Shown here: positions 1-64,000 of the stretch, in pieces
Position numbering within the stretch: the stretch's first letter is position 1
Layout: the number at the start of each line of letters is the position of its first letter
Assembly (NCBI GenBank): GCA_900318205.1
Contig: ONJS01000011.1
Coordinates: 1 to 64,000 of the forward strand
Direction of reading: 5' to 3'
From: an uncultured Prevotellaceae bacterium
GTDB lineage: Bacteria > Bacteroidota > Bacteroidia > Bacteroidales > Muribaculaceae
Length of the DNA: 64,000 bases
Position numbers and translations under genes: made by a program
Notes under the pieces: model-generated
What the model was told of the DNA's origin: nothing
The model's database searches: none
Seen by the model: only the letters and a program-made list of their open reading frames with translations

Positions 1-1266
1 CGTCATGATGTCGGCACCAGCGCGGCTCGACTCCAGCAGGAAGGCGTTGCCATAGTCAAAGAAGTACATGCCCTTGTCGGCCAACTTGTTGATGGCGGCG
101 CACTGGCGGCGCAGTGACTCGCGTACGCACTCCTTGAACTTGTCGGGATCCTCGGCCATCATCTGCTTGCTCTCCTCGAGGGTCAAGCCAACAGGATAGT
201 AACCACCTGCCCAGGGGTTGTGCAGCGAGGTCTGGTCGCTACCCAGGTCAACGTGCATATCCTCGGCAGCAAGGCGCTCCCACAGGTCAACGACGTTGCC
301 CACATAGGCCATCGAAACGGTCCTCTTGTCGGCAACAGCCTTGCGGATGGCGGGAATCAACTCGTCCAGGTTGTGGTGCAACTCATCAACCCAACCCTGC
401 TCGTAGCGCTTCTCGGCAGCGAGGGGGTTGATTTCGGCGGTGACACTTACCACACCGGCGATGTTACCGGCCTTGGGCTGAGCGCCAGACATGCCACCCA
501 GACCAGCGGTCACGAACAGCATACCGTGGATGTCGCCACCCTTTTGACCGCGCTTCACGAGCTGCTTGCGGGCAGCATTGAGCACCGTGATGGTCGTGCC
601 GTGCACGATACCCTGCGGACCGATGTACATATAGGAACCGGCGGTCATCTGGCCATACTGGCTAACGCCCAGGGCGTTGTCACGCTCCCAGTCGTCAGGC
701 TTGCTGTAGTTGGGAATCACCATACCGTTGGTCACTACCACGCGAGGCGCATTCTTGTGCGAGGGGAACAGGCCCAGGGGGTGTCCCGAGTACATGACGA
801 GCGTCTGCTCGTCAGTCATCTCGCTCAGGTACTTCATCACTAGGCGGTACTGTGCCCAGTTCTGGAAGATGGCACCGTTGCCGCCGTAGATGATCAGCTC
901 GTGGGGGTGCTGGGCCACACGGGGATCCAGGTTGTTCTGAATCATCAGCATGATGGCAGCAGCCTGGCGCGAACGAGCGGGATACTCGTCGATGGGACGG
1001 GCGTACATCTCATATTTGGGACGGTAGCGGTACATATAGATGCGACCGTATTTCTTCAACTCCTCGGCAAACTCGGGTGCCAGAGCGGCATGGAGGTGCT
1101 TGGGGAAGTAGCGCAGGGCATTCCTCAGGGCGAGCTTCTTCTGCTCGGGGGTGAGGATGTCCTTGCGTTTGGGCGCATGGTTAATCTCGGTGTCGTAGGC
1201 CTGCATTTCGGGCAATTCCTCGGGAATACCACCACGAATGTCGGCAATGAATTCTTCTTTGGTCAT
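1..1266 (-). CDS. hutU: Urocanate hydratase, C-terminus beyond window edge
   Basis: Urocanate hydratase is the NAD-dependent second step of histidine degradation, turning urocanate into imidazolonepropionate in the cytoplasm. The minus-strand frame is open for 422 codons from an ATG at 1266 and runs off the left edge, so the C-terminal third is missing (family about 660-680 residues in this clade). Family hallmarks are visible: IIYGGNGAIFQNWAQY near residue 127, YSGHPLGLFPS near 155, and the glycine-rich GLGGMSGAQ near 254. It follows ftcD by 51 bp on the same strand, so the two are probably cotranscribed; hutI and hutH would be expected further left. The plus-strand frames over this region are antisense shadows. 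Confidence 0.95.
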   Translation of the reverse strand, partial: MTKEEFIADIRGGIPEELPEMQAYDTEINHAPKRKDILTPEQKKLALRNALRYFPKHLHAALAPEFAEELKKYGRIYMYRYRPKYEMYARPIDEYPARSRQAAAIMLMIQNNLDPRVAQHPHELIIYGGNGAIFQNWAQYRLVMKYLSEMTDEQTLVMYSGHPLGLFPSHKNAPRVVVTNGMVIPNYSKPDDWERDNALGVSQYGQMTAGSYMYIGPQGIVHGTTITVLNAARKQLVKRGQKGGDIHGMLFVTAGLGGMSGAQPKAGNIAGVVSVTAEINPLAAEKRYEQGWVDELHHNLDELIPAIRKAVADKRTVSMAYVGNVVDLWERLAAEDMHVDLGSDQTSLHNPWAGGYYPVGLTLEESKQMMAEDPDKFKECVRESLRRQCAAINKLADKGMYFFDYGNAFLLESSRAGADIMT

Positions 1267-1317
1267 GTTGTTATATAGTTTTTAGTTGTTCTCTAATCTC
1301 TAAACTAAGCCGTAGGC

Positions 1318-3024
1318 TTATTTAATCTTCTCTTCAACCATTGCGGTAATCTCAGCTTCCTCGGCATTGGCCTTAGCAACCAGTTCGTTGGCCTCGCCAA
1401 TCAGCTTCTCGGCTACGGCGCGGTCAGTCAGGCTCGAAGCATTGATCTTCACGTTCATGCCGGCACCGATGACGGCTGCACGGGCTGCGAGGGCGCCCAC
1501 GCCAGCGTCGGTCACGCTGTTGGGGTTACCGGTCTCGACCATAGCACGGCAGATTTCGAATGTCTTGAACGAAGCCTTCATTGTGCGCAGGGGCACCTGG
1601 GTGGCATAGAGCGTAGCGTCCTGAATAGCGGCGGTGCGGGCAGCCTTGTCCTCCTCGGTCTTCTTGGGCATGCCGAATGCGGCCATGATCCTGTTGAAGG
1701 CGTCGGTGTCCTCGTCAACGAGGTGCAGCAGCTCGACCTTGAGTGCCTGACCCTTGTCGGCCCACACGCTGAACTCGTTCCAGCGGTCGTCCCAACCGGG
1801 CTTGTGGCTCGACAGGTTGGCAACCATCGTTCCCAGAGATGCAGCCAGGGCACCCATGTAGGCGCTGATGGAACCACCACCAGGAGCAGGAGACTCGCGT
1901 GAAGTCTCATCAGCAAAACCGGTCACGGTCAGGTCAACCAAGCGGTTGCCGGTCTTATTGTCGGCCTCGAGCATGAACTCGATCACCTTCTCGTTGGGGT
2001 CAAAGGGCTTCAAGTCGTCCAGACCCATCGAGTGGATGGCGATGTTGATGATATCCTCCTCGGGGATACCCGTCGAACGCTGCTGCTTCTCCAGGAAGTA
2101 CTTGCCGGCCTCGATAAGGCAGCGCTTGGGCATCAGACCCACAATCTCGGTACCCGTCACGCGGATTCCACGGTTCTGGGCGCAGCGGCACACCTCGTCA
2201 AAGGCGACGTGCAGCGGAGTCACGTTGATATTGGTGATGTTCATCGACACCTGAGCAATCTTGTACTCGTCGATGTACCAGCCGATGGCCTTGGTGCCCT
2301 TCAGCGTACCGGGCTTCATCACGTTGTTGCCGTTCTCGTCCTTAACAATCTTGCCGGTGATGGGGTTACCCTCACGAACGGGGCGGCCCTTCTCGCGAAC
2401 GTCAAAGGCGATGGCGTTGGCACGGCGGGTCGAAGTGGTGTTCAGGTTGTAGTTCACTGCGATGAGGAAGTCGCGGGCACCAACGGCGGTGCAGCCCGTG
2501 CGGGCTACGCCCTCGTCGAAGGGACGGTCGCCGAAGTCGGGGCCCTTCTCGGTGTTCATCTTCTCGGGCAGTGCCTCATATTCGCCGGCGCGGCAAACGG
2601 CCAGATTCTGGCGGCCAGGCTTCATAGCAGCAGCCTCATAGCAGTAGCAGGGGATATTGTGTTCGCGGGCAATGCGCTCGGCCAGCTTGTGGGCAAGTTC
2701 GGCGCACTCCTCCAGGGTGATGCCAGCCACGGGGATGAGCGGGCATACGTCGGTGGCACCCATGCGGGGGTGAGCACCGTGGTGGTTGCGCATGTCGATG
2801 AGTTGACCTGCCTTGCCAACAGCCTGGAAGGCAGCCTCCAGCACTGCATCGGGTTCACCCACGAAGGTCACCACCGTACGGTTGGTAGCCTCACCAGGGT
2901 CCACGTCGAGCAGCTTCACGCCCTTGACACGTTCAATCTCATCAGTGATTTGCTTGATAATGGCCATATTGCGTCCCTCACTGAAGTTAGGCACGCATTC
3001 CACGATTTTCTTCTCCATACTCAT
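1318..3024 (-). CDS. ftcD: Bifunctional glutamate formimidoyltransferase / formimidotetrahydrofolate cyclodeaminase
   Basis: This fused enzyme moves the formimino group from formiminoglutamate to tetrahydrofolate and then deaminates and cyclises it to methenyl-THF, the last step of the FIGLU branch of histidine degradation. The 568-residue protein has the transferase half at about residues 5-330 (CVPNFSEGR at the start, NHHGAHPRMGATDVCPL near 80-100) and the cyclodeaminase half at about 365-568 (ESPAPGGGSISAYMGALAA). The start is ATG at 3024 or 3018 (MSMEKK or MEKK); the promoter at 3078-3108 allows either. It lies upstream of hutU in the same orientation. The stop overlaps a small palindrome (TAAGCC-GTA-GGCTTA, 1307-1321). 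Confidence 0.96.
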   Translation of the reverse strand: MSMEKKIVECVPNFSEGRNMAIIKQITDEIERVKGVKLLDVDPGEATNRTVVTFVGEPDAVLEAAFQAVGKAGQLIDMRNHHGAHPRMGATDVCPLIPVAGITLEECAELAHKLAERIAREHNIPCYCYEAAAMKPGRQNLAVCRAGEYEALPEKMNTEKGPDFGDRPFDEGVARTGCTAVGARDFLIAVNYNLNTTSTRRANAIAFDVREKGRPVREGNPITGKIVKDENGNNVMKPGTLKGTKAIGWYIDEYKIAQVSMNITNINVTPLHVAFDEVCRCAQNRGIRVTGTEIVGLMPKRCLIEAGKYFLEKQQRSTGIPEEDIINIAIHSMGLDDLKPFDPNEKVIEFMLEADNKTGNRLVDLTVTGFADETSRESPAPGGGSISAYMGALAASLGTMVANLSSHKPGWDDRWNEFSVWADKGQALKVELLHLVDEDTDAFNRIMAAFGMPKKTEEDKAARTAAIQDATLYATQVPLRTMKASFKTFEICRAMVETGNPNSVTDAGVGALAARAAVIGAGMNVKINASSLTDRAVAEKLIGEANELVAKANAEEAEITAMVEEKIK

Positions 3025-3077
3025 TTGATAATCAGTAGTTTAAGTTGTTATTTTATGTTAGTAGGTTAATTTTGCAA

Positions 3078-3108
3078 CAAAAGTACTACATTATATAATA
3101 TTGAACAA
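3078..3108 (-). promoter_or_regulatory. Promoter of the ftcD-hutU operon
   Basis: On the minus strand a TACTTTTG -7 box (plus-strand 3078-3085) is preceded by a TTG -33 box (3106-3108) with exactly 20 bp between. This is the Bacteroidetes housekeeping promoter pattern. Transcription would start near 3071, about 47 nt before the ftcD ATG. Confidence 0.7.
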
Positions 3109-3184
3109 ATTTTTCCCCGCTGAACTTTCCAGTTTTAATGTTTAAATAACATTAAGTCACTCTTAGGTTATCATTTTGGGGAAT

Positions 3185-3246
3185 AAAAGACTGACTCTGG
3201 GTCTTCTGATTGTCAGATGACTCGGAGTCAGCTTTTAGTTCTGTTG
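3185..3246 (-). terminator. Intrinsic terminator after the ABC permease gene
   Basis: CTGACTC (3191-3197) pairs with GAGTCAG (3235-3241), extended by flanking AAAAG/CTTTT. Read on the minus strand the hairpin ends in CTTTTA. It sits between the permease stop (3312) and the ftcD promoter, so it most likely ends the transporter operon. Confidence 0.6.
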
Positions 3247-3311
3247 TGTCAATAACTCCTGGTGCCTGGGTCCGGGACCTCACCGGGATTGCACCTTTTA
3301 TAAGATTCTGT

Positions 3312-4508
3312 TTACTTCTCGTGGAGCCAGAGGGAGGCTATTTTCTGGCGGATGGCGTGAATGTTGCCAGCGGTGATAGCGCCCATGATGAGCAGACCGA
3401 CCAGGATGGCGACACCGATGCCCGAGCCGCCGACACCGAAGGCGCGTATCATGTCCATATAAGCCATGCGGCTGATAAGCATCAGCACGATGGCAAGGAC
3501 GAGGACGGCGGCGTTCAGGACCACGACGAGCATGATGTAATGCTTGGATACTTGAGCAGGGGAGTAACCCAGCAGCAGGAGGTCCTGGATCTTCTGGGTA
3601 TTCTTCTGCAGCAGCAGGTAGATGCTGAGCATGAGCACAAAGAATGACAGCAGGCTGATGATGATGCCCACGGCGATGACAATGCCACTAACGACGGTCA
3701 GGAAGTAGTTGGCCTTGCTTGACGACATCTTGTCGCCAGCCACCTCATAGTGGTGCTCGTCCATGTATTGCTCAATCTTGACGTCACCAGGGCTGCTTAC
3801 CTCGACGATGAGGCGCTGGGGCTGTTGCGGGATGCCCGTGCCATAGTGCTGGTTAGCCCACTCCATGAATTCCTCGGGAACGATGACGGTATTCAGACGG
3901 TTAGAGAAGCCCACGATGCGCCCTGGCATGTTGTCGCGATGGCCGTTGCCGCTCAGCGTGAACTCCAGCGGAATCATTTCGGCTTGGCCTTCGCTGATCT
4001 TAGGCATCCCTTGTGTGGCAGCGAAGCCGAAGTTATAGAGCGAGAGGTAGTCGCGCGAGATGATGACGGGCACCTCGGGTTTGCTGGGTGAGAAGCCCCA
4101 CTCGTCGGGGTCAATATCGATAAACTCGTCGGGGATGGCCTCAAAGAAGAACTGGCTGCGCATGGCATGACCGCTGCCCACGCCCAGGCGTGCGTCGATG
4201 GCAAAGTCGCTGTTCAGGAACTTGCCCACTTGGCGGCACCACGGCTGGCCTTCCAGGTCGTTGATGTCGGCATCGCTGAATTCGCCGTTGTTGCCCATCA
4301 TCGCTCCGGCACCTGTCACGGCGCGGGTGATGATAAGGTAGTCCTTGCGGATGAAGCTCTCCTCGTCGTTGAACACGGGTCGCACGTCGCGGTAGAACTG
4401 CACCGCGAGCAGCACGATGGTCAATCCGATAAGGTTGGCGATGGCAAAGCCGATGAGCTGCCCCTTGCTTATGTGCTGCCTGAGCAGCTTCCAGATGATA
4501 TCGTTCAT
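3312..4508 (-). CDS. ABC transporter permease, FtsX/MacB-like
   Basis: A 398-residue membrane protein with one N-terminal transmembrane helix (about residues 20-40), a large extracytoplasmic domain (about 45-275), and three C-terminal helices (about 278-300, 325-345, 365-385). This is the FtsX/MacB permease topology. It follows the ATPase gene by 31 bp, so the pair should form one transporter of the lipoprotein-export or macrolide-efflux superfamily; the substrate cannot be read from the sequence. The permease is last in the operon before the 3185-3246 terminator. Confidence 0.8.
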   Translation of the reverse strand: MNDIIWKLLRQHISKGQLIGFAIANLIGLTIVLLAVQFYRDVRPVFNDEESFIRKDYLIITRAVTGAGAMMGNNGEFSDADINDLEGQPWCRQVGKFLNSDFAIDARLGVGSGHAMRSQFFFEAIPDEFIDIDPDEWGFSPSKPEVPVIISRDYLSLYNFGFAATQGMPKISEGQAEMIPLEFTLSGNGHRDNMPGRIVGFSNRLNTVIVPEEFMEWANQHYGTGIPQQPQRLIVEVSSPGDVKIEQYMDEHHYEVAGDKMSSSKANYFLTVVSGIVIAVGIIISLLSFFVLMLSIYLLLQKNTQKIQDLLLLGYSPAQVSKHYIMLVVVLNAAVLVLAIVLMLISRMAYMDMIRAFGVGGSGIGVAILVGLLIMGAITAGNIHAIRQKIASLWLHEK

Positions 4509-4539
4509 TGTTTGGTTTTCGGTTTTTTGTTGTCAGTTG

Positions 4540-5190
4540 TCAGAGGTTGAAGATTTTGTCAACGTCCATCTTCAGGTGGTTGCCCACCGAGGTGGCGATG
4601 ACGCCTGCTCCTTGACGGGCGGCTTCCTGGATGATGAGGTCGGCAACGATGCGGTTGTTCTCGTCATCAAGGTGGCTCACGGGCTCATCGAGCAGGATGA
4701 AGGCGCATGGCTGGCACAGGGTGCGGATGATGGCGACGCGCTGCTGCTGACCGATGGACAGTTTGCTGGCCAGGCTGTCCACCTTTTCGGCAATGCCCAT
4801 GACATCAAACAGCCTGTTGATTTCCTCGCGGCTCTTGAACCCCGTGAGGCGGTTTTTCAGTTCCACATTTTCCATCGCCGTCAATTCGCCAAACAGGCGC
4901 ATGTCCTGAGGCAGATAGGCAATGTGTCGCGTGCGGATGTCACACCATTGGGCAACCGTCAGCGAACGGATGTCGGTGCTGTCAAAGGCGATGGCGCCGC
5001 TGTAATCCTGGCGGTAGCCGTAGATGTAACTGCACATCGACGATTTTCCCGTGCCGCTCTCGGCGCTGATGAGGTAACGCTTACCGCGTTCCAGCGTGAT
5101 GTCCTGCTGCCACACCTGGCTATGGATGCCGTCGTGGCCCGCAAACACGCGGGGCAGGGTATGATTAAGAGTTATCTTTTCCAATTTCAA
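4540..5190 (-). CDS. ABC transporter ATP-binding protein
   Basis: A 216-residue ATPase with Walker A AESGTGKSS near residue 45, Q-loop AYLPQDMRLFGELTAMENV, signature LSIGQQQRVAI near 145, and Walker B FILLDEP followed by a D-loop SHLD. Size and motifs fit a LolD/MacB-class stand-alone ATPase. It partners the downstream permease (31-bp gap). The start MKLEKITL at 5190 leaves 32 bp to the CDF gene, so all three genes are probably one transcript. Confidence 0.92.
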   Translation of the reverse strand: MKLEKITLNHTLPRVFAGHDGIHSQVWQQDITLERGKRYLISAESGTGKSSMCSYIYGYRQDYSGAIAFDSTDIRSLTVAQWCDIRTRHIAYLPQDMRLFGELTAMENVELKNRLTGFKSREEINRLFDVMGIAEKVDSLASKLSIGQQQRVAIIRTLCQPCAFILLDEPVSHLDDENNRIVADLIIQEAARQGAGVIATSVGNHLKMDVDKIFNL

Positions 5191-5222
5191 TTTATTTTTT
5201 TGTCTAGATTATCTAGAGAAAT

Positions 5223-6182
5223 TCAATATTCATGCGATTTCTCGCACTGGTTGTTGCCGCGGTAGGGCTCGACATGGATGTTGGTCATTACCTCGCCCAA
5301 CTCATCGCTCAGTCGCTTTTCAATCTCACGGGTGATGTCGTGGGAACTGGCGACGGTGAGGTCGCCATCCACCTTGATGTGGATATCGACCACGCGCAGG
5401 TTGCCGTTGCGTCGTGTGCGCAGGTTGTGAAAGGCTTTCACGCCGGGCGTCTCGGTCACGATAGTGATGATCCTGTCTTTTTCGTCGTCGGGCAATGACA
5501 CCTCTAGCAGCTCCTCGACTGCGGGACGTCCCAGACGATAGGCCAGTACCAGAATGAGCACGCTCACAGCAATGGCGGCTATCGGGTCAAGCACGCGCCA
5601 ACGCTCGCCCAGAAACATCGCTCCCGCCACACCCAGCAGCGTCGCGGCAGTCGAGAGTGCATCGGCACGGTGATGCCAGGCATAGGCCTTCAAGGCCGAA
5701 CTGCCTGTCTTGCGGCCCTTGAGCCGAGTGTATTGGTACAGACCTTCCTTGACTACGATGGCAATAATGCCCACGATGAGTGCTATGTTATGGGGGCGTT
5801 CAAGGGTCTCGCCTTGAATGGCGGCCCACACGTCCTTTGAGCCTTCGGTCATCAGGCCCAGAGCGACCACTACCAGAATGATACTGATGAGGAAAGCCGC
5901 CAACGTCTCAAACTTCCCCCTGCCGTAGCGGTAGCGCTCATCAACACCCTTTCCCGAGAGGCGCACCATAGCATAGACCAGTGCGTCGGTCACCGTGTCG
6001 CTGATGCTGTGGATGCCGTCGGCGAGGATGGCACTCGAGTGTCCGATGATGCCCGTTCCGATTTTCAATGCCGACAGGCACACGTCACTAGTCATGCCCA
6101 CCAGCGTACAGCGTTTCTCCTCTTGGTTGCGTTGTGCTGACTCCTGAGAGATACCTTGTACATCGGTCTTCATATACATCAT
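5223..6182 (-). CDS. Cation diffusion facilitator family transporter
   Basis: A CDF metal/proton antiporter that exports divalent cations such as zinc, cobalt, iron or manganese across the inner membrane. The 319-residue protein has the typical six helices and both metal-site motifs, HSSAILADGIHSISD (helix 2) and WHHRADALSTAA (helix 5), then a cytoplasmic domain (about 225-310) ending in HVEP. Three in-frame ATGs (6182, 6179, 6173) can serve as start. A -7-like TAATTTTG lies on the minus strand at 6204-6211 without a clear -33 box. Metal specificity is not readable from the sequence. Confidence 0.93.
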   Translation of the reverse strand: MMYMKTDVQGISQESAQRNQEEKRCTLVGMTSDVCLSALKIGTGIIGHSSAILADGIHSISDTVTDALVYAMVRLSGKGVDERYRYGRGKFETLAAFLISIILVVVALGLMTEGSKDVWAAIQGETLERPHNIALIVGIIAIVVKEGLYQYTRLKGRKTGSSALKAYAWHHRADALSTAATLLGVAGAMFLGERWRVLDPIAAIAVSVLILVLAYRLGRPAVEELLEVSLPDDEKDRIITIVTETPGVKAFHNLRTRRNGNLRVVDIHIKVDGDLTVASSHDITREIEKRLSDELGEVMTNIHVEPYRGNNQCEKSHEY

Positions 6183-6365
6183 TATTCTTTATGATATTTG
6201 CTGCAAAATTACTTAATTCCTTGCATTGTGATGTTGAAATTAACGATTTTTATATGCATGACTTCTAACCGATGAGACGGATTTGACGATTTGATGAAAA
6301 ATAGAGCTTTTTTGCTATTAAATCCGGCATGATGGTGTGTTTTGGTAATAATTTTCAAGAAAAAG

Positions 6366-6397
6366 TTGCAGCATAACTAATAATTTCATTATCTTTG
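6366..6397 (+). promoter_or_regulatory. Promoter of first C10 protease gene
   Basis: TTG at 6366-6368 and TATCTTTG at 6390-6397 are separated by 21 bp, matching the Bacteroidetes -33/-7 pattern. The predicted start near 6404 leaves a leader of about 47 nt. Confidence 0.7.
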
Positions 6398-6450
6398 CGT
6401 GTCAATCTTAAAACAACATCTTATTTCAAATTATTATTCAACTTAAGCTT

Positions 6451-9400
6451 ATGAAGAAATTGTTATTTCTGTTGACTGCCGCTATGGTGGCAATGTCAGT
6501 GGCGGCCGCACCTGTGGATCAGGCCGCGGCCATGCGTAAAGCAAAAAGTTATCTGGTCAATGAACTTTTTGCAGGTAAGTTGATGGCTCCTGCAGCTGTA
6601 AATCCTGTCCTGTTGAAGGCCGAGACAGGAAATCCCAAGCTGAATCAGCCCGTGTATTACATCTTCAACACCTCCGAGACCTTCCTCGTAGTAGCAGGTG
6701 ATGACCGTGCCGAGGAAATCCTCATGGTCGGTGACCGTCCCTTAAAGGACATCAACAATCTGGCTCCCGGTTTGCAGGACGTCCTTGGCCAGTACAAGGA
6801 GCAGATCACCTTCCTGCAGGAACATCCTAATCTGCAGGTTGATCCGATTGAAAGACCCAGGAACAATACGTCGCTGCGTGCAACGTCTTACCTGTTGACG
6901 GCACTTTGGGACCAAGAGGCGCCTTATTGGAACCTGTGCAAGTTTACTCGTGGTAGTACTACCTACCAGTGCTTGACGGGTTGCCCCGCAACGTCGGCTT
7001 CGATGGTTATGTATTACTGGAAATACCCGACGACCCAGGTGGCTGCTATGCCCTCTTATAATGGAACTCTTGAGGTTTCATATTATAGCAGTTATAGCTT
7101 TACCTATCCTGCCTTGTCGGCAACCACCTTTGATTGGGCCAACATGAAGGACAGTTACAGCAGCTACACTACCGCCCAGGGTAATGCCGTCGCCACGCTG
7201 ATGCGCTATGTCGGCCAGGGTGAGCAGATGATGTATGGCACCGAGGCTGCTGGTGGTAGCGGTATTTATACTTCCGATACCCAGAATATTGTAGATATGT
7301 TCACCGGCTTCGGATATGATGCCACCACCTGCCGCGTAGTTCAAAAATCAAGTTACAACGAGACCAGTTGGGCAAACCTGATTAAAACCGAGATTGCTGA
7401 AGGCCGTCCCATCGTGTTCATGGCTGTGAGCACCTCTGGCGGTGGCCACGCCTTTAACGTCGATGGTTATGACAGCAGCTCCAATAAGTATCACGTGAAC
7501 TTCGGTTGGAGTGGTGATGGTAACAGCTGGTACTCGATGAACTCGTTCTCCTATGGCGGTTACACCTTCAACTCCGGTCAACAAGCCGTTATCGGTATCC
7601 AACCGCCCAGTGGCTCATCGACCACTCCCGTGCTGAACGTTAATCCCACCTCGCTGAACTTTACCAGTTGCAGCACGGGTGAGACCTATACCAAGACCTT
7701 CACCGTTAGCGCTTCTGACCTGCGCGGCAATGTGACCATTTCGTCCAACAATGGTACCTTCACTGTTTCGCCCACGACCCTGACTGCTGAGCAGGCCCAG
7801 GCTGGCGCTACCGTGACCGTGACCTACAAGCCCACCTCGTCAGGTACCCAGAACGGTACCATCACCGTATCGAGCAGCGCTGCCGAGAGCAAGACCGTGA
7901 CCGTAACGGGTACCGCAACTACGACGCCCAAGATCACAGTCAATCCCACCTCGCTGAGCTTGAGCACTACCGTGGGCACTCCTGTGACGCAGACCTTCAC
8001 CGTGACCGGTACCAACTTGAGCGGCACCGTTTATCTGACGTGCAGCGGCACCGGATTCTCCATCGATAAGAACAATATCACCAAGTCGGCTGCCAGCCAG
8101 GGTGCAACTGTTACGGTGACCTATAATCCCACCGCTGTCGGCACCCACACGGGTACGGTTACCCTTACCAGCAGCGGCGCTGAAACCGTTACCCTCAATC
8201 TGGACGGTACTGCTGTCGGCACACCGATTATTACCGCTAATCCCACCTCGTTGTCATTTAACGCAACGGTAGGTCAGTCAGTAACCAAGACCTTCAATGT
8301 AACGGGTACTGACCTCACCGGTACAGTTTATCTGGCCGTGGCTGGTTCGGGCTTCTCCATTGACAAGACTACGATTACCAGGACTCAGGCTACCAACGGC
8401 ACTACTGTGACGGTGACTTACACACCGACAACCGGTGGTACCCACACGGGAACCGTAACGCTCACCAGCGCTGGTGCCGAGCGTGTTAACGTTGCCTTGA
8501 CGGGTATTGCTACCACCGTTCCGACCATTGCCGCTAATCCCACAACGCTGAACTTCCAGACCACTGTCGGCACACCTGTGACCAAGGCATTCACGTTGAG
8601 CGCCGCCAATCTTGAAGGCAATGTGACTCTGGCAGTCCAGGGCGATGAGTTCACCATCGACAAGACCGATATCATCCCCGGTGCAGCCAACAATGCCGCT
8701 ATCAATGTCACTTACACGCCGACGGCTTACGGCACCCACACTGGTACGGTGACCATCACCACTCCCAATGCCCAGCCCGTTACCGTGAACTTGAATGGTC
8801 AGGCCGATCTCGTGAAGTTCGCTCCCGTGATGTTGCCTGCCAATGAGAATTACATCAACCTCACCAAGTTCCGTGCCGACTGGACCGATCAGACGCCCGC
8901 CGAGAATGTGGCCAGCTACACCCTCGAGGTGAGCGCCAAGCCCGTCGCTCCTGTCTATGAGCTCCTCAGTTCTATAGCAGGTACCGACTTCACTGGCAGT
9001 GCTACCGGTTATTATGCTATCACGTTGCCTGCTCCTTGGGGCGGTACCAATGTGCGTGGTGGTCTGAATTCGATCATCTACTTCAGGAGCAACTACAACA
9101 ATGATGGCTCCTATGGTAACATCACCTACACCATCCCCGCAGGCTATGAGAATGCAACCTTCACGTTGAGGATTACCACTGCAACGACCAATGACGCCGC
9201 TGGTAACCTGACTGTCTCCACGCCGCAGACGGCCGCTGTAGGTCATAATTTCGCTATTGGTGAAACCTACGCTTGGGTAGTAACTGCAAGCTCGGGCCAG
9301 AAGATCACCATCACCACGACCGATGCTAACTATTCGCCTGATATCGCTCTGATGGAGGTTTACGCTGGTGATGCAACCAACTTGACGTTCAATGCTGCTG

Positions 9401-9762
9401 AGCAGGGCGGTACCGACTATCGTCTGATTACTGGTATCACCGACAGGTTCTACACCGTGAATGACCTGGCTGCCGAGGGCACCTTCCTCTATAAGGTGAA
9501 GGCCCTCTACCTGGATGGCACTGAGAGCGACTGGAGCAACATCGAGGAGGTAACCCTGTTCGAGAACGGCCATGCCTATGTGCTGGGTGATGTCAACCAC
9601 GATGACAAGTTGAGCATCAAGGATGTGAGCGACCTGATCAGCTTCCTCATGGATGGTGATGTCAGCGTTTGCGAAATCTGTGCCGACGTTAACCAGGATG
9701 GCGTAGTCACCATCAAGGATGTGACCGAACTGATCAGTCTGGTACTGTCTTCAGGTGAATAA
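6451..9762 (+). CDS. Secreted C10 (streptopain-like) cysteine protease with Ig-like repeats and dockerin-like C-terminus (paralog 1)
   Basis: A 1103-residue secreted protease. Order: signal peptide (1-19), Spi-type pro/inhibitor domain (about 20-145), C10 catalytic domain (about 150-385), four ~97-residue Ig-like repeats (about 393-785, each ending in a TVTYxPTxxGxHxGTVT-type strand), a fibronectin/jelly-roll-like region (about 788-1040), and a two-loop dockerin-like module (about 1045-1103; DVNHDDKLSIKD and DVNQDGVVTIKD). The catalytic cysteine is C178 (GCPAT) and the histidine H333 (GGHAFNVDGY), followed by NFGWSG. The catalytic part resembles paralog 4, while the last ~315 residues are nearly identical to paralog 2, indicating module exchange. 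No T9SS C-terminal domain is evident. Substrate unknown. Confidence 0.9.
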   Translation: MKKLLFLLTAAMVAMSVAAAPVDQAAAMRKAKSYLVNELFAGKLMAPAAVNPVLLKAETGNPKLNQPVYYIFNTSETFLVVAGDDRAEEILMVGDRPLKDINNLAPGLQDVLGQYKEQITFLQEHPNLQVDPIERPRNNTSLRATSYLLTALWDQEAPYWNLCKFTRGSTTYQCLTGCPATSASMVMYYWKYPTTQVAAMPSYNGTLEVSYYSSYSFTYPALSATTFDWANMKDSYSSYTTAQGNAVATLMRYVGQGEQMMYGTEAAGGSGIYTSDTQNIVDMFTGFGYDATTCRVVQKSSYNETSWANLIKTEIAEGRPIVFMAVSTSGGGHAFNVDGYDSSSNKYHVNFGWSGDGNSWYSMNSFSYGGYTFNSGQQAVIGIQPPSGSSTTPVLNVNPTSLNFTSCSTGETYTKTFTVSASDLRGNVTISSNNGTFTVSPTTLTAEQAQAGATVTVTYKPTSSGTQNGTITVSSSAAESKTVTVTGTATTTPKITVNPTSLSLSTTVGTPVTQTFTVTGTNLSGTVYLTCSGTGFSIDKNNITKSAASQGATVTVTYNPTAVGTHTGTVTLTSSGAETVTLNLDGTAVGTPIITANPTSLSFNATVGQSVTKTFNVTGTDLTGTVYLAVAGSGFSIDKTTITRTQATNGTTVTVTYTPTTGGTHTGTVTLTSAGAERVNVALTGIATTVPTIAANPTTLNFQTTVGTPVTKAFTLSAANLEGNVTLAVQGDEFTIDKTDIIPGAANNAAINVTYTPTAYGTHTGTVTITTPNAQPVTVNLNGQADLVKFAPVMLPANENYINLTKFRADWTDQTPAENVASYTLEVSAKPVAPVYELLSSIAGTDFTGSATGYYAITLPAPWGGTNVRGGLNSIIYFRSNYNNDGSYGNITYTIPAGYENATFTLRITTATTNDAAGNLTVSTPQTAAVGHNFAIGETYAWVVTASSGQKITITTTDANYSPDIALMEVYAGDATNLTFNAAEQGGTDYRLITGITDRFYTVNDLAAEGTFLYKVKALYLDGTESDWSNIEEVTLFENGHAYVLGDVNHDDKLSIKDVSDLISFLMDGDVSVCEICADVNQDGVVTIKDVTELISLVLSSGE

Positions 9763-9821
9763 CAGTAAGCTGACAAGTGAAATGACATTCCAATCTCTTT
9801 TGAGATAGTAAGTTATGATGT

Positions 9822-9857
9822 ATTGCGTGGTGGCTCTCCTGAGGGCCACCCCGCAAT
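9822..9857 (+). terminator. 3' hairpin of C10 paralog 1, family member 1
   Basis: ATTGCGTGGTGGC pairs with GGCCACCCCGCAAT around a short loop, about 60 bp after the stop. The same hairpin sequence follows each of the four protease genes. There is no strong U-tract after it, so it may be a transcript-stabilising end or an atypical terminator. Confidence 0.6.
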
Positions 9858-10051
9858 CATTTACATGGCAATGCCAGAAAGCTGAATAACCAAATTGTAC
9901 AACGATAGATTGCGTCATCGTCATGGATGCTGATAGAGAGTACCCTCCGATTGGTGCAATACAATATAAATCTGTATAATATTTGTTCTTTTTTTATTAT
10001 ATAACCAAATGATACTGTTTTTGTTACATTAATATTTTTACCATTTTTAAT

Positions 10052-13000
10052 ATGAAAAAGCTTCTATTACTTTTGGCAGTCGTTCTTACGACGCTACAAA
10101 TGTCGGCGGCCGATGTGTCCGCCTCGCAGGCGCAAGCCGCAGCCAACGCGTTTCTTAGAAAACAAGTGACCGCAGGTCTTCTTAAAGCCTCGGCAGCTGC
10201 CAACCTCAGGCTTGTCAAGGCCGAAGCCTCGGTAGCCAAGCCCGCAGCCGTGGACTACTACATCTTCAACTCAGAAAAATCCTATGTAGTAGTTTCTGGT
10301 GATGACCTGGCACCCCAGATCCTGATGTACGGTGAGGAGGGTGCTCTCGACATGAACAACGTTCCTCCCGCAATGCAGTGGTTGCTCAACAAGTACAAAT
10401 ACCAGATTGACGGTCTCAAGGCTGGTACCATGTCGCCGGTGAAACTTCCCAAGTTTGCTACAACTCCCGTTGCGCCGCTGGTAACCGCCAATTGGGACCA
10501 GAGCGCACCTTATAATAACCAGTGCCCCTCCAGTGGCGGCAGTCACGCTGTCACTGGTTGCCCTGCCACTTCGTTGGCCATGTGCTATTACAAGTGGAAA
10601 TGGCCCGAGACCTATCCCGCAGTAGCAGCCCTCTCGGGTACTGGCGGCCTCAGCGCTGCAGCGCTGCCCGAACGTGCAGCTGACTGGGCCAACATCATCG
10701 ACGAGTACACCGGCCCGACCAACTACAGCTCCACCAGCGCTCAGAAGGACGCTGTGGCATGGCTGATGCGCTATGCCGGCCAGGCTATTCCCGATTATCA
10801 GTACAGCACCAGTGCTAGTGGTGCCAACGACCCCGAAATCTACCAGGGATGCCTCAACATGGGCTATACCGATGCCCAATACCTCCTGCTCACCGAACTT
10901 GTTAGTTCGGGTTGGACCTACACCAATGGTCCTCAGCAATATACCGACGCCGAGTGGAACGAATATATGTTGAACGAGCTCCATAACGGACGCCCCATCG
11001 AGTATCTGGCCTATGACGTTAGTTACGGCTACAGCGTTTCGGGCCACGCCTTCAACGTGTTTGGTGTCAATGCTAGCGGCCAGTACTATGTGAACTGGGG
11101 TTGGAGCGGCGACAGCAACGGCTATTGCACGTTGCACAACTTCACCACCGCAACTGGTGCAACGGGTCAGGCTGGCTCCTACGTCTTTAACTATGGCGAG
11201 GCCATGATTATCGGCATCGAGCCTCCTGCTGGTGCCCTTAATGATCCCAGGATTAAGGTTAATGTCACCTCGCTCACGATGAATACGATTCTAGGCAATC
11301 CTGTTACCGAGACCTTCACCGTTACTGGTTACAACCTCACCGGTAACGTGAATCTGTCACTCAGTGGCAGCAACGCCTACTCGCTGAGCACCACTAGCAT
11401 CAGTGCCGCGCAGGCCGAAGCTGGAGTGACTGTAACGGTGACCTTTAATCCTGCTACTATCGGCGACCATGAGGCAACCGTCACGTTGACCAGCGCCGAA
11501 GCCGAGACCGTAACGATCAAGATCAACGGTACTGCCGACCTGGAGACCTACAAGCCCGTGATGCTCGATGCCCGCAATATCACTTCCACTTCGTTCACCG
11601 CTGCTTGGACCGACGAGACTCCTGCTGCCAACGTGGAGAGCTATACGCTCTATGTGAGCGACAAGCCTTTCAGGCCTCCCTATGCTCTGCTCGACAGTGT
11701 CGACTGGAGTTCTACCAACAGTGTGCCTTCGGGCTGGACGCAAAGCGGTCTGAGTTATTGGAGTTCCAATAGTGCAAGCTACTTGAGCGACGGCGGCTAT
11801 GTGCGGACTAAGACTTATGACCTCACAGGTTATGAGAAGGTGACCGTGATGGTTTACTCTGAACCCTATCAATCCAACAACACGATGACTGTGGCTACCA
11901 GTGCCCAGAGCAAGACTGTTAACATGTCTGGCAGCACGTTCAACTGGTACACCTTCGTTCTGAATTGCGCAAGCAGCGACTATGTTGAGATTACTACCAG
12001 CGGTATGCCCGACATGAGGTATGTGAAGGTTTATGCCGGCGACCTCACCACTACCATGCAGCTCAAGGCCAACGAAACCGGCGATGATACTTATCGCGTC
12101 ATTACCGGTATCACCGACAAGAGCTATACCGTAACTGGCCTCACCGCAGGTGGCACCTTCAACTACTATGTCGTTGCCAACTACATCAATGGCGGTATCG
12201 GAGACAGCAATATTAATCAGGTAACCCTCTTGGAGAATACCAATCCCACGATTGCCGTTTCTCCCGCATCGCTGAACATGGCAGCCACCGTTGGCGAGAC
12301 CGCAACTGCTACCTTCAATGTATCAGGTGCTAACCTTAGCGGTGATGTGACTCTGCAATTGACCGATGCCGATGGTGTTTACAGCATCACGCCGACGACC
12401 ATCACTGCCGCCGAAGCCATGAGTGGCAAGGATGTTACTGTTACCTATGCTCCCACGGTCTATGGCGCTAACAATGCAACGATTACCTTGAGCAGTGCCG
12501 ATGCCGAGAATGTGACGGTTACCCTGATTGGTATGGCAACCCTGTTCAAGGCAGCTCCCGTGATGTTGCCCGCCAATGAGAATTACATCAACCTCACCAA
12601 GTTCCGCGCCGACTGGACCGACCAGACGCCCGCCGAGAATGTGGCAAGCTACACCCTCGAGGTAAGTGCTAAGCCCGTCGCTCCTGTTTATGAACTCCTC
12701 AGCTCTGTAGCAGGTACCGACTTCACTGGCAGCGCAACCGGCTATTATGCTATCACCTTGCCTGCACCTTGGGGCGGTACCAACGTGCGTGGTGGTCTGA
12801 ATTCGATCATCTACTTCAGGAGCAATTACGAGAATGATGGTTCCTATGGCAACATCACCTACACCATCCCCGCAGGCTATGAGAATGCAACCTTCACGTT
12901 GAGGATTACCACTGCAACGACCAATGATGCCGCCGGTAACTTGACTGTTTCCACTCCGCAGACGCCCGAAGTCGGTCATAGTTTCGCCATTGGTGAGACC

Positions 13001-13501
13001 TATGCTTGGGTAGTAACTGCAAGCTCGGGCCAGAAGATTGTCATCACCACAACCGATGAGAACTATTCACCCGATATTGCACTGATGGAGGTTTACGCCG
13101 GTGATGCAACCAACTTGTCACGCAGTGTTACCGAGCAGGGCGGTACCGACTATCGTCTGATTACCGGTATCACCGACAGGTTCTACACCGTGAACGACCT
13201 GATGGCCGAGGGTACCTTCCTTTATAAGGTGAAGGCCCTCTACCTGGATGGCACCGAGAGCGACTGGAGCAACATCGAGGAGGTAACTCTGTTCGAGAAC
13301 GGCCATGCCTATATGCTGGGTGATGTCAACCACGATGACAAGTTGAGCATCAAGGATGTGAGCGACCTGATCAGCAGCCTCTTGAGTGATGGCAGCAGCG
13401 TTTGCGAGATCTGCGCCGACGTTAACCAAGATGGCGTAGTTTCCATCAAGGACGTGACCGATTTGATTGGTCTGGTGTTGTCTTCAGGTGACGCACAGTA
13501 G
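10052..13501 (+). CDS. Secreted C10 cysteine protease with dockerin-like C-terminus (paralog 2)
   Basis: A 1149-residue secreted protease. Signal peptide (1-20), Spi-like pro-domain (about 21-135), C10 catalytic domain (about 145-395) with C170 (GCPAT) and H332 (GHAFNVFG) followed by NWGWSGDSNG, an Ig-like repeat, a Fn3/jelly-roll unit, a second Ig-like repeat, a second Fn3/jelly-roll unit, and a dockerin-like module (about 1091-1149). The N-terminal ~500 residues closely match paralog 3; the last ~315 residues nearly equal those of paralog 1. The upstream region shares GTTTTTGTTACATTAAT with paralog 3. A weak -7-like box (AATATTTG, 9978-9985) is the best promoter candidate. Confidence 0.9.
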   Translation: MKKLLLLLAVVLTTLQMSAADVSASQAQAAANAFLRKQVTAGLLKASAAANLRLVKAEASVAKPAAVDYYIFNSEKSYVVVSGDDLAPQILMYGEEGALDMNNVPPAMQWLLNKYKYQIDGLKAGTMSPVKLPKFATTPVAPLVTANWDQSAPYNNQCPSSGGSHAVTGCPATSLAMCYYKWKWPETYPAVAALSGTGGLSAAALPERAADWANIIDEYTGPTNYSSTSAQKDAVAWLMRYAGQAIPDYQYSTSASGANDPEIYQGCLNMGYTDAQYLLLTELVSSGWTYTNGPQQYTDAEWNEYMLNELHNGRPIEYLAYDVSYGYSVSGHAFNVFGVNASGQYYVNWGWSGDSNGYCTLHNFTTATGATGQAGSYVFNYGEAMIIGIEPPAGALNDPRIKVNVTSLTMNTILGNPVTETFTVTGYNLTGNVNLSLSGSNAYSLSTTSISAAQAEAGVTVTVTFNPATIGDHEATVTLTSAEAETVTIKINGTADLETYKPVMLDARNITSTSFTAAWTDETPAANVESYTLYVSDKPFRPPYALLDSVDWSSTNSVPSGWTQSGLSYWSSNSASYLSDGGYVRTKTYDLTGYEKVTVMVYSEPYQSNNTMTVATSAQSKTVNMSGSTFNWYTFVLNCASSDYVEITTSGMPDMRYVKVYAGDLTTTMQLKANETGDDTYRVITGITDKSYTVTGLTAGGTFNYYVVANYINGGIGDSNINQVTLLENTNPTIAVSPASLNMAATVGETATATFNVSGANLSGDVTLQLTDADGVYSITPTTITAAEAMSGKDVTVTYAPTVYGANNATITLSSADAENVTVTLIGMATLFKAAPVMLPANENYINLTKFRADWTDQTPAENVASYTLEVSAKPVAPVYELLSSVAGTDFTGSATGYYAITLPAPWGGTNVRGGLNSIIYFRSNYENDGSYGNITYTIPAGYENATFTLRITTATTNDAAGNLTVSTPQTPEVGHSFAIGETYAWVVTASSGQKIVITTTDENYSPDIALMEVYAGDATNLSRSVTEQGGTDYRLITGITDRFYTVNDLMAEGTFLYKVKALYLDGTESDWSNIEEVTLFENGHAYMLGDVNHDDKLSIKDVSDLISSLLSDGSSVCEICADVNQDGVVSIKDVTDLIGLVLSSGDAQ

Positions 13502-13552
13502 TATTGAGGTAATATGGTCTCCCGGACCGCATTCGGGATGACGACATGATGT

Positions 13553-13588
13553 ATTGCGGGGTGGCTCGTTTAAGGGCTGCCCCGCAAT
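13553..13588 (+). terminator. 3' hairpin of C10 paralog 2, family member 2
   Basis: ATTGCGGGG-T-GGCTC pairs with GGGC-T-GCCCCGCAAT, about 50 bp past the stop and followed by CATTTTC. Same sequence family as the hairpins at 9822, 17371 and 19849. Confidence 0.6.
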
Positions 13589-13722
13589 CATTTTCGGGCA
13601 ATTTCAGATTGCTGAAGAACTTGTTTGTGCTGAAATGCTTCCGATTGGTGCATCATAATCACCCCTTTGCTGAAAAAAGCTTTTCATTCATTGATAGAAT
13701 TTGATATAAATATGCAAAAAAA

Positions 13723-13753
13723 TTGCCCTATAAAATATGTTTTGCTATATTTG
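13723..13753 (+). promoter_or_regulatory. Promoter of C10 paralog 3
   Basis: TTG at 13723-13725, 20-bp spacer, TATATTTG at 13746-13753. This matches the Bacteroidetes pattern; the leader would be about 34 nt. Confidence 0.65.
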
Positions 13754-13793
13754 TCGCGCGTTTTTGTTACATTAATAATTATATCGTATTAAC

Positions 13794-16700
13794 ATGAAAA
13801 AGCTTCTATTACTTTTAACAGTCGTCCTTACGACGCTACAGGTGTCGGCCGCCGATGTGTCCGCCTCGCAGGCACAGGCGGCAGCTAACTCGTTCCTTAG
13901 GAAGCAAGTAGCCGCTGGCCGTCTTAAAGCCGCGGCAGTTTCCAATCTCCGGCTCGTCAAGGCTGAGGCCTCGGTAGCCAAGCCCGCAGCTGCGGACTAC
14001 TACATTTTCAATTCAGCAAAATCCTATGTGGTAGTATCTGGTGATGATCTGGCACCCCAGATTCTGATGTACGGTGAGGAGGGTGCTCTCGACATGAACA
14101 ACATTCCTCCCGCAATGCAGTGGTTGCTCAACAAGTACAAATACCAGATTGACGGTCTCAAGGCTGGTACCTTGGCACCGGTGAAACTTCCCAAGTTTGC
14201 TACCACCCCTGTTGCTCCGCTGGTAAACGCCAACTGGGACCAGGGCGCACCTTATAATAACCAGTGCCCCTCCAGTGGCGGCAGTCGTGTCTATACGGGT
14301 TGCCCTGCCACCTCGTTGAGCATGTGTTACTATAAGTGGAAATGGCCCGAGACCTACCCTGCAGTAGCAGCCATCTCGGGAACAGGCGGCGCCTCTGCCT
14401 CGGCTCTGAGTGCACGCGAAGCTGACTGGGCTAACATCATCGATGAGTACACCGGTCCCACCAACTATTCCTACTCAACTGACCAGGCCAATGCTGTGGC
14501 ATGGCTGATGCGTTATGCTGGCCAGGCTATCCCTGATTATTATTACAGCACCAGTGGTAGTGGCGCCAATGACCCTGAAATCCTGCAGGGTTGCATCAAC
14601 ATGGGCTATACCGATGCCAAACTGTACACCCTCACCACCGTTCAGCAATCAGGATGGAGTGGGTACACCAATAGCGCACAGAATTATACCGATGATCAGT
14701 GGAACGAATGGATATTGAATGAATTGCATAACGGACGTCCTGTTGAGTATCTGGCTTATGATTACACTAACTCTCAACTTTCAGGCCATGCCTTCAATGT
14801 GTTTGGTGTAAACACCAACGGCCAGTACTATGTGAACTGGGGCTGGAGCGGTGATAGCAACGGCTATTGCACGCTGCACAACTTCACCACCGCTACTGGT
14901 GCAACCGGCCAGGCTGGCTCCTACGTCTTCAACTATGGCGAGGCCATGATTATCGGCATCGAGCCTCCCGCCGGTGCTCTTACCAATCCCAAGATTACGG
15001 TTAATCCCACCACGCTCACCATGAACACTACCGTGGGCACTCCTGTTACTGCTACCTTCACCGTTACCGGTGCCAACCTCACCAGTAACGTGAACTTGAG
15101 CCTCAGCGGTAACAATGCCTTCTCGCTGAGCACTACCAGCATCAGTGCAACTCAGGCCGAAGGTGGAGTGACTGTTACAGTAACCTATAATCCTACTGCT
15201 GTTGGCTCCAGTGAGGCTACTGTCACGCTGACCAGCACTGATGCCGAGAACGTGACCGTCAAGCTCAACGGTACCGCCGATGCCGCTCCTCTGGAGACTT
15301 ATGCTCCTGTAATGCAGGAGGCTAGCAATATTACCACCACATCGTTTACCGCTAGCTGGACCGATGCCACTCCTGCCGAGAATGTGGAGAGCTACACCCT
15401 CTATGTGCAGGATGCTTCTGTTCCTGTACAGCCCGAAATTGCTCTGCTTGACACTACCGACTGGTCGGCAGACAACACCTTGCCCGCTGGCTGGACTCAA
15501 TACAATCTGAAATACTTCGAAAGCACCAGCGCTTGCTACCTGAGCTCTAATGGTTATGTGCAAAGCAAAACCTACGACCTCACTGGCTATGACAAGGTGA
15601 CCGTGATGGTTTACTCTCAGCCCTACGACCAGAGTTCTACCAACAGCGTCACTGTCGCTACTAGCGTTGACACCAAAACCATCACCGAGACCAACGGTTC
15701 AGGCTTCAACTGGTACACGTTCGTTCTGGACTGCGCCAGCAGCGACTATGTGAAGCTCACCTCTGTGGGCATGCCTGACTTGAGGTACATGAAGGTTTAT
15801 GCCGGCGACATCACCTCAACTCAGCTCAAGGCGTCAGAGACTGGCGATGCCACTTATCGTGTGATTACCGGTATCACTGGTAAGAACTACACCGTTACCG
15901 GCCTCACCGAGGGTGGTACGTTCAACTTCTATGTGGTTGCCAACTATACCAATAGCGCTATCGGCACCAGCAACGTTGAGCAGGTAACCCTCCTGGAGAA
16001 TACCGATCCTGCTATCGCCGTCAATCCCGCTGCGCTGGATATGGCTGCCACCGTTGGTGAGAGCGCAACGGCTACCTTCCGTGTTTCGGGTGCTTATCTC
16101 ACTGGTGATGTGACCCTGACGTTGACCGATGACAATGGTGTTTACAGCATCACACCGACGACCATCAGTGCTGCCGATGCCATGAATGGCAAGGACGTTA
16201 CCGTGACCTATACTCCTGCCAACTATGGCGCTCACAATGCGATGATTACCTTGAGCAGTGCTGATGCCGAGGATGTGACCGTCACCCTGAATGGTACGGC
16301 AACCCTCCTCAAGGCAGCTCCCGTGATGTTGCCCGCCAATGAGAATTACATCAACCTCACCAAGTTCCGCGCCGACTGGACTGACGCTACCCCCGAGGAA
16401 AATGTAGCCAGCTACACACTCGAGGTAACGCCTAAGCCCACTACGCCCGCCTATACTGAACTTGAGAACGCCGACTTCACAGGTCTGACAGCACAGACCA
16501 ACACTTCAGGCCAATACTCCAACCAGGTGAGCAACGCCAGCAACTTCCTGCCTGCAGGCTGGGGCGCAACTACTGGCTTGTTCATTGATGACGGATGCAT
16601 CATTACCGGTCAGTTGACGCAGAGCTACTCGTCCTATGTCTTCACCGTTACCAGCAAGACCTATGACTTGACTGGCTATGACAAGTTGACTGTCGTATTC

Positions 16701-17342
16701 AATTCCAGCATTTTCAGCGAGAATTATGGCACCAGCATCACCTTGAACGTGGCCACTAGCGCTGGTTCACAAGACGTGACCATCAACAGCACCGACTTTA
16801 CCACCTTCACGGTAGTCCTTGACTGTGCCGAGAGCGACAAGGTGACCTTTACTGGTGTGAGCGGCCTGTGCTGCATTTCGGGCATCAGGATCTATGCCGG
16901 TGATTTCAGTGCAGCCAATATGTTGCGCATGGCCACCGAGACTGGTGACGAGAACAGCCGCCTGATTACTGGTATCACCGACAAGTTCTATACCGTGAAT
17001 AACCTGACTGCCGAGGGCACCTTCCTCTATAGGGTTAAGTCGGTTTATGTCGATGGTACCGAGAGCGATTGGAGCAACATCGAGGAGGTTACCCTGTTTG
17101 AGAACGGCCATGCTTATGAACTGGGTGATGTCAACCACGACGACAAGGTGAACATCAAGGATGTGAGCGACCTGATCAACGGCCTCTTGGGTGATGGCAG
17201 CAGCATTTGCGAGATCTGCGCCGACGTTAATCAGGATGGCGTAGTCACCATCAAGGATGTGACCGATTTGATCAGCAATTTGTTGTCGAGCGCTGATGAT
17301 CAGCCTTCGGCTAACAACATGTTAAAATACATTGCCTTCTGA
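13794..17342 (+). CDS. Secreted C10 cysteine protease with dockerin-like C-terminus (paralog 3)
   Basis: A 1182-residue secreted protease laid out like paralog 2: signal peptide (1-20), Spi-like pro-domain, C10 domain with C170 (GCPATS) and H332 (GHAFNVFG), alternating Ig-like and Fn3/jelly-roll units, and a dockerin-like pair of loops (about 1112-1168). It ends with an extra tail (QPSANNMLKYIAF) not present in the paralogs. The segment about residues 880-1050 differs from paralogs 1 and 2 (another jelly-roll-like insert), so only the ends of the C-terminal module are shared. Own promoter and 3' hairpin suggest independent transcription. Confidence 0.9.
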   Translation: MKKLLLLLTVVLTTLQVSAADVSASQAQAAANSFLRKQVAAGRLKAAAVSNLRLVKAEASVAKPAAADYYIFNSAKSYVVVSGDDLAPQILMYGEEGALDMNNIPPAMQWLLNKYKYQIDGLKAGTLAPVKLPKFATTPVAPLVNANWDQGAPYNNQCPSSGGSRVYTGCPATSLSMCYYKWKWPETYPAVAAISGTGGASASALSAREADWANIIDEYTGPTNYSYSTDQANAVAWLMRYAGQAIPDYYYSTSGSGANDPEILQGCINMGYTDAKLYTLTTVQQSGWSGYTNSAQNYTDDQWNEWILNELHNGRPVEYLAYDYTNSQLSGHAFNVFGVNTNGQYYVNWGWSGDSNGYCTLHNFTTATGATGQAGSYVFNYGEAMIIGIEPPAGALTNPKITVNPTTLTMNTTVGTPVTATFTVTGANLTSNVNLSLSGNNAFSLSTTSISATQAEGGVTVTVTYNPTAVGSSEATVTLTSTDAENVTVKLNGTADAAPLETYAPVMQEASNITTTSFTASWTDATPAENVESYTLYVQDASVPVQPEIALLDTTDWSADNTLPAGWTQYNLKYFESTSACYLSSNGYVQSKTYDLTGYDKVTVMVYSQPYDQSSTNSVTVATSVDTKTITETNGSGFNWYTFVLDCASSDYVKLTSVGMPDLRYMKVYAGDITSTQLKASETGDATYRVITGITGKNYTVTGLTEGGTFNFYVVANYTNSAIGTSNVEQVTLLENTDPAIAVNPAALDMAATVGESATATFRVSGAYLTGDVTLTLTDDNGVYSITPTTISAADAMNGKDVTVTYTPANYGAHNAMITLSSADAEDVTVTLNGTATLLKAAPVMLPANENYINLTKFRADWTDATPEENVASYTLEVTPKPTTPAYTELENADFTGLTAQTNTSGQYSNQVSNASNFLPAGWGATTGLFIDDGCIITGQLTQSYSSYVFTVTSKTYDLTGYDKLTVVFNSSIFSENYGTSITLNVATSAGSQDVTINSTDFTTFTVVLDCAESDKVTFTGVSGLCCISGIRIYAGDFSAANMLRMATETGDENSRLITGITDKFYTVNNLTAEGTFLYRVKSVYVDGTESDWSNIEEVTLFENGHAYELGDVNHDDKVNIKDVSDLINGLLGDGSSICEICADVNQDGVVTIKDVTDLISNLLSSADDQPSANNMLKYIAF

Positions 17343-17370
17343 ATGTGATTCGGAAGGATAATTGCTAAGT

Positions 17371-17406
17371 ATTGCGGGATGGCTCTTCGGTGGGCCATCC
17401 CGCAAT
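17371..17406 (+). terminator. 3' hairpin of C10 paralog 3, family member 3
   Basis: ATTGCGGGATGGC and GCCATCCCGCAAT form a perfect 13-bp stem around a 10-nt loop, 28 bp after the stop. A compensated change (GGATGG/CCATCC versus GGGTGG/CCACCC in the other copies) supports a real RNA structure. Confidence 0.7.
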
Positions 17407-17491
17407 TCCGTTTATGTATAGTTGCAAATGACCTAAGTTTTTAACTGTTAATGATGTATGTTGTAAAACAGTTTTAATAAACTTTAAAAAA

Positions 17492-17524
17492 TTTGGAAAA
17501 TACTTTATTGTTGTTGTATCTTTG
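17492..17524 (+). promoter_or_regulatory. Promoter of C10 paralog 4
   Basis: TTTG at 17492-17495, 21-bp spacer, TATCTTTG at 17517-17524. Predicted leader about 36 nt. Confidence 0.7.
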
Positions 17525-17566
17525 CTGCGCTTTTTAAAAAAATATTTACAATTTTAATAAAACTAC

Positions 17567-19798
17567 ATGAAAAGATTTTTAATTCTCTTGATCGTTGCTG
17601 TTGCAACGATGCAGGCTTTTGCCGCCAATGTGGATCGCATCACGGCTCAAGCCAAAGCCGAGACATTCCTTAAAACTCAAGCCGCTAACGGCAAGTTCCT
17701 GTCCTCAGGTCCTATCAAGTTTGTGTCTGAGCGAACCATTACCAATTCATCTAACGTGACGGTTCCTGTGTATTACATCTTTAATACTGCTGACTGCTTT
17801 ATTGTCGTTTCGGGTGAGACCCGTGGTGAGGAAATCCTTGCCGTGGGCGATGCTCCCCTCGATCTGAACAATATCCCCGCTAACATGCAGTATTGGCTGG
17901 ATAACTACAAGCAGCAGATTGAGTATCTCCAGGCACACCCTGGAATGGTGGTACAGACCATGTCCCAGAGCATGAAGGCTCCCAGCCGTGCTCAGAACGT
18001 GTCACCGCTGCTCTCCGCTCGCTGGGACCAGACGACTCCTTTCTATAACCAGTGTATCTTCAACAACGTTCAGTGTCTGACAGGTTGCCCTGCCACTTCA
18101 CTGGCTCAGGTATTCTATTACTGGAAATACCCGACAGCTGCTACTCCCTCTCTGTCAGGTTATACTTCCAGCGGTTATACGATTCCTTCATTGCCCTCCA
18201 CCACCTTTGACTGGGCAAACATGAAGGACTTCTATGGCTACTGGGGTACTTCAGGCACTGCTGCCCAGAAGGCTGCCGTTGCCACGCTGATGCGTTACAT
18301 CGGTCAGGCCGAGCACATGGATTATGGCCCCAATGGCAGTGGTATCAGCGCTTCTCGTACCGACCTGATTGCCACCGCTTGCAAGACCTTCGGTTATGAT
18401 AACAATGTTCGTGCAATCTATAAGCAGAACTATTATGGTGGCAATATCTATAGCGACTCGCAGTGGGCTTCTATGATACAGGCTGAACTTGAGGCCGGTC
18501 ATCCCATTGTTTATTGCGGTTTGTCCAACAACGGCGGTCACGCCTTCAATGTTGATGGTTATACCGTATCGACCAACAAGTACCACGTCAACTGGGGTTG
18601 GAGTGGCACAGGTAATGGTGACTTCGCCCTCAATGCTTTCACCGACTCTGAAGGTGACACCTACAACCAGTATCAGTCAATGGTTATCGGTATCCAGCCT
18701 CCTGGTGGCCAGATTACCTTCCCGGTTCTGAATGTTGAACCCACGTCTCTTGACTTCGGTACAATCAACAGTGGCCAGACCGTGTCCAAGACTTTCACCG
18801 TCACTGGAATTAACATCTTGGGTGACATTACGATTAGCTGCAACAGTGCAGCCTATCAGGTTTCTCCCACCACTCTCACTGCAGCTCAGGTTGAGGCTGG
18901 CGCTACCGTCACAGTAACCTATGCTCCCACGACTTCAGGTGCTCACACGAGCAAGGTTGTCATTGCTGGTGGTGCTGCCGAAACTAAGGAAGTTACTGTT
19001 ACCGGTGCTTCTTCTTCTACTCCGTTAATCACCGTAGACCCCGAAGAGCTGAGCTTTACCACCGAGGTTAACCAACCGACAACTGGTACCTTCTTGTTGA
19101 AGGGATATAACCTGCAGGGTGCTGTCAAGCTGTCTGTAGTCAATTCCACAGGTGGTTTCACCATCAACAAGTCTAATGTGACCAAGGCTGCTGCCAACAA
19201 GGGTGTGGAAGTGACAGTGACTTATAACCCCACCACGATCGGTAATCACTCCGCAGATGTCCAGTTGGTTGTTACTGGCGGTGAAACGGTGTTTGTGCAT
19301 CTCGATGGTACGGCATTCTGCATCAAGGCCAATCCTGTGATGCAGCCTGCTGATAGCGCTTATCTCACCAACACCTCTTTCCGTGCTGACTGGACCGATG
19401 GCACTTCAGCCCCTGGCGTGGTCAGCTATACGCTGGAGTATTCAACAAATGGTTCTTCACGCAGCATTCCTGGTATCAAGAACAAGTACTACATGCTGGA
19501 GAACCTCACTGCAGGTGCAACCTATTCCTATAAGGTGAAGACCACCTATTATGATGGTACAACAAGTGATTGGAGTAATACCCAGACCATCACCTTGACC
19601 TCGGCTCAGACCGTCGTCGTTGGTGATGTGAACAATGATGGACGCATCACGATTGCCGATGTGACCGAATTGATCAGCCTCCTGCTCTCTGAAGGCGAGG
19701 TGACTCCTCAGGCCGACGTGAATGGTGATGGCCGTCTCGCTATTGCCGACGTGACCGAATTGATCAGCCTCCTGCTGAATAGCACCGAGGGTGAATAA
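17567..19798 (+). CDS. Secreted C10 cysteine protease with dockerin (paralog 4, short form)
   Basis: The shortest paralog, 743 residues. Signal peptide (1-19), Spi-like pro-domain, C10 domain with C174 (TGCPATSLAQ) and H325 (GGHAFNVDGY) followed by NWGWSGTGNG, two Ig-like repeats (about 390-590), one Fn3 unit (about 595-680), and the most canonical dockerin of the four (685-743): DVNNDGRITIAD and DVNGDGRLAIAD, two calcium loops each followed by VTELISLLL. Its catalytic domain is closer to paralog 1 than to 2 or 3. The order of the four genes and the SusCD pair downstream suggest a protein-degradation locus. Confidence 0.91.
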   Translation: MKRFLILLIVAVATMQAFAANVDRITAQAKAETFLKTQAANGKFLSSGPIKFVSERTITNSSNVTVPVYYIFNTADCFIVVSGETRGEEILAVGDAPLDLNNIPANMQYWLDNYKQQIEYLQAHPGMVVQTMSQSMKAPSRAQNVSPLLSARWDQTTPFYNQCIFNNVQCLTGCPATSLAQVFYYWKYPTAATPSLSGYTSSGYTIPSLPSTTFDWANMKDFYGYWGTSGTAAQKAAVATLMRYIGQAEHMDYGPNGSGISASRTDLIATACKTFGYDNNVRAIYKQNYYGGNIYSDSQWASMIQAELEAGHPIVYCGLSNNGGHAFNVDGYTVSTNKYHVNWGWSGTGNGDFALNAFTDSEGDTYNQYQSMVIGIQPPGGQITFPVLNVEPTSLDFGTINSGQTVSKTFTVTGINILGDITISCNSAAYQVSPTTLTAAQVEAGATVTVTYAPTTSGAHTSKVVIAGGAAETKEVTVTGASSSTPLITVDPEELSFTTEVNQPTTGTFLLKGYNLQGAVKLSVVNSTGGFTINKSNVTKAAANKGVEVTVTYNPTTIGNHSADVQLVVTGGETVFVHLDGTAFCIKANPVMQPADSAYLTNTSFRADWTDGTSAPGVVSYTLEYSTNGSSRSIPGIKNKYYMLENLTAGATYSYKVKTTYYDGTTSDWSNTQTITLTSAQTVVVGDVNNDGRITIADVTELISLLLSEGEVTPQADVNGDGRLAIADVTELISLLLNSTEGE

Positions 19799-19848
19799 TC
19801 AATGATTTTTCTGGCAGTTCCTGAATAACTGCCATCAACCCACAAAAT

Positions 19849-19881
19849 TGCGGGGTGGCTCATCAACCGAGCCACCCCGCA
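19849..19881 (+). terminator. 3' hairpin of C10 paralog 4, family member 4
   Basis: TGCGGGGTGGCTC and GAGCCACCCCGCA form a perfect 13-bp stem with a 7-nt loop, followed by TAATTTTAT. It is the strongest of the four shared hairpins and the most terminator-like. Confidence 0.75.
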
Positions 19882-20168
19882 TAATTTTATCCTCATTTCA
19901 ATGAAAACACATGATGTGATTCCATGCGTCAGCAAACGAGGCAAAGGGCTAAAAAACCAGCAATTACGCCCCTTCTTTGCACCGAAAAAGCAGTTTTTTT
20001 GTTAAAAGAGTCCTATTTTCTCCGAAAAATTTCGGTAAACTCTAAAAAAATGCTAATTTAGCAGGCTGATTTTAGTGGCTATTAGCCATTATGACTACTC
20101 ATCAAACAACATGACATCATCACATTATTTATAATTAACCATTTTTATTCACCAAAAAACTAAAAGGC
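19882..20168 (+). other. Leader and promoter region of susC homolog
   Basis: An AT-rich non-coding stretch before the SusC start. The best -7-like sequence is TAATTTAG (20054-20061), one mismatch from TAnnTTTG, with no convincing -33 box. The remaining leader of about 100 nt shows no clear riboswitch or hairpin by eye. Confidence 0.35.
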
Positions 20169-23100
20169 ATGAAAGAGAAAGAAAACCTTTTCAACTTCAT
20201 CAAGAGAACCGGTTTGACGGTTGCCTTCGCGTTTATGGCAATGATTGCACTGGCCCAAGTGAATGGTGTGGTCGTTGACCCGAACGGGGAGCCTGTCATC
20301 GGTGCCTCAGTCAAAGTTTTAGGCAGTTCCATGGGTACTGTTACCGACATAGGTGGTAACTTCACCTTGAACTGCCCGACGACCAGTACACTGGAGGTCA
20401 GCTACATTGGTTATCAGACCCAGGCTGTCGACCTGAAGGGCCGCAGCACCGTCAGCATCGAGATGCACGAGGCCGCCAACGCGCTGAGTGAAGTCGTTGT
20501 TACCGGTATGGGTATCAAGAAAGACCAGAAGAAGCTGGGTTACGCTGTGAGCTCGGTAACTGCCGAGGAGCTCGTGAAGACGGGTGCTCCCAACTTTGCT
20601 ACCGCCCTCTATGGTAAGGCTGCTGGTGTGCGCATCGCCGCCGCTCCTGGTGGTAACGTTTCGGCTGTTTCCATCAATGTTCGTGGCTTCTCGTCAATCA
20701 CTGGTACCACCCAGCCGCTGATCGTTCTGGACGGTGTGCCCATCCACAATGGCGACACCAACAACGACGGCTATTGGGACAACCAGCGCATCAACTCCAA
20801 TGGTCTGGTGGACATCAACCCCGACGATATCGAGAACATCTCGATCCTGAAGGGTGCCGCCGCATCGGCCCTCTACGGTTCAGAGGCTGCCAACGGCGTT
20901 GTCATGATCACCACCAAGAAGGGTGCTGCCGGCACTGGCACCAATGTCGAGTTCGGTGTAAACCTGAGCTGGGACAAGGTGGCTTATATGCCCGACATCC
21001 AGCGCGAGTTCGGTCCCGGTTATGACAACTGGGTACTGGGTGACGACAACCCCGACGCTCTGACCGGTTTCCGTCAGACCCGCTTCGACCGCGATGGCAA
21101 CAAGATCTGGACTCCCAACCGTGAGACCTACTACAGCTATGGTGCCCGCTACGATGGCCGTGAGATGACCTACTTCGACGGTACCAAGCGTCCCTACGAG
21201 CCCATCAAGGGTAACCAGTGGAACGAGGTGTTCCGCACCGGTTTCAACCAGGCTTACAACGTGGCCATCACCAACGCCACCGAGAAGAACAATGTTCGTT
21301 TCTCTTACACCTACAATGACGTACAGGCTACTCAGTACAACTCAAACAACAACAAGCACAACTTCAACCTGAGCGGTACCTTCGGTATCACCAAGAACAT
21401 CAAGTTGAACTATGCTGCTACCTACATGAGCCAGTACATCAAGAACCGTCCCTACCGTATCAGCCGTATCGTCTGCAACTACTCGGGTATGTTCGGCGGC
21501 TTCACCGATGTGAAGTACATCCGTGAGCACACCATGACCAGCCTGGGTTACATGAACAGCGTTGCTGCTATCAACGGTGGTTCGTCCAACACCCTGACTC
21601 CCGACGAGCAGTTCCTCTACTCGCCCATGGGCTCGACCTCACTGATCAGCGAGTACTTCTGGAACATCATGGGTAAGGTACAGGAGGAGCGCCACAACCG
21701 CTTCATCGGTTCGGTGAACCCCACCTGGGAAATCATCCCCGGCCTGACCCTGGGCGCCCGCATCGCTACCGACTTGACCACCGACAAGATCGAGAACAAG
21801 AACTACAGTGAGAACTCTCACATGTTCTCGAGCAACGGTGAATACAGCGACAGCTATGCTCTGGCTAACAGCAAGTATGAGATCATCTACGGCGACGTGA
21901 TGTTGAGCTGGGACAAGACCTTTAACGATGTCCACAACATTACCGCTAACATCGGTTACAACGCCCGTCAAGAGAACTACTTCCGTTCTAACGTGAGCAC
22001 CAGCAAGGGTCTGAGCCAGGAGAACTGGTTCAACCTGAATGCTTCGGTGGGCACCAAGAACGCCGGCATGACCAAGCAGGAATTGCTCCGCACCGGTATG
22101 TTCCTGACCGCAAGCTACGGTTATGACTACTGGGCATACATCGAGGGTACCATCCGCAACGAGAAGACCTCGACCTTGAAGAAGGGTAACAACTCCTTCT
22201 GGTATCCTTCGGTGAGCGGTAGCATTCTGTTCTCCGAGATGCTGAAGGACAAGCGTCCCGACTGGTTTGACTATGGTAAACTCCGCGCTTCGTTCGGTAT
22301 CGTGGGTAACGCCCCCGGCATCTACAGCGCCGTTAACGCCTACAGCCAGGGTACCATCAACCGTGGTGACACCTACATCTACAACTACATCGACACCAGG
22401 GTTGGTAACGAGAGTATCCGTCCTGAGAAGAAGTACGAGTTTGAGGTTGGTCTCGAGGGCAAGTTCTTGCACAATCGTCTGGGCTTCGAGTTCTCGTTCT
22501 ACAGCAACGATATCAAGGATCAGATCCTCCAAACCACCGCTGCTTACTCTATGGGTGCTGCCAGCATGCTGATGAACGTCGGTGAGCTGACCAACAAGGG
22601 TGTTGAGTTCAGCCTCTACGGCACTCCCGTTCAGACCCCCGACTTCCGTTGGGATCTGCGCGCCAACATTGCCTTCAACAAGAACAAGGTTAAAAAGCTT
22701 GCCGATGGTCTTGACATTCTGGCCCATCAGAACTTTGATAACGGTGCCGCTCAGCTCGAGTCTCACGTTGGTGAGCCTATGGGTGACTGGTACACCTACA
22801 CCTGGAAGACCGATGACAAGGGCAACTACCTGACCAGCAACGGTCTCTACATCACCGATACCGAGACCCGTCACAAGGTGGGTAACGCTATGCCTGACGC
22901 CGTGGGTGGTTTCGGTACCAGCTTCACTTGGAAGAACTGGACCCTGGATGCCGCCTTCGACTTCCGCATCGGTGGTGACGTGCTCAACCTGCCGTGGCAG
23001 TACTACATGGACACCGGTATCATTGGCGAGGCCGTTGGTGCTCGTGATGCCCAGAGCGGCGGTCTGTTCTACTACAGCACTGTTGATGATGTAAACGACA

Positions 23101-23561
23101 AGTCCAGCATCGTTCAAGTTAGCGCTCCCGCTGACTACAAGCGCGGCGAGACCATGATCGACGGTCACTACGTTTGGGACAATGGTGTGATCCAGCCCGG
23201 TGTTAACGAGGATGGCACCCCCAACACGACCATCGTTACCCAGTTCGAGATCAACGACATGCAGTATGGTTGGGGTACCAGCTCCACCCAGAGCTATGCT
23301 AAGGCTATCCAGGACAACAGCTACGTTAAGTGCCGTGAGCTCAGCCTCACCTACATGTTGCCCAAGTCGCTGACCAGCAAGTTCGCTTGCAGCCGCCTGT
23401 CGATTTCGGCATTTGCCCGCAACCCGTTCTATGTATATCGTGCTCTCAAGATCTTTGATGCTGAGACCACCGATGGTACCAACTGGATCTACCAAGCACA
23501 GGTTGGTGGTTCTACCGCCAGCACCCGCACCTTTGGTGTATCCCTGCGTGCAAACTTCTAA
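20169..23561 (+). CDS. SusC/RagA family TonB-linked outer membrane protein
   Basis: A 1130-residue TonB-dependent importer in the outer membrane that works with a SusD lipoprotein lid. Signal peptide (about 1-30, MAMIALAQ), carboxypeptidase-regulatory-like domain (about 31-110, VNGVVVDPNGEPVIGASV and FTLNCPTTSTLEVSYIGYQ), SusC plug (about 115-235, SEVVVTGMG then VSINVRGFSS and LYGSEAANGVVMITTKKG), and a long beta-barrel ending in an aromatic residue (LRANF). Length fits the family. The next gene, 39 bp on, is its SusD partner. With no glycosidases nearby, the neighbouring proteases suggest a peptide or glycopeptide substrate; this is inference. Confidence 0.96.
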   Translation: MKEKENLFNFIKRTGLTVAFAFMAMIALAQVNGVVVDPNGEPVIGASVKVLGSSMGTVTDIGGNFTLNCPTTSTLEVSYIGYQTQAVDLKGRSTVSIEMHEAANALSEVVVTGMGIKKDQKKLGYAVSSVTAEELVKTGAPNFATALYGKAAGVRIAAAPGGNVSAVSINVRGFSSITGTTQPLIVLDGVPIHNGDTNNDGYWDNQRINSNGLVDINPDDIENISILKGAAASALYGSEAANGVVMITTKKGAAGTGTNVEFGVNLSWDKVAYMPDIQREFGPGYDNWVLGDDNPDALTGFRQTRFDRDGNKIWTPNRETYYSYGARYDGREMTYFDGTKRPYEPIKGNQWNEVFRTGFNQAYNVAITNATEKNNVRFSYTYNDVQATQYNSNNNKHNFNLSGTFGITKNIKLNYAATYMSQYIKNRPYRISRIVCNYSGMFGGFTDVKYIREHTMTSLGYMNSVAAINGGSSNTLTPDEQFLYSPMGSTSLISEYFWNIMGKVQEERHNRFIGSVNPTWEIIPGLTLGARIATDLTTDKIENKNYSENSHMFSSNGEYSDSYALANSKYEIIYGDVMLSWDKTFNDVHNITANIGYNARQENYFRSNVSTSKGLSQENWFNLNASVGTKNAGMTKQELLRTGMFLTASYGYDYWAYIEGTIRNEKTSTLKKGNNSFWYPSVSGSILFSEMLKDKRPDWFDYGKLRASFGIVGNAPGIYSAVNAYSQGTINRGDTYIYNYIDTRVGNESIRPEKKYEFEVGLEGKFLHNRLGFEFSFYSNDIKDQILQTTAAYSMGAASMLMNVGELTNKGVEFSLYGTPVQTPDFRWDLRANIAFNKNKVKKLADGLDILAHQNFDNGAAQLESHVGEPMGDWYTYTWKTDDKGNYLTSNGLYITDTETRHKVGNAMPDAVGGFGTSFTWKNWTLDAAFDFRIGGDVLNLPWQYYMDTGIIGEAVGARDAQSGGLFYYSTVDDVNDKSSIVQVSAPADYKRGETMIDGHYVWDNGVIQPGVNEDGTPNTTIVTQFEINDMQYGWGTSSTQSYAKAIQDNSYVKCRELSLTYMLPKSLTSKFACSRLSISAFARNPFYVYRALKIFDAETTDGTNWIYQAQVGGSTASTRTFGVSLRANF

Positions 23562-23600
23562 TGCGTGAACCAGTAAAAATTGCAAACAATTAAGAAGACA

Positions 23601-25328
23601 ATGTATATGAAAAAGATATTTTTATTGCTCTTTGCCGCAGTTGGTTTGATGACCGCTCTCTCATCGTGCTCTGATGATGACTTCAACGAGAAGTATCCCG
23701 ATCCGTCAAAGACCACTACTGTGGGTGTGCCCCAGGTATTCACCGGCATCATGCACAATGGTAACCGCTGGATGAATCCCACCTACTGGCGCTACTACAC
23801 CCAGTCCACCACGTCCGGCTGCTTCTCGGGCGTAATCGGCAATTCCAATGGCCGCGGTCGTTTCCGTGGTGCCAGCGAGGGTTACTTCAACATCCGTTGG
23901 CAGGACTACTACAAGATGCTCACCCAGTACCGTCTGCTTGAGTATAACTACGACAACATGAACGAGACCGAGAAACCCGCCAACGAGATTTTCTATCTGC
24001 TGGGTCGCACCCTGGTAGAGGCTCAGTTGCACGAGGTGCTCTCCATCTGGGGAGACGTGCCCTACAAGGGTGCCGGTACCCTGTGGATGACGGGTGACTA
24101 TGACGCCGCCAAGCAGGCTGTTGCCTACGACGATGACGTTGATCTCTACAGGATGATTCTCGACGACCTCAAGGCAGTGGGTGACTACTTCGCTAGTGGC
24201 AACGTGAACGCTGCAGGTCTCAGCTCGCTGGCCCGTCAGGACATTTCCTGCGCCAAGGGTTCGGCCGAGATGTGGCAGAGGTATGTCAACTCGCTGCGTC
24301 TGCGCATCGCCCTGCACCTGGCCACCAATGGTGACCTCACTGGTGAAGCTCGCAATGCCATCGCCGAGATCCTGAACAACCCCAGCAAGTATCCCTTGAT
24401 CGAGAACAATAATCATAACATGGGTGTTGACGGCGAGACCTCGACCGACGACTACAACTATGGTAAGGGTATCGCCCAGGCTCTCGCTGGTCGCAGCGAA
24501 GGCTCTGGTTCACAGGCTATGCTCGATGCTATGAATGTTCCCGCCAACGGTATTCCCGATGAGAACACCGACCCCAGGATTGCTGCCATCTATGACTGCA
24601 ACCCCGACGGTGAGTATGTTGCCTATGACAACTCCCTGACCGACGCCCAGATCAGTGATATCGCCTCTGCCAAGGACGCCGAATACAAGGAGCGTGGCAT
24701 CCCCTACTGCAACTACTACTGCTACATCGACACCATCGCTATGGCTGGTTGGGCAACCTATCAGGGTAATGCCAACCTGAACGGTATCTGGATCAGCGCA
24801 GCCGAGGTTGCTCTGAGCAAGGCCGAGGCCTATCTGATGGGCTATGGTGTAGGCGCCGATGCTGCAAAGGCTAAGCAGTTCTTCATCGACGGTGTCGCCC
24901 TCTCTAACGAGTACTACTGGGACATGAAGATTGGTTCATCCCTGGCTAAGGACGGCAACGACAGCTACAATGGCTATCGCAGACTGGAAGTTCCCGTTTA
25001 CGATGATTTCATCGCCTATGCCAACAAGATCTGGCAGCCTACTCAGGAGTGTATTGCTACCCAGCTGTGGCTCAACTTCGGTTTCATGAATGAGCTCGAG
25101 GCTTGGAACGTTACCCGCCGCACCGGTTATCCCAACGTGAAGTTCATGAGGGACAACCAGCAGAGTGACTATCCCACTCCTCCCCATCGTCTGCCTTATC
25201 CCAGTGATGAGCTGAACTTCAACTCTACCAACGTCCAGAACGCTATCAAGACCAACTATAGCGAGTCTACTGGTTACTACACCAAGCTCTTCTGGGCCAA
25301 GGAGAACTACTATTCACTCTTTAATTAA
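23601..25328 (+). CDS. SusD/RagB family surface lipoprotein
   Basis: Surface ligand-binding lipoprotein capping the SusC barrel. The start is taken at 23601 (MYMKKIF) or 23607; an in-frame TTG at 23580 is unlikely. Lipoprotein signal with lipobox LSSC near residue 20, then an acidic stretch (SDDD) typical of surface-exported lipoproteins. The protein is about 575 residues and carries SusD-type landmarks (helical region with GRTLVEAQLHEVLSIWGDVPY near 135-155; RLPYPSDELNFN near the C-terminus). It resembles the SusD-like 2 type (many NxxN and long helical inserts). Cotranscribed with susC and ended by the 25366 terminator. Confidence 0.94.
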   Translation: MYMKKIFLLLFAAVGLMTALSSCSDDDFNEKYPDPSKTTTVGVPQVFTGIMHNGNRWMNPTYWRYYTQSTTSGCFSGVIGNSNGRGRFRGASEGYFNIRWQDYYKMLTQYRLLEYNYDNMNETEKPANEIFYLLGRTLVEAQLHEVLSIWGDVPYKGAGTLWMTGDYDAAKQAVAYDDDVDLYRMILDDLKAVGDYFASGNVNAAGLSSLARQDISCAKGSAEMWQRYVNSLRLRIALHLATNGDLTGEARNAIAEILNNPSKYPLIENNNHNMGVDGETSTDDYNYGKGIAQALAGRSEGSGSQAMLDAMNVPANGIPDENTDPRIAAIYDCNPDGEYVAYDNSLTDAQISDIASAKDAEYKERGIPYCNYYCYIDTIAMAGWATYQGNANLNGIWISAAEVALSKAEAYLMGYGVGADAAKAKQFFIDGVALSNEYYWDMKIGSSLAKDGNDSYNGYRRLEVPVYDDFIAYANKIWQPTQECIATQLWLNFGFMNELEAWNVTRRTGYPNVKFMRDNQQSDYPTPPHRLPYPSDELNFNSTNVQNAIKTNYSESTGYYTKLFWAKENYYSLFN

Positions 25329-25365
25329 AGAATGAAGGTCAGTCCTGGTGACTGATTGAGATAAA

Positions 25366-25400
25366 ATCCCCGGCAGGCAACAGCTTGCCGGGGATTTTTC
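25366..25400 (+). terminator. Intrinsic terminator of the susCD operon
   Basis: ATCCCCGGCA (25366-25375) pairs with TGCCGGGGAT (25386-25395) and is followed at once by a T-run. This is a standard rho-independent terminator. Confidence 0.88.
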
Positions 25401-25444
25401 TTGTTCCCGTGATGCTGGCAACAGCCATCATCACATGTCAGAAG

Positions 25445-25496
25445 AATCATTAGAGTGCCCAGGGAAACATCGAATATGTTAGCGGTTTGAAGAACC
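25445..25496. repeat. Direct repeat, left copy (52 bp)
   Basis: A 52-bp sequence starting AATCATTAGAGTG that recurs in the same orientation at 25948-25999 with about 45 of 52 bases matching by hand count. The two copies flank the large inverted repeat. Confidence 0.75.
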
Positions 25497-25620
25497 CCTG
25501 TTTTCCGCACTAGCATTTTGCAAAAATAAATTTTGTCTGATATTCAGCGATTTAACGTTATGATTTTTGCAAGATGGCCTGTCTTGTGCTATTTTCACCC
25601 GGCAAAAAAGGTCGGAGACC

Positions 25621-25875
25621 TTGACAAGGCCAGCGGCCTTGAATTGAGGTAGCCCCATGGCGTACAGGCCGATAGGTCTGTGCGGCATGGGGAAGGAGCG
25701 TCCAAAGGGAAAGGGCCTCGAAGGGGGCCACACATTCCAGGCTAAGGAAATGTCGCGGTTAGTGGCCCCTTTCAGGGCCCGTTATTACTGTCCTGACGGT
25801 CCCCAGGCTACACAGACCTTCGGCCTGTGCACCCTAGGGTTTGTGAAATTCAAGGCCGCTGGCCTTGTGCAGGCC
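25621..25875. repeat. Large imperfect inverted repeat (~255 bp)
   Basis: The left arm (25621 onward) carries AAGGCCAGCGGCCTTGAATT, then CCCCATGG...CATGGGG and GGGCCTCGAAGGGGGCCAC. The right arm (ending 25875) carries the reverse complements in mirror order: GTGGCCCCTTTCAGGGCCC, CCCCAGG...CCTAGGG and AATTCAAGGCCGCTGGCCTT. The centre near 25745 has ACATTCC facing GGAAATGT. The arms also contain smaller hairpins. Frames across it are Arg/Gly/Pro-rich and look non-coding. It could fold as one long stem in RNA or DNA. No terminal transposase or known element was recognised. Confidence 0.75.
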
Positions 25876-25947
25876 TTCGACCTGCTTGGACACAACAATC
25901 GCCATTAATGACTTCACTGTGTGTCGCAAAGCGGAAATCAGGAAAGA

Positions 25948-25999
25948 AATCATTAGAGTGTCCGGGAAAACATTGAAGATGTTAGCGGTTCCAAGAACC
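25948..25999. repeat. Direct repeat, right copy (52 bp)
   Basis: Second copy of the 25445-25496 repeat, same orientation, 503 bp away. Ends about 110 bp before the fmt stop codon. Confidence 0.75.
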
Positions 26000-26107
26000 G
26001 ATTTCAATGAGAAAGACCATGCTGCGAATCTCGGAGAGGTTCGCAGCATGGTCCATGAGCTGAATATAGCAAGTGCCTCGAAGAGGAACTTTGTGATGAC
26101 AGGCTTT

Positions 26108-27088
26108 TTACTGGCAGTGTGCGGTGGGGTGAAGGACGTAGCCGCGCAGGAAGGCGTCGGTGTCCATGCGTTTCTTGCCCGACTGCTGCAGGGAGAGGAT
26201 TTCCAGCCAGCCGTCGCCACATGCTACATGCATTCTCTTGCGGTCGGCACGGATAGTGCCAGGCGCAGGGTTCGCATCGGCAGCAAACGGCTCAGGCTCT
26301 CCCGTGGCATATACTTTCAGCGTGGTGGGTTCCTGACCCTCCTCGTTGAGCAGCGTAGTCCAGGCGGCAGGGTAGGGCGACAGGCCGCGGATGTGGTTGT
26401 ACAGCACCTCGGCGGGACGGCTCCAGTCGATGCGGCAGGTATCCTTGAAGATCTTGGGGGCGGGTGTTGCCTGTTGCCCGGCAGTGAGCATTTGGTCTTG
26501 AGGAATGGGTTTGACGGTGCCCGCGATGATGGCGTCAACGGTCTCAAGCACCATGTCGGCACCCATCACCATCAGGCGGTCGTGGATGACTTCCACGTTG
26601 TCCTGGCGGCCGATGGGGCACGAGCGCTGCTGGATGACGTCGCCTGTGTCAATCTCGTGCTTGAGGAAGAAGGTCGTCACACCGGTTTCGGTGTCACCGT
26701 TCATCACCGCCCAGTTGATGGGCGCGGCACCACGGTAGCGCGGCAGCAGCGACGCATGCAGGTTGAAGGTGCCCAGCGGCGGCATCTGCCACACCGCTTC
26801 GGGCAGCATCCTGAAGGCGATGACAATAAACAGTTGTGCTTGATAGGACTGCAACTCCTCGATAAAGGCCTCATCCTTGAGGCTCACAGGTTGCAGCACG
26901 GGCAGACCTTGCTCCACAGCATAGCGCTTCACGTCACTCTGCTGCAGCTGGCGCCCGCGGCCTGCGGGCTTGTCGGGCATGGTCACTACGGCGACGACGT
27001 TATAACCGCCGTCCACCAGACGTTTCAGGCTCTCGACAGCAAAGTCAGGCGTCCCGAAAAAAACGATCTTCAAATCCTCTTTACTCAT
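26108..27088 (-). CDS. fmt: Methionyl-tRNA formyltransferase
   Basis: Formylates initiator Met-tRNA with 10-formyl-THF. The 326-residue protein has the N-terminal formyltransferase fold with FFGTPDFAVESL at 10-22, catalytic N109 and H111 in FNLHASLLPRYRGAAPINW, and the Asp near 147 (HEIDTGDVI). The C-terminal OB domain covers about 215-326. It is the last gene of the minus-strand operon starting at sua5, 45 bp after the PAP2 gene. sua5, ClC and fmt neighbours are a familiar combination in Bacteroidales. Confidence 0.96.
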   Translation of the reverse strand: MSKEDLKIVFFGTPDFAVESLKRLVDGGYNVVAVVTMPDKPAGRGRQLQQSDVKRYAVEQGLPVLQPVSLKDEAFIEELQSYQAQLFIVIAFRMLPEAVWQMPPLGTFNLHASLLPRYRGAAPINWAVMNGDTETGVTTFFLKHEIDTGDVIQQRSCPIGRQDNVEVIHDRLMVMGADMVLETVDAIIAGTVKPIPQDQMLTAGQQATPAPKIFKDTCRIDWSRPAEVLYNHIRGLSPYPAAWTTLLNEEGQEPTTLKVYATGEPEPFAADANPAPGTIRADRKRMHVACGDGWLEILSLQQSGKKRMDTDAFLRGYVLHPTAHCQ

Positions 27089-27102
27089 AATTGCAATTCA
27101 GT

Positions 27103-27136
27103 TAACTCCTAACTCCTAACTTCTCACTCCTAACTA
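27103..27136 (-). repeat. TTAGGAG heptamer repeats directly after a stop codon
   Basis: On the minus strand the PAP2 stop TAG is followed by TTAGGAG, TGAGAAG, TTAGGAG, TTAGGAG. Similar runs follow the Nudix stop (37711-37730) and, as TTAGAGA twice, the ftcD stop (about 1295-1306). Confidence 0.6.
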
Positions 27137-28903
27137 GAAAGAGATGCAAAGGGCGCCGCCCAGTACCCACTGGTGCAGATGCTTGCTTGCACTGCTTTTG
27201 AATTCCTGCATGGGATCCCATCTGAAAGTCTCAATGAGGTCTTGGCGTACTCTTGGACAGAATTCTTCAATGTACATAAACGGGGCATAGGTGGCAGTAT
27301 AGGTTTTTTGGGAATAATCATAATCGCAGAATACTCGCCACGAGAATGAATTCTTGTAAGCGTAGGTGAGTGAGAGGCCTGTACCAAATTTCATTGAGTG
27401 AGAGGCATGGACATTAATGTAGTCCCATTCTTTGTAGGCAACCACATCACCGTCTTTAAAGAAATGACCATCTTCATCATAGTCAACCTTGTCTCCAAGG
27501 AATTTGCCTTGCACGTCAATATCGTCCATGATGCTTTCGCCAATCAGTAACTTGGTGCCGATGGCAAAACGGGAGGATAGAGGCAGGCTGAAGTATAGAC
27601 CGGCATCGGCAGCAAATTCGGTAATGTGGTCACTTTCAATTTCGATGTCAAAGTGAGTGATGGCATCCTGGAAATCGGGATCTTCGGCAATTTCTTTCAG
27701 ACTCTTTCTCTCAATATCGGTAAATTGTGACCAGCCATTGATGGGCGTACTCTTGACGCGAAGGCGTCCGCCAATGCCGATATAGGGGTTGAAGAAGTAG
27801 GCACCCTCAACGCCCACAGCGGTCGCAGAGCGGAATTTGAGCTCGAGGGGGTCCATATCGGGAGAGTCATTAGGATCACCGGGGTCATCGATGCCGAAGT
27901 TGAACCCGGGCAATGTCAAATGCTTGTTGCCAAGGCCGATGCCCATCGAGATGGAGAAGAATGACGGATTCACGCTCAGGTCGGGATGGTAAGCGAGGTC
28001 ATTCATCAGCAGGCCTTTGTCCTTGAAAAGCAGGTCGCAGATGCCGTAAGCTAACTCGGTAGAGAGAATACCAATACCGGCACCCGAGAGCACGTCGCTG
28101 ATCCAGTGCCTGTTGTTCAATACACGCATCACGCCAGTAGCAGTAGCTACCGTATAGCCGCCGATGGAGTACCATGGAGAGCGTGTCAAGCCATATTCCT
28201 TGTGCAGGATGGTTGCACCGACAAAGGCCGTTGCAGTGTGCCCTGAGGGCCATGAGTTGCGAGTAGAGCCATCGGGACGTAACTCGCTGGCGGTGTATTT
28301 GATACCGTTGACAAAGGCCGCCATGACGCCGTAGGATGCCAGTGACGAGGCAAACAGTCGCGGCCAGGATGAGCGGCCCTCAACGCCAGCCATTTTAAGG
28401 CCTGCGGTCAGTGCGATGCCTGAGAACTGGGTGTAGTTGTCAATCTCGCTATGGAAGTTGTACTTAACGAGGCGGATCTTGGTGTTCGTATTATTGTAGT
28501 TTTGGCGGAAGGCCTCTTTCTCGCCCTTCGCTATCATGCCGGCTACGAACAGCGGGATGCCCACCCACGTCTGGTCCTGTAAGAAGGTATAGGGCTTGAC
28601 GGCAGGGTTGGTGGTGTTCTTCAAGAATTTGAAATCCGCACCACGATATTTGCGGAAGGTGTCAAGATCATAATCATCCAAACCTAAGGATGCAAGTTGA
28701 TCGGCTTTGACTGTTGATGATACTGTGTCAATGTCATTGACAGGCTCACTATCGGTAGCAATGGCGTCTTGAACGGTCTCGTCGACAATGGTTGCAACCG
28801 AGTCATTGATAATCGGTTCATTGATACTAGTTTCATCCGTCGCTCCTGCCTTGAATGACAGCAGCGCAACGGCCATTAGGAATAAGATGTAAACTTTCTT
28901 CAT
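27134..28903 (-). CDS. PAP2-superfamily phosphatase with C-terminal beta-rich domain
   Basis: A 589-residue exported protein. Signal peptide (1-21), an acidic/threonine-rich linker, then an acid-phosphatase/lipid-phosphatase (PAP2) domain at about 165-300 showing all three motifs: KYTASELRPDG, NSWPSGHTATAF and RVLNNRHWISDVLSG. These act on lipid phosphates such as undecaprenyl pyrophosphate or lipid A. The C-terminal ~280 residues look like an outer-membrane beta-barrel (alternating aromatic strands, SMKFGTGLSLTYAYKNSF, final F), so the protein may be anchored in the outer membrane. Within the sua5-fmt operon; substrate not determined. Confidence 0.85.
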   Translation of the reverse strand: MKKVYILFLMAVALLSFKAGATDETSINEPIINDSVATIVDETVQDAIATDSEPVNDIDTVSSTVKADQLASLGLDDYDLDTFRKYRGADFKFLKNTTNPAVKPYTFLQDQTWVGIPLFVAGMIAKGEKEAFRQNYNNTNTKIRLVKYNFHSEIDNYTQFSGIALTAGLKMAGVEGRSSWPRLFASSLASYGVMAAFVNGIKYTASELRPDGSTRNSWPSGHTATAFVGATILHKEYGLTRSPWYSIGGYTVATATGVMRVLNNRHWISDVLSGAGIGILSTELAYGICDLLFKDKGLLMNDLAYHPDLSVNPSFFSISMGIGLGNKHLTLPGFNFGIDDPGDPNDSPDMDPLELKFRSATAVGVEGAYFFNPYIGIGGRLRVKSTPINGWSQFTDIERKSLKEIAEDPDFQDAITHFDIEIESDHITEFAADAGLYFSLPLSSRFAIGTKLLIGESIMDDIDVQGKFLGDKVDYDEDGHFFKDGDVVAYKEWDYINVHASHSMKFGTGLSLTYAYKNSFSWRVFCDYDYSQKTYTATYAPFMYIEEFCPRVRQDLIETFRWDPMQEFKSSASKHLHQWVLGGALCISF

Positions 28904-28917
28904 AATGCTAGAATGAT

Positions 28918-30750
28918 TTAATCATATGTGTAGTGTTTCAGTACTTGACGGTAGCTGTTGAATATCTTGCTCTTGGAAACGAAGCCCACATAGTTGCCCT
29001 CCTCGTCAACGACGGGCAGGTTCCAGGCCCCCGTGTCATCAAAGGTCTTCATCACCTTCTCCATCGGTGTGCCAACGACAACTTTGGCGGGCGGAATAGC
29101 CATGAAGCGGTTGACGTACATGCGGCGGTACAGGTCGGGGCGGAACATGATGTTGCGGATGTCGTCGAGCTGTACCACGCCCACCAGTTTGCCGCTATCG
29201 TCGGTCACCGGGAAGAGGTTGCGGCGACTCTGGGCAATGATATCAACCATGTCCTTGAGGCTCATGTCGGGGTGGACGACCGAAAAGTCCTTTTCGATCA
29301 CACTGTCCATCTTCAACAGGGTGAGCACCGAACGGTCCTTCTGGTGTGTGAGCAGTTCGCCACGCTTGGCGAGACGGCGGGCATAGATGCCGTAGGGTGT
29401 GAAGATGTGGCTGATGGCGTAGCTGCTGGCCGACACGATGAGCAGCGGCAGGAACAAGTCATAGCCACCGGTCATCTCGGCGGTAAGGAAGATAGCCATC
29501 AGTGGTGCATGCATGACACCAGCCATCACGCCTGCCATACCCATGAGGGCAAAGTTCTTGATGCTCAACGGAGTGGCGGGGTCGATAATGCCGAGGTTAT
29601 TGAACAGGTAGGCAAAAAAGACACCTGCCATACAACCCACAAACAGTGAGGGGGCAAAGGTTCCTCCCACACCGCCGCCTCCATTGGTAGCCGCCGTAGC
29701 AAACACCTTGAAGGCGCCCAGGGCAAATAGGAACAGCAGCACGGCAACGGTGTTGTTGCGGAAACTGTAGAAGGGGCTGTTGTTAAAGATGGCGGTGACG
29801 TCACCGTTGATGAGGCGGGTGATGCTCTCGAAGCCTTCACCGTACAGCGGAGGCATCAGGAAGATGAGCACGCTCAGGGTGAGACCACCCACGGCGAAGC
29901 GCACCCAGCGGTTGCGCAACCGCTTGAAACGGCCCTCGATGCGGTCGATGAGGTTGATGAAATAGAGTGATACGAAGCCGCAGAAGATGCCCAGCAGTAC
30001 GACATACGGGATGCGTGAGGCAAAGAACGGTTCACTCTGTGAGAAGAAGAATTCCACATTGTAGCCCGTAAAGACGTAGGCCACTGTAGCGCCAGCCACC
30101 GAAGCCACAATTAGTGGGATGGCAGCACCGGCCGTGAGGTCCATCATCAGCACCTCGATGGTGAAAAGCAGGCCGGCGATGGGCGCCTTAAAGATGCCGG
30201 CGATACCGGCAGCAGCACCACATGCCACGAGCATTGCCAGCGTTTGGGGGGTAAGTCTGAAGGCCTGCCCCAGGTTGCTGCCGATGGCTGCACCCGTGAA
30301 CACGATTGGACCCTCGGCTCCGACCGAACCACCGAAACCGATGGTTACCGACGAGGCGATGAGCGACGAGTACATATTGTGAATCTTCAGGCGGCTCTTC
30401 TTCAGCGCCAGGGCATAAAGCACGCGCGTGACACCATGCGAGATGGGCTCGCGGGCAATGTAATAGACATAGAGCGTCGCCAGCAGGATGCCGACGGCGG
30501 GAAATATCAGATAGGGCAGGTTGCCCTGCTCAATGATGAAACGACGGGTGAGGAAATCGGCAATCAGTGAGATGAGCGTCTTGAGCAACACGGCTGCCAG
30601 GCCTGCTGCAATGCCCACGATGAGCGCCAACATCACAACAAAAGTCTTGTCGGGAATATGCTTCTCTCGCCAGATGAGTATCCTCAGCCAGCCGTTTGTC
30701 GTTTCGCTGGCAGGAACCTTGTCTCGTTTTGTCGCTGATTGCTGTGCCAT
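28918..30750 (-). CDS. ClC-family chloride channel or antiporter with CBS domains
   Basis: A 610-residue ClC protein: about 12 membrane helices (35-450) and paired CBS domains (about 475-600). Filter motifs are present: GSVGAEGPIVFTGAAIG with the gating glutamate and GGGVGGTFAPSLFVG. The first filter has Ala where many ClCs have Arg or Lys (GAEGP). The start is ATG at 30750, overlapping the upstream gene's TGA by one base (TGATG), so the two are translationally coupled. A GTG three bases earlier is less likely. Confidence 0.94.
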   Translation of the reverse strand: MAQQSATKRDKVPASETTNGWLRILIWREKHIPDKTFVVMLALIVGIAAGLAAVLLKTLISLIADFLTRRFIIEQGNLPYLIFPAVGILLATLYVYYIAREPISHGVTRVLYALALKKSRLKIHNMYSSLIASSVTIGFGGSVGAEGPIVFTGAAIGSNLGQAFRLTPQTLAMLVACGAAAGIAGIFKAPIAGLLFTIEVLMMDLTAGAAIPLIVASVAGATVAYVFTGYNVEFFFSQSEPFFASRIPYVVLLGIFCGFVSLYFINLIDRIEGRFKRLRNRWVRFAVGGLTLSVLIFLMPPLYGEGFESITRLINGDVTAIFNNSPFYSFRNNTVAVLLFLFALGAFKVFATAATNGGGGVGGTFAPSLFVGCMAGVFFAYLFNNLGIIDPATPLSIKNFALMGMAGVMAGVMHAPLMAIFLTAEMTGGYDLFLPLLIVSASSYAISHIFTPYGIYARRLAKRGELLTHQKDRSVLTLLKMDSVIEKDFSVVHPDMSLKDMVDIIAQSRRNLFPVTDDSGKLVGVVQLDDIRNIMFRPDLYRRMYVNRFMAIPPAKVVVGTPMEKVMKTFDDTGAWNLPVVDEEGNYVGFVSKSKIFNSYRQVLKHYTYD

Positions 30751-32186
30751 CACATTCCGCGGCCGGTAAAGACAATTTTGATGGTGTAGATGAGGATTCT
30801 CAAGTCGTTGAGCAACGACATGTTGTCAAGGTACATCAGGTCGTAACCGACGCGTTCAACCATCTCGTCAACATTCTTGGCATAGCCGAACTTGACCATG
30901 CCCATCGAGGTAATACCCGGACGCACCTGGTGCAGCAGGGCATAGGAGGGAACGCGTTGCAGAATCTGATCCACATAATACTTGCGCTCGGGGCGCGGAC
31001 CCACTATCGACATCTCGCCCTTGAGCACGTTCCAGAACTGGGGCAACTCGTCGATGCGGTACTTGCGCATAAAACGGCCGAAGGGGGTGATGCGGGGGTC
31101 GTCATCCGACGACAACTGGGGCTTGCCGGCAACCTCGGCATCCTGGACCATCGAGCGGAACTTGATGATGTTGAAGGGCTTATTGTGCAAGCCTACGCGC
31201 TCCTGCAGGTAGAAAATAGGCCCCGGACTGGTAGCCTTGATGATGGCTGCCACAATGATGTAGAGCGGTGTGAGAGCCACCAGTGCCACCATCGACACGA
31301 TGACGTCAATGGCCCGTTTGATATTCTTACCGCTGTCACTCATGCTGCTGCGTGAGATATTCACGAGAGGTTCGCCATAGATGTCCGAGATGCGCACTTG
31401 GCTTTGCATCATGTTGAACCGTTCGGGAGAAATCATGATGGGCAAGTCAAGGCTGAAGAGCTTGTTGATGGCGTTCATGTTCTGGTGATTGTCATCACGG
31501 CTGGGGACGACAATGAGTTCCCAGATCTTTTCTTTCTCACACACTTCCTTGAGTTCGTCAAGTTCATAGCAGGGAAGCGGATTGCCCTTCACGGGGTTCT
31601 CGCCGGGTATGTTGACAAAGCCTCGGATGTCATAGCCCGAGAACTTGCGGTGGCTGTTGAGCTTGTTGAAAAACAGTAGGGCTGCCGACCCGCTGCCGAT
31701 GATGAGGGTGGGGAAGGTCCACTTGCGTGAAGCAATCTGCTTGTTGGCAGTATTGGTGATGATGGCACGCACCAGATAGACAAAACCGAACAGCATGGCC
31801 AACAGGATGAGGATCATCTCATAGTCGTTGCCGCGGACGCCCACGACGTCGTTGATCAGGGCGATGAAGAAGATGAGCAGCGTGTTGATGACAGCACTGG
31901 CGGCGGTCGTCAGCAGTTCCTGCACGCGCGACTTGCGGCAGACATTATTATAATATCCGCTGAAGATGTAGGTCACCATCATCAGCAAGGGGAACACGAT
32001 TTGTCCGAGCACCACCATGTTGCTGGTGAGGTAGCTCGAGAGTGTCGCGTGGCCCACAACGGCACCCATCTTCCAGCGCACGCAGTTATAGGCAAGCCAG
32101 GCCAGGTTGGACATCACGAAGTCACCCAGAACGTACTTGATGCGTTGCAGGTGGGCCTTGTTTGTGATGTCGAGCCTGATTTTCAT
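30750..32186 (-). CDS. Undecaprenyl-phosphate sugar phosphotransferase (WbaP/WcaJ type)
   Basis: Initiating enzyme of exopolysaccharide or capsule synthesis: moves a sugar-1-phosphate from a nucleotide sugar to undecaprenyl phosphate at the inner membrane. The 478-residue protein has four N-terminal helices (about 20-130), a CoA-binding-like domain (about 150-270), a fifth helix (about 285-310) and the catalytic domain with SPGPIFYLQERVG, FKxRSM (NIIKFRSM), RIDELPQFWNVLKGEMSIVGPRPE and RPGITSMG. The start follows sua5 by 15 bp. Sitting inside a tRNA-modification/fmt operon rather than a capsule cluster is notable, though upxY-gmd-fcl lie 6 kb away. Confidence 0.93.
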   Translation of the reverse strand: MKIRLDITNKAHLQRIKYVLGDFVMSNLAWLAYNCVRWKMGAVVGHATLSSYLTSNMVVLGQIVFPLLMMVTYIFSGYYNNVCRKSRVQELLTTAASAVINTLLIFFIALINDVVGVRGNDYEMILILLAMLFGFVYLVRAIITNTANKQIASRKWTFPTLIIGSGSAALLFFNKLNSHRKFSGYDIRGFVNIPGENPVKGNPLPCYELDELKEVCEKEKIWELIVVPSRDDNHQNMNAINKLFSLDLPIMISPERFNMMQSQVRISDIYGEPLVNISRSSMSDSGKNIKRAIDVIVSMVALVALTPLYIIVAAIIKATSPGPIFYLQERVGLHNKPFNIIKFRSMVQDAEVAGKPQLSSDDDPRITPFGRFMRKYRIDELPQFWNVLKGEMSIVGPRPERKYYVDQILQRVPSYALLHQVRPGITSMGMVKFGYAKNVDEMVERVGYDLMYLDNMSLLNDLRILIYTIKIVFTGRGM

Positions 32187-32201
32187 GTGCGGTAGTCTTG
32201 T

Positions 32202-32804
32202 TTAACGGATGATTTTAAACGTGCCGTCGCGGCTCAGCAGGATGATGTTGGACGGCTGGTGGGACTGCTGGTCGTCACGGCGATACTGCACGGTATAGTC
32301 AACGCCCTTCACGATGGACGGGTCAATGTCGGCAAAGGTCTTGGCCGTCGGTTTGCCGCTCACATTGGCCGATGTGGACACGATGGGCTTGCCGTAGCGT
32401 TCACACAGTCGGTGGCAGAATTCGTCATTGGGAATCCTGATGCCTACGCTCTCTTCCTCACCCAACACGTTGGGGGCAAGGTTATAGGCACCCTCATAGA
32501 TGATGGTCAGCGGCTTTACTGCCACATCAATCAGCTCACGGGCAATCATGGGCACATCCACCACATAGTGGTCAAGGTGCTCGGCACTGTCGATAAGGAC
32601 GATAAGTGCCTTGCTGTCGTCGCGCTGTTTCAGCTGATAGATTTTTTTCACAGCCTCGGCATTGGTCGCGTCACAACCGATACCCCACACCGTGTCGGTA
32701 GGGTAGAGTATCAGCCCCCCGGCACTTAACACTTTGAGGCATTGTGTAATATCAGCATCTTGCTGCGCTCTGGCTTTCTGTATTTGTTCTTTGTTTAAAC
32801 TCAT
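32202..32804 (-). CDS. Threonylcarbamoyl-AMP synthase (Sua5/YrdC)
   Basis: Makes threonylcarbamoyl-AMP for the t6A37 modification of ANN-decoding tRNAs. About 200 residues with LILYPTDTVWGIGCDA near 30, KxR substrate lysines (KQRDDSKALIVL) and KPIVSTSANVSGKPT near 150, all YrdC-domain marks. The start is set at ATG 32804 (MSLNKEQ) rather than 32858 because the likely -7 box (minus-strand TATCTTTG, 32825-32832) lies between them. First gene of the operon to fmt. Confidence 0.93.
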   Translation of the reverse strand: MSLNKEQIQKARAQQDADITQCLKVLSAGGLILYPTDTVWGIGCDATNAEAVKKIYQLKQRDDSKALIVLIDSAEHLDHYVVDVPMIARELIDVAVKPLTIIYEGAYNLAPNVLGEEESVGIRIPNDEFCHRLCERYGKPIVSTSANVSGKPTAKTFADIDPSIVKGVDYTVQYRRDDQQSHQPSNIILLSRDGTFKIIR

Positions 32805-32824
32805 TTCCGATGGTTTACAATCTG

Positions 32825-32832
32825 CAAAGATA
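32825..32832 (-). promoter_or_regulatory. -7 box of the sua5-fmt operon
   Basis: Minus-strand TATCTTTG matches TAnnTTTG. A -33 TTG at the normal distance is not evident. It argues for the shorter sua5 start. Confidence 0.5.
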
Positions 32833-32938
32833 CTGTAAAATTCCAATAAAACGAACACTTTGTTGCTTTATTATGGCGGTTGTTGGATAAAGATAAGTAA
32901 AAAACATGCCATTAGCCGTTGGAAACAAGAAAAATGAC

Positions 32939-32946
32939 TAATTTTG
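32939..32946 (+). promoter_or_regulatory. -7 box of the GT2-radC unit
   Basis: TAATTTTG 27 bp before the glycosyltransferase ATG; a TTG lies at 32919-32921 with a short 17-bp spacer. Confidence 0.5.
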
Positions 32947-32973
32947 TGGAGTGAATTATAATCTGGAATAGAG

Positions 32974-33969
32974 ATGCCTTATTTTTCAGTAATAGTGCCG
33001 GTGTATAACCGGCGAGACGAGGTGGAGGACCTGTTGAGGAGCCTCACCCAACAGACCGACAAGGATTTTGAGATTATTTTGGTTGAGGACGGCTCGACTG
33101 AGCGTTGTGAGGACATCGCGTTGCGCTACAGCAGTGAGTTGGACCTGCGCTATTTCTATAAAGCCAACGAGGGCCGTTCCATCGCACGCAACTATGGCCT
33201 GGAACATGCCACGGGCCAATACTTCGTGTTCTTTGACAGCGACTGCGTCATTCCACCCGACTATTTCAAGACGCTGGGTGACGAGTTGGCACGTGAATAT
33301 GTGCCGTGTTTCGGCGGACCTGACGCGGCAAGCCCCGACTTCACCGATGTGCAGAAGGCCATTTCCTTCTCGATGACGTCGTTCCTGACCACGGGCGGCA
33401 TCCGTGGCGGCAAGGTGCAGATGGAGAAGTTTGTGCCTCGCTCGTTCAATATGGGCTATTCGCGCGAGGTGTATGAGAAGGTGGGTGGTTTCCGCGAGAT
33501 GTTCAGCGAGGACATCGACATGAGTACCCGCGTGCGCCAGGCAGGTTTCAACATCCGCTTGATACGTCCCGCCTTTGTCTATCACAAGCGCCGCACCAGC
33601 ATCAGCAAGTTTGCGCGCCAGACCTATGTCTTCGGTATGTCGCGCATCACCCTCAAACTGTTGTATCCTGACAGCCTCAAGGCTGTGCACTGCCTGCCCG
33701 CTGTGTTCCTCATCGGCTGCGTGCTGCTGCTGTTGCTCTCATTGTGGAAATCGTGGTTCATCCTTCCCATTCTGCTCTATGCTGCTATGCTGTGGGTGGC
33801 TGCCCTCATCGAGACGCGCAGTTTCAAGATTGCCACCCTTGCCGTGGCGACGAGTTTCACTCAGCTGTGCAGCTACGGTTGGGGCTTCATCAAGGCCTAT
33901 GTCTGGAAAATCCTCTTGAAGCACGGCCGTGACATCAACGAGGAAATTAATTTGAGAAAAGGAAAGTAG
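32974..33969 (+). CDS. Family 2 glycosyltransferase, membrane-anchored
   Basis: A 331-residue GT-A fold inverting transferase. N-terminal FSVIVPVYNRRDEVEDLL, nucleotide-site VEDGSTE, DxD metal motif in FFDSDC near residue 90, and an acceptor/base region FSEDIDMSTRVRQAG near 175. Two C-terminal transmembrane helices (about 245-290) anchor it to the inner membrane. Donor and acceptor are not readable. It precedes radC by 24 bp. Confidence 0.9.
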   Translation: MPYFSVIVPVYNRRDEVEDLLRSLTQQTDKDFEIILVEDGSTERCEDIALRYSSELDLRYFYKANEGRSIARNYGLEHATGQYFVFFDSDCVIPPDYFKTLGDELAREYVPCFGGPDAASPDFTDVQKAISFSMTSFLTTGGIRGGKVQMEKFVPRSFNMGYSREVYEKVGGFREMFSEDIDMSTRVRQAGFNIRLIRPAFVYHKRRTSISKFARQTYVFGMSRITLKLLYPDSLKAVHCLPAVFLIGCVLLLLLSLWKSWFILPILLYAAMLWVAALIETRSFKIATLAVATSFTQLCSYGWGFIKAYVWKILLKHGRDINEEINLRKGK

Positions 33970-33993
33970 TTCTCCGTTATATCCGTAGTATCC

Positions 33994-34719
33994 ATGCAGG
34001 AGGAAAAAGACAGCACCAAAGTGGCGAGTCGCAACATCAAGGAGACCGTCCCCGAGGAGGACCGCCCACGTGAGAAAGCCAAAAAGCATGGCTTCGGTAG
34101 TCTTTCCACTGCCGAACTGCTCGCCATCCTGTTGAGGGTGGGTACGCCGGGCGAATCGGTCGTTGACCTGTGCCAGCGCATCCTGCGCGACAATAACGGC
34201 AAACTCTACGAGATAGCCCGAAAAGGCATAAAAAACCTGGTCAAGAACTACCACGGCATCGGTGAGGTCAAAGCCATCGAGATTCTCGCTGCACTTGAAC
34301 TGGCACGCCGCTATCAGCAGGAGGAATTCCAGGAGCGTTTCAAGATCACCTGCAGCGATGATGCCTATCAGTATCTGCGCACCCGCATGGAGCACCTCGA
34401 CCACGAGGAAATCATGGTCGTTCTGCTCAACCATGCCAAGCAGGTTGAGGAGTGTGTGCGCATCAGCAGTGGAGGCACCGCAATGACTGTTGCCGACATC
34501 AAGATGATCCTTCGACCCGCCATTGAGCGCCTGTCCTCGGGCATTATCCTGGCCCACAACCATCCCAGCGACAACCCCAATCCCAGTGTGCAGGACGACC
34601 GTCTGACCGAGCGTGTGCACCAAGCCTGCAAGGTGATGGACATCCAGTTCGTCGACCACATCATCGTGTGCCGCGGCGGCCGCTACTACAGCTACAACGA
34701 CCATGCCCGCCTGCTGTAA
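33994..34719 (+). CDS. radC: RadC-family JAB/MPN domain protein
   Basis: A 241-residue RadC homolog: helix-hairpin-helix-like N-terminal part (about 30-105) and a JAMM metalloprotease-like domain (about 115-241) with H188, H190 and D201 in HNHPSDNPNPSVQD. The historic link to DNA repair is weak; the biochemical role is unsettled. It follows the glycosyltransferase and precedes the YhcG-type nuclease. Confidence 0.92.
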   Translation: MQEEKDSTKVASRNIKETVPEEDRPREKAKKHGFGSLSTAELLAILLRVGTPGESVVDLCQRILRDNNGKLYEIARKGIKNLVKNYHGIGEVKAIEILAALELARRYQQEEFQERFKITCSDDAYQYLRTRMEHLDHEEIMVVLLNHAKQVEECVRISSGGTAMTVADIKMILRPAIERLSSGIILAHNHPSDNPNPSVQDDRLTERVHQACKVMDIQFVDHIIVCRGGRYYSYNDHARLL

Positions 34720-34766
34720 CGATGAATCTGAAACAAATATCACAAGAATAGTATTTTCAATTTAGA

Positions 34767-35843
34767 ATGGACGAGCAGAAGAACATCAATAAAAATCAAG
34801 ATAATCAAGTCCTGCCCCAGCAATTAGTTGACGATGTCAAACTGATTGTGGAGAAAGGCTTGCGTGAGGCCTATCGTTCGGTCAATACTGTTTCGATTTT
34901 GACATACTGGAATGTGGGCAAACGCATCGTTGAAGAGGAGCAGCATGGTGAAAGCAGAGCTACTTACGGTAAGCATCTAATTGATTTTTTATCTCATGAG
35001 CTGTCGATACTTTATCCCAAAGGCTATTCTCCAAGAAACTTGCGTGATTATCGTCAGTTTTATCTGTGTTTCAAAGATTTAGAGATTTGGCACTCGCGAG
35101 TGCCAAATCTCACCTGGACACATTACCGCACATTGCTGTCTGTCACGAGCGATGATGCGAGGTACTGGTATGTCAGAGAAGCTTCTTCCCAATCGTGGAG
35201 TGTACGCACACTGGCGCGCAATGTAGGTTCCCAATACTATCATCGCTTGTTGCAGTCCCCCAAAAAAGAAGTTGTAATTAACGAAATGTTACAACTCACT
35301 AAACCGTTGAAAGATGAGCCTCAAGATTTCCTGAAAGACCCTGTTGTAGCAGAGTTCCTTCAGCTCCCCACGAATGCCGCTTTTACCGAAACAGAGCTTG
35401 AAAAGGCCATTATCCGCCATTTGAAAGAATTCCTACTTGAGATGGGACGAGGATTCGCATTTATGGCCGAACAATACCATATTAGTACCGATGCTGGTGA
35501 TTTCTTTGTTGACCTGGTATTCTACAATGTGGTGCTGAAGTGTTATGTTCTAATTGACCTCAAGACGAAGAAACTCACCCACCAGGATGTGGGACAAATG
35601 GATATGTACGTGAGAATGTTTGATGACCTGAAACGTACTGAGGGTGATAATCCCACCATTGGTTTACTTCTCTGCTCGGATACAAGCAAAGATATAGCAA
35701 AATACTCAGTATTGCACGACAACAAGCAGCTGTTTGCTGCCAAATATCTGACCTATCTGCCGACCGAAGATGTACTAAGGCGGGAGATTGAGCAGCAAAA
35801 AGAATTATTCTATCTGCAGCATAACAAGAACAATAACCAATAA
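34767..35843 (+). CDS. YhcG-type PD-(D/E)XK nuclease (DUF1016)
   Basis: A 358-residue DUF1016 protein: N-terminal wHTH-like region (about 15-180, with NVGKRIVEEEQ, YGKHLIDFLS and LRDYRQFY) and a C-terminal PD-(D/E)XK nuclease fold, active-site D249 and D264-x-K266 (FFVDLVFYN and VLIDLKTKKL), then GQMDMYVRMFDD. Members are common in accessory islands and are proposed DNA nucleases; true function is uncertain. Its reading frame contains a perfect 30-bp palindrome at 35082-35111 encoding EIWHSRVPNL. Confidence 0.9.
   Translation: MDEQKNINKNQDNQVLPQQLVDDVKLIVEKGLREAYRSVNTVSILTYWNVGKRIVEEEQHGESRATYGKHLIDFLSHELSILYPKGYSPRNLRDYRQFYLCFKDLEIWHSRVPNLTWTHYRTLLSVTSDDARYWYVREASSQSWSVRTLARNVGSQYYHRLLQSPKKEVVINEMLQLTKPLKDEPQDFLKDPVVAEFLQLPTNAAFTETELEKAIIRHLKEFLLEMGRGFAFMAEQYHISTDAGDFFVDLVFYNVVLKCYVLIDLKTKKLTHQDVGQMDMYVRMFDDLKRTEGDNPTIGLLLCSDTSKDIAKYSVLHDNKQLFAAKYLTYLPTEDVLRREIEQQKELFYLQHNKNNNQ
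35082..35111. repeat. Perfect 30-bp palindrome inside the YhcG-type gene
   Basis: The 15-base arm GAGATTTGGCACTCG is followed directly by its exact reverse complement; position 35081 breaks the match. It lies in frame in the coding sequence. Confidence 0.95.
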
Positions 35844-35854
35844 GTAATAAACAT

Positions 35855-36778
35855 ATGAAAAAGTTCTTGAAATACCTTCTCTACATCGTGGTTGGCATCT
35901 TTGCCCTGATTGGCATATTGGTCGTAGGCCGATTATGGTACCTTTATTCCCATGGTTATGACATTCAGATAGTCAGCAGAGAAGACCAACTCGCTGAACG
36001 TGCCGAACTGCTCAAGCAGTCATCGTTCAGTCCCGATACAGTCCAGTATCATTTCACCGTTGTGCAGGACTCGGCCCGTGCTCAGGAAATACGGGAGTAC
36101 TTTAAATTAGATACCCTCTATAGCCCTGATGTCACAACGTGGGAAAAAGCGGTTGCCATCTCTAAGTTCGTGGCTACCAACATCCCGCATGGTGAGCCAG
36201 ACAGTGTGCCTGATCATTCCAATGCAATTGACCTGTGGAAGTACACTAGGGAAGTTAATCCCAGTTTCAACTGCCGCATGCATGCCATCCTCAATTATGA
36301 GTTGCTGCAGGCAGCCGGCCTGACTGCCCGTTATGTGACTTGTTTCCCAAAGGACGAGAACGATCAGGATTGTCATGTGGTGAACGAGGTGTGGCTTCCT
36401 GAACTGGGCAAGTGGGCCTTTATTGACTCGGATATGGATGGACATTACTGTACCGACCAGAACGGTACACCGCTCAACCTCTTGGAAATGCGGGAAAAGT
36501 ATGCTGCGGGAGAGCAAATGTTGATGTATCCTGAGTTCAAGGAAGCGACCGCCAATAATAACTATTATTATCGCTACATGGCAAAGAACACTTATTGGTT
36601 CGCATGTTGGGAAACGCTCCATTTCTTCCAGGAAGACGATCTTGCGGCAAAAGTCCAGAATCTCGAGCCACAACGTTTAATCTTGATAGTTCCAGAGGGT
36701 TTTGAACAATTCGCTTATTCCGACCGAGAGGATGTCACCACAACCGATGCATCCCGTTTCTGGGCTTCACCCCAATGA
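35855..36778 (+). CDS. Transglutaminase-like domain protein, membrane-anchored
   Basis: A 307-residue protein with an N-terminal transmembrane anchor (about 5-27) and an extracytoplasmic transglutaminase-like fold: catalytic Cys in FNCRMHAILNYELLQAAGL, His in DCHVVNEVWLP, Asp in KWAFIDSDMDGHY. Such proteins are cysteine peptidases or amidases of unknown substrate. It starts 11 bp after the nuclease stop, so it is probably cotranscribed. Confidence 0.85.
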   Translation: MKKFLKYLLYIVVGIFALIGILVVGRLWYLYSHGYDIQIVSREDQLAERAELLKQSSFSPDTVQYHFTVVQDSARAQEIREYFKLDTLYSPDVTTWEKAVAISKFVATNIPHGEPDSVPDHSNAIDLWKYTREVNPSFNCRMHAILNYELLQAAGLTARYVTCFPKDENDQDCHVVNEVWLPELGKWAFIDSDMDGHYCTDQNGTPLNLLEMREKYAAGEQMLMYPEFKEATANNNYYYRYMAKNTYWFACWETLHFFQEDDLAAKVQNLEPQRLILIVPEGFEQFAYSDREDVTTTDASRFWASPQ

Positions 36779-36811
36779 TTTACATATTAACCATTATAAT
36801 TCTTTAACCGT

Positions 36812-37660
36812 ATGAGAATTTTGAAATTGATGATGTGTGCTGCACTTTCTATGATGGTTGTCACCTCATGTAGCCAGAAAAGCCAGAATAGTGAAAAGGA
36901 AAAAGCTTCCAAGGTGTTGGTATTGTATTACTCCCAGACGTCGAACACCAAGACGGTGGCAACGGAAATTGCCACGCGCCTCAATGCCGACATCGAGGAG
37001 ATTGCTCTTGTGGAACCCTATGACACCGCGTTCCAAGCCACTATCGACCGCTGCAAGGCCGACCGCGAGAAAGGCATCCTGCCCGAGATTAAGCCCTTGA
37101 AGTCGAATGTCGCCGATTACGACACGATTTTCCTCGGTTATCCCATCTGGTTCGGCACTTACGCTCCACCCATTGCCTCGTTGCTCGAGAAAGTGGACTT
37201 GAGCGGCAAGAAGGTGATACCGTTCTGCACCTTCGGCAGCGGTGGACTGGAGTCGAGTGTGAAGGATTTGGCCGAGAAGCAGCCCAATGCCAAGATTATG
37301 CCTGGTTACGGTGTGCGTGCCGCTCGCATGGATGCCGTGCCCAAGGAGGTTGAACATTACCTGAAGTCCATCGGTTTCATTAAGGGCGAACTCTTCATGC
37401 CCGCCGACTTCCCCGAGCAGCATCCCGTCAGTGCTGACGAGGTTGCCATCTTTGATGCCGCCGTCAATGGCTATCCGATGCTTAATGCCAAGGCTAAGAC
37501 CGTTGCATCGCGCACAGCCCTTGATGGAATAGAGTACCTGTTCACCGCAATGGACATGCCACGCGAGAACAAGCCCGGCATGCCTCCTGCCAGCGAAATC
37601 AAAGTCTATGTGCTTGTCGAGAAAGACCAAGCTCCTGTTTTCACTAGGGTGGTAAGATAA
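36812..37660 (+). CDS. Flavodoxin-like lipoprotein
   Basis: A 282-residue protein with a lipoprotein signal (lipobox VTSC, Cys20) followed by a flavodoxin domain (about 34-190): phosphate loop YYSQTSNTKTVA and FMN-side loops YPIWFGTYAPPI and CTFGSGGLES. The extra C-terminal ~90 residues are unrecognised. Exported FMN proteins of this form are found in Bacteroidetes; redox partners are unknown. Confidence 0.88.
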   Translation: MRILKLMMCAALSMMVVTSCSQKSQNSEKEKASKVLVLYYSQTSNTKTVATEIATRLNADIEEIALVEPYDTAFQATIDRCKADREKGILPEIKPLKSNVADYDTIFLGYPIWFGTYAPPIASLLEKVDLSGKKVIPFCTFGSGGLESSVKDLAEKQPNAKIMPGYGVRAARMDAVPKEVEHYLKSIGFIKGELFMPADFPEQHPVSADEVAIFDAAVNGYPMLNAKAKTVASRTALDGIEYLFTAMDMPRENKPGMPPASEIKVYVLVEKDQAPVFTRVVR

Positions 37661-37670
37661 AGAAAAAGCG

Positions 37671-37709
37671 TGTGTGCCAAAATTCAAGCAGATAGAGTTT
37701 TGGCACACA
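37671..37709. terminator. Convergent terminator between flavodoxin and Nudix genes
   Basis: TGTGTGCCAAAA (37671-37682) pairs with TTTTGGCACAC plus A (37698-37709). On the minus strand the stem is followed by CGCTTTTTC, so it best serves the Nudix gene but can act both ways. Confidence 0.75.
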
Positions 37710-37727
37710 ACTTCTAACTCCTAACCC

Positions 37728-38285
37728 CTAACTGATTTTGGGGTGCTCGGCGAGGTAGCGCCACAGCGGAGCTGCCATGAGGGCCTGTAGTTGGCGGTTC
37801 TCACGCAGCATCGCCTCGACTTCGTCACGCGTTAGCAGCAGCACTGCGATGTCCTCGCTGGCATCGAGGTGCTGGTCGCTGACACGCTCCACGCCCTCGG
37901 CCAGGAAGCAGTGGGTGATGTTGTCACAGATGCTGGGATTCTGGCCCACTGTCATGATTTCGCGCCACGTGCCGCCGCCGTAGCCTGTTTCCTCCAGCAG
38001 TTCGCGCCGTGCGGCCTGCAGGGGCGCTTCGCCCTCTTCGACCACGCCGGCACACAATTCGTCAAGCACGATGTCCATGGCATGACGGTACTGCCTGACC
38101 ATGACAAACTCGCCCTCTCGGGTAATTGCGATGATGTTGACCCACTCGGGGTATTCCAGCACATAGTGCTCGGGGTTGATACGCCCGTCGGGCAGCTGCA
38201 CTTTATCGACACGTGCTGTGAGCCAGGGCCGCTGGATGATGTAGCGGCTCTCGAGCGTGGTCCATTTCTTGATTTCCTTTGCCAT
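37728..38285 (-). CDS. Nudix hydrolase, ADP-ribose pyrophosphatase-like
   Basis: A Nudix enzyme of about 185 residues cleaving nucleoside diphosphate-X compounds, probably ADP-ribose. The Nudix box is GVVEEGEAPLQAARRELLEETGY near residues 80-102 (from the ATG at 38285), preceded by VRQYRHAMDIVLDELCAG as in ADPRase members. The start is placed at MAKEIKKW (38285); an upstream ATG (38309, MNENLNFI) is possible. Its stop is inside a TTAGGGG heptamer run. Confidence 0.9.
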   Translation of the reverse strand: MAKEIKKWTTLESRYIIQRPWLTARVDKVQLPDGRINPEHYVLEYPEWVNIIAITREGEFVMVRQYRHAMDIVLDELCAGVVEEGEAPLQAARRELLEETGYGGGTWREIMTVGQNPSICDNITHCFLAEGVERVSDQHLDASEDIAVLLLTRDEVEAMLRENRQLQALMAAPLWRYLAEHPKIS

Positions 38286-38355
38286 AATAAAGTTTAGGTT
38301 CTCGTTCATATATTATAACGTGGAATTGCGCCGAATGGTACTTGATAACGAAAAA

Positions 38356-38958
38356 ATGAGTAACTTTGCGCTCGTGGAAGTGAGGATCATCAAAAAGAAA
38401 GGTCGCGAGAAAAAGCTGTGGTATGCTATCCGCGTGACCTATAACCGCGAACTCAAGGTGAAAGAAGAACTTGACGCTCGCGGCATTAAAAGTTTTGTAC
38501 CCATGCAGTACCGTCGCGAGGAACGCAACGGCGTGATGGTGAAACGCCTCGTCCCCAGTATCCACAACCTTATCTTCATCAACCTCACTCCCAGCGAGAT
38601 GAAGGAATACAGGGAGACCACGGCCATGCCCATCCGCTACATCATGGACCGTGAGACCAGCAAACCCATCACGGTGCCCGACCATCAGATGGAGAACTTC
38701 ATCAAGGTGGCTGGCACCTACGAGGAGAAACTCATCTATCTAAATCCCGAGCCGGGTGACTTCAGCCAGGGTGAGCGCGTGCGCATCATCGGTGGACCGT
38801 TTGAGGGAGCTGAGGGCGTCTTTGTGCGCATCAAGCGCGATCGCCGCGTGCTCATCAACATCCCGGGTGTGGTCGCTGTAGCCACAACTCACGTTCACCT
38901 GTCGATGCTCGAAAAGATCACCGACCCCGATCCAAATCAATTAGACAACGCTTTATAA
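38356..38958 (+). CDS. UpxY/NusG-family transcription antiterminator
   Basis: NusG paralog of the UpxY type, which lets RNA polymerase read through the leader of surface-polysaccharide operons. NGN domain about 18-115 ([31 protein letters not shown]), KOW domain about 140-190 ([28 protein letters not shown]). The start is uncertain: ATG 38356 gives MSNFALVEV, a longer frame opens at 38257, but a -7-like TAACTTTG sits at 38361-38368, which would put the true start further in (for example a GTG near 38374). It heads upxY-gmd-fcl, 7 bp before gmd. Confidence 0.88.
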
Positions 38959-38965
38959 TACCGAT

Positions 38966-40048
38966 ATGAACGAGAACAATCAGAGAGTCGCCCTCATCAC
39001 GGGCATTACCGGTCAGGATGGATCCTATCTTGCCGAATTCCTGTTGGACAAGGGCTATGAGGTGCATGGCATCATCCGTCGCAGCAGCAGTTTCAATACG
39101 GGTCGCATCGAGCACCTATACCTTGACGAGTGGGTGCGCGACATGAAGCAGCGCCGCCTCATCAACCTGCACTATGGTGACATGACCGACAGCAGTTCGC
39201 TCATCCGTATCATCGAGAAGACCCGACCCGACGAGATTTACAACCTGGCGGCACAGAGTCATGTCAAGGTATCGTTCGATGTGCCTGAATACACTGCCGA
39301 GACCGATGCAGTGGGTACGCTGCGACTCATCGAGGCGGTGCGCATCGCAGGCCGTGAGAAGGGAACCCGCATCTATCAGGCAAGCACCAGCGAACTCTAT
39401 GGCAAGGTGCAGGAGGTGCCTCAGAGCGAGACTACGCCATTCTATCCCCGCAGTCCCTATGGTTGCGCCAAGCTCTACTCGTTCTGGATTATGAAGAATT
39501 ACCGCGAGAGTTACGGTATGTTCTGCGCCAACGGCATCCTGTTCAACCATGAGAGTGAGCGTCGTGGCGAGACCTTTGTGACGCGTAAGATCACGGTGGC
39601 TGCCGCACGCATCGTCAACGGCCTCCAGGATAAACTCTATCTGGGAAACCTCAATGCCCTACGTGACTGGGGTTATGCCCGTGACTACGTGGAATGTATG
39701 TGGCTCATCCTGCAGCAGCCCGAGCCCGACGACTTTGTCATCGCCACTGGCGAGTACCACACGGTGAGGGAATTCTGCACCCTGGCGTTCCATCATGCCG
39801 GCATCGAACTGCAGTGGCAAGGCGAGGGGCTCTATGAAAAGGGTATCGACAAGGCAACTGGCAAGGTGCTGGTAGAGGTGGATCCCAAGTACTTCCGTCC
39901 TGCCGAGGTCGATCAGCTCCTGGGAGACCCCACTAAGGCCAAGAACGTACTGGGCTGGAACCCGCGCAAGACCTCCTTCGAGGACCTCGTTCGCATCATG
40001 GTGGAATACGACTTGCAGCACATCAAGAAGATCTACCACCTCAAATAA
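38966..40048 (+). CDS. gmd: GDP-mannose 4,6-dehydratase
   Basis: First step of GDP-L-fucose synthesis. A 360-residue extended SDR protein: [15 protein letters not shown] nucleotide loop near residue 11, [10 protein letters not shown] with the catalytic Thr/Glu, and [10 protein letters not shown] (Y-x-x-x-K) near 165. It is followed by fcl after 56 bp, completing the pathway for fucosylated surface polysaccharide. Confidence 0.97.
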
Positions 40049-40054
40049 TTCCAT

Positions 40055-40098
40055 AACACCTCATCAAACCCTATTACACCCTATCAAACCCTATCAAG
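40055..40098 (+). repeat. Short tandem repeat in the gmd-fcl gap
   Basis: Imperfect units of ACCCTATCAA fill most of the intergenic gap (three to four copies). No promoter or terminator is obvious. Confidence 0.6.
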
Positions 40099-40104
40099 GA
40101 TAGC

Positions 40105-41175
40105 ATGGAAAAAAACTCAAAAATCTATGTGGCAGGCCATCGGGGACTCGTGGGCAGCGCCATCTGGAACAACTTACAACGCAAGGGTTATACCAACCTT
40201 ATCGGCCGCACCCATCAGGAACTTGATCTGATGGATGCCGCTGCCGTGAAGCGCTTCTTTGACGAGGAACAGCCCGAATATGTCGTGCTCGCTGCAGCCC
40301 ATGTGGGCGGCATCATGGCTAATTTAAAATACCGCGCCGATTTTATCTTCCAGAACCTCGCTATTCAGCAGAACGTCATCGGTGAGAGTTGGCGTCACGG
40401 CGTGAAGAAACTGCTCTTCCTGGGCAGCACTTGCATCTATCCGCGTGAGGCACCGCAGCCCATCGGCGAGAATGCCCTGCTCACATCGCCGCTGGAATAT
40501 ACCAATGAGCCCTATGCCATCGCCAAGATTGCGGGCATGAAGATGTGCGAGAGTTTCAATCTGCAGTACGGCACCAATTTCATCGCCGTAATGCCCACTA
40601 ATCTCTACGGTCCTCGTGACAATTTCAACCTTGAGACCAGCCACGTCATGCCGGCCATGATCAGGAAAATGCACCTCGCCAAACTGTTGAATGAGGGTGA
40701 CATGGCAGGTGTCCGCACCGATCTGGACCGCCGCCCCGTCGAGGGAGTTGACGGCAGCGCCAACGATGAGCAAATTGTTGCATTGTTGGAAAAATACGGC
40801 ATCCTCAAGGACAGCCTGCGCCTGTGGGGAACTGGTGCGCCGATACGGGAGTTCCTGTGGAGCGAGGATATGGCCGACGCCAGCGTGTATTGCCTGGAGC
40901 ACATTGACTTCAAGGATGTACGTGGCGAGGGCGAGGAAGTGCGCAACTGCCACATTAACATAGGCAGTGGCAAGGAAGTCACTATCCGCCAGCTTGCCGA
41001 ACTGGTCAAAGCCACTGTTGGATACCGTGGCACTATAGAGTGGGACAGCACCAAGCCCGACGGCACCCTGCGCAAACTCACCGACGTGAGCAAGCTGCAC
41101 GCCCTCGGCTGGCACCACACCATGGAGCTTGAGGACGGCGTTCCCGCCCTCTACCGCTGGTATTTGGATAATTAA
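40105..41175 (+). CDS. fcl: GDP-L-fucose synthase
   Basis: Epimerase/reductase making GDP-L-fucose from the Gmd product. A 356-residue SDR: VAGHRGLVGSAIW near residue 10, STCIYP serine motif near 110, YAIAKIAGMK (Y-x-x-x-K) near 140, and RDNF/HVMPAMIRK substrate region. It has the ~45-residue insertion (about 190-235) common in Bacteroidetes Fcl. Confidence 0.96.
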   Translation: MEKNSKIYVAGHRGLVGSAIWNNLQRKGYTNLIGRTHQELDLMDAAAVKRFFDEEQPEYVVLAAAHVGGIMANLKYRADFIFQNLAIQQNVIGESWRHGVKKLLFLGSTCIYPREAPQPIGENALLTSPLEYTNEPYAIAKIAGMKMCESFNLQYGTNFIAVMPTNLYGPRDNFNLETSHVMPAMIRKMHLAKLLNEGDMAGVRTDLDRRPVEGVDGSANDEQIVALLEKYGILKDSLRLWGTGAPIREFLWSEDMADASVYCLEHIDFKDVRGEGEEVRNCHINIGSGKEVTIRQLAELVKATVGYRGTIEWDSTKPDGTLRKLTDVSKLHALGWHHTMELEDGVPALYRWYLDN

Positions 41176-41236
41176 GCCGCGCTCATAGGCGGTTTTGAGA
41201 GAGTAATGTAATAAGCAATCAACCGATATAACCATT

Positions 41237-41860
41237 ATGAAAGTTTTATTGATCAACGGCAGTGCCCGCCGTGAGGGCAACACATTCGTCGCCTTGTCCG
41301 AGGTGGCGCGCCAGCTCGAGAAGCATGGTGTGGAAACTGAAATCGTGCAGCTGGGCAATAAGCCCGTGCGCGGCTGCATCGCTTGCGGCCAGTGTATGAT
41401 TCGTGGCTTGGGACGTTGTGCGTTTGATGATGACGTCTGCAATCGCATCGTGGAGAAACTTGATGATATTGATGCGCTGGTAGTCGGGTCGCCCGTCTAT
41501 TATGGTCAGCCCAATGGCGCCCTGCTGGCAGTGATGCAGCGCCTGCTTTTCTCGGCCAGTGGCAAGCTGGAGAACAAGCCCGCAGCCAATATCGCCGTTT
41601 GCCGTCGCGGCGGTGCCACGGCAGCGTTCCAGACGATGAACATGATGTTCCAGATGGTCAATATGCCGCTGGTCACCTCGCAATATTGGAACATAGCCTA
41701 TGGCCGTGACGCGGGAGAGGCAGCCCAGGATGCCGAGGGTATGCAGACCATGCGCACGCTGGCGGACAACATGGCCTGGCTGCTGAAGAAAATCCATGCC
41801 GGCAACAACCTCGACTATCCCGAGCGCGAGGAGTGGCAGCCCATGCACTTTATCAGATAA
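41237..41860 (+). CDS. Flavodoxin-fold NADPH-dependent FMN reductase family protein
   Basis: A 207-residue flavodoxin-like protein: INGSARREGNT phosphate loop at 6-16, GSPVYYGQPNG isoalloxazine loop near 90. A cysteine cluster (CIACGQCMIRGLGRC, about 48-62) as in iron-sulfur flavoproteins could bind an Fe-S centre. It is followed by a second flavoprotein. Function unknown. Confidence 0.88.
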   Translation: MKVLLINGSARREGNTFVALSEVARQLEKHGVETEIVQLGNKPVRGCIACGQCMIRGLGRCAFDDDVCNRIVEKLDDIDALVVGSPVYYGQPNGALLAVMQRLLFSASGKLENKPAANIAVCRRGGATAAFQTMNMMFQMVNMPLVTSQYWNIAYGRDAGEAAQDAEGMQTMRTLADNMAWLLKKIHAGNNLDYPEREEWQPMHFIR

Positions 41861-41894
41861 TAATTAGTGATAATCATTTAATATATAATCTATT

Positions 41895-42542
41895 ATGAAA
41901 AAGATAATAATCATTGACGGCGGACCTCGCAAGGCTATGAACACCGCGCAGATGTTAAAACGGTTTGCCGAGGGCGCCATGTCAGTCAGCGAGCAGATTG
42001 AAGTGAAGACGGTGCGCCTGTATGAACTGGATTACAAGGGCTGCATGTCGTGCATGGCATGTAAGATAAAGGGTAGGGCATCCAATGTCTGCAAGTTCAA
42101 GGACGCACTGACTCCCGTTCTGGAAGAGATTGCCCAGGCCGACGGCTTGGTGATGGGCTCACCCATCTATTTCGGTGATGTCACGGGACAGATGCGCACT
42201 TTCCTCGAGCGCTTGGCATTCCCGTGGCTGTCCTATAACGACTACAGCATGACTGCCCCCAAGAAGATGCCCGTGGTGCTGATGGAAACCATGAACGGCA
42301 CACCTGACCGCAACAATAGCCAGGGTTATGGCTCAATGGAGTATTGCATCGCGACAGCCCTGGGCCAGCCCGAGCGCCTCATCGCTTACAACACCTATCA
42401 AGTCAAGGATTACAACCGCTTTGAACTGGCAGGTTTCTCCGAGGAAGCCAAGCGCCAATACCGCGACGAGCATTGGGAAAAAGACCTGCAGCAGGCCTTC
42501 GATGCCGGCCGCCACATGGCTATGGGCATCCTGGAATCATAA
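41895..42542 (+). CDS. Flavodoxin family protein with Cys cluster
   Basis: A 215-residue protein paralogous in fold to the previous gene: IIDGGPRKAMNT, GCMSCMACKIKGRASNVC (four cysteines near 50-68) and GSPIYFGDVTGQMRTFLERL. The Cys spacing resembles iron-sulfur flavoproteins. It starts 34 bp after its neighbour, so they are likely one transcript. Confidence 0.88.
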   Translation: MKKIIIIDGGPRKAMNTAQMLKRFAEGAMSVSEQIEVKTVRLYELDYKGCMSCMACKIKGRASNVCKFKDALTPVLEEIAQADGLVMGSPIYFGDVTGQMRTFLERLAFPWLSYNDYSMTAPKKMPVVLMETMNGTPDRNNSQGYGSMEYCIATALGQPERLIAYNTYQVKDYNRFELAGFSEEAKRQYRDEHWEKDLQQAFDAGRHMAMGILES

Positions 42543-42595
42543 TAGCAGGCGCAGATTAAGCAAATCTCTGTACGGATAAAATAATTGATCGAGTT

Positions 42596-43807
42596 ATGAA
42601 GAGGGAACTTTCGGGCGGCTGTGGCATCATGGCATTGGCTTTTTCGCTGCTTTGTATCATCGCCGGCATTGTAGCCGTGTTTGACATGCGCGCCGAGGGT
42701 GGTGGGGGCGACGGTGCTTTAGGGTTGCTGGTGTTTGTCGGTATCCTGTCGCCGCTCATCTATTGGGGATATGTGATGCTCTACAAGTTCCTACGCCCTG
42801 GTGAACCGGTAAGATTCAGTAAGAAGATGGTACGATGTGGCGGTGCGGCCTTGCTGGCGTTGGTCATCTTTGCGTTGTGGGCAGCGCTGACGAGCAAGAA
42901 TCCCCCCAAGACTCCCGATCCCATCACCGAGATTGCCCAGGAACCCAACGAGCCCAAAGACAGCGTGGTCATCACCGAGGTGATGGAAGGTGACCCCTAC
43001 AAGGAACTGGACGAACTCATTGGTCTGGAATCGGTCAAGGAAGAGGTGCACACCATCGCCTATTTCGCCAAAATCCAACAGCAGCGCAAAGCACAGGGCC
43101 TGAAGGTGCCCAAGATGTCGTTCCACCTCGTGTTCACCGGCAGCCCTGGTACGGGTAAGACCACTGTGGCGCGCATTGTGGCTCGCATCTACAAGGACCT
43201 GGGAATCCTCAAGAGTGGACACACCGTGGAGACCGATCGCTCGGGTCTCGTAGCAGAGTATGTGGGACAGACCGCCACCAAGACCAACGCCGTGATCGAT
43301 TCGGCGCTCAACGGTGTGCTGTTCATCGACGAGGCCTATGCCCTTGTGCCCGAGAACGCCAGTAACGACTACGGCCAGGAGGCTATCTCCACTCTGCTCA
43401 AGCGTATGGAGGACGACCGCGACAAGTTGGTGGTCATTATTGCAGGCTATCCTAACGAGATGAAACGCTTCATCGACTCCAACCCGGGCCTGCAGTCGCG
43501 CTTCACGCGCTACATCAATTTCCCCGACTACAGTGAGCAGGAACTGTTTGACATCTTCAAGCTGTACCTCAACAAGAACCAGTACACCATCACCGACGAT
43601 GCGGCACAGCTGCTCAAGGAGAACCTGGACTATGTCGTAGCCCACAAGACCAAGAACTTCGGCAACGCCCGCTTTGTGCGCAACATCTTTGAACGCGCCG
43701 TCGAGCAACAGGCCAACCGCCTGTCGGCCCAACGCAGCATCAGCGACGACGAACTGTCCGTGCTGACCAAGGAAGACATCGAGAACGCCTTCAAGGCAAG
43801 GAAATAA
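42596..43807 (+). CDS. AAA+ ATPase, CbxX/SpoVK type, membrane-anchored
   Basis: A 403-residue protein with two N-terminal transmembrane helices (about 12-30 and 40-65), a third near 80, then a CbxX/CfqX AAA domain (about 135-400): GLESVKEEVHTIAYFAK, Walker A GSPGTGKTTVA, Walker B GVLFIDEAYAL, sensor region IIAGYPNEM, arginine finger SRF. Members remodel partner proteins. Partner not evident here; the next gene encodes a secreted hypothetical 18 bp on. Confidence 0.9.
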   Translation: MKRELSGGCGIMALAFSLLCIIAGIVAVFDMRAEGGGGDGALGLLVFVGILSPLIYWGYVMLYKFLRPGEPVRFSKKMVRCGGAALLALVIFALWAALTSKNPPKTPDPITEIAQEPNEPKDSVVITEVMEGDPYKELDELIGLESVKEEVHTIAYFAKIQQQRKAQGLKVPKMSFHLVFTGSPGTGKTTVARIVARIYKDLGILKSGHTVETDRSGLVAEYVGQTATKTNAVIDSALNGVLFIDEAYALVPENASNDYGQEAISTLLKRMEDDRDKLVVIIAGYPNEMKRFIDSNPGLQSRFTRYINFPDYSEQELFDIFKLYLNKNQYTITDDAAQLLKENLDYVVAHKTKNFGNARFVRNIFERAVEQQANRLSAQRSISDDELSVLTKEDIENAFKARK

Positions 43808-43825
43808 TAAAAACAGCGAACCGTC

Positions 43826-44383
43826 ATGACCAGATACTTCATCATCACGTTCATCGTGCTGCTGATGGCATCGACGACCATGCCGTCACGTGCCCAGGAG
43901 ATAACCAAAGCCGAGATGGCACGCATCCGCGCCGCCTATAGCGCCGCCAAAGAGCGAGTAGAACTCAACAGCCATGCCCAGGAGCAGAACGTCCCCCGCA
44001 GCGACATGGAGATTGTCAGCCATTACGTTATCCCGGGATGTGGTCCCACCGAGGAAGTCATCCACTACTATTTCACGCTCGACGAAGATCCCGTATTGGG
44101 AACACCCTATTACAAACTCTACTTCATTTCCACCACCTACAACGTGGCGGCCCGCAAGTTCTATCAAGAGTTCCTTTTTAGTGAAGATGGCTCCGACCTG
44201 CTGTTCTTCTTCCAAAGCAATGATGCCCTGGACGGCGGCACCGACGAGACGCATTATTACTACGGCAAGAACGGCATCCACAAGTCCATCAACGGAACCG
44301 CCGAACTCGACGAAGTCTTTGCCGCCCGCAAAGCCGACGACCTAAAAACCGCCTTCACCCACCTCCTAAACAAAGACTACTAA
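43826..44383 (+). CDS. Secreted hypothetical protein
   Basis: A 185-residue protein with a signal peptide (about 1-23, ending PSRAQ). The mature part is about half beta and rich in aromatic residues (EVIHYYFTLDEDPV, YYKLYFISTTYNVAARKFYQEFLF). No family recognised. It lies 18 bp behind the AAA gene and probably shares its transcript. Last gene before the accessory segment. Confidence 0.75.
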   Translation: MTRYFIITFIVLLMASTTMPSRAQEITKAEMARIRAAYSAAKERVELNSHAQEQNVPRSDMEIVSHYVIPGCGPTEEVIHYYFTLDEDPVLGTPYYKLYFISTTYNVAARKFYQEFLFSEDGSDLLFFFQSNDALDGGTDETHYYYGKNGIHKSINGTAELDEVFAARKADDLKTAFTHLLNKDY

Positions 44384-44777
44384 TAAAACCACCTCCTTGT
44401 TAATGATCCTCAAGCCCCCCAAACCTATCACTAGATAATTCTAACACAATCTTGGTACACCCCATTGCACACATGATTTTTGACCTATAGGTAAATTATG
44501 GTGATTGCTAGCACGTCTATACGCACCTCATTCGTTAGATTGTTAACACTTTAAAAGCCATATGGTAACATCTAACACGTGTTATGTATCAAATCTAGCA
44601 GTAAAAAATACACTATGTAGCACTATTATACCAGTGCTAAGGGCGAACGAACATCTTCTACAATGCACTTATAACTTTAGCAGTAATCCTACTGACAAGA
44701 GAAGGCTTTAAAGCAGAGGAAATAGGAAGAAGTGAAGAGAAAAGATTAACCTCACGATTATCCCTTAGATGTTTGTC
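44384..44777. other. Non-coding junction with left direct repeat
   Basis: No gene. AT-rich, carrying the repeat described at 44533-44610; the remaining ~160 bp before the MORN gene's stop show nothing recognisable. Confidence 0.5.
44533..44610 (+). repeat. Long direct repeat, left copy
   Basis: Begins CGTTAGATTGTTAACACTTT, contains CATATGGTAACA and the palindrome TAACACGTGTTA, and ends in an A-run. A close copy in the same orientation lies at 54307-54386. Confidence 0.8.
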
Positions 44778-45866
44778 TCATTTTTTGTGTCCATCCCAAT
44801 CTTCCCAAGAAGATCTGAACATCTGGTAGCCACGACTTTCCCATTTTTCTCTGATGCGTTTCATTTTGCTTTGTATGTCTCGACGATGACTGTCGTTGTA
44901 CTCGTCTTCCCAATAGGTGTTCATCTTAATCAGTTGAGATTCATAACCTGAATATGATTTTTGATCTCTATTCTTGGCTTCAACGTCATTGCCTGATTGC
45001 TTAGACTTGCCCGATGATTTGCTCCCTGTTCTAGTAGATGATCCAGACAAACCTGTATCGGTGTCATCATCATATTCTCCGCCATCATTCTTTGAGGTGA
45101 TTTCGTTAACCAATGCCATCATCGTGGCGCCGGCCTTCTTGAATTCTTCAAATGCACCAGAGATTGCTTTATTAAAATTTGCCTTAGCGGTAGCTGCCTG
45201 CTCTTTGTATTTTTCTGAGGAACTGATAAGCTCACTGCTATCATCCTTGTAATTGATGGTTTCCCACTCTCCATCATAGGATAGGTATAGCCCGATGCCT
45301 TTCTGGGTGCCATTCTTGAAATGGCTTTGCCATACATCACCATTGCCAAAAATGATGGCACCAAAGCCGTTTACTTCTTTTCCTGATAATTCACCCACAT
45401 AGGTACTTCCGTTTCCTAAATCAACAAGAGAGAAGTATCGTTTTAGTGAAGGATTGGATGATGGATAAGCTTCTGTAGGTTTATCATCTGAAAACTGACC
45501 CTGGTAGATGACATCACCATTCTCATTGTAACAAATACCCGAGCCCGACTTCTTGCCATCTTTGAAATTCCCAACATACACTTGACACCCTTCACAATTC
45601 AATACCTGATTTGATGCCAGCAACAATCCGTAACCAGTCACAGCATTCATGTAAAAGTCACCTACATATACCGATCCGTCCTTGAATTGGTATAGGCCCA
45701 TACCGTTGCGTTTCCCTTTAATAATTTGGCCCTTGAATTTTTCCTTCCCCTTTTTTTCAGTAGCAATTTCAAATGATTTGGAAAAGGCGCTGATAGATTC
45801 TTGGGATTGAGCATTAATGAAGTTTGCACAGAATGCAAACATAAGAAAACATATGATAAATCTCAT
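44778..45866 (-). CDS. Secreted MORN-repeat protein
   Basis: About 362 residues from ATG 45866 (MRFIICFLMF), chosen because a signal peptide (1-19, FINAQS) starts there; the upstream extension to 45959 is hydrophobic and unlikely. At least five MORN-type repeats (about 40-215; patterns YVGDFYMN, YVGNFKDGKKSGSG, YQGQFSDDK, YVGELSGKEVNGFG). A helical segment (about 225-265), a Gly/Ser-rich linker, and a charged C-terminus (DIQSKMKRIREKWESRG) follow. Located 92 bp after a small secreted protein in the same orientation. Role unknown. Confidence 0.82.
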   Translation of the reverse strand: MRFIICFLMFAFCANFINAQSQESISAFSKSFEIATEKKGKEKFKGQIIKGKRNGMGLYQFKDGSVYVGDFYMNAVTGYGLLLASNQVLNCEGCQVYVGNFKDGKKSGSGICYNENGDVIYQGQFSDDKPTEAYPSSNPSLKRYFSLVDLGNGSTYVGELSGKEVNGFGAIIFGNGDVWQSHFKNGTQKGIGLYLSYDGEWETINYKDDSSELISSSEKYKEQAATAKANFNKAISGAFEEFKKAGATMMALVNEITSKNDGGEYDDDTDTGLSGSSTRTGSKSSGKSKQSGNDVEAKNRDQKSYSGYESQLIKMNTYWEDEYNDSHRRDIQSKMKRIREKWESRGYQMFRSSWEDWDGHKK

Positions 45867-45958
45867 TTTGTTGAAAATATAAAGTAAAATAAAAAAGAGC
45901 AACACCTCTAAAACAAGTCTTGAGAAGGCGTTACTCGTTGTGCAATCATTAAAGAACA

Positions 45959-46453
45959 TTATTGTTGAATATACTCGGGAAGCATTTCATACTTTTTGTC
46001 GTTCAGCATCTTTTGGGCATCTTTCTCGGAAATCTCTTTAAGACGGATGTCTTTAATGCCCTTGTTCTCTAGCATAATGTAGTGAACCGAGCCTTCAGTG
46101 AGATTCAATTGAATTTCGGTATCTAATTCTGAAACAGCGAGAGTGCCGACGTTTGTGAATTTGAAATCAATCGAGAATAACGCTTTTCCCTCTTCATTGA
46201 TAACGCATTTCTTCTTGCAGGGGTTATAACTGACTGAGGCAATTTTCATCGGGCCGATTGGATTGATGGTCTTTTTCACAGATCCTCTTAATTCGCCAAT
46301 TTCCTGACCGTTCATCTTTAATGTGATTTCGCTATTGTCAAATGATTTTGCAAAGAAATAAACTGTGCTCTGAGCGTAAGCCCCAATTGCGGCAAGCCCC
46401 ATCATTAAAATAAACACGGCGATTCTCGATTGGTTTAATAGCAAATGCTTCAT
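45959..46453 (-). CDS. Secreted hypothetical protein
   Basis: About 164 residues from ATG 46453 (MKHLLLNQSRIAVFIL), with a signal peptide (about 1-28, IGAYAQS). The mature part looks like a beta-sandwich (STVYFFAKSFDNSEITLKMNG). A charged C-terminal tail carries KDAQKMLNDKKYEMLPEY. No family recognised. Upstream of the MORN gene and likely cotranscribed. Confidence 0.7.
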   Translation of the reverse strand: MKHLLLNQSRIAVFILMMGLAAIGAYAQSTVYFFAKSFDNSEITLKMNGQEIGELRGSVKKTINPIGPMKIASVSYNPCKKKCVINEEGKALFSIDFKFTNVGTLAVSELDTEIQLNLTEGSVHYIMLENKGIKDIRLKEISEKDAQKMLNDKKYEMLPEYIQQ

Positions 46454-47264
46454 TGTCTTAGCCCTGATGTGTGTCGGGCACAACTGATAAATGATGAATA
46501 ATAATGCTATACATTTTTGATAGCAAAGAATAAAAACAAACATAAAAGCCGCTTACAATCAAGTGATTGAATGGTGCTGTCGCAGACTGGCATGGGCAGA
46601 AAAACAGGGCATCTTGTTTTGACGTAGCCTATCTGAGGTTTCCATCTGCCAATAATAATCACCTGTGCTAACTACCAATTAATGAACAACAAGCTTTTAT
46701 GACAACATGGGTTGCCTAGGCAATTCCATGGCAAAAATACGCATTATATTTCACAATTTAAGCGATAATGGTGAGAAATGTCAAAATTATTCTATGAAAA
46801 GCAAAAACGAAATATTCAGTCAAAGACAAAGGACCATGTTTCAATTGCCCGCATTACATGTCTTTCATGCTGGTTTAATCAAGTGAGAGCTCGTTATAAA
46901 ATCTTGGTATATAATATATTGTTAAAGAATTATACTTTGGCACGGTAATTGCAGATATAGGTTCGAACTCATAATTTTTGGAGGACTCCAAAAACCCTTT
47001 ATTTATCGGGGTTTCCAAAGATTTCGACACATCCAAAGGGTGCAAAAATTGCCACCACAAAATTAGGCTATTTTTCTGGTTCAACCAAGGGAAAAAGCCT
47101 ATTATTTTTTTGCGAACCATTTTTGACCAAGCATTACGATTGATTCTAGTTTTGCCCAATTTTTCCAGATACGCCCTGATATGGATTATATGTTACAACC
47201 TTTTTAAAAATTCTACTAACACCAATTTGTCTGCATCTAATTCGTAGTGAATCGTTGAGATATA
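46454..47264. other. AT-rich intergenic region without supported gene
   Basis: 810 bp with no convincing gene. Overlapping opposite frames (46875-47159 minus, 94 codons; 46978-47247 plus, 89 codons) lack start context and known domains; the minus frame reads like a decayed peptide. GGTTCGAACTC at 46960-46970 imitates a tRNA T-arm but no acceptor or anticodon arm fits around it. Confidence 0.4.
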
Positions 47265-47588
47265 TTAATCATATAGGTCAGAATAGTACTCTTCAAGATT
47301 CTCTACTGGGAGTTGTATAGGAACGTCTCTATTGGGTCTAACATGAAGACTTTCATCCGCGATCACAGGCACCCTTTTACAGACGCATTGCCGTTTGCAA
47401 ACAACAGAATCTTCGTCTTTAATCATGAAGATCATTCCTTGCTGCAAATATTTCTTATACATTTCAGAGTATTCACCTTTATAATAAACCACACCATCCT
47501 CATCCTTTAGTCGAGCATAGGGCGCTACACAAAAATCAGTGAATTCTTCATCAGATTCAAAGAAAACAATGTTATCCTTTATTTCCAT
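47265..47588 (-). CDS. Small hypothetical protein
   Basis: A 107-residue acidic protein (starts MEIKDNIVFFESDEEF) with three close cysteines (VVCKRQCVCKR near 63-71) and no signal or membrane segment. No family recognised. Codon use is AT-rich like its neighbourhood. Isolated between non-coding stretches. Confidence 0.55.
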   Translation of the reverse strand: MEIKDNIVFFESDEEFTDFCVAPYARLKDEDGVVYYKGEYSEMYKKYLQQGMIFMIKDEDSVVCKRQCVCKRVPVIADESLHVRPNRDVPIQLPVENLEEYYSDLYD

Positions 47589-47817
47589 AATAATCTTGAC
47601 GATTAACCTATCATCGTGAGGCTTCTGTGGTTTAACGAGTTAGTGTTCGCTTTACAAGAAACACATGAGCCGAATAATTCTATTATATGAACAATTCTTT
47701 GCCATGTACTTATACTTCAGCTACAAAATTACAACATTTTTAGTAACAAAACAACAATCTATCTCAAGCATTTACTCGCCTTTGGTATTACAGTGTGAAC
47801 GGGAATAGGCCGGAATT

Positions 47818-48707
47818 CTATTGCCGGTACTTGATCTGGAAGTAGTCGAGCAGAGCCTTGAAGTTGTCCTGGGCCGTGAGGCAGGTATCGAGCAGGAAGC
47901 CTTTGGTGCGGGGCCATTCTCGAAGGCCTCGGTAGTAGGACATCTTTAGGTCGTCGGTGATGTTGAAGGGAACAATGCTTGCCGACAAGCATTCCTTGAA
48001 CATAATCAGACGCCCCACACATCCGTTACCGTCCTGGAATGGGTGAATTGCCTCGAAACGTTGATGGAAGTCGATAATGTCCTCCAAGCTGTGTTTCTTG
48101 ATGGCGTTATATTCTTGCAGCATATCCCTCACTTGGCGGGAACGTCGGACGGTGCCGCTGTTTCCACTCCACCCACCTCATTGGGCAGTCGCTTATAGTC
48201 ACCCACGGCAAACCAAGTTTTACGGGAATCGGACGTGCCGGACTTGAGCATAAGGTGCAACTGCTTAATGAATGATTCTGTCAACATTGCCCCTGCCGAC
48301 TCAATGATCAAGTCGATGCAGCGGAAGTGATTGGCCGTTTCGATAATATCATCCACATTGACAGCCTCGTCCGTGATACCGATAGTGTTGGTTTCAAAGA
48401 TATACCGCGTTTGGTCATGGGTCAGACGGCTACCCTCAATATGATTGGAATTATAAGTAAGGTCAATTTGGACACGATGGTAAATGCCGCCCTTTACCTT
48501 TCCTACCTGTTGTTCCTGGAGTGCTGTCAGTAGAGGTGACGTCTTTGCCTTTTTCTTACGACCAGGTAAAACGGTATCGGCGGGCACATTCCATGACTTC
48601 CCCACGAGATAGGCACCGTCAATCTTCCCGCTCGCACAGTAGTTACGGGCGGTGCGTTCCGAGACATTGAACTTCTCGGCGAATTGCTTCACTGATAAAT
48701 ACTCCAT
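47818..48707 (-). pseudogene. Fic-domain protein with N-terminal HTH, frameshifted
   Basis: Two overlapping frames together make one Fic protein. The first (48129-48707) has a DNA-binding HTH (about 3-40, VKQFAEKFNVSERTARNY) and the class II inhibitory helix (SNHIEGS near 88-94); it ends in DVPAK-stop. The second (47818-48132) continues with VRDMLQEYN and the Fic core HPFQDGNGCVGRLI. One missing base near 48131 (a G before GTGAGG) explains the break. The first arginine of the GNGRxxR core is Cys here, so AMPylation may be lost even if the frame is restored. A sequencing error is the other explanation for the shift. Confidence 0.85.
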
Positions 48708-48716
48708 CGTTCTAGC

Positions 48717-48780
48717 GGCAAGAAAAATCCATTATACCGCCGCAAATATACCCATTCCTGCCGACATCGGCAAGAAAAAT
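48717..48780 (-). promoter_or_regulatory. Fic promoter with repeated operator-like sites
   Basis: Minus-strand -7 TATATTTG (48743-48750) and -33 TTG (48771-48773), 20 bp apart. The 13-mer ATTTTTCTTGCCG occurs twice, overlapping the -33 side (48768-48780) and just before the ATG (48716-48728); TGCCGA-CA-TCGGCA is a palindrome at 48759-48772. The HTH-bearing Fic product could bind these sites. Confidence 0.6.
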
Positions 48781-49071
48781 ACGCGAAACCATCCAATTAG
48801 CCCACTCGAGGCAGCAATTGATCAAATACATTTCTTCCGAAGGCAGCCATTAGTACAGATTTTATTGTCCAATATAGTTAACCTATGTTAATATTATTAA
48901 ATTTATATTTAAAAATTTCTATCTCGGAATCCTTATTTTTCGACCCTTCAAATTGAAATAATATACATACAATATATACATAAGTTTTAAATAAGTTCCA
49001 AATAAGATAGACCTAAAAAATCGACAAATTTATACACTTAAATACCTATATAATAGCGCATTATGTTGGTA

Positions 49072-49101
49072 TTGCAGGTTCGAAAAATAGTGGTACCTTT
49101 G
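49072..49101 (+). promoter_or_regulatory. Promoter of the ParB-like gene
   Basis: TTG at 49072-49074, 19-bp spacer, TACCTTTG at 49094-49101. It places transcription near 49108, favouring the ATG at 49168. The AT-rich 48785-49070 stretch before it holds nothing recognised. Confidence 0.7.
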
Positions 49102-49167
49102 CAGTGCATTACGATAATCGGAGTGCATAAAATACAATTTTATACAATATTTATAAAGTTTAGAACA

Positions 49168-50310
49168 ATGAAACATCTCAGAATTAACGAGAATGATTTC
49201 GAGGCTCAGGCCTTGAATGAGGAGGTAACTGCCATCGCAGCTACGAGTGTAAACAATGTACCCGCATGCGAGGGCGAAGTAGATGACCTGCATGAAGCTG
49301 GCGGCACACCTGCAGATGAGGAACTGGATTCCAGCTCCAATCTTGGGGAGCAAGAGCAGAAGCCACTGATGAAGGAGCGTGTGGTTCACACCTTGAAGAA
49401 AAAAACCTTGAGTAAGGTTCTCGTCATCAAGTCGAATCGCAAGGATTCCAGGCAGATCAAGGCCAAACAGAGGTCATGCCTTAAGCATGGTATGCTCGTA
49501 AGCGCCCTCTTCGCCGATGCGACTGCCGCCTTCGATGCCGGTTACGTACTTGTCAATCCCATCACGGGTGAAGTGGTTAAGAATCGCGAGGAAACCTTTG
49601 GCAAGCTAGTGATCATGGAGGGCAACAACAGGTTCTGGGCATGGCTTGCCGAGGTAGAGCGCATTAAAGAGGAGAAGCGCAAGTCCAAGGGCAAGGGCGA
49701 AAGCAAAGCTGAGAAGCCCTTTGAGTATACGTTCACTTATCGCCACATCACCGATCCCCAGGTGTTCAAGGACCAGTATCGCCACATCAACATCGACAAT
49801 GTGCCCACCAAGACCAAGGATTTCGCTCGCGACTTCCTGGACACCGAGAAGGCCAACAAGATTATCGCCGCCTACGCCGGCAAAATCGACCGTGGCCTCA
49901 CCCCTAAGGCTGCAGGCTTTGCCACCAAGGGCAAGGAGGTGAAGAAAGCGGATGTTCAGTCCCTCCTGGCGGGTAAGGTGCCTAGCGTCTTCAACGACGG
50001 TGACACCGAGGATATCGAACTCTATCAGATGGTCTTCGACGGCGTGTGTGAGGGCTTCGGCATCGAGAAGGACGCGCCTATCAAGAACAAGGTCCTCAAA
50101 GGCACCTTTATCTGGCACTGGACGGCCAAGAAGATCCACGAGGACGACGGGAATAAGCGCATCGATGTCGCAGACAAGGTAATCAATATGTTTACCGGCA
50201 TGTCAGCACAGGATAGCGAACGTATCAACAACGCCGAGAAGACCGAGACCCAAACCCGCGAGCAGGTCATCCACGGCATCCTCGATGAAATGTACAATCG
50301 CGACAAGTAA
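49168..50310 (+). CDS. ParB-like N-terminal domain protein of a mobile element
   Basis: About 380 residues from ATG 49168 (MKHLRINEND); an upstream frame to 49063 is before the predicted transcript start. An acidic N-terminus (1-75) is followed by a ParB/Srx-like segment (about 80-160): SRQIKAKQRSCLKHGMLV then VNPITGEVV and VIMEGNNRFWAWL, matching the ParB pattern of conserved Arg/His and xGxxR. A Lys-rich linker and a helical C-terminal half follow. ParB-like proteins of mobile elements are often regulators, nucleases or CTPases; here the function is unknown. It heads the plus-strand gene set running to 53837. Confidence 0.6.
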   Translation: MKHLRINENDFEAQALNEEVTAIAATSVNNVPACEGEVDDLHEAGGTPADEELDSSSNLGEQEQKPLMKERVVHTLKKKTLSKVLVIKSNRKDSRQIKAKQRSCLKHGMLVSALFADATAAFDAGYVLVNPITGEVVKNREETFGKLVIMEGNNRFWAWLAEVERIKEEKRKSKGKGESKAEKPFEYTFTYRHITDPQVFKDQYRHINIDNVPTKTKDFARDFLDTEKANKIIAAYAGKIDRGLTPKAAGFATKGKEVKKADVQSLLAGKVPSVFNDGDTEDIELYQMVFDGVCEGFGIEKDAPIKNKVLKGTFIWHWTAKKIHEDDGNKRIDVADKVINMFTGMSAQDSERINNAEKTETQTREQVIHGILDEMYNRDK

Positions 50311-50331
50311 TAACAAACATTTACTATGCAC

Positions 50332-50370
50332 GCCCCTCGTTATTGGGCAGCCGTCTGACGGCGAGGGGCT
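50332..50370 (+). terminator. Intrinsic terminator after the ParB-like gene
   Basis: GCCCCTCG (50332-50339) pairs with CGAGGGGC (50362-50369), enclosing a second stem CCGTC-T-GACGG; TTTAATAA follows. Confidence 0.8.
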
Positions 50371-50767
50371 TTAATAATTGAAGTTACAGAGAAAGTTTAA
50401 AGTCTCCGCTTGCAGGGCAAGAAGTCATTGAAGACTATTCGCCTCACTGCACAGCTTAGATCTAATTCCACGGGGCAAGCTACCGGCCCTACCCTAACGG
50501 CAGCAAGCGATCCTTGACATCGTGGGTGTACCGATCACTAAAATCGGCTGGGTTTGGCGCTCCCCCTGTCGTAAAGCGAGCCCACCCAATCAACGGCGTT
50601 GGAATCAACCAATGTCACAATTTAGATACTATGACGAAGATCATATGTTTTCTCCGTGCCAGTCACGCCGGTGGCGTGGCTCGCGCAGGTGCAGTAGCAG
50701 CATCGACCGAACAGATGCTCACGACGAGTCAATTAGCCGAATTATTAACCAAAACAGAATTATGCCA
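50371..50767 (+). other. Intergenic stretch with a possible coupled short ORF
   Basis: No clear gene. A 46-codon frame (50631-50771, MTKIICFLRAS...) ends in TGA overlapping the next ATG (ATGA at 50768), which could couple translation, but its Ala-rich sequence has no other support. The 5' part (50400-50600) looks like remnants. Confidence 0.35.
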
Positions 50768-51523
50768 ATGACAAATACTTTAATTTCTTGGACTGAAATG
50801 TCCTGGAACCCTGTCACGGGCTGCTCTCATGCTGGTACGGATGAATGTGACAACTGCTATGCTCGCTCTATGGCCTCGCGCCTAGAGGGTATGGGCAATC
50901 CGCGCTACAGCAACGGTTTCAAGGTGACATGTCACCCCGAAGCCTTGAAAGAGCCGTTGGCTACGGATCCCAACAAGGAGTTCATGTGCTTCCTGCCTTC
51001 AATGGGAGACCTGTTCCACGATGACGTGCCTGAGTCGTTTATCGACCAGGTAATTGGCGTCGTCATGAGCACGCCCTGGATCACTTTTCAGATCCTCACC
51101 AAGCGCAGCGCCCGTATGGCCAGCTACTTCAGCTCGCACCGTTGCCCAGCTAATGCTTGGCTTGGTGTAACATGTGGTTGCAAGAAGTCTCTCGTCAGAG
51201 TCGATGACTTGCGCGGCATTGCTGCTCCCGTCCGCTGGCTGAGCATTGAGCCTTGCCTTAGTGACCTGGCCAATGAGGGTCTCGATTTGACCGGCATTGA
51301 TTGGATCATCGTCGGTGGGGAGAGCTGTCAGCGTGCGCGTCCCATGGAACCAGCGTGGGCGATGAACCTGAAGCAGCTCGCCGACGCCAGCGGCACCTCA
51401 TTCTTTTTCAAGCAATGGGGTACCTGGGGCGAGGACAACGTTCGTCGCAGCAAGGAGGCCAACGGCCACCTGCTCGGTGGTGTTGAGTATCACAACTACC
51501 CGACACCGCGTTTGATCTACTAA
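50768..51523 (+). CDS. DUF5131 family protein (phage Gp37/Gp68)
   Basis: About 251 residues. The start is ATG 50768 (MTNTLISWTEMSWNP) or 50762. The hallmark cluster C19...C27xxC30 in NPVTGCSHAGTDECDNCYAR looks like a radical-SAM-type Fe-S site; further conserved parts are MGDLFHDDVPESFID, FQILTKRSARM, WLGVT, RWLSIEPCL, WIIVGGESCQRARPME and FFFKQWGTW. Members are common in phages and plasmids; no reaction is established. It lies between terminators, so it may be its own unit. Confidence 0.88.
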   Translation: MTNTLISWTEMSWNPVTGCSHAGTDECDNCYARSMASRLEGMGNPRYSNGFKVTCHPEALKEPLATDPNKEFMCFLPSMGDLFHDDVPESFIDQVIGVVMSTPWITFQILTKRSARMASYFSSHRCPANAWLGVTCGCKKSLVRVDDLRGIAAPVRWLSIEPCLSDLANEGLDLTGIDWIIVGGESCQRARPMEPAWAMNLKQLADASGTSFFFKQWGTWGEDNVRRSKEANGHLLGGVEYHNYPTPRLIY

Positions 51524-51534
51524 TCCTTTATTAT

Positions 51535-51566
51535 GCGTGGGCGGTTCACGCCGCCCATGCTTTATT
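51535..51566 (+). terminator. Intrinsic terminator after DUF5131 gene
   Basis: GCGTGGGCGG (51535-51544) pairs with CCGCCCATGC (51551-51560), one G-T pair, then TTTATT. Confidence 0.8.
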
Positions 51567-51582
51567 AATTTACATTTTTTTG

Positions 51583-51637
51583 TTCCCGGGTGACCTGGGA
51601 ACACCGCAACAGGAAAGTCCTGTTGTGTAATTATTTT
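51583..51637 (+). promoter_or_regulatory. Tandem hairpins before the small membrane protein gene
   Basis: TTCCC/GGGAA stem (51583-51601) and a perfect CAACAGGA-AAG-TCCTGTTG stem (51607-51625) followed after 6 nt by ATTATTTTTTT. The second could act as an attenuator just before the gene at 51658. Confidence 0.5.
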
Positions 51638-51657
51638 TTTAAATCATAGTGAAAACT

Positions 51658-52074
51658 ATGGCTAAAAGAAATCTGATTTCCACGCGCAAGTGGAGAAAAA
51701 CTTTGTCAACTATTATTCGCAACCATCAGCACGTGGATGGCCAGAGTTACCGAATAATGAAGTTCGGTGAGAGCAACCTCCGTTACAAGCCTTGGGACGT
51801 TCATACGCACCAGGCGGGCACCGTCGATTGCAGGATCTTCATTCAGACAAGATTGGAGGACAATATCAGCGCAAGCAATCGCGAGGCGCTGGAGAGACTG
51901 TTCCGGTCACTTACAGAGCAGGAAGAGGAGTACTCAACCCGCAAGGAACAAGAACTGACAACTCGCCTCAATGGCAGGCGCTATGTTGATGAGCCCGAGA
52001 TCAAGCGTAAAGGGCTAGTCGCTTGTGGCATGGTTCTTCTTGCCGCCATTGTTTTTGGGGCTTCTAAAAAGTGA
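51658..52074 (+). CDS. Small protein with C-terminal membrane helix
   Basis: About 138 residues from ATG 51658 (MAKRNLISTRKW); a GTG at 51649 is possible. Basic N-terminus, a mixed middle with VDCRIFIQTRLEDNIS, and a C-terminal transmembrane helix (about 117-134, LVACGMVLLAAIVFGA) ending in KK, a tail-anchored form. Its stop is 5 bp before the next ATG, so both are cotranslated. No family recognised. Confidence 0.65.
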   Translation: MAKRNLISTRKWRKTLSTIIRNHQHVDGQSYRIMKFGESNLRYKPWDVHTHQAGTVDCRIFIQTRLEDNISASNREALERLFRSLTEQEEEYSTRKEQELTTRLNGRRYVDEPEIKRKGLVACGMVLLAAIVFGASKK

Positions 52075-52079
52075 TCGGC

Positions 52080-53837
52080 ATGGGATTTTTCAATAAAATT
52101 GGTCAAGTATTTAGCGGAGGCCTCGACGACATCATTCCGCCCGACGACGAGAAGTCATTCGACGAACTCGAGCAAGAAGACAACGACTACGTGAAGATTG
52201 GCGTCGGCCCAACTGACTATACCGGGTCGGTGTCAAATCTTGGCAAAGTCTTCCGCATCTGTATGACCGCTGGCGCTATTATCGGTGGCAGCGTCGTAGG
52301 CTATAGGGGCATAAAAGGTCTGTTCAATTACATGAAGGACCGAAAGAAAGCCCAGGAAGAGATCGAGCGTATCAATGCCAGAAAAGAAGCTGACATTGCA
52401 AAGATTAACGCTCAGGCCGAGGCTAACATCCGTGTAGTTGAAGCTAAGGCGAAAGCCAAAGCTGAGGCGAAAGCGCAACAGCAAGCACGCCAATGCTCGC
52501 AGCAGTCATACGGTGACTCCTCGGACCCCGATGACAACGATTGGTGGTTGGATGAGTTCAACAGAAATCACCCTCTCCCGATTGACGCTCTGCCCGATGA
52601 CTTTGCAACGGTGATTAGCGGGTCTGACCCTGACATTGCTCCCGCAATGTTCTTTCACCTATGTTCCATGTATGGTGCCTATTGTTTCTCGCGGGTGATA
52701 GCCAAAAAGAGAGATGATGAGATACGCCGCCCCAACCTCCAGGTCGTCATCGAAGCCATGCCGGGAATGGGAAAGAGTCTGTTCCGTAACGTGCATCAGA
52801 TGTTATTCCGCCGCGTGATCGATGAGGACAAGCGGAAGTTGAATTCCCCAAAAGCCAAAGATAATGAGAAAAAACTCATTATCCAGACGGTAGGGATAGA
52901 CATCTCAAGCGCTAGGCTCCAGCAAATCTTGGAGTCCAACCAAGGCGTGCATGTCTATATCTTCGACAGTGAAATTGCCACTGCCACAAACAAAGACCTC
53001 TCAGTCATTCTGCGTAAGGCTTTCGATAACGATGATGTGAGCCGCGGGCGAATGCATAAAGAGCAGAATGGATCTTGCGAAGCTGTGGCGAACATAACTC
53101 TCACTGGCGCTGATGAAAATGTTGAAACATTCATCAAGAATATAGCCACTGTCGCTGGTGGCGGCGCTTCCAGGGTTTGTTGGTGCGTGTTACCTCTCAT
53201 GAGCGATAGCAATGACGCTCCCATCAGCCTTCATGAGGGCCCAGAACTTGAACTCATTAGAGACCATATCGATGAATATCGGCATAAGTACGTATTCACC
53301 ACTGATGACGGTGAGGACACTGCCGTGGATTTGGTAGAGATCAAGGATTTTGACTATGTGATGTCAGAATTAAACCGATGGGAAATGAAGCAGGTTGAAT
53401 TGTCCAGAGAGACCAATGACGAGGTCAGAAAACTGATCCGTTGGCGTATTTCCACCATTGCTATGCATATAGGAATTGTTATGCATATGATGATTCAACC
53501 TGATGGCGACACGGAGAAGATGGATCAGGTTATCCAGATGGTAATCTACGCCGCTGAATACTGCATGTCCCGTTATCTACTGAAGTTTGGAGCCGAGCAC
53601 AGTAAGATGGTACAAAACTTCAAGAGAAAAGAACGCGTCCCCCGACAGCGATTACACCGACAAGGCGGTCAGGCTCCTTATAACTCACCTGCCGCCAAGG
53701 ACGAGGAGTTGGAGCAACGCCGTGTCGATGTGATACGTCTCAAGATGGAAGGGCTCAATCAACATCAAATTGCACAAGAGTTGAATTTGCATGACGCTCA
53801 AGTAGCGCGAATCTTGGAGAAAGAGGGCTTGAAGTAG
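52080..53837 (+). CDS. P-loop ATPase, DUF3987-like, with coiled coil and C-terminal HTH
   Basis: 585 residues from ATG 52080 (MGFFNKIGQVF). A membrane-prone segment (about 60-80), a coiled coil rich in Lys/Ala/Glu (about 90-140, with repeated KAKAEAKA), then a P-loop domain: AMPGMGKSLF with K232, and VYIFDSEIAT near 292-300 as a Walker-B-like region. The fold order recalls DUF3987 primase-helicase-like proteins of Bacteroidetes mobile elements; this is by pattern only. The last ~35 residues form a resolvase-type HTH (VIRLKMEGLNQHQIAQELNL). It may drive or regulate replication of the element. Confidence 0.6.
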   Translation: MGFFNKIGQVFSGGLDDIIPPDDEKSFDELEQEDNDYVKIGVGPTDYTGSVSNLGKVFRICMTAGAIIGGSVVGYRGIKGLFNYMKDRKKAQEEIERINARKEADIAKINAQAEANIRVVEAKAKAKAEAKAQQQARQCSQQSYGDSSDPDDNDWWLDEFNRNHPLPIDALPDDFATVISGSDPDIAPAMFFHLCSMYGAYCFSRVIAKKRDDEIRRPNLQVVIEAMPGMGKSLFRNVHQMLFRRVIDEDKRKLNSPKAKDNEKKLIIQTVGIDISSARLQQILESNQGVHVYIFDSEIATATNKDLSVILRKAFDNDDVSRGRMHKEQNGSCEAVANITLTGADENVETFIKNIATVAGGGASRVCWCVLPLMSDSNDAPISLHEGPELELIRDHIDEYRHKYVFTTDDGEDTAVDLVEIKDFDYVMSELNRWEMKQVELSRETNDEVRKLIRWRISTIAMHIGIVMHMMIQPDGDTEKMDQVIQMVIYAAEYCMSRYLLKFGAEHSKMVQNFKRKERVPRQRLHRQGGQAPYNSPAAKDEELEQRRVDVIRLKMEGLNQHQIAQELNLHDAQVARILEKEGLK

Positions 53838-53868
53838 GTAGCATCTATTGGTTGACACTTGCTAAGGA

Positions 53869-53897
53869 AAGGAGGTTTATCGACCTCCTTTTTTTGT
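53869..53897 (+). terminator. Intrinsic terminator of the mobile-element-like operon
   Basis: AAAGGAGGT (53869-53877) pairs with ACCTCCTTT (53884-53892), loop of 6, followed by a T-run. Confidence 0.9.
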
Positions 53898-54306
53898 ACC
53901 TTTTTATGGTGAGTATTAGCAGCCTGGCGCTGGAGCCGTACTAGCCGTTGGCTTTCGCCGTGCGGGTGTTCGCATTGCAATAGGACATCATCGCATCTGC
54001 TCCACGATTAGAGTGTCAATCCAGCCAAGGTAGTGCCCTCTGCGAGTCCGTTTCTAGTCGTTGCCGGTATACGTTGTCCGGTGCTGTGCGGCCGCTCACC
54101 CGTGAATGATGTTCCAAGCGCCTCCAGCATACCGACCACGTTGCTCGGGTTATATAGCATTGTTGGTTACCGCAAATAAATAGCATCTGCGCTTAACGCC
54201 GCTCCTAGCGGCATGACGGGCGAGGCGCATGAAAGCCATATCACCAAATTCCAGTTATCTCAGCAACACAGGAGTGAAGAGAATGTAATATCTAACACGT
54301 CTAACA
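53898..54306. other. Non-coding stretch before the right direct repeat
   Basis: No gene. A small stem GCCGCT/AGCGGC lies at 54198-54212. TCTAACACG occurs at 54291 and, as CTAACACG, at 54301, leading into the right repeat. Nothing else recognised. Confidence 0.45.
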
Positions 54307-54386
54307 CGTTAGATTGTTAACAGTTTAAAATTCATATAGTTAACACTATCTAACACGTGTTATATAACAAGTCTAACAGCAAAAAA
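54307..54386 (+). repeat. Long direct repeat, right copy
   Basis: Copy of 44533-44610 in the same orientation: CGTTAGATTGTTAACAGTTT, CATATAGTTAACA, the palindrome TAACACGTGTTA and an A-run. Here it is extended on the left by two more TCTAACACG-type units. Confidence 0.8.
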
Positions 54387-54439
54387 GCAATATGAAATCC
54401 CACTTTATAATATGTCCGTCTGAGATCGCTTAGCAGCCT

Positions 54440-54696
54440 TATATGTAAGAGAAACACATGCCCCCGAGAGGACCGCCGGCAACATTGAGCACGCTGGCGG
54501 CATGGGGGCAAAGACAACATATAACCCGATGGTAAGGACTGGGCGGCGAAGAGTCACCCAGCACCTCCATCACCAGGCGTTATTACCTGTCGGGGAGACC
54601 GTGCCCTCAAGACGGCACAATCAAACCAACAGCGAGCCTGGAAAGAAGCGAGCGAGGCTGACACCGAGGAGGTGCCGGTCTCGCCTTCTTTTTTCG
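54440..54696 (+). ncRNA. Candidate structured RNA ending in an intrinsic terminator
   Basis: A chain of stems in one strand: TGCCCCC/GGGGGCA (54459-54510) enclosing CCGCC/GGCGG; GATGG/CCATC (54528-54532 with 54567-54571) enclosing CTGGG/CCCAG; CAGG/CCTG; GTGCC/GGCAC (54601-54618). A 14-position terminal stem (54652-54665 with 54671-54684; two G-T pairs, one mismatch) is then followed by CTTCTTTTTTC. AGCCT at 54635-54639 could also pair with AGGCT in the terminator, a possible switch. The only frame (54502-54732) is Arg-rich and unconvincing. No known RNA family recognised. Confidence 0.45.
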
Positions 54697-54698
54697 TC

Positions 54699-55979
54699 TC
54701 AGTTCCTTAAACATCCGATTGGGACCACATAGACACCGTCCTTCCGTCTGTATGCATATGCGCCTGTACCGGTCAGCACCATGAGGAATGATGGGTCTTT
54801 CATTTTTGTAGTATCTATCTTCGCCGCGAGTGACTTCAAGTTAGTAGCGCCTTCCTCAATCAACGTGTCTCCCCCCAACTTGATCTCAATCAGGCCGTAT
54901 ATTCCGTTCCGGCGGTGCAAGACGGCATCACACTCCAGTCCATTCCTGTCCCTGTAATGATACAGGCCGCCGTCAAGCACATCAGCAAACACGCGAAGGT
55001 CACGCACAGCCAGGGCCTCAAAGAAAAGGCCAAATGTGTTCAGGTCATTCAGGAAATCTGCCGGTCCGATACCCAATGAAGCGACACCGATTGAGGGATC
55101 AGTGAAATACCTTGTGTCGCTCGTCCTTATCGCCGTCTTGCTGCGCAGGTTGGGATTCCATGCCCTCATGTCCTCAATGACAAAGATCCTTTTCAAAGCC
55201 TTCACGTAGGAGGCCACCGTGTCATCATTTAAAGTGGCATTGTCGTTATCCCTCATGTCGGCGCAGATGACGCTGTAGTTCACCGCCGCGCCCTGGTGCC
55301 TCGCGTAAGACCTCATTAGCAGTTTCACGCGCTCTGGATCACGATCCACACCGTCAGCACGTTGTATGTCGTAATGCACCACAGCGTCGTAATAGTCCAA
55401 TGCCTGATCCAGGGCAATGTCACCTTCCATCAGCGATGCCTGGGGCCAACCACCGCGACAGGTCAAGTAGGCTAATTGCTCAATATCTATCTTGTTCTCC
55501 GCAAAAATCTCCTTTGGCGCATCAAATAGGTCGCCCAGGCTGATCTCGCCAGACGACTCTCCGGACTCATAGAGGCTCATTGGACGCATCAATAGCCTGG
55601 TGATACGCCCCGTCCCCGTATGCTCTATCTCATTCTCATTTACTGGCACAGCAGAACCTGTCAGTATAAACTGACCTAGTTTGGAGCGTTCGTCAACCTC
55701 CGACCGCACACTATCCCACAGCGCTGGTATCGTCTGCCATTCATCGATCAGCCGAGGTGTGTCTCCTTTCAGCAGCAGTGACGGGTTCATCTCTGCAAGT
55801 TGCCTGCTGGAACGCAGCACGCCAGTATTACCCAATTTGAGCACACTGTTTGCTTTACGCATAGCGGTGGTAGTCTTTCCGCACCACTTGGCACCTTCCA
55901 CTAGTACGGCGCCCTTGCCTTTTAATTTACGCTCCAATAGGGCATCTACTATTCTTGCCTTGTAATCAGCCATATACAT
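54699..55979 (-). CDS. AAA ATPase with DUF4143 domain
   Basis: A 426-residue AAA_14/DUF4143 protein: Walker A GAKWCGKTTT (Lys near 35), Walker B-like RLIDEWQTIPALW near 77-89, LTGSAVP sensor motif, and a C-terminal DUF4143 nuclease-like fold (DAVLHRRNGIYGLIEIKLG, D...ExK). Such genes are frequent, poorly understood accessory ATPases. The start is 55979 (MYMADYK) or 55973. Its own promoter and repeat-filled leader are described at 55997-56088. Confidence 0.92.
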   Translation of the reverse strand: MYMADYKARIVDALLERKLKGKGAVLVEGAKWCGKTTTAMRKANSVLKLGNTGVLRSSRQLAEMNPSLLLKGDTPRLIDEWQTIPALWDSVRSEVDERSKLGQFILTGSAVPVNENEIEHTGTGRITRLLMRPMSLYESGESSGEISLGDLFDAPKEIFAENKIDIEQLAYLTCRGGWPQASLMEGDIALDQALDYYDAVVHYDIQRADGVDRDPERVKLLMRSYARHQGAAVNYSVICADMRDNDNATLNDDTVASYVKALKRIFVIEDMRAWNPNLRSKTAIRTSDTRYFTDPSIGVASLGIGPADFLNDLNTFGLFFEALAVRDLRVFADVLDGGLYHYRDRNGLECDAVLHRRNGIYGLIEIKLGGDTLIEEGATNLKSLAAKIDTTKMKDPSFLMVLTGTGAYAYRRKDGVYVVPIGCLRN

Positions 55980-55996
55980 GAAGTTTTATTTGTTCG

Positions 55997-56059
55997 TTCG
56001 GGAGTTTGGTGCATGTTGTTTCGGGAGTTTGACGCATTTCCTTTCGGGAGTTTGGCGCA
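55997..56059 (-). repeat. Three 17-bp direct repeats in the DUF4143 gene leader
   Basis: TTCGGGAGTTTGGTGCA (55997-56013), TTCGGGAGTTTGACGCA (56020-56036) and TTCGGGAGTTTGGCGCA (56043-56059), starting exactly 23 bp apart. Since the promoter lies just beyond the third copy, all three should be in the 5' leader of the transcript. Confidence 0.92.
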
Positions 56060-56088
56060 AAAGTACACATTATCCTTGAAATGACCAA
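56058..56088 (-). promoter_or_regulatory. Promoter of the DUF4143 ATPase gene
   Basis: Minus-strand TACTTTTG (56058-56065) and TTG (56086-56088) with 20-bp spacing. Transcription would begin near 56051, inside the third repeat. Confidence 0.75.
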
Positions 56089-56101
56089 AAGAAAAACGGC
56101 A

Positions 56102-56223
56102 TAATAAGCGTCACATCGAAGGCCATACACCTGACGATGATCACCACCTATGGCATCCAGCCCGGAGGCTATTCCGACGACATCCAAAGCCAAGTCACCA
56201 TGAACGACCTGTTTGTGAAATGA
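56102..56223 (+). pseudogene. C-terminal remnant of an AAA-type ATPase
   Basis: A plus-strand frame ends at TGA 56223 and reads AIHLTMITTYGIQPGGYSDD then IQSQVTMNDLFVK, a typical end of Bacteroidales AAA ATPases. It opens only at 56102 with stops directly before it, so the rest of the gene is gone. The remnant abuts the promoter of the divergent DUF4143 gene. Confidence 0.65.
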
Positions 56224-56328
56224 GCACCAGGAGCCAAGTGGATGGACAGCACTGGAATTGACAAAAATGTGCGTTAATCAGCCAAATCTATCAAAAAGAA
56301 TGACATTTGGCTTGTTTATGCACAATAA

Positions 56329-57021
56329 TCACCCGATAGGTTCAGATGAATAGCTTGTTTCACACGTCAAATCGCTGTCTAAGGTGAGGTTGATTTCGAG
56401 GTTGAAGTCTCGCACATAGATGAGGTCAAACAGACTAAATGGCATGTGGGTGTACAAGTTGTGGAACGGATGTATGAGGTTCATGTCTTGGGACCATTCT
56501 CGATCCAGGCTCTCTATGTTCCAATTATTCAGCTCTTCAGAAAGATATAATAGTTCAACAAGCGACGGTGGGGCTAAGTTCTTACGCATCATGATGCGAC
56601 GGGAACAGCCGTCGTCGTCATAGAGCGGGACATAGCCTTGCGTAAGGATTTCCCAGATGGTTTCGGCACGCTCGCTTTGGACGGGATGGCCTTTGGGATA
56701 TTGGTATCCTAGTTTACATTTGGCTGTGATTTCAAACTCGCCCCAGTAATCATCACGTGCCATGTATTCGTGATACAAGATTATTGTCTTCTCGTACAAT
56801 GTGGATAGAGCCTTTGTTAACGCTTGGTTAAAACCGATAAGCAATTTAGCAGTCTCGCTATCATATCGATTAAACTCACGCAACAGGAGCCATCGTTCAC
56901 GTAACAGCTGTTGCAACGTTTCCCCGGGCAAGAGGTTGCGATGATATTCCTCAACTATAGCCTTTTCGATAGCGACCACCTGTGGATTCTCAAAAACGCT
57001 TCTGATATAAGATGTCAACAT
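56329..57021 (-). CDS. Hypothetical protein
   Basis: A 230-residue soluble protein (MLTSYIRSVFENPQVV), mostly helical in the first 110 residues and rich in aromatic and acidic residues later (LYDDDGCSRRIMMRKN; MNLIHPFHNLYTHMPFSLFDLIYVRDF). No motif or family recognised. Divergent from the nuclease gene across 94 bp, so its regulation may be linked to it. Confidence 0.65.
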   Translation of the reverse strand: MLTSYIRSVFENPQVVAIEKAIVEEYHRNLLPGETLQQLLRERWLLLREFNRYDSETAKLLIGFNQALTKALSTLYEKTIILYHEYMARDDYWGEFEITAKCKLGYQYPKGHPVQSERAETIWEILTQGYVPLYDDDGCSRRIMMRKNLAPPSLVELLYLSEELNNWNIESLDREWSQDMNLIHPFHNLYTHMPFSLFDLIYVRDFNLEINLTLDSDLTCETSYSSEPIG

Positions 57022-57064
57022 ATTTCGATTCTTGATTGATGTTTAGACAAAAATACAATGATTA

Positions 57065-57095
57065 TTGGTAAAAAGCAAGGAATTTGTTAATTTTG
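57065..57095 (+). promoter_or_regulatory. Promoter of the nuclease cassette
   Basis: TTG (57065-57067), 20-bp spacer, TAATTTTG (57088-57095). Start of transcription near 57102, so the ATG at 57115 is preferred to the TTG at 57106 and the leader is very short. Confidence 0.72.
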
Positions 57096-57114
57096 TGGGC
57101 AAAATTTGACCATT

Positions 57115-59214
57115 ATGAATAATACCGTTAAGAAACAGAAACTCTTTACCAAGTCGGCGTTCAAGATTGCGCTTGAGTGTCCCAACAAGTTGTATTACTA
57201 TCGTAATCCGGAAGTCTATACCAATGCTGATGTGGAGGATGAGTTCCTGCAGGCGTTGGCTGAAGGTGGTTTCCAGGTGGGTGAACTTGCCAAGATTTAT
57301 TGCGGGGTACCTCCTGAGAACGACATCGAGGAGCTGGACTACGACTCTGCGTTGCGTCGCACCCAGGAGCTGATGCAGCAAGAGCAGGTGAATATCGCCG
57401 AGGCAGCCTTCCGCTATGGCAACTTGTTCGTGAGGGTCGATGTGCTGCAACGCAACGGAAACCATATCGAGTTGATTGAGGTCAAAGCCAAGTCGTGGGA
57501 CCCCGAGGAGGATACGTTCTATGGCAAGAAGCCTGAGGGTAGCGTTAAGAATGACATCCGGCCTTACGTCTATGACGTGGCGTTCCAGAAGTATGTCGTC
57601 ACACTTGCGCTTCAGGAGCTGTATCCTGACCGGCATTTTACGGTGAAGGCTCGTTTGATGATGGCCGACAAGAGCAAGACTGCCGACATCAACGGTTTGA
57701 ATCAGCTGTTCAAAATCAAGAAAGTGAATAATCGCGCTCGTGTCGAGACAGCGCCTGATGCGATGCAACAGCTGGCTCATTCCCAGGTTCAAGTGCTCAC
57801 GGCTTTTGACGTGGATGCGTTGTGTGACCGTGTTATTGCTGGCGATACTGCCGAGCAAGGCAAGGACGACTTTATGCTTAACATGAAGTTCCTGGATTAT
57901 GTCGATGCGATGTCACAGTATTACTGCAAAAACGAGCCATACCCTGACATCATGCTGGGGGCGAAGTGTTTCAAGTGCCAGTTCCAGAGCGATGGCACTG
58001 ATGGAAAGCAAGATGGCTACCGCGAATGCTGGAGAAAGGCGGCACATTTTGCCGACAGTGACTTCGACCAACCGTTGGTCAAGGACTTGTGGAAGCAATA
58101 TGTCAAGTGTGATGTGTGGGTCAAAGACGGAATCTACAAGATGGCCGATATCACCGAGGAACAGTTAGAACGTCATGCAGATAAAAAGTCTGGGCCCGGG
58201 TTGGACCACAAGGAACGCAAGTGGCTGCAAATTGCCATGATGACTGGCAACCAAGAGGTGCTCAGCGACTATGCCGCCGACATCCATGACGGGGTCTATC
58301 TTGACATTGAGGGCCTCAAGGCCGAGATGGCCAAGTGGAAGTTCCCGTTACACATGATAGATTTCGAGACTACGGCGGTCGCCTTGCCCTATTATGAGGG
58401 GATGCGCCCTTACGAGCAGGTGGCTTTTCAGTTCTCGCACCACATCATTGAGCAGACCGCCGACGGGGGCTACACCATCCGCCATGCAGGGCAGTACCTC
58501 AACGAGGATGTGAGCCAATTCCCCAACTTTGAGTTTGTGCGGGCTTTGCGGGAGCAGTTGGCACATGACGAGGGCACCATCTTCCGCTATGCGCCCCACG
58601 AGAATTCCATCCTGCGTGCCATCTACAAGCAATTGGAGGAGAGTACAGAGCCCGATAAGCAGGAATTGATGGACTTCATCGACAAGATTACCCATGTCAA
58701 GGACAAAAAGACTCACAAGATGCTCCATCAAGGCAAGCGCGACATGGTCGATCTGTGGGAGGTGGTTAAGCGATACTTCTATGAGCCTAAGGAGATGGGT
58801 GGCAGCAACAGCATCAAGGTGGTGTTACCCGCCGTGCTCAATGCCTCGCAGTTTCTCAAGGATAAATACTCCAAGCCCATCTACGGCAAAGAGATACCAA
58901 GCCAAAATATATCCTCGACCAAACCTATCAAATGGATTGCCTTTGATGCATCAGGCCACGTCGAGAATCCATACCACTTGTTGCCTTCCGTGAGCGATTT
59001 GCTCGGCATTGGCATCATCGATGACGAGATGCTCGAGAGCATGGGCAACGACATGACCATTGCCAACGGTGGCGCAGCCCTCACAGCCTACAACAAACTG
59101 ATGTTCTGCGACGGCAGCATGAATGATGCCCTACGCGAAGCCCTGCTCCGCTACTGCGAACTCGACACCATGGCCATGGTCTTCATCTGGGAATTTTTCA
59201 ACCAACACATTTAA
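57115..59214 (+). CDS. DUF2779 protein: Fe-S RecB/Cas4-like nuclease fused to DEDD exonuclease
   Basis: 699 residues. The N-terminal half has a RecB/Cas4-like nuclease: D109 (VDVL) and E122-V-K124 (LIEVKAKSW), with four cysteines placed as in Fe-S nucleases: C22 (ECPNKLYYY), C285, C288 (CFKC) and C305 (RECW). The C-terminal DUF2779 half carries a DnaQ-like DEDD exonuclease pattern: D416 and E418 (MIDFETTA), E496 (APHENSILRAIY) and D684 (RYCELDTMAM). Related TM0106-type RecB-RNase H fusions exist. The gene starts a two-gene unit with another nuclease 18 bp on. A defence or DNA-processing role is inferred only. Confidence 0.82.
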   Translation: MNNTVKKQKLFTKSAFKIALECPNKLYYYRNPEVYTNADVEDEFLQALAEGGFQVGELAKIYCGVPPENDIEELDYDSALRRTQELMQQEQVNIAEAAFRYGNLFVRVDVLQRNGNHIELIEVKAKSWDPEEDTFYGKKPEGSVKNDIRPYVYDVAFQKYVVTLALQELYPDRHFTVKARLMMADKSKTADINGLNQLFKIKKVNNRARVETAPDAMQQLAHSQVQVLTAFDVDALCDRVIAGDTAEQGKDDFMLNMKFLDYVDAMSQYYCKNEPYPDIMLGAKCFKCQFQSDGTDGKQDGYRECWRKAAHFADSDFDQPLVKDLWKQYVKCDVWVKDGIYKMADITEEQLERHADKKSGPGLDHKERKWLQIAMMTGNQEVLSDYAADIHDGVYLDIEGLKAEMAKWKFPLHMIDFETTAVALPYYEGMRPYEQVAFQFSHHIIEQTADGGYTIRHAGQYLNEDVSQFPNFEFVRALREQLAHDEGTIFRYAPHENSILRAIYKQLEESTEPDKQELMDFIDKITHVKDKKTHKMLHQGKRDMVDLWEVVKRYFYEPKEMGGSNSIKVVLPAVLNASQFLKDKYSKPIYGKEIPSQNISSTKPIKWIAFDASGHVENPYHLLPSVSDLLGIGIIDDEMLESMGNDMTIANGGAALTAYNKLMFCDGSMNDALREALLRYCELDTMAMVFIWEFFNQHI

Positions 59215-59232
59215 CTTAATAAAAACACAACT

Positions 59233-60606
59233 ATGACTGACGTAGAACAATTATTACTAGATTTCAATAGAAATCCCGATAATCGTGAACTTCAAGATTT
59301 CTATTCAAGAAAGTCCATGATGGAAATGATGGGGGTTGCCCGTAGCGAAGTGGCACACAGTGCTTTCCTAGCATGGCTCCTTAGCGGAAAAGATGTTTGT
59401 GTTCATTCAGCAGACTCTCCGTTGATGTGGTTATTTCAAGTACTTGTTTTGCGAGAATACACTTCACAATCCATTTTTTTTAGCAATGACATAAAAACCA
59501 GGATATTGAACCGCAGCCTAGGTTTTGAAATTCTAGAAGTCGTTCCTGAAAAAAAAATCAATCAGATATCTGGCAATTATTTTAGTTCAAACTACCCGAA
59601 CAGAAAACCAAGCGAAGACAAACTTGATGTATATATCAAAGGCCGATTTGACAATGGGGAAATCTTTGAGATATTCATTGAGAATAAGATCCTATCGCCC
59701 GAAGAGGGTCCCAAGAGCGGAAAGAACATGAAATTGACGGGCTATGATGACCAGTGGCAAACCCAGCGCTATTATCAAGCCACATCCGGTAATGGAAACA
59801 ACTTAAAATTATATGTTTATCTGCGACCTGATAAGTTATCACCTGTCTCTAAATCTGCCTGCAATTGCAAACAGTATATTCAGATTTGTTACCAAGACTT
59901 ACTTGATTACATTCTTATTCCATTAACTCAAAATGATGATCTTGCAGAACGCTCAAAAATATTAGTGCAAGAATATATTGATAGCTTAAGCATCCCCACT
60001 ACAGACACAAGTGCCCATAAACGAATCGTCATGGCATCGACTCAAGACGAGATGAAATGGATTAACTTGTTCATAGAGAGAAATAAGCAGCTAATGTTTC
60101 TTATGCTAAAAGCCATGTGCAGTAAGAAAAACAGCAAGCTACTATCAGCGGATGAAGAATTGTTGTTAGACTTTGCTGAGTATAATAAGAATCTTATTTA
60201 TGCAATAGCAAATATGATAGAGGACAAATCGGTGAATTTGGATGATTTATATGATTATAGCAAGCCTGTAAGTGGATATCTTATTGAACCTTTGTTTGCC
60301 ATCTTCAAAGACAGCTCTTTCGGTTTTGAGTTCGCCAAGAGGTTTGCAATTCACAATGAGTCAAAGGTTAATAGTATTAATGACTTAAATAAATTGCTAT
60401 CCACAGAAATTTCTTTGGTAACAACGGGAATATACTACAACTCTTCAACCATACAATTACAATGCAGGAAAATCGATGATTTCAAAAAATTCGACCTGTA
60501 CGCTACGACAGGCACATGGCAAAAGGGAGACAAAGGATTGCTAACGAGACTCATGAATGCTCTGAATAAGAATCCATTGAGCTACTTTAGCTGGACTGTC
60601 ATTTAA
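59233..60606 (+). CDS. PD-(D/E)XK nuclease-superfamily protein
   Basis: 457 residues. N-terminal part SEVAHSAFLAWLLSG (about 36-50) is typical of PDDEXK_4-type proteins; the active site is D132 (KLDVYI), E150 and K152 (FIENK), followed by WQTQRYYQAT. The C-terminal ~230 residues are helical and unrecognised. AT-rich codon use contrasts with the upstream gene, so the pair may have been assembled from different sources. A weak hairpin (CTTC/GAAG then TTTTA, about 60608-60626) may end the transcript. Confidence 0.82.
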   Translation: MTDVEQLLLDFNRNPDNRELQDFYSRKSMMEMMGVARSEVAHSAFLAWLLSGKDVCVHSADSPLMWLFQVLVLREYTSQSIFFSNDIKTRILNRSLGFEILEVVPEKKINQISGNYFSSNYPNRKPSEDKLDVYIKGRFDNGEIFEIFIENKILSPEEGPKSGKNMKLTGYDDQWQTQRYYQATSGNGNNLKLYVYLRPDKLSPVSKSACNCKQYIQICYQDLLDYILIPLTQNDDLAERSKILVQEYIDSLSIPTTDTSAHKRIVMASTQDEMKWINLFIERNKQLMFLMLKAMCSKKNSKLLSADEELLLDFAEYNKNLIYAIANMIEDKSVNLDDLYDYSKPVSGYLIEPLFAIFKDSSFGFEFAKRFAIHNESKVNSINDLNKLLSTEISLVTTGIYYNSSTIQLQCRKIDDFKKFDLYATTGTWQKGDKGLLTRLMNALNKNPLSYFSWTVI

Positions 60607-60755
60607 GCTTCATTCTAACGAAGTTTTATAGGCCGTATAAAGAATTATATTTGGAGAGAGGGCATTTTTAGCTGGAGATTCATTCTGATTTTACTCAATA
60701 TCGTAACATCGCATCTGCGACTTGTCTTGTAAGTTCCATGCCTTAGGTGTGTCAA

Positions 60756-60828
60756 TTTTTTACGACAGGAGATTCAAGTTTTCCTGACGGGGAAACGGAA
60801 TGTGGGTAAATGATTCCTTCTACTTTTG
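60756..60828 (+). promoter_or_regulatory. CCGAC-type activated promoter, copy A
   Basis: TTTTTTACGACA (60756-60767) and CCTGACGG (60783-60790), then 30 bp to a TACTTTTG -7 box (60821-60828). No -33 TTG at the right place. Same layout as copies B and C; the second site has one extra T. Confidence 0.7.
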
Positions 60829-60862
60829 CGGTGTGAAATCGTTAGAAGTAGGAGGAATTATT

Positions 60863-60985
60863 ATGTTTTGGTTTATCATCGGAATCGTAATTGCGCTGCT
60901 GGGTGGGTTCATCATCCTCTCGGCGCAGCGCCATGTAATGAATGTCATCGGCGGGATCATCCAGACGATCTTGTCACTTTTTTGA
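60863..60985 (+). CDS. Small single-helix membrane protein
   Basis: 40 residues from ATG 60863 (MFWFIIGIVIALLGGFIILS), nearly all one transmembrane helix with a small polar loop (AQRHVMN) and a second hydrophobic end. It has a consensus AGGAGG (60850-60855) 7 bp before the ATG, rare in this lineage, which supports real translation and fixes the start. Preceded by promoter copy A. Could be a membrane effector, holin-like or regulator; no family recognised. Confidence 0.7.
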   Translation: MFWFIIGIVIALLGGFIILSAQRHVMNVIGGIIQTILSLF

Positions 60986-61100
60986 ACTACGAACCTTTAG
61001 CTCAGCGAAGCCAATTTCGAATTGAACTAATGGGCATCCGCATATATTTTTACGAATTATTTTCACATCAATTAATCATAACAAAAACAAGAACAAGAAC

Positions 61101-61484
61101 ATGGAATCTAACATATTTATCAATCAAGTCACGGAACTTTATGCAGCGGCATTGGCCGAGGCCATAGCGCTGTTGAAGAACAACGAGAACGGGCGATACA
61201 TCGCCATCCCGAACTGGGAGGATGAGGTGGCTGCCACTTCTTGGAACGATGTGCCTATCAGCATCTGGGGTGTCGGTCTTAATGACGACGAGCACATTTG
61301 CGTCAGGGCTTTTGTCAACAATGTTGGATACGGCTACACCGAAGACGACTTCCCCCAGGACTGGACCGATATCACTGTAGAGAAGATCAACGCATCTTGT
61401 TATCCCGAGCTCTATCGTTTTGTCGCCGATAATATCGGCAAGGCGATGTCGAAGGAAGATGCCGATAACGTCGAATGGGAGTAA
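61101..61484 (+). CDS. Hypothetical acidic protein
   Basis: A 127-residue acidic protein (MESNIFINQVTELYAAALAE): N-terminal helix, then a mixed alpha/beta part with IAIPNWEDEV and ISIWGVGLNDDEHICVRAFV. No signal or motif; family not recognised. Phage-type small proteins look similar. It follows the small membrane protein by 115 bp in the same orientation. Confidence 0.7.
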   Translation: MESNIFINQVTELYAAALAEAIALLKNNENGRYIAIPNWEDEVAATSWNDVPISIWGVGLNDDEHICVRAFVNNVGYGYTEDDFPQDWTDITVEKINASCYPELYRFVADNIGKAMSKEDADNVEWE

Positions 61485-61541
61485 CACTGTTAAGCCAATC
61501 AGAAAGCTCAGATTAATCAGTTGTTGATTTTTTGTGTCTAG

Positions 61542-61615
61542 TTTTTCCGACAGGTGGTGTAAAGATATACCGACGGAATTGTGTGGGACGGGTCGAAAGA
61601 TTCGTCCTACTTTTG
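61542..61615 (+). promoter_or_regulatory. CCGAC-type activated promoter, copy B
   Basis: TTTTTCCGACAGG (61542-61554) and TATACCGACGG (61566-61576), site starts 23 bp apart, then 31 bp to TACTTTTG (61608-61615). No -33 TTG. Confidence 0.75.
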
Positions 61616-61700
61616 CAATGTCATTTTTTGAAGGGGGATAATTGGAATTCATTATTTGCTTTTTCAGATAAAAACATTATTTTTGTATATCAAAATTATT

Positions 61701-62876
61701 ATGAAGAGTATGGAAAAATATCACGTTGGACATGAGATTGAGAAGGAATTGCGTGCTCAGGGGAAGTCGGCAAGGTGGTTGGCTGATAAGATTTGTCTGA
61801 CGCCGCAAGCTGTGTATGACATCTTTAAAAGGGAGTACATCTCCACCGCACGCTTAATAAAGATTCAGCGTGCACTGGAGCGCGACTTTTTCATGGAATA
61901 TTCTAAATATATTAAAAATGGGGGTGTTGTCGCTGATGAGGAAGACGAGAGCGTAATCAAGGAACGCTTCGAGATGCTGATGCCCGAGGACAAGCTGCAT
62001 GTTCTTGACTGGGAGAAGTATTATGAACTGGCCGAAGAGTTTGTCATGACTGAGCATCACAAGCCACTGATTATCTACACAAACGACTGGGCTGCACAAA
62101 CAAGTGTGATTAATAATGTTGCCGATGCTGAGCTTGGCATTGGAAAAGTGCATAATCTCGACTTGAAGGATGAACGCAAGAAGGGAAAGACTGACGATGA
62201 TATGGTCCAAATTGTAAAGGCTATGCCGCACCCCATTATCCAAGTGGTGAGCCCGAGCGGTGACAATGACTTCCATTTCTTGGTTTCTTTGGCCCAAGTT
62301 ACTGGCAAGAAGGTGTTCGCTTATTGCAGGGTACTCCAAACGATCAACAATTATACCAATGTTCCAGAGTATCATGACACAACCATCAAGCCTTTCGGTG
62401 CATGGCATGAGCAAATCCATTTTGCTTTTGTTGATGACAATCGCCAGTCCTACAGGCAGACGCGCCAGTTGTTTTTAGCAGATTGGGGTGAGGACATCTT
62501 GAGCTTTCTCAAGGCACACATGCCAGACCTGCTCAACGACAAAGACCACAATACTATTTTGGAATGGCTGAACAATCCCGAGTCACTCTATGAAGCCTAT
62601 CGAACATGGCTTGATGCTCGGGCCAGAAAACAAGCTTGGCTTAAAGATTTTACTCTCATGTTCATGGACGATAAGTTGAACTTCAAGCAAGATGGTTCTC
62701 GTTGGTCCATCAGTCTGCCGGTGGACTATATAACCGAGAATACCTACAAAAACAAATTGATGAAGGACTCCCTTCGACGATTGTCCATGTGGATTGAGAT
62801 CCAAAACGATTACATCGTTGACTTTGAAGGGTCTTTAAGGCAAAGTTATCTTGGAGATGATGCTTGTGAAGAATAA
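61701..62876 (+). CDS. XRE-type HTH protein with large unknown C-terminal domain
   Basis: About 391 residues from ATG 61701 (MKSMEKYHVG) or 61710; the upstream part to 61656 has only a TTG. The first ~60 residues form an XRE/Cro-like HTH (KSARWLADKICLTPQAVYDIFKREYIS) of the kind ending in DFF. Residues ~110-250 hold a beta/alpha region (PLIIYTNDWAAQTSV; HPIIQVVSPSGDNDFHFL), the rest is helical and aromatic-rich. Regulator of the local genes is a reasonable guess because it lies behind promoter copy B and between copies A and C. No ligand domain recognised. Confidence 0.75.
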   Translation: MKSMEKYHVGHEIEKELRAQGKSARWLADKICLTPQAVYDIFKREYISTARLIKIQRALERDFFMEYSKYIKNGGVVADEEDESVIKERFEMLMPEDKLHVLDWEKYYELAEEFVMTEHHKPLIIYTNDWAAQTSVINNVADAELGIGKVHNLDLKDERKKGKTDDDMVQIVKAMPHPIIQVVSPSGDNDFHFLVSLAQVTGKKVFAYCRVLQTINNYTNVPEYHDTTIKPFGAWHEQIHFAFVDDNRQSYRQTRQLFLADWGEDILSFLKAHMPDLLNDKDHNTILEWLNNPESLYEAYRTWLDARARKQAWLKDFTLMFMDDKLNFKQDGSRWSISLPVDYITENTYKNKLMKDSLRRLSMWIEIQNDYIVDFEGSLRQSYLGDDACEE

Positions 62877-62994
62877 AAAGAGTGGAATTGTGGCACATCT
62901 TTATCAAAAATGATGTATTTTTGTGGAAAGAAAAAAGAGGTTGCCAAATCGCTTGAAAGGAAGTAGGCATTTAACTAATAAATGAAGAACGAAT

Positions 62995-63198
62995 ATGGGA
63001 AACTATCATGTGAAATTCCGCGTCCATTACGTTGGCGGAACGACCGATGAATTCGACGAAGTAATCAGTGAGGAAAAGTACCATTGGTACTCCGATGGCA
63101 GTCAAGGCTCAAGCCGTATGGCTGCTCTGGCTGAACAGCATGACTACAAGGGTCGCAAGGTCAACTACGTGACAATGTCACTGATAAAGATTGTCTGA
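62995..63198 (+). CDS. Small hypothetical protein
   Basis: 67 residues (MGNYHVKFRVHYVGGTTDEF), a short beta-rich basic protein ending TMSLIKIV. It resembles small phage or plasmid proteins in size; no family recognised. A purine-rich GAACGAAT leader precedes the ATG. The next ATG is 35 bp past its stop. Confidence 0.55.
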   Translation: MGNYHVKFRVHYVGGTTDEFDEVISEEKYHWYSDGSQGSSRMAALAEQHDYKGRKVNYVTMSLIKIV

Positions 63199-63232
63199 TA
63201 AGTTGTTTATCTGGGCAATGTTCAGATATAAA

Positions 63233-63517
63233 ATGAGTAGGAGCAAGTTACGTAGCCAGTGGATGAGGAATAAGTTTGATTCTGACGAACACAATCCCCA
63301 CAAATATGATGAGATGCCCAAGAATTCGGTTCCTAAGCATATCAACATGCGTTGCGACATGTCGACGGTCGCTTGGCTGCAAGAGAGTGGCTCTTTTGGT
63401 GGTCACAAGGTCCGGCACGCAGGGCACCGAATGGTCAGTGGCATTGTCCGTCAGAAGATGAGAGAGGAATTGCGTGAGGAAATCGCCAATGAACTCGACC
63501 CAAAGAGTAAAGAATAA
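63233..63517 (+). CDS. Small basic hypothetical protein
   Basis: About 94 residues from ATG 63233 (MSRSKLRSQWMRNKF); a TTG at 63191 would overlap the previous gene. Basic first half, then KHINMRCDMSTVAWLQESGS and a charged C-terminal helix (VRQKMREELREEIANEL). Possible DNA-associated protein; no family recognised. Confidence 0.55.
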   Translation: MSRSKLRSQWMRNKFDSDEHNPHKYDEMPKNSVPKHINMRCDMSTVAWLQESGSFGGHKVRHAGHRMVSGIVRQKMREELREEIANELDPKSKE

Positions 63518-63550
63518 CCGATTCATTTTGTGGTAAATAGAATCGTCCAG

Positions 63551-63623
63551 TTTTTCCGACACAAGGTGTCAAGTTATACCGACGGATATTTGTAGGTCGG
63601 ATTGGGGATTCGATATAATTTTG
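63551..63623 (+). promoter_or_regulatory. CCGAC-type activated promoter, copy C
   Basis: TTTTTCCGACA (63551-63561) and TATACCGACGG (63575-63585), CCGAC motifs 23 bp apart, then 30 bp to TAATTTTG (63616-63623). No -33 TTG. Confidence 0.75.
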
Positions 63624-63660
63624 CAGCGTCAAACCTTCGGAGAGTGGGATTTGGCGCTGC
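63623..63660 (+). promoter_or_regulatory. Stem-loop at the start of the last transcript's leader
   Basis: GCAGCG...CAAA pairs with TTTG...CGCTGC across a 16-nt loop, starting at the -7 box end. It would be at or near the 5' end of the mRNA for the gene at 63695. Confidence 0.45.
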
Positions 63661-63694
63661 TTAAGATTATTCATCAATTAAAACATATCGAGTT

Positions 63695-64000
63695 ATGACA
63701 GTAAAAGAATTAAAGAACGCCCTGCAGGGCATCAGCGAGCCTATCGACCGCATCGCCGGTTTCTGTGACAACTACGACCAGATGTTTGACCACTGCGAGG
63801 TGCGTGTTAACGAGAACACCGTGGAAATTGACACTAGTGAGGATCTTTTCAAACCCGAGAATTTCCAGCCTGTTGCCGAATCCATCGCCCGGATTCTTGC
63901 CTTGCCCGTAGAGGTGGACGAGCACTTTGTTTTGTATGAGGGTGCGGACAATCAAGCCGAGACCTGCCTGCTCACGCGTGATATCCGCAGGGTCAACGTC
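63695..64000 (+). CDS. Hypothetical protein, C-terminus beyond window edge
   Basis: 102 codons visible from ATG 63695 (MTVKELKNALQGISEPID), still open at the right edge. An acidic soluble protein (FKPENFQPVAESIARILALP; VDEHFVLYEGADNQ). No family recognised. Expressed from promoter copy C with a stem-loop leader. Confidence 0.7.
   Translation, partial: MTVKELKNALQGISEPIDRIAGFCDNYDQMFDHCEVRVNENTVEIDTSEDLFKPENFQPVAESIARILALPVEVDEHFVLYEGADNQAETCLLTRDIRRVNV

Follow-up and report, generated by a model that had tools for sequence, protein, structure and literature searches.

Gene content and paired-site promoters of the island

The window considered here is a 64,000-nt stretch (C8:1-64000) from a genome of 3.62 Mb and 53 contigs, and its downstream end runs into an island (C8:57000-80300) with a GC content of 43.7% against 50.9% in the remaining contig. 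All window genes and promoters described below lie on the + strand. A gene for a DUF2779 protein (57115..59214), which opens the cluster in G000, G260, G381, G385 and G403, has no detectable paired site ahead of it within the window. It is followed by a PDDEXK_4 nuclease gene (59233..60606), whose slot is variable in relatives (an HNH protein in G260), and by the gene for a 40-aa membrane protein (MFWFIIG..., 60863..60985), with a similar gene start recurring at C8:78382, before HTH505, and another in G403. Next come a 127-aa protein (61101..61484) with relatives in G381 (80%) and G403 (89%), and the proposed regulator HTH391 (61701..62876), a 391-aa protein with an XRE-type helix-turn-helix (HTH) and an alpha/beta domain of uncertain fold. 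Downstream of a leader-like repeat, GCCAAATCGCTTGAAAGGAAGTAGGC (62943..62968), lie genes for a 67-aa protein (62995..63198; identity 93% in G193, 94% in G385), a 94-aa protein (63233..63517; relatives in G381, G260 and G403) and a 301-aa acidic protein conserved at 73-98% identity in four other genomes, only the start of which falls in the window (63695..64000, running to C8:64600). A second XRE protein, HTH505, is encoded further downstream in the island (C8:78553). Rfam searches of 60500-64000 and of the 20-kb locus L003 gave nothing over the gathering score and one sub-threshold match each.

Across genomes the gene order is partly kept: DUF2779 protein, variable gene (PDDEXK_4 or HNH), 40-aa membrane protein, HTH391, 94-aa protein, 301-aa protein, alpha/beta hydrolase, a 75-aa membrane protein with an AAA ATPase, and HTH505, with single members lost or relocated in several genomes. 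A mini-sigma factor (C8:69118), considered as a special promoter factor, lacks relatives in every other cluster compared and was set aside. A frame about 2.8 kb from HTH391 in G017 shows, by eye, an HTH and a TPPYW motif.

An earlier note, made from the window alone, had described three units preceded by one common layout of CCGAC sites. Repeat finding and alignment show that every CCGAC forms the right-hand end of a longer repeated element of about 19 bp, with site 1 being GTGTCnAGTTTTTCCGACA and its downstream partner, site 2, being GTGTCnAGTTtaACCGACG. Each contains a weak, imperfect dyad of the form TGTC-N10-GACA, centred at the same point in both; at the best-fitting centre complementarity is 42% and 38%. 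The spacing is tight. Across the first four genomes, with 18 promoters, the two sites start 21-23 bp apart (24 in G413) and site 1 starts 72-74 bp from the -7 box; site 2 starts 50-51 bp from the box and, in the 14 of 18 promoters where it is intact or near-intact, ends 30-31 bp from it. The box itself matches TANNTTTGY in paired-site promoters, the -7 consensus given for Bacteroides in the available text of PMC12632263.

All three copies are present in the window, each with 30-31 bp between the end of site 2 and the box, as the earlier note had it. Its claim of identical core sequences holds for promoter 2 (61534..61616; site 1 61534-61552, site 2 61557-61576, box TACTTTTGC 61608-61616) and promoter 3 (63543..63624; site 1 63543-63561, site 2 63566-63585, box TAATTTTGC 63616-63624), both with exact TTTTTCCGACA and TATACCGACGG, and fails for promoter 1 (60749..60829; site 1 60749-60767, site 2 60771-60790, box TACTTTTGC 60821-60829). 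There the pair is degenerate, with TTTTTTACGACA as site 1 and TTTTCCTGACGG rather than TATACCGACGG as site 2. The absence of a -33 TTG is likewise borne out, none of the three having one at a spacer of 18-22 bp, with a TTTG at spacer 23 in promoter 3.

A search of the whole 3.62-Mb genome with the 19-mer, allowing up to three mismatches, returned seven matches, all on the + strand between C8:60749 and C8:78247, and no reverse-strand copy; a backwards control pattern gave two. The seven correspond to six promoters (both sites match at C8:71794), three of them beyond the window, at C8:71794, 76598 and 78229 (19-mer matches, + strand). The paired-site layout is confirmed as real, with more promoters than first noted. 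Occurrence of the motif upstream of housekeeping genes, which would have spoken against a dedicated gene set, was not seen, because the copies in this genome are confined to the island. In L003, the core pattern with up to three mismatches matched four times against a shuffle mean of 0.09, one of the four being a minus-strand match with three mismatches that we take for chance. The signal is weaker for the window alone (two matches against 0.28; 3 of 100 shuffles get there). A position weight matrix (PWM) covering both sites and the box found nothing in about 289 kb of reversed sequence.

Recurrence and concerted change in related genomes

A family pattern scan of 397 genomes, our own included, gave matches in 11. 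Seven of these were read, and five (G000, G260, G381, G193 and G279) have the site next to the cluster or to a relative of HTH391, the G279 relative being a distant one; G060 and G202, each with a one-mismatch site, showed no cluster on reading. Clusters in G385, G403, G017, G180 and G413 were read in addition. G096, G162, G218 and G220 also matched the pattern and stand outside this count of genomes with and without the cluster. Within the genus (101 genomes), a sequence-only motif model with strict filters, R1, returned 29 matches at E<1e-7 in nine genomes: six in G000, four each in G260, G381, G193 and G385, three in G403, two in G180 and one each in G017 and G413. R1 was trained on 18 of these 29. 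All 29 lie at or beside the cluster in the stretches read. At E<=0.01 at least 84 of the 101 genomes have some match, yet among the matches listed none other than the 29 exceeds 27.4 bits, and most cover the box half alone. The PWM, trained on the first four genomes, found the pair in G385 (two full promoters, two with a poor site 2), G403 (two full, and one whose site 2 is poor) and G017 (one), the three others in which the HTH391 relative is long, and in addition two promoters in G180 and one in G413.

Matches to HTH391 occur in 39 of the 101 genomes and extend beyond the HTH in just seven; HTH505 has relatives in six, a seventh match covering the HTH alone. The full relatives of both proteins all fall within the nine motif genomes, and an order-level search for the HTH391 family (E<=1e-20, 393 genomes) retrieved our own genome only. 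A paired promoter precedes HTH391 in G000, G260, G381, G193, G385 and G017. G279, from another genus of the family, encodes a distant HTH homolog (27-35% identity) and has a single site 52 bp ahead of a TATCTTTGC box, near the proximal (site 2) position.

We then asked which parts of these promoters are shared, using 26 promoters (G279 and the three promoters of G180 and G413 excluded). Identity across promoter classes (162 pairs, class E excluded) is 0.84 for site 1, 0.67 for site 2 and 0.86 for the box, against 0.35 for the spacer, 0.29 upstream and 0.36 downstream, the spacer rising to 0.71 among orthologous promoters (48 pairs). Since spacers are similar just among orthologues, while sites and box are similar across classes, what the promoters have in common comes down to the two sites and the box.

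The five class E promoters keep site 1 (0.83 to the others) with a diverged site 2 (0.39). All five have a TTG at spacer 21, whereas a TTG at 18-22 is found in four of the 21 others, one of these being the G385 class D promoter with its decayed site 2. It seems that a TTG appears where site 2 degenerates, as if the site stood in for a -33 element, a trade-off that is only suggestive because the promoters are related by descent.

Sites also change in concert. For 20 promoters (class E and G017 also excluded), identity over both sites together is 0.787 within a genome across classes (24 pairs), compared with 0.742 between genomes across classes (123 pairs) and 0.768 between genomes in the same class (43 pairs). 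Shuffling genome labels within class gave p 0.0006 for both sites, 0.05 for site 1, 0.002 for site 2 and 0.10 for the spacer. The sites thus track the genome and the spacers the gene, as expected for operators following one trans-acting protein; gene conversion could be another source of such a pattern.

The candidate regulator and other readings of the pair

We estimate a probability of roughly 0.6 that the island is one multi-operon regulon in which the XRE-type HTH391 most likely binds the pair and activates its own promoter and the others. One activator shared by the gene set, as the earlier note proposed, is well supported as an inference by the footprint, the fixed spacing, the recurrence and the concerted change. 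In the model that we favour, an HTH391 dimer would bind the two imperfect dyads. These are 21-24 bp apart, and their centres precede the -7 box by about 40 and 63 bp, just upstream of the expected position of a -33 element and on roughly one helical face. The bound pair would recruit RNA polymerase to promoters that mostly have no -33 box, and four to six short operons would thereby be expressed in a co-ordinated, self-reinforcing way.

The HTH_3 match of HTH391 falls just below the cut-off, and its alpha/beta domain has a weak, sub-threshold NYN match. Its AlphaFold model is of moderate quality (pLDDT 67), and that of HTH505 is poor (45.7). Foldseek with the HTH391 model gave nothing at E<=0.001; AAA- or RecA-like proteins with low TM-scores, not HTH proteins, head the list, and at E 0.02-0.05 the HTH resembles the small XRE regulators HigA and HipB, then C.BclI and C.Esp1396I. 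Co-occurrence of HTH and sites alone is no proof of binding, because both share one island.

Unlikely, although the strongest competitor, is an activator pair read by a protein other than HTH391, namely HTH505, another XRE protein of the genome or the AAA ATPase, whose N-terminus looks winged-helix-like by eye. HTH505 and HTH391 are related in and just past the HTH (hhalign 98.6%), and HTH-only relatives are common, as the counts above show. G403 retains three promoters, one of them with a poor site 2. Its HTH391 relative has lost the HTH and its HTH505 is intact; HTH505 would therefore be the binder in that genome. With two promoters (scores 65.6 and 45.5; the second heads genes not seen in the other clusters) and neither a full HTH391 nor HTH505, G180 counts against the favoured model, as does the weakness of the dyad. 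Against HTH505, no match to it was found in G381 (82% complete) or G017, both of which carry sites, and in G017 HTH391 stands directly behind one paired promoter, with no AAA protein in the stretch read. HTH505 itself lies behind a class E promoter, with its degenerate site 2, in G000, G260, G193 and G385; in G413 HTH505 is truncated and follows a class D-like pair, and in G403 no site was found directly ahead of it.

Many XRE proteins repress their own genes, and the sole PHROG match of HTH391 is a 'transcriptional repressor' (1e-4), so that the pair could instead be the operator of an autorepressor. The position of the sites makes this improbable: they lie upstream, 30 bp clear of the -7 box and outside the core promoter, most of these promoters have no -33 box, and a degenerate site 2 goes with a TTG near -33 (all of class E and the G385 class D promoter), as if the site had replaced that element. 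An activator is to be expected rather than a repressor, because the sites are upstream of the -33 region.

Modules partly shuffled between species, the lower GC of the island and the conserved intergenic motifs that also mark rAID arrays (PMC12247911, available text) could suggest that the repeats are where mobile cassettes (insertion sequences, integron-like or rAID-like) end or recombine, with promoters carried along, but this is very improbable given that all copies in the genome share one orientation and a fixed distance to the -7 box with none outside the island, that exact matches in a scan of 84,980 species genomes number five (one being the G381 island) where chance would give about 7.5 (our own estimate, even base composition), and that no tyrosine recombinase was found among the proteins scanned (part of the ORFs of C8:44778-84579, the contig ending at 84619). 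IS21-type ends, first suggested by the direct repeat, were rejected as well, with one orientation, no reverse copies and just a sub-threshold IS21 match on another contig (C44).

Known controllers and the possible role of the island

Regarding precedents, the earlier note's 'novel architecture' is overstated, in that tandem operator pairs of XRE-type controllers are known from restriction-modification (R-M) systems (PMC4041747, PMC4321490). As far as the available text of these sources goes, C.Esp1396I and C.Csp231I resemble the island in having the regulator behind its own promoter and two upstream dyad operators, and the dimer of C.Esp1396I at the distal site (OL) recruits sigma (PMC4041747). 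The six genomes with a paired promoter before HTH391 have the same arrangement, with weak dyads; elsewhere there is the single site of G279 and the HTH-less relative of G403. The C proteins of R-M systems are small XRE proteins of about 80 aa, unlike HTH391 with its 391 aa and extra alpha/beta domain. Moreover, TGTC-N10-GACA differs from the canonical GACT/AGTC boxes, several operons are involved instead of one, neither site falls within the core promoter, both being upstream of it, and no methyltransferase was found among the island proteins scanned in our genome. Other C-protein classes also depart from the canonical box (PMC4321490, available text). R-M controllers offer the closest known logic, and the proposed activation itself would resemble theirs; we do not file the island under them because size, box sequence and gene partners differ.

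The likeness to the rAID orphan-immunity arrays of Bacteroidales lies in co-oriented genes and conserved intergenic motifs (PMC12247911, available text). The island differs in its motif, tied to a promoter box, in the missing recombinase among the scanned proteins, and in its nucleases, AAA ATPase and alpha/beta hydrolase in partly kept order. Among the papers listed from the open-licence PubMed Central literature, nothing on point was found by title and abstract start, and a search there for the string GTTTTTCCGACA gave one unrelated paper.

The earlier note had also raised a prophage, satellite or defence regulon. The phage and satellite part finds little support: searches of phages, plasmids and viral contigs with HTH391 returned nothing, and ten island proteins compared with PHROGs include no structural, packaging or integration gene. 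Phage relatives exist for the ATPase (phrog_3757, 5.9e-41), an NT5C-type protein (phrog_420, 2.2e-24) and the mini-sigma (phrog_351, 2e-12). There is no support for reading the island as a plasmid, an insertion sequence or a recombinase array. Defence is possible, judging from PADLOC matches of two PD-(D/E)XK proteins to PDC-S26 and a partial match of the ATPase to IetA. The anti-phage system IetAS also comprises a protease partner, IetS. No such partner is present among the scanned proteins, and the ATPase scores 96 bits against a cut-off of 510 in the NCBIfam anti-phage ATPase model.

We may tentatively speculate, with more doubt than confidence, that the island is a multi-operon conflict or defence system of rumen-type Prevotellaceae not described before, in which an XRE controller with a sensor-like alpha/beta domain senses a threat and fires promoters that have no -33 box. 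If so, an AAA ATPase, a hydrolase, a nuclease and small membrane proteins would be switched on together, and some promoters would have swapped the second site for a -33 box. The shared sites link about ten little-annotated genes into one likely functional unit. With six natural promoters in one strain, 29 in nine genomes and a named candidate activator, the island makes an activator that replaces the -33 element of Bacteroidota promoters directly testable.

Variable gene slot and leader-like repeat

The slot directly after the DUF2779 gene, with which the island of paired-site promoters (C8:57000-80300) begins, varies among the genome under study (G000) and five others carrying related clusters (G260, G381, G385, G403 and G180), being occupied by a PDDEXK_4 protein in G000 (59233-60606), by an HNH protein in G260 and by yet other proteins among the remaining clusters. 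A 26-bp leader-like repeat, GCCGAATCGCTTGAAAGGACGTAGGC, lies at 62943-62968, with further copies at C8:74141, 76701 and 78332; the island holds 4 of the 5 own-genome copies (≤3 mismatches), the remaining one being on contig C40, and an Rfam search at the repeat's location returned no match. Elsewhere in the window, GC content drops to 39.9% within 44001-48000, the region of a MORN-repeat protein and adjoining genes.

Other proteins of the island and its border

Similarity to sigma-70 in a 125-aa protein (C8:69118-69495; L003:9118-9495) is confined to regions 1.2 and 2, and relatives were absent from the other clusters compared. The DUF3990 protein (C8:75849-76319; L003:15849-16319) presents weak, sub-threshold ADP-ribosyltransferase similarity. 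A little past the end of the island, the minus strand encodes a short protein with a resolvase domain (C8:80625-81101; L004:625-1101), which covers profile positions 66-143 out of 145.

Putative methyltransferase in G017

Around 2.8 kb away from the G017 relative of HTH391, the proposed XRE-type regulator, a frame (G017:C7:20798-22150; L073:14798-16150) combines an HTH-like start with a TPPYW motif and, judged by eye, likely encodes a DNA methyltransferase.
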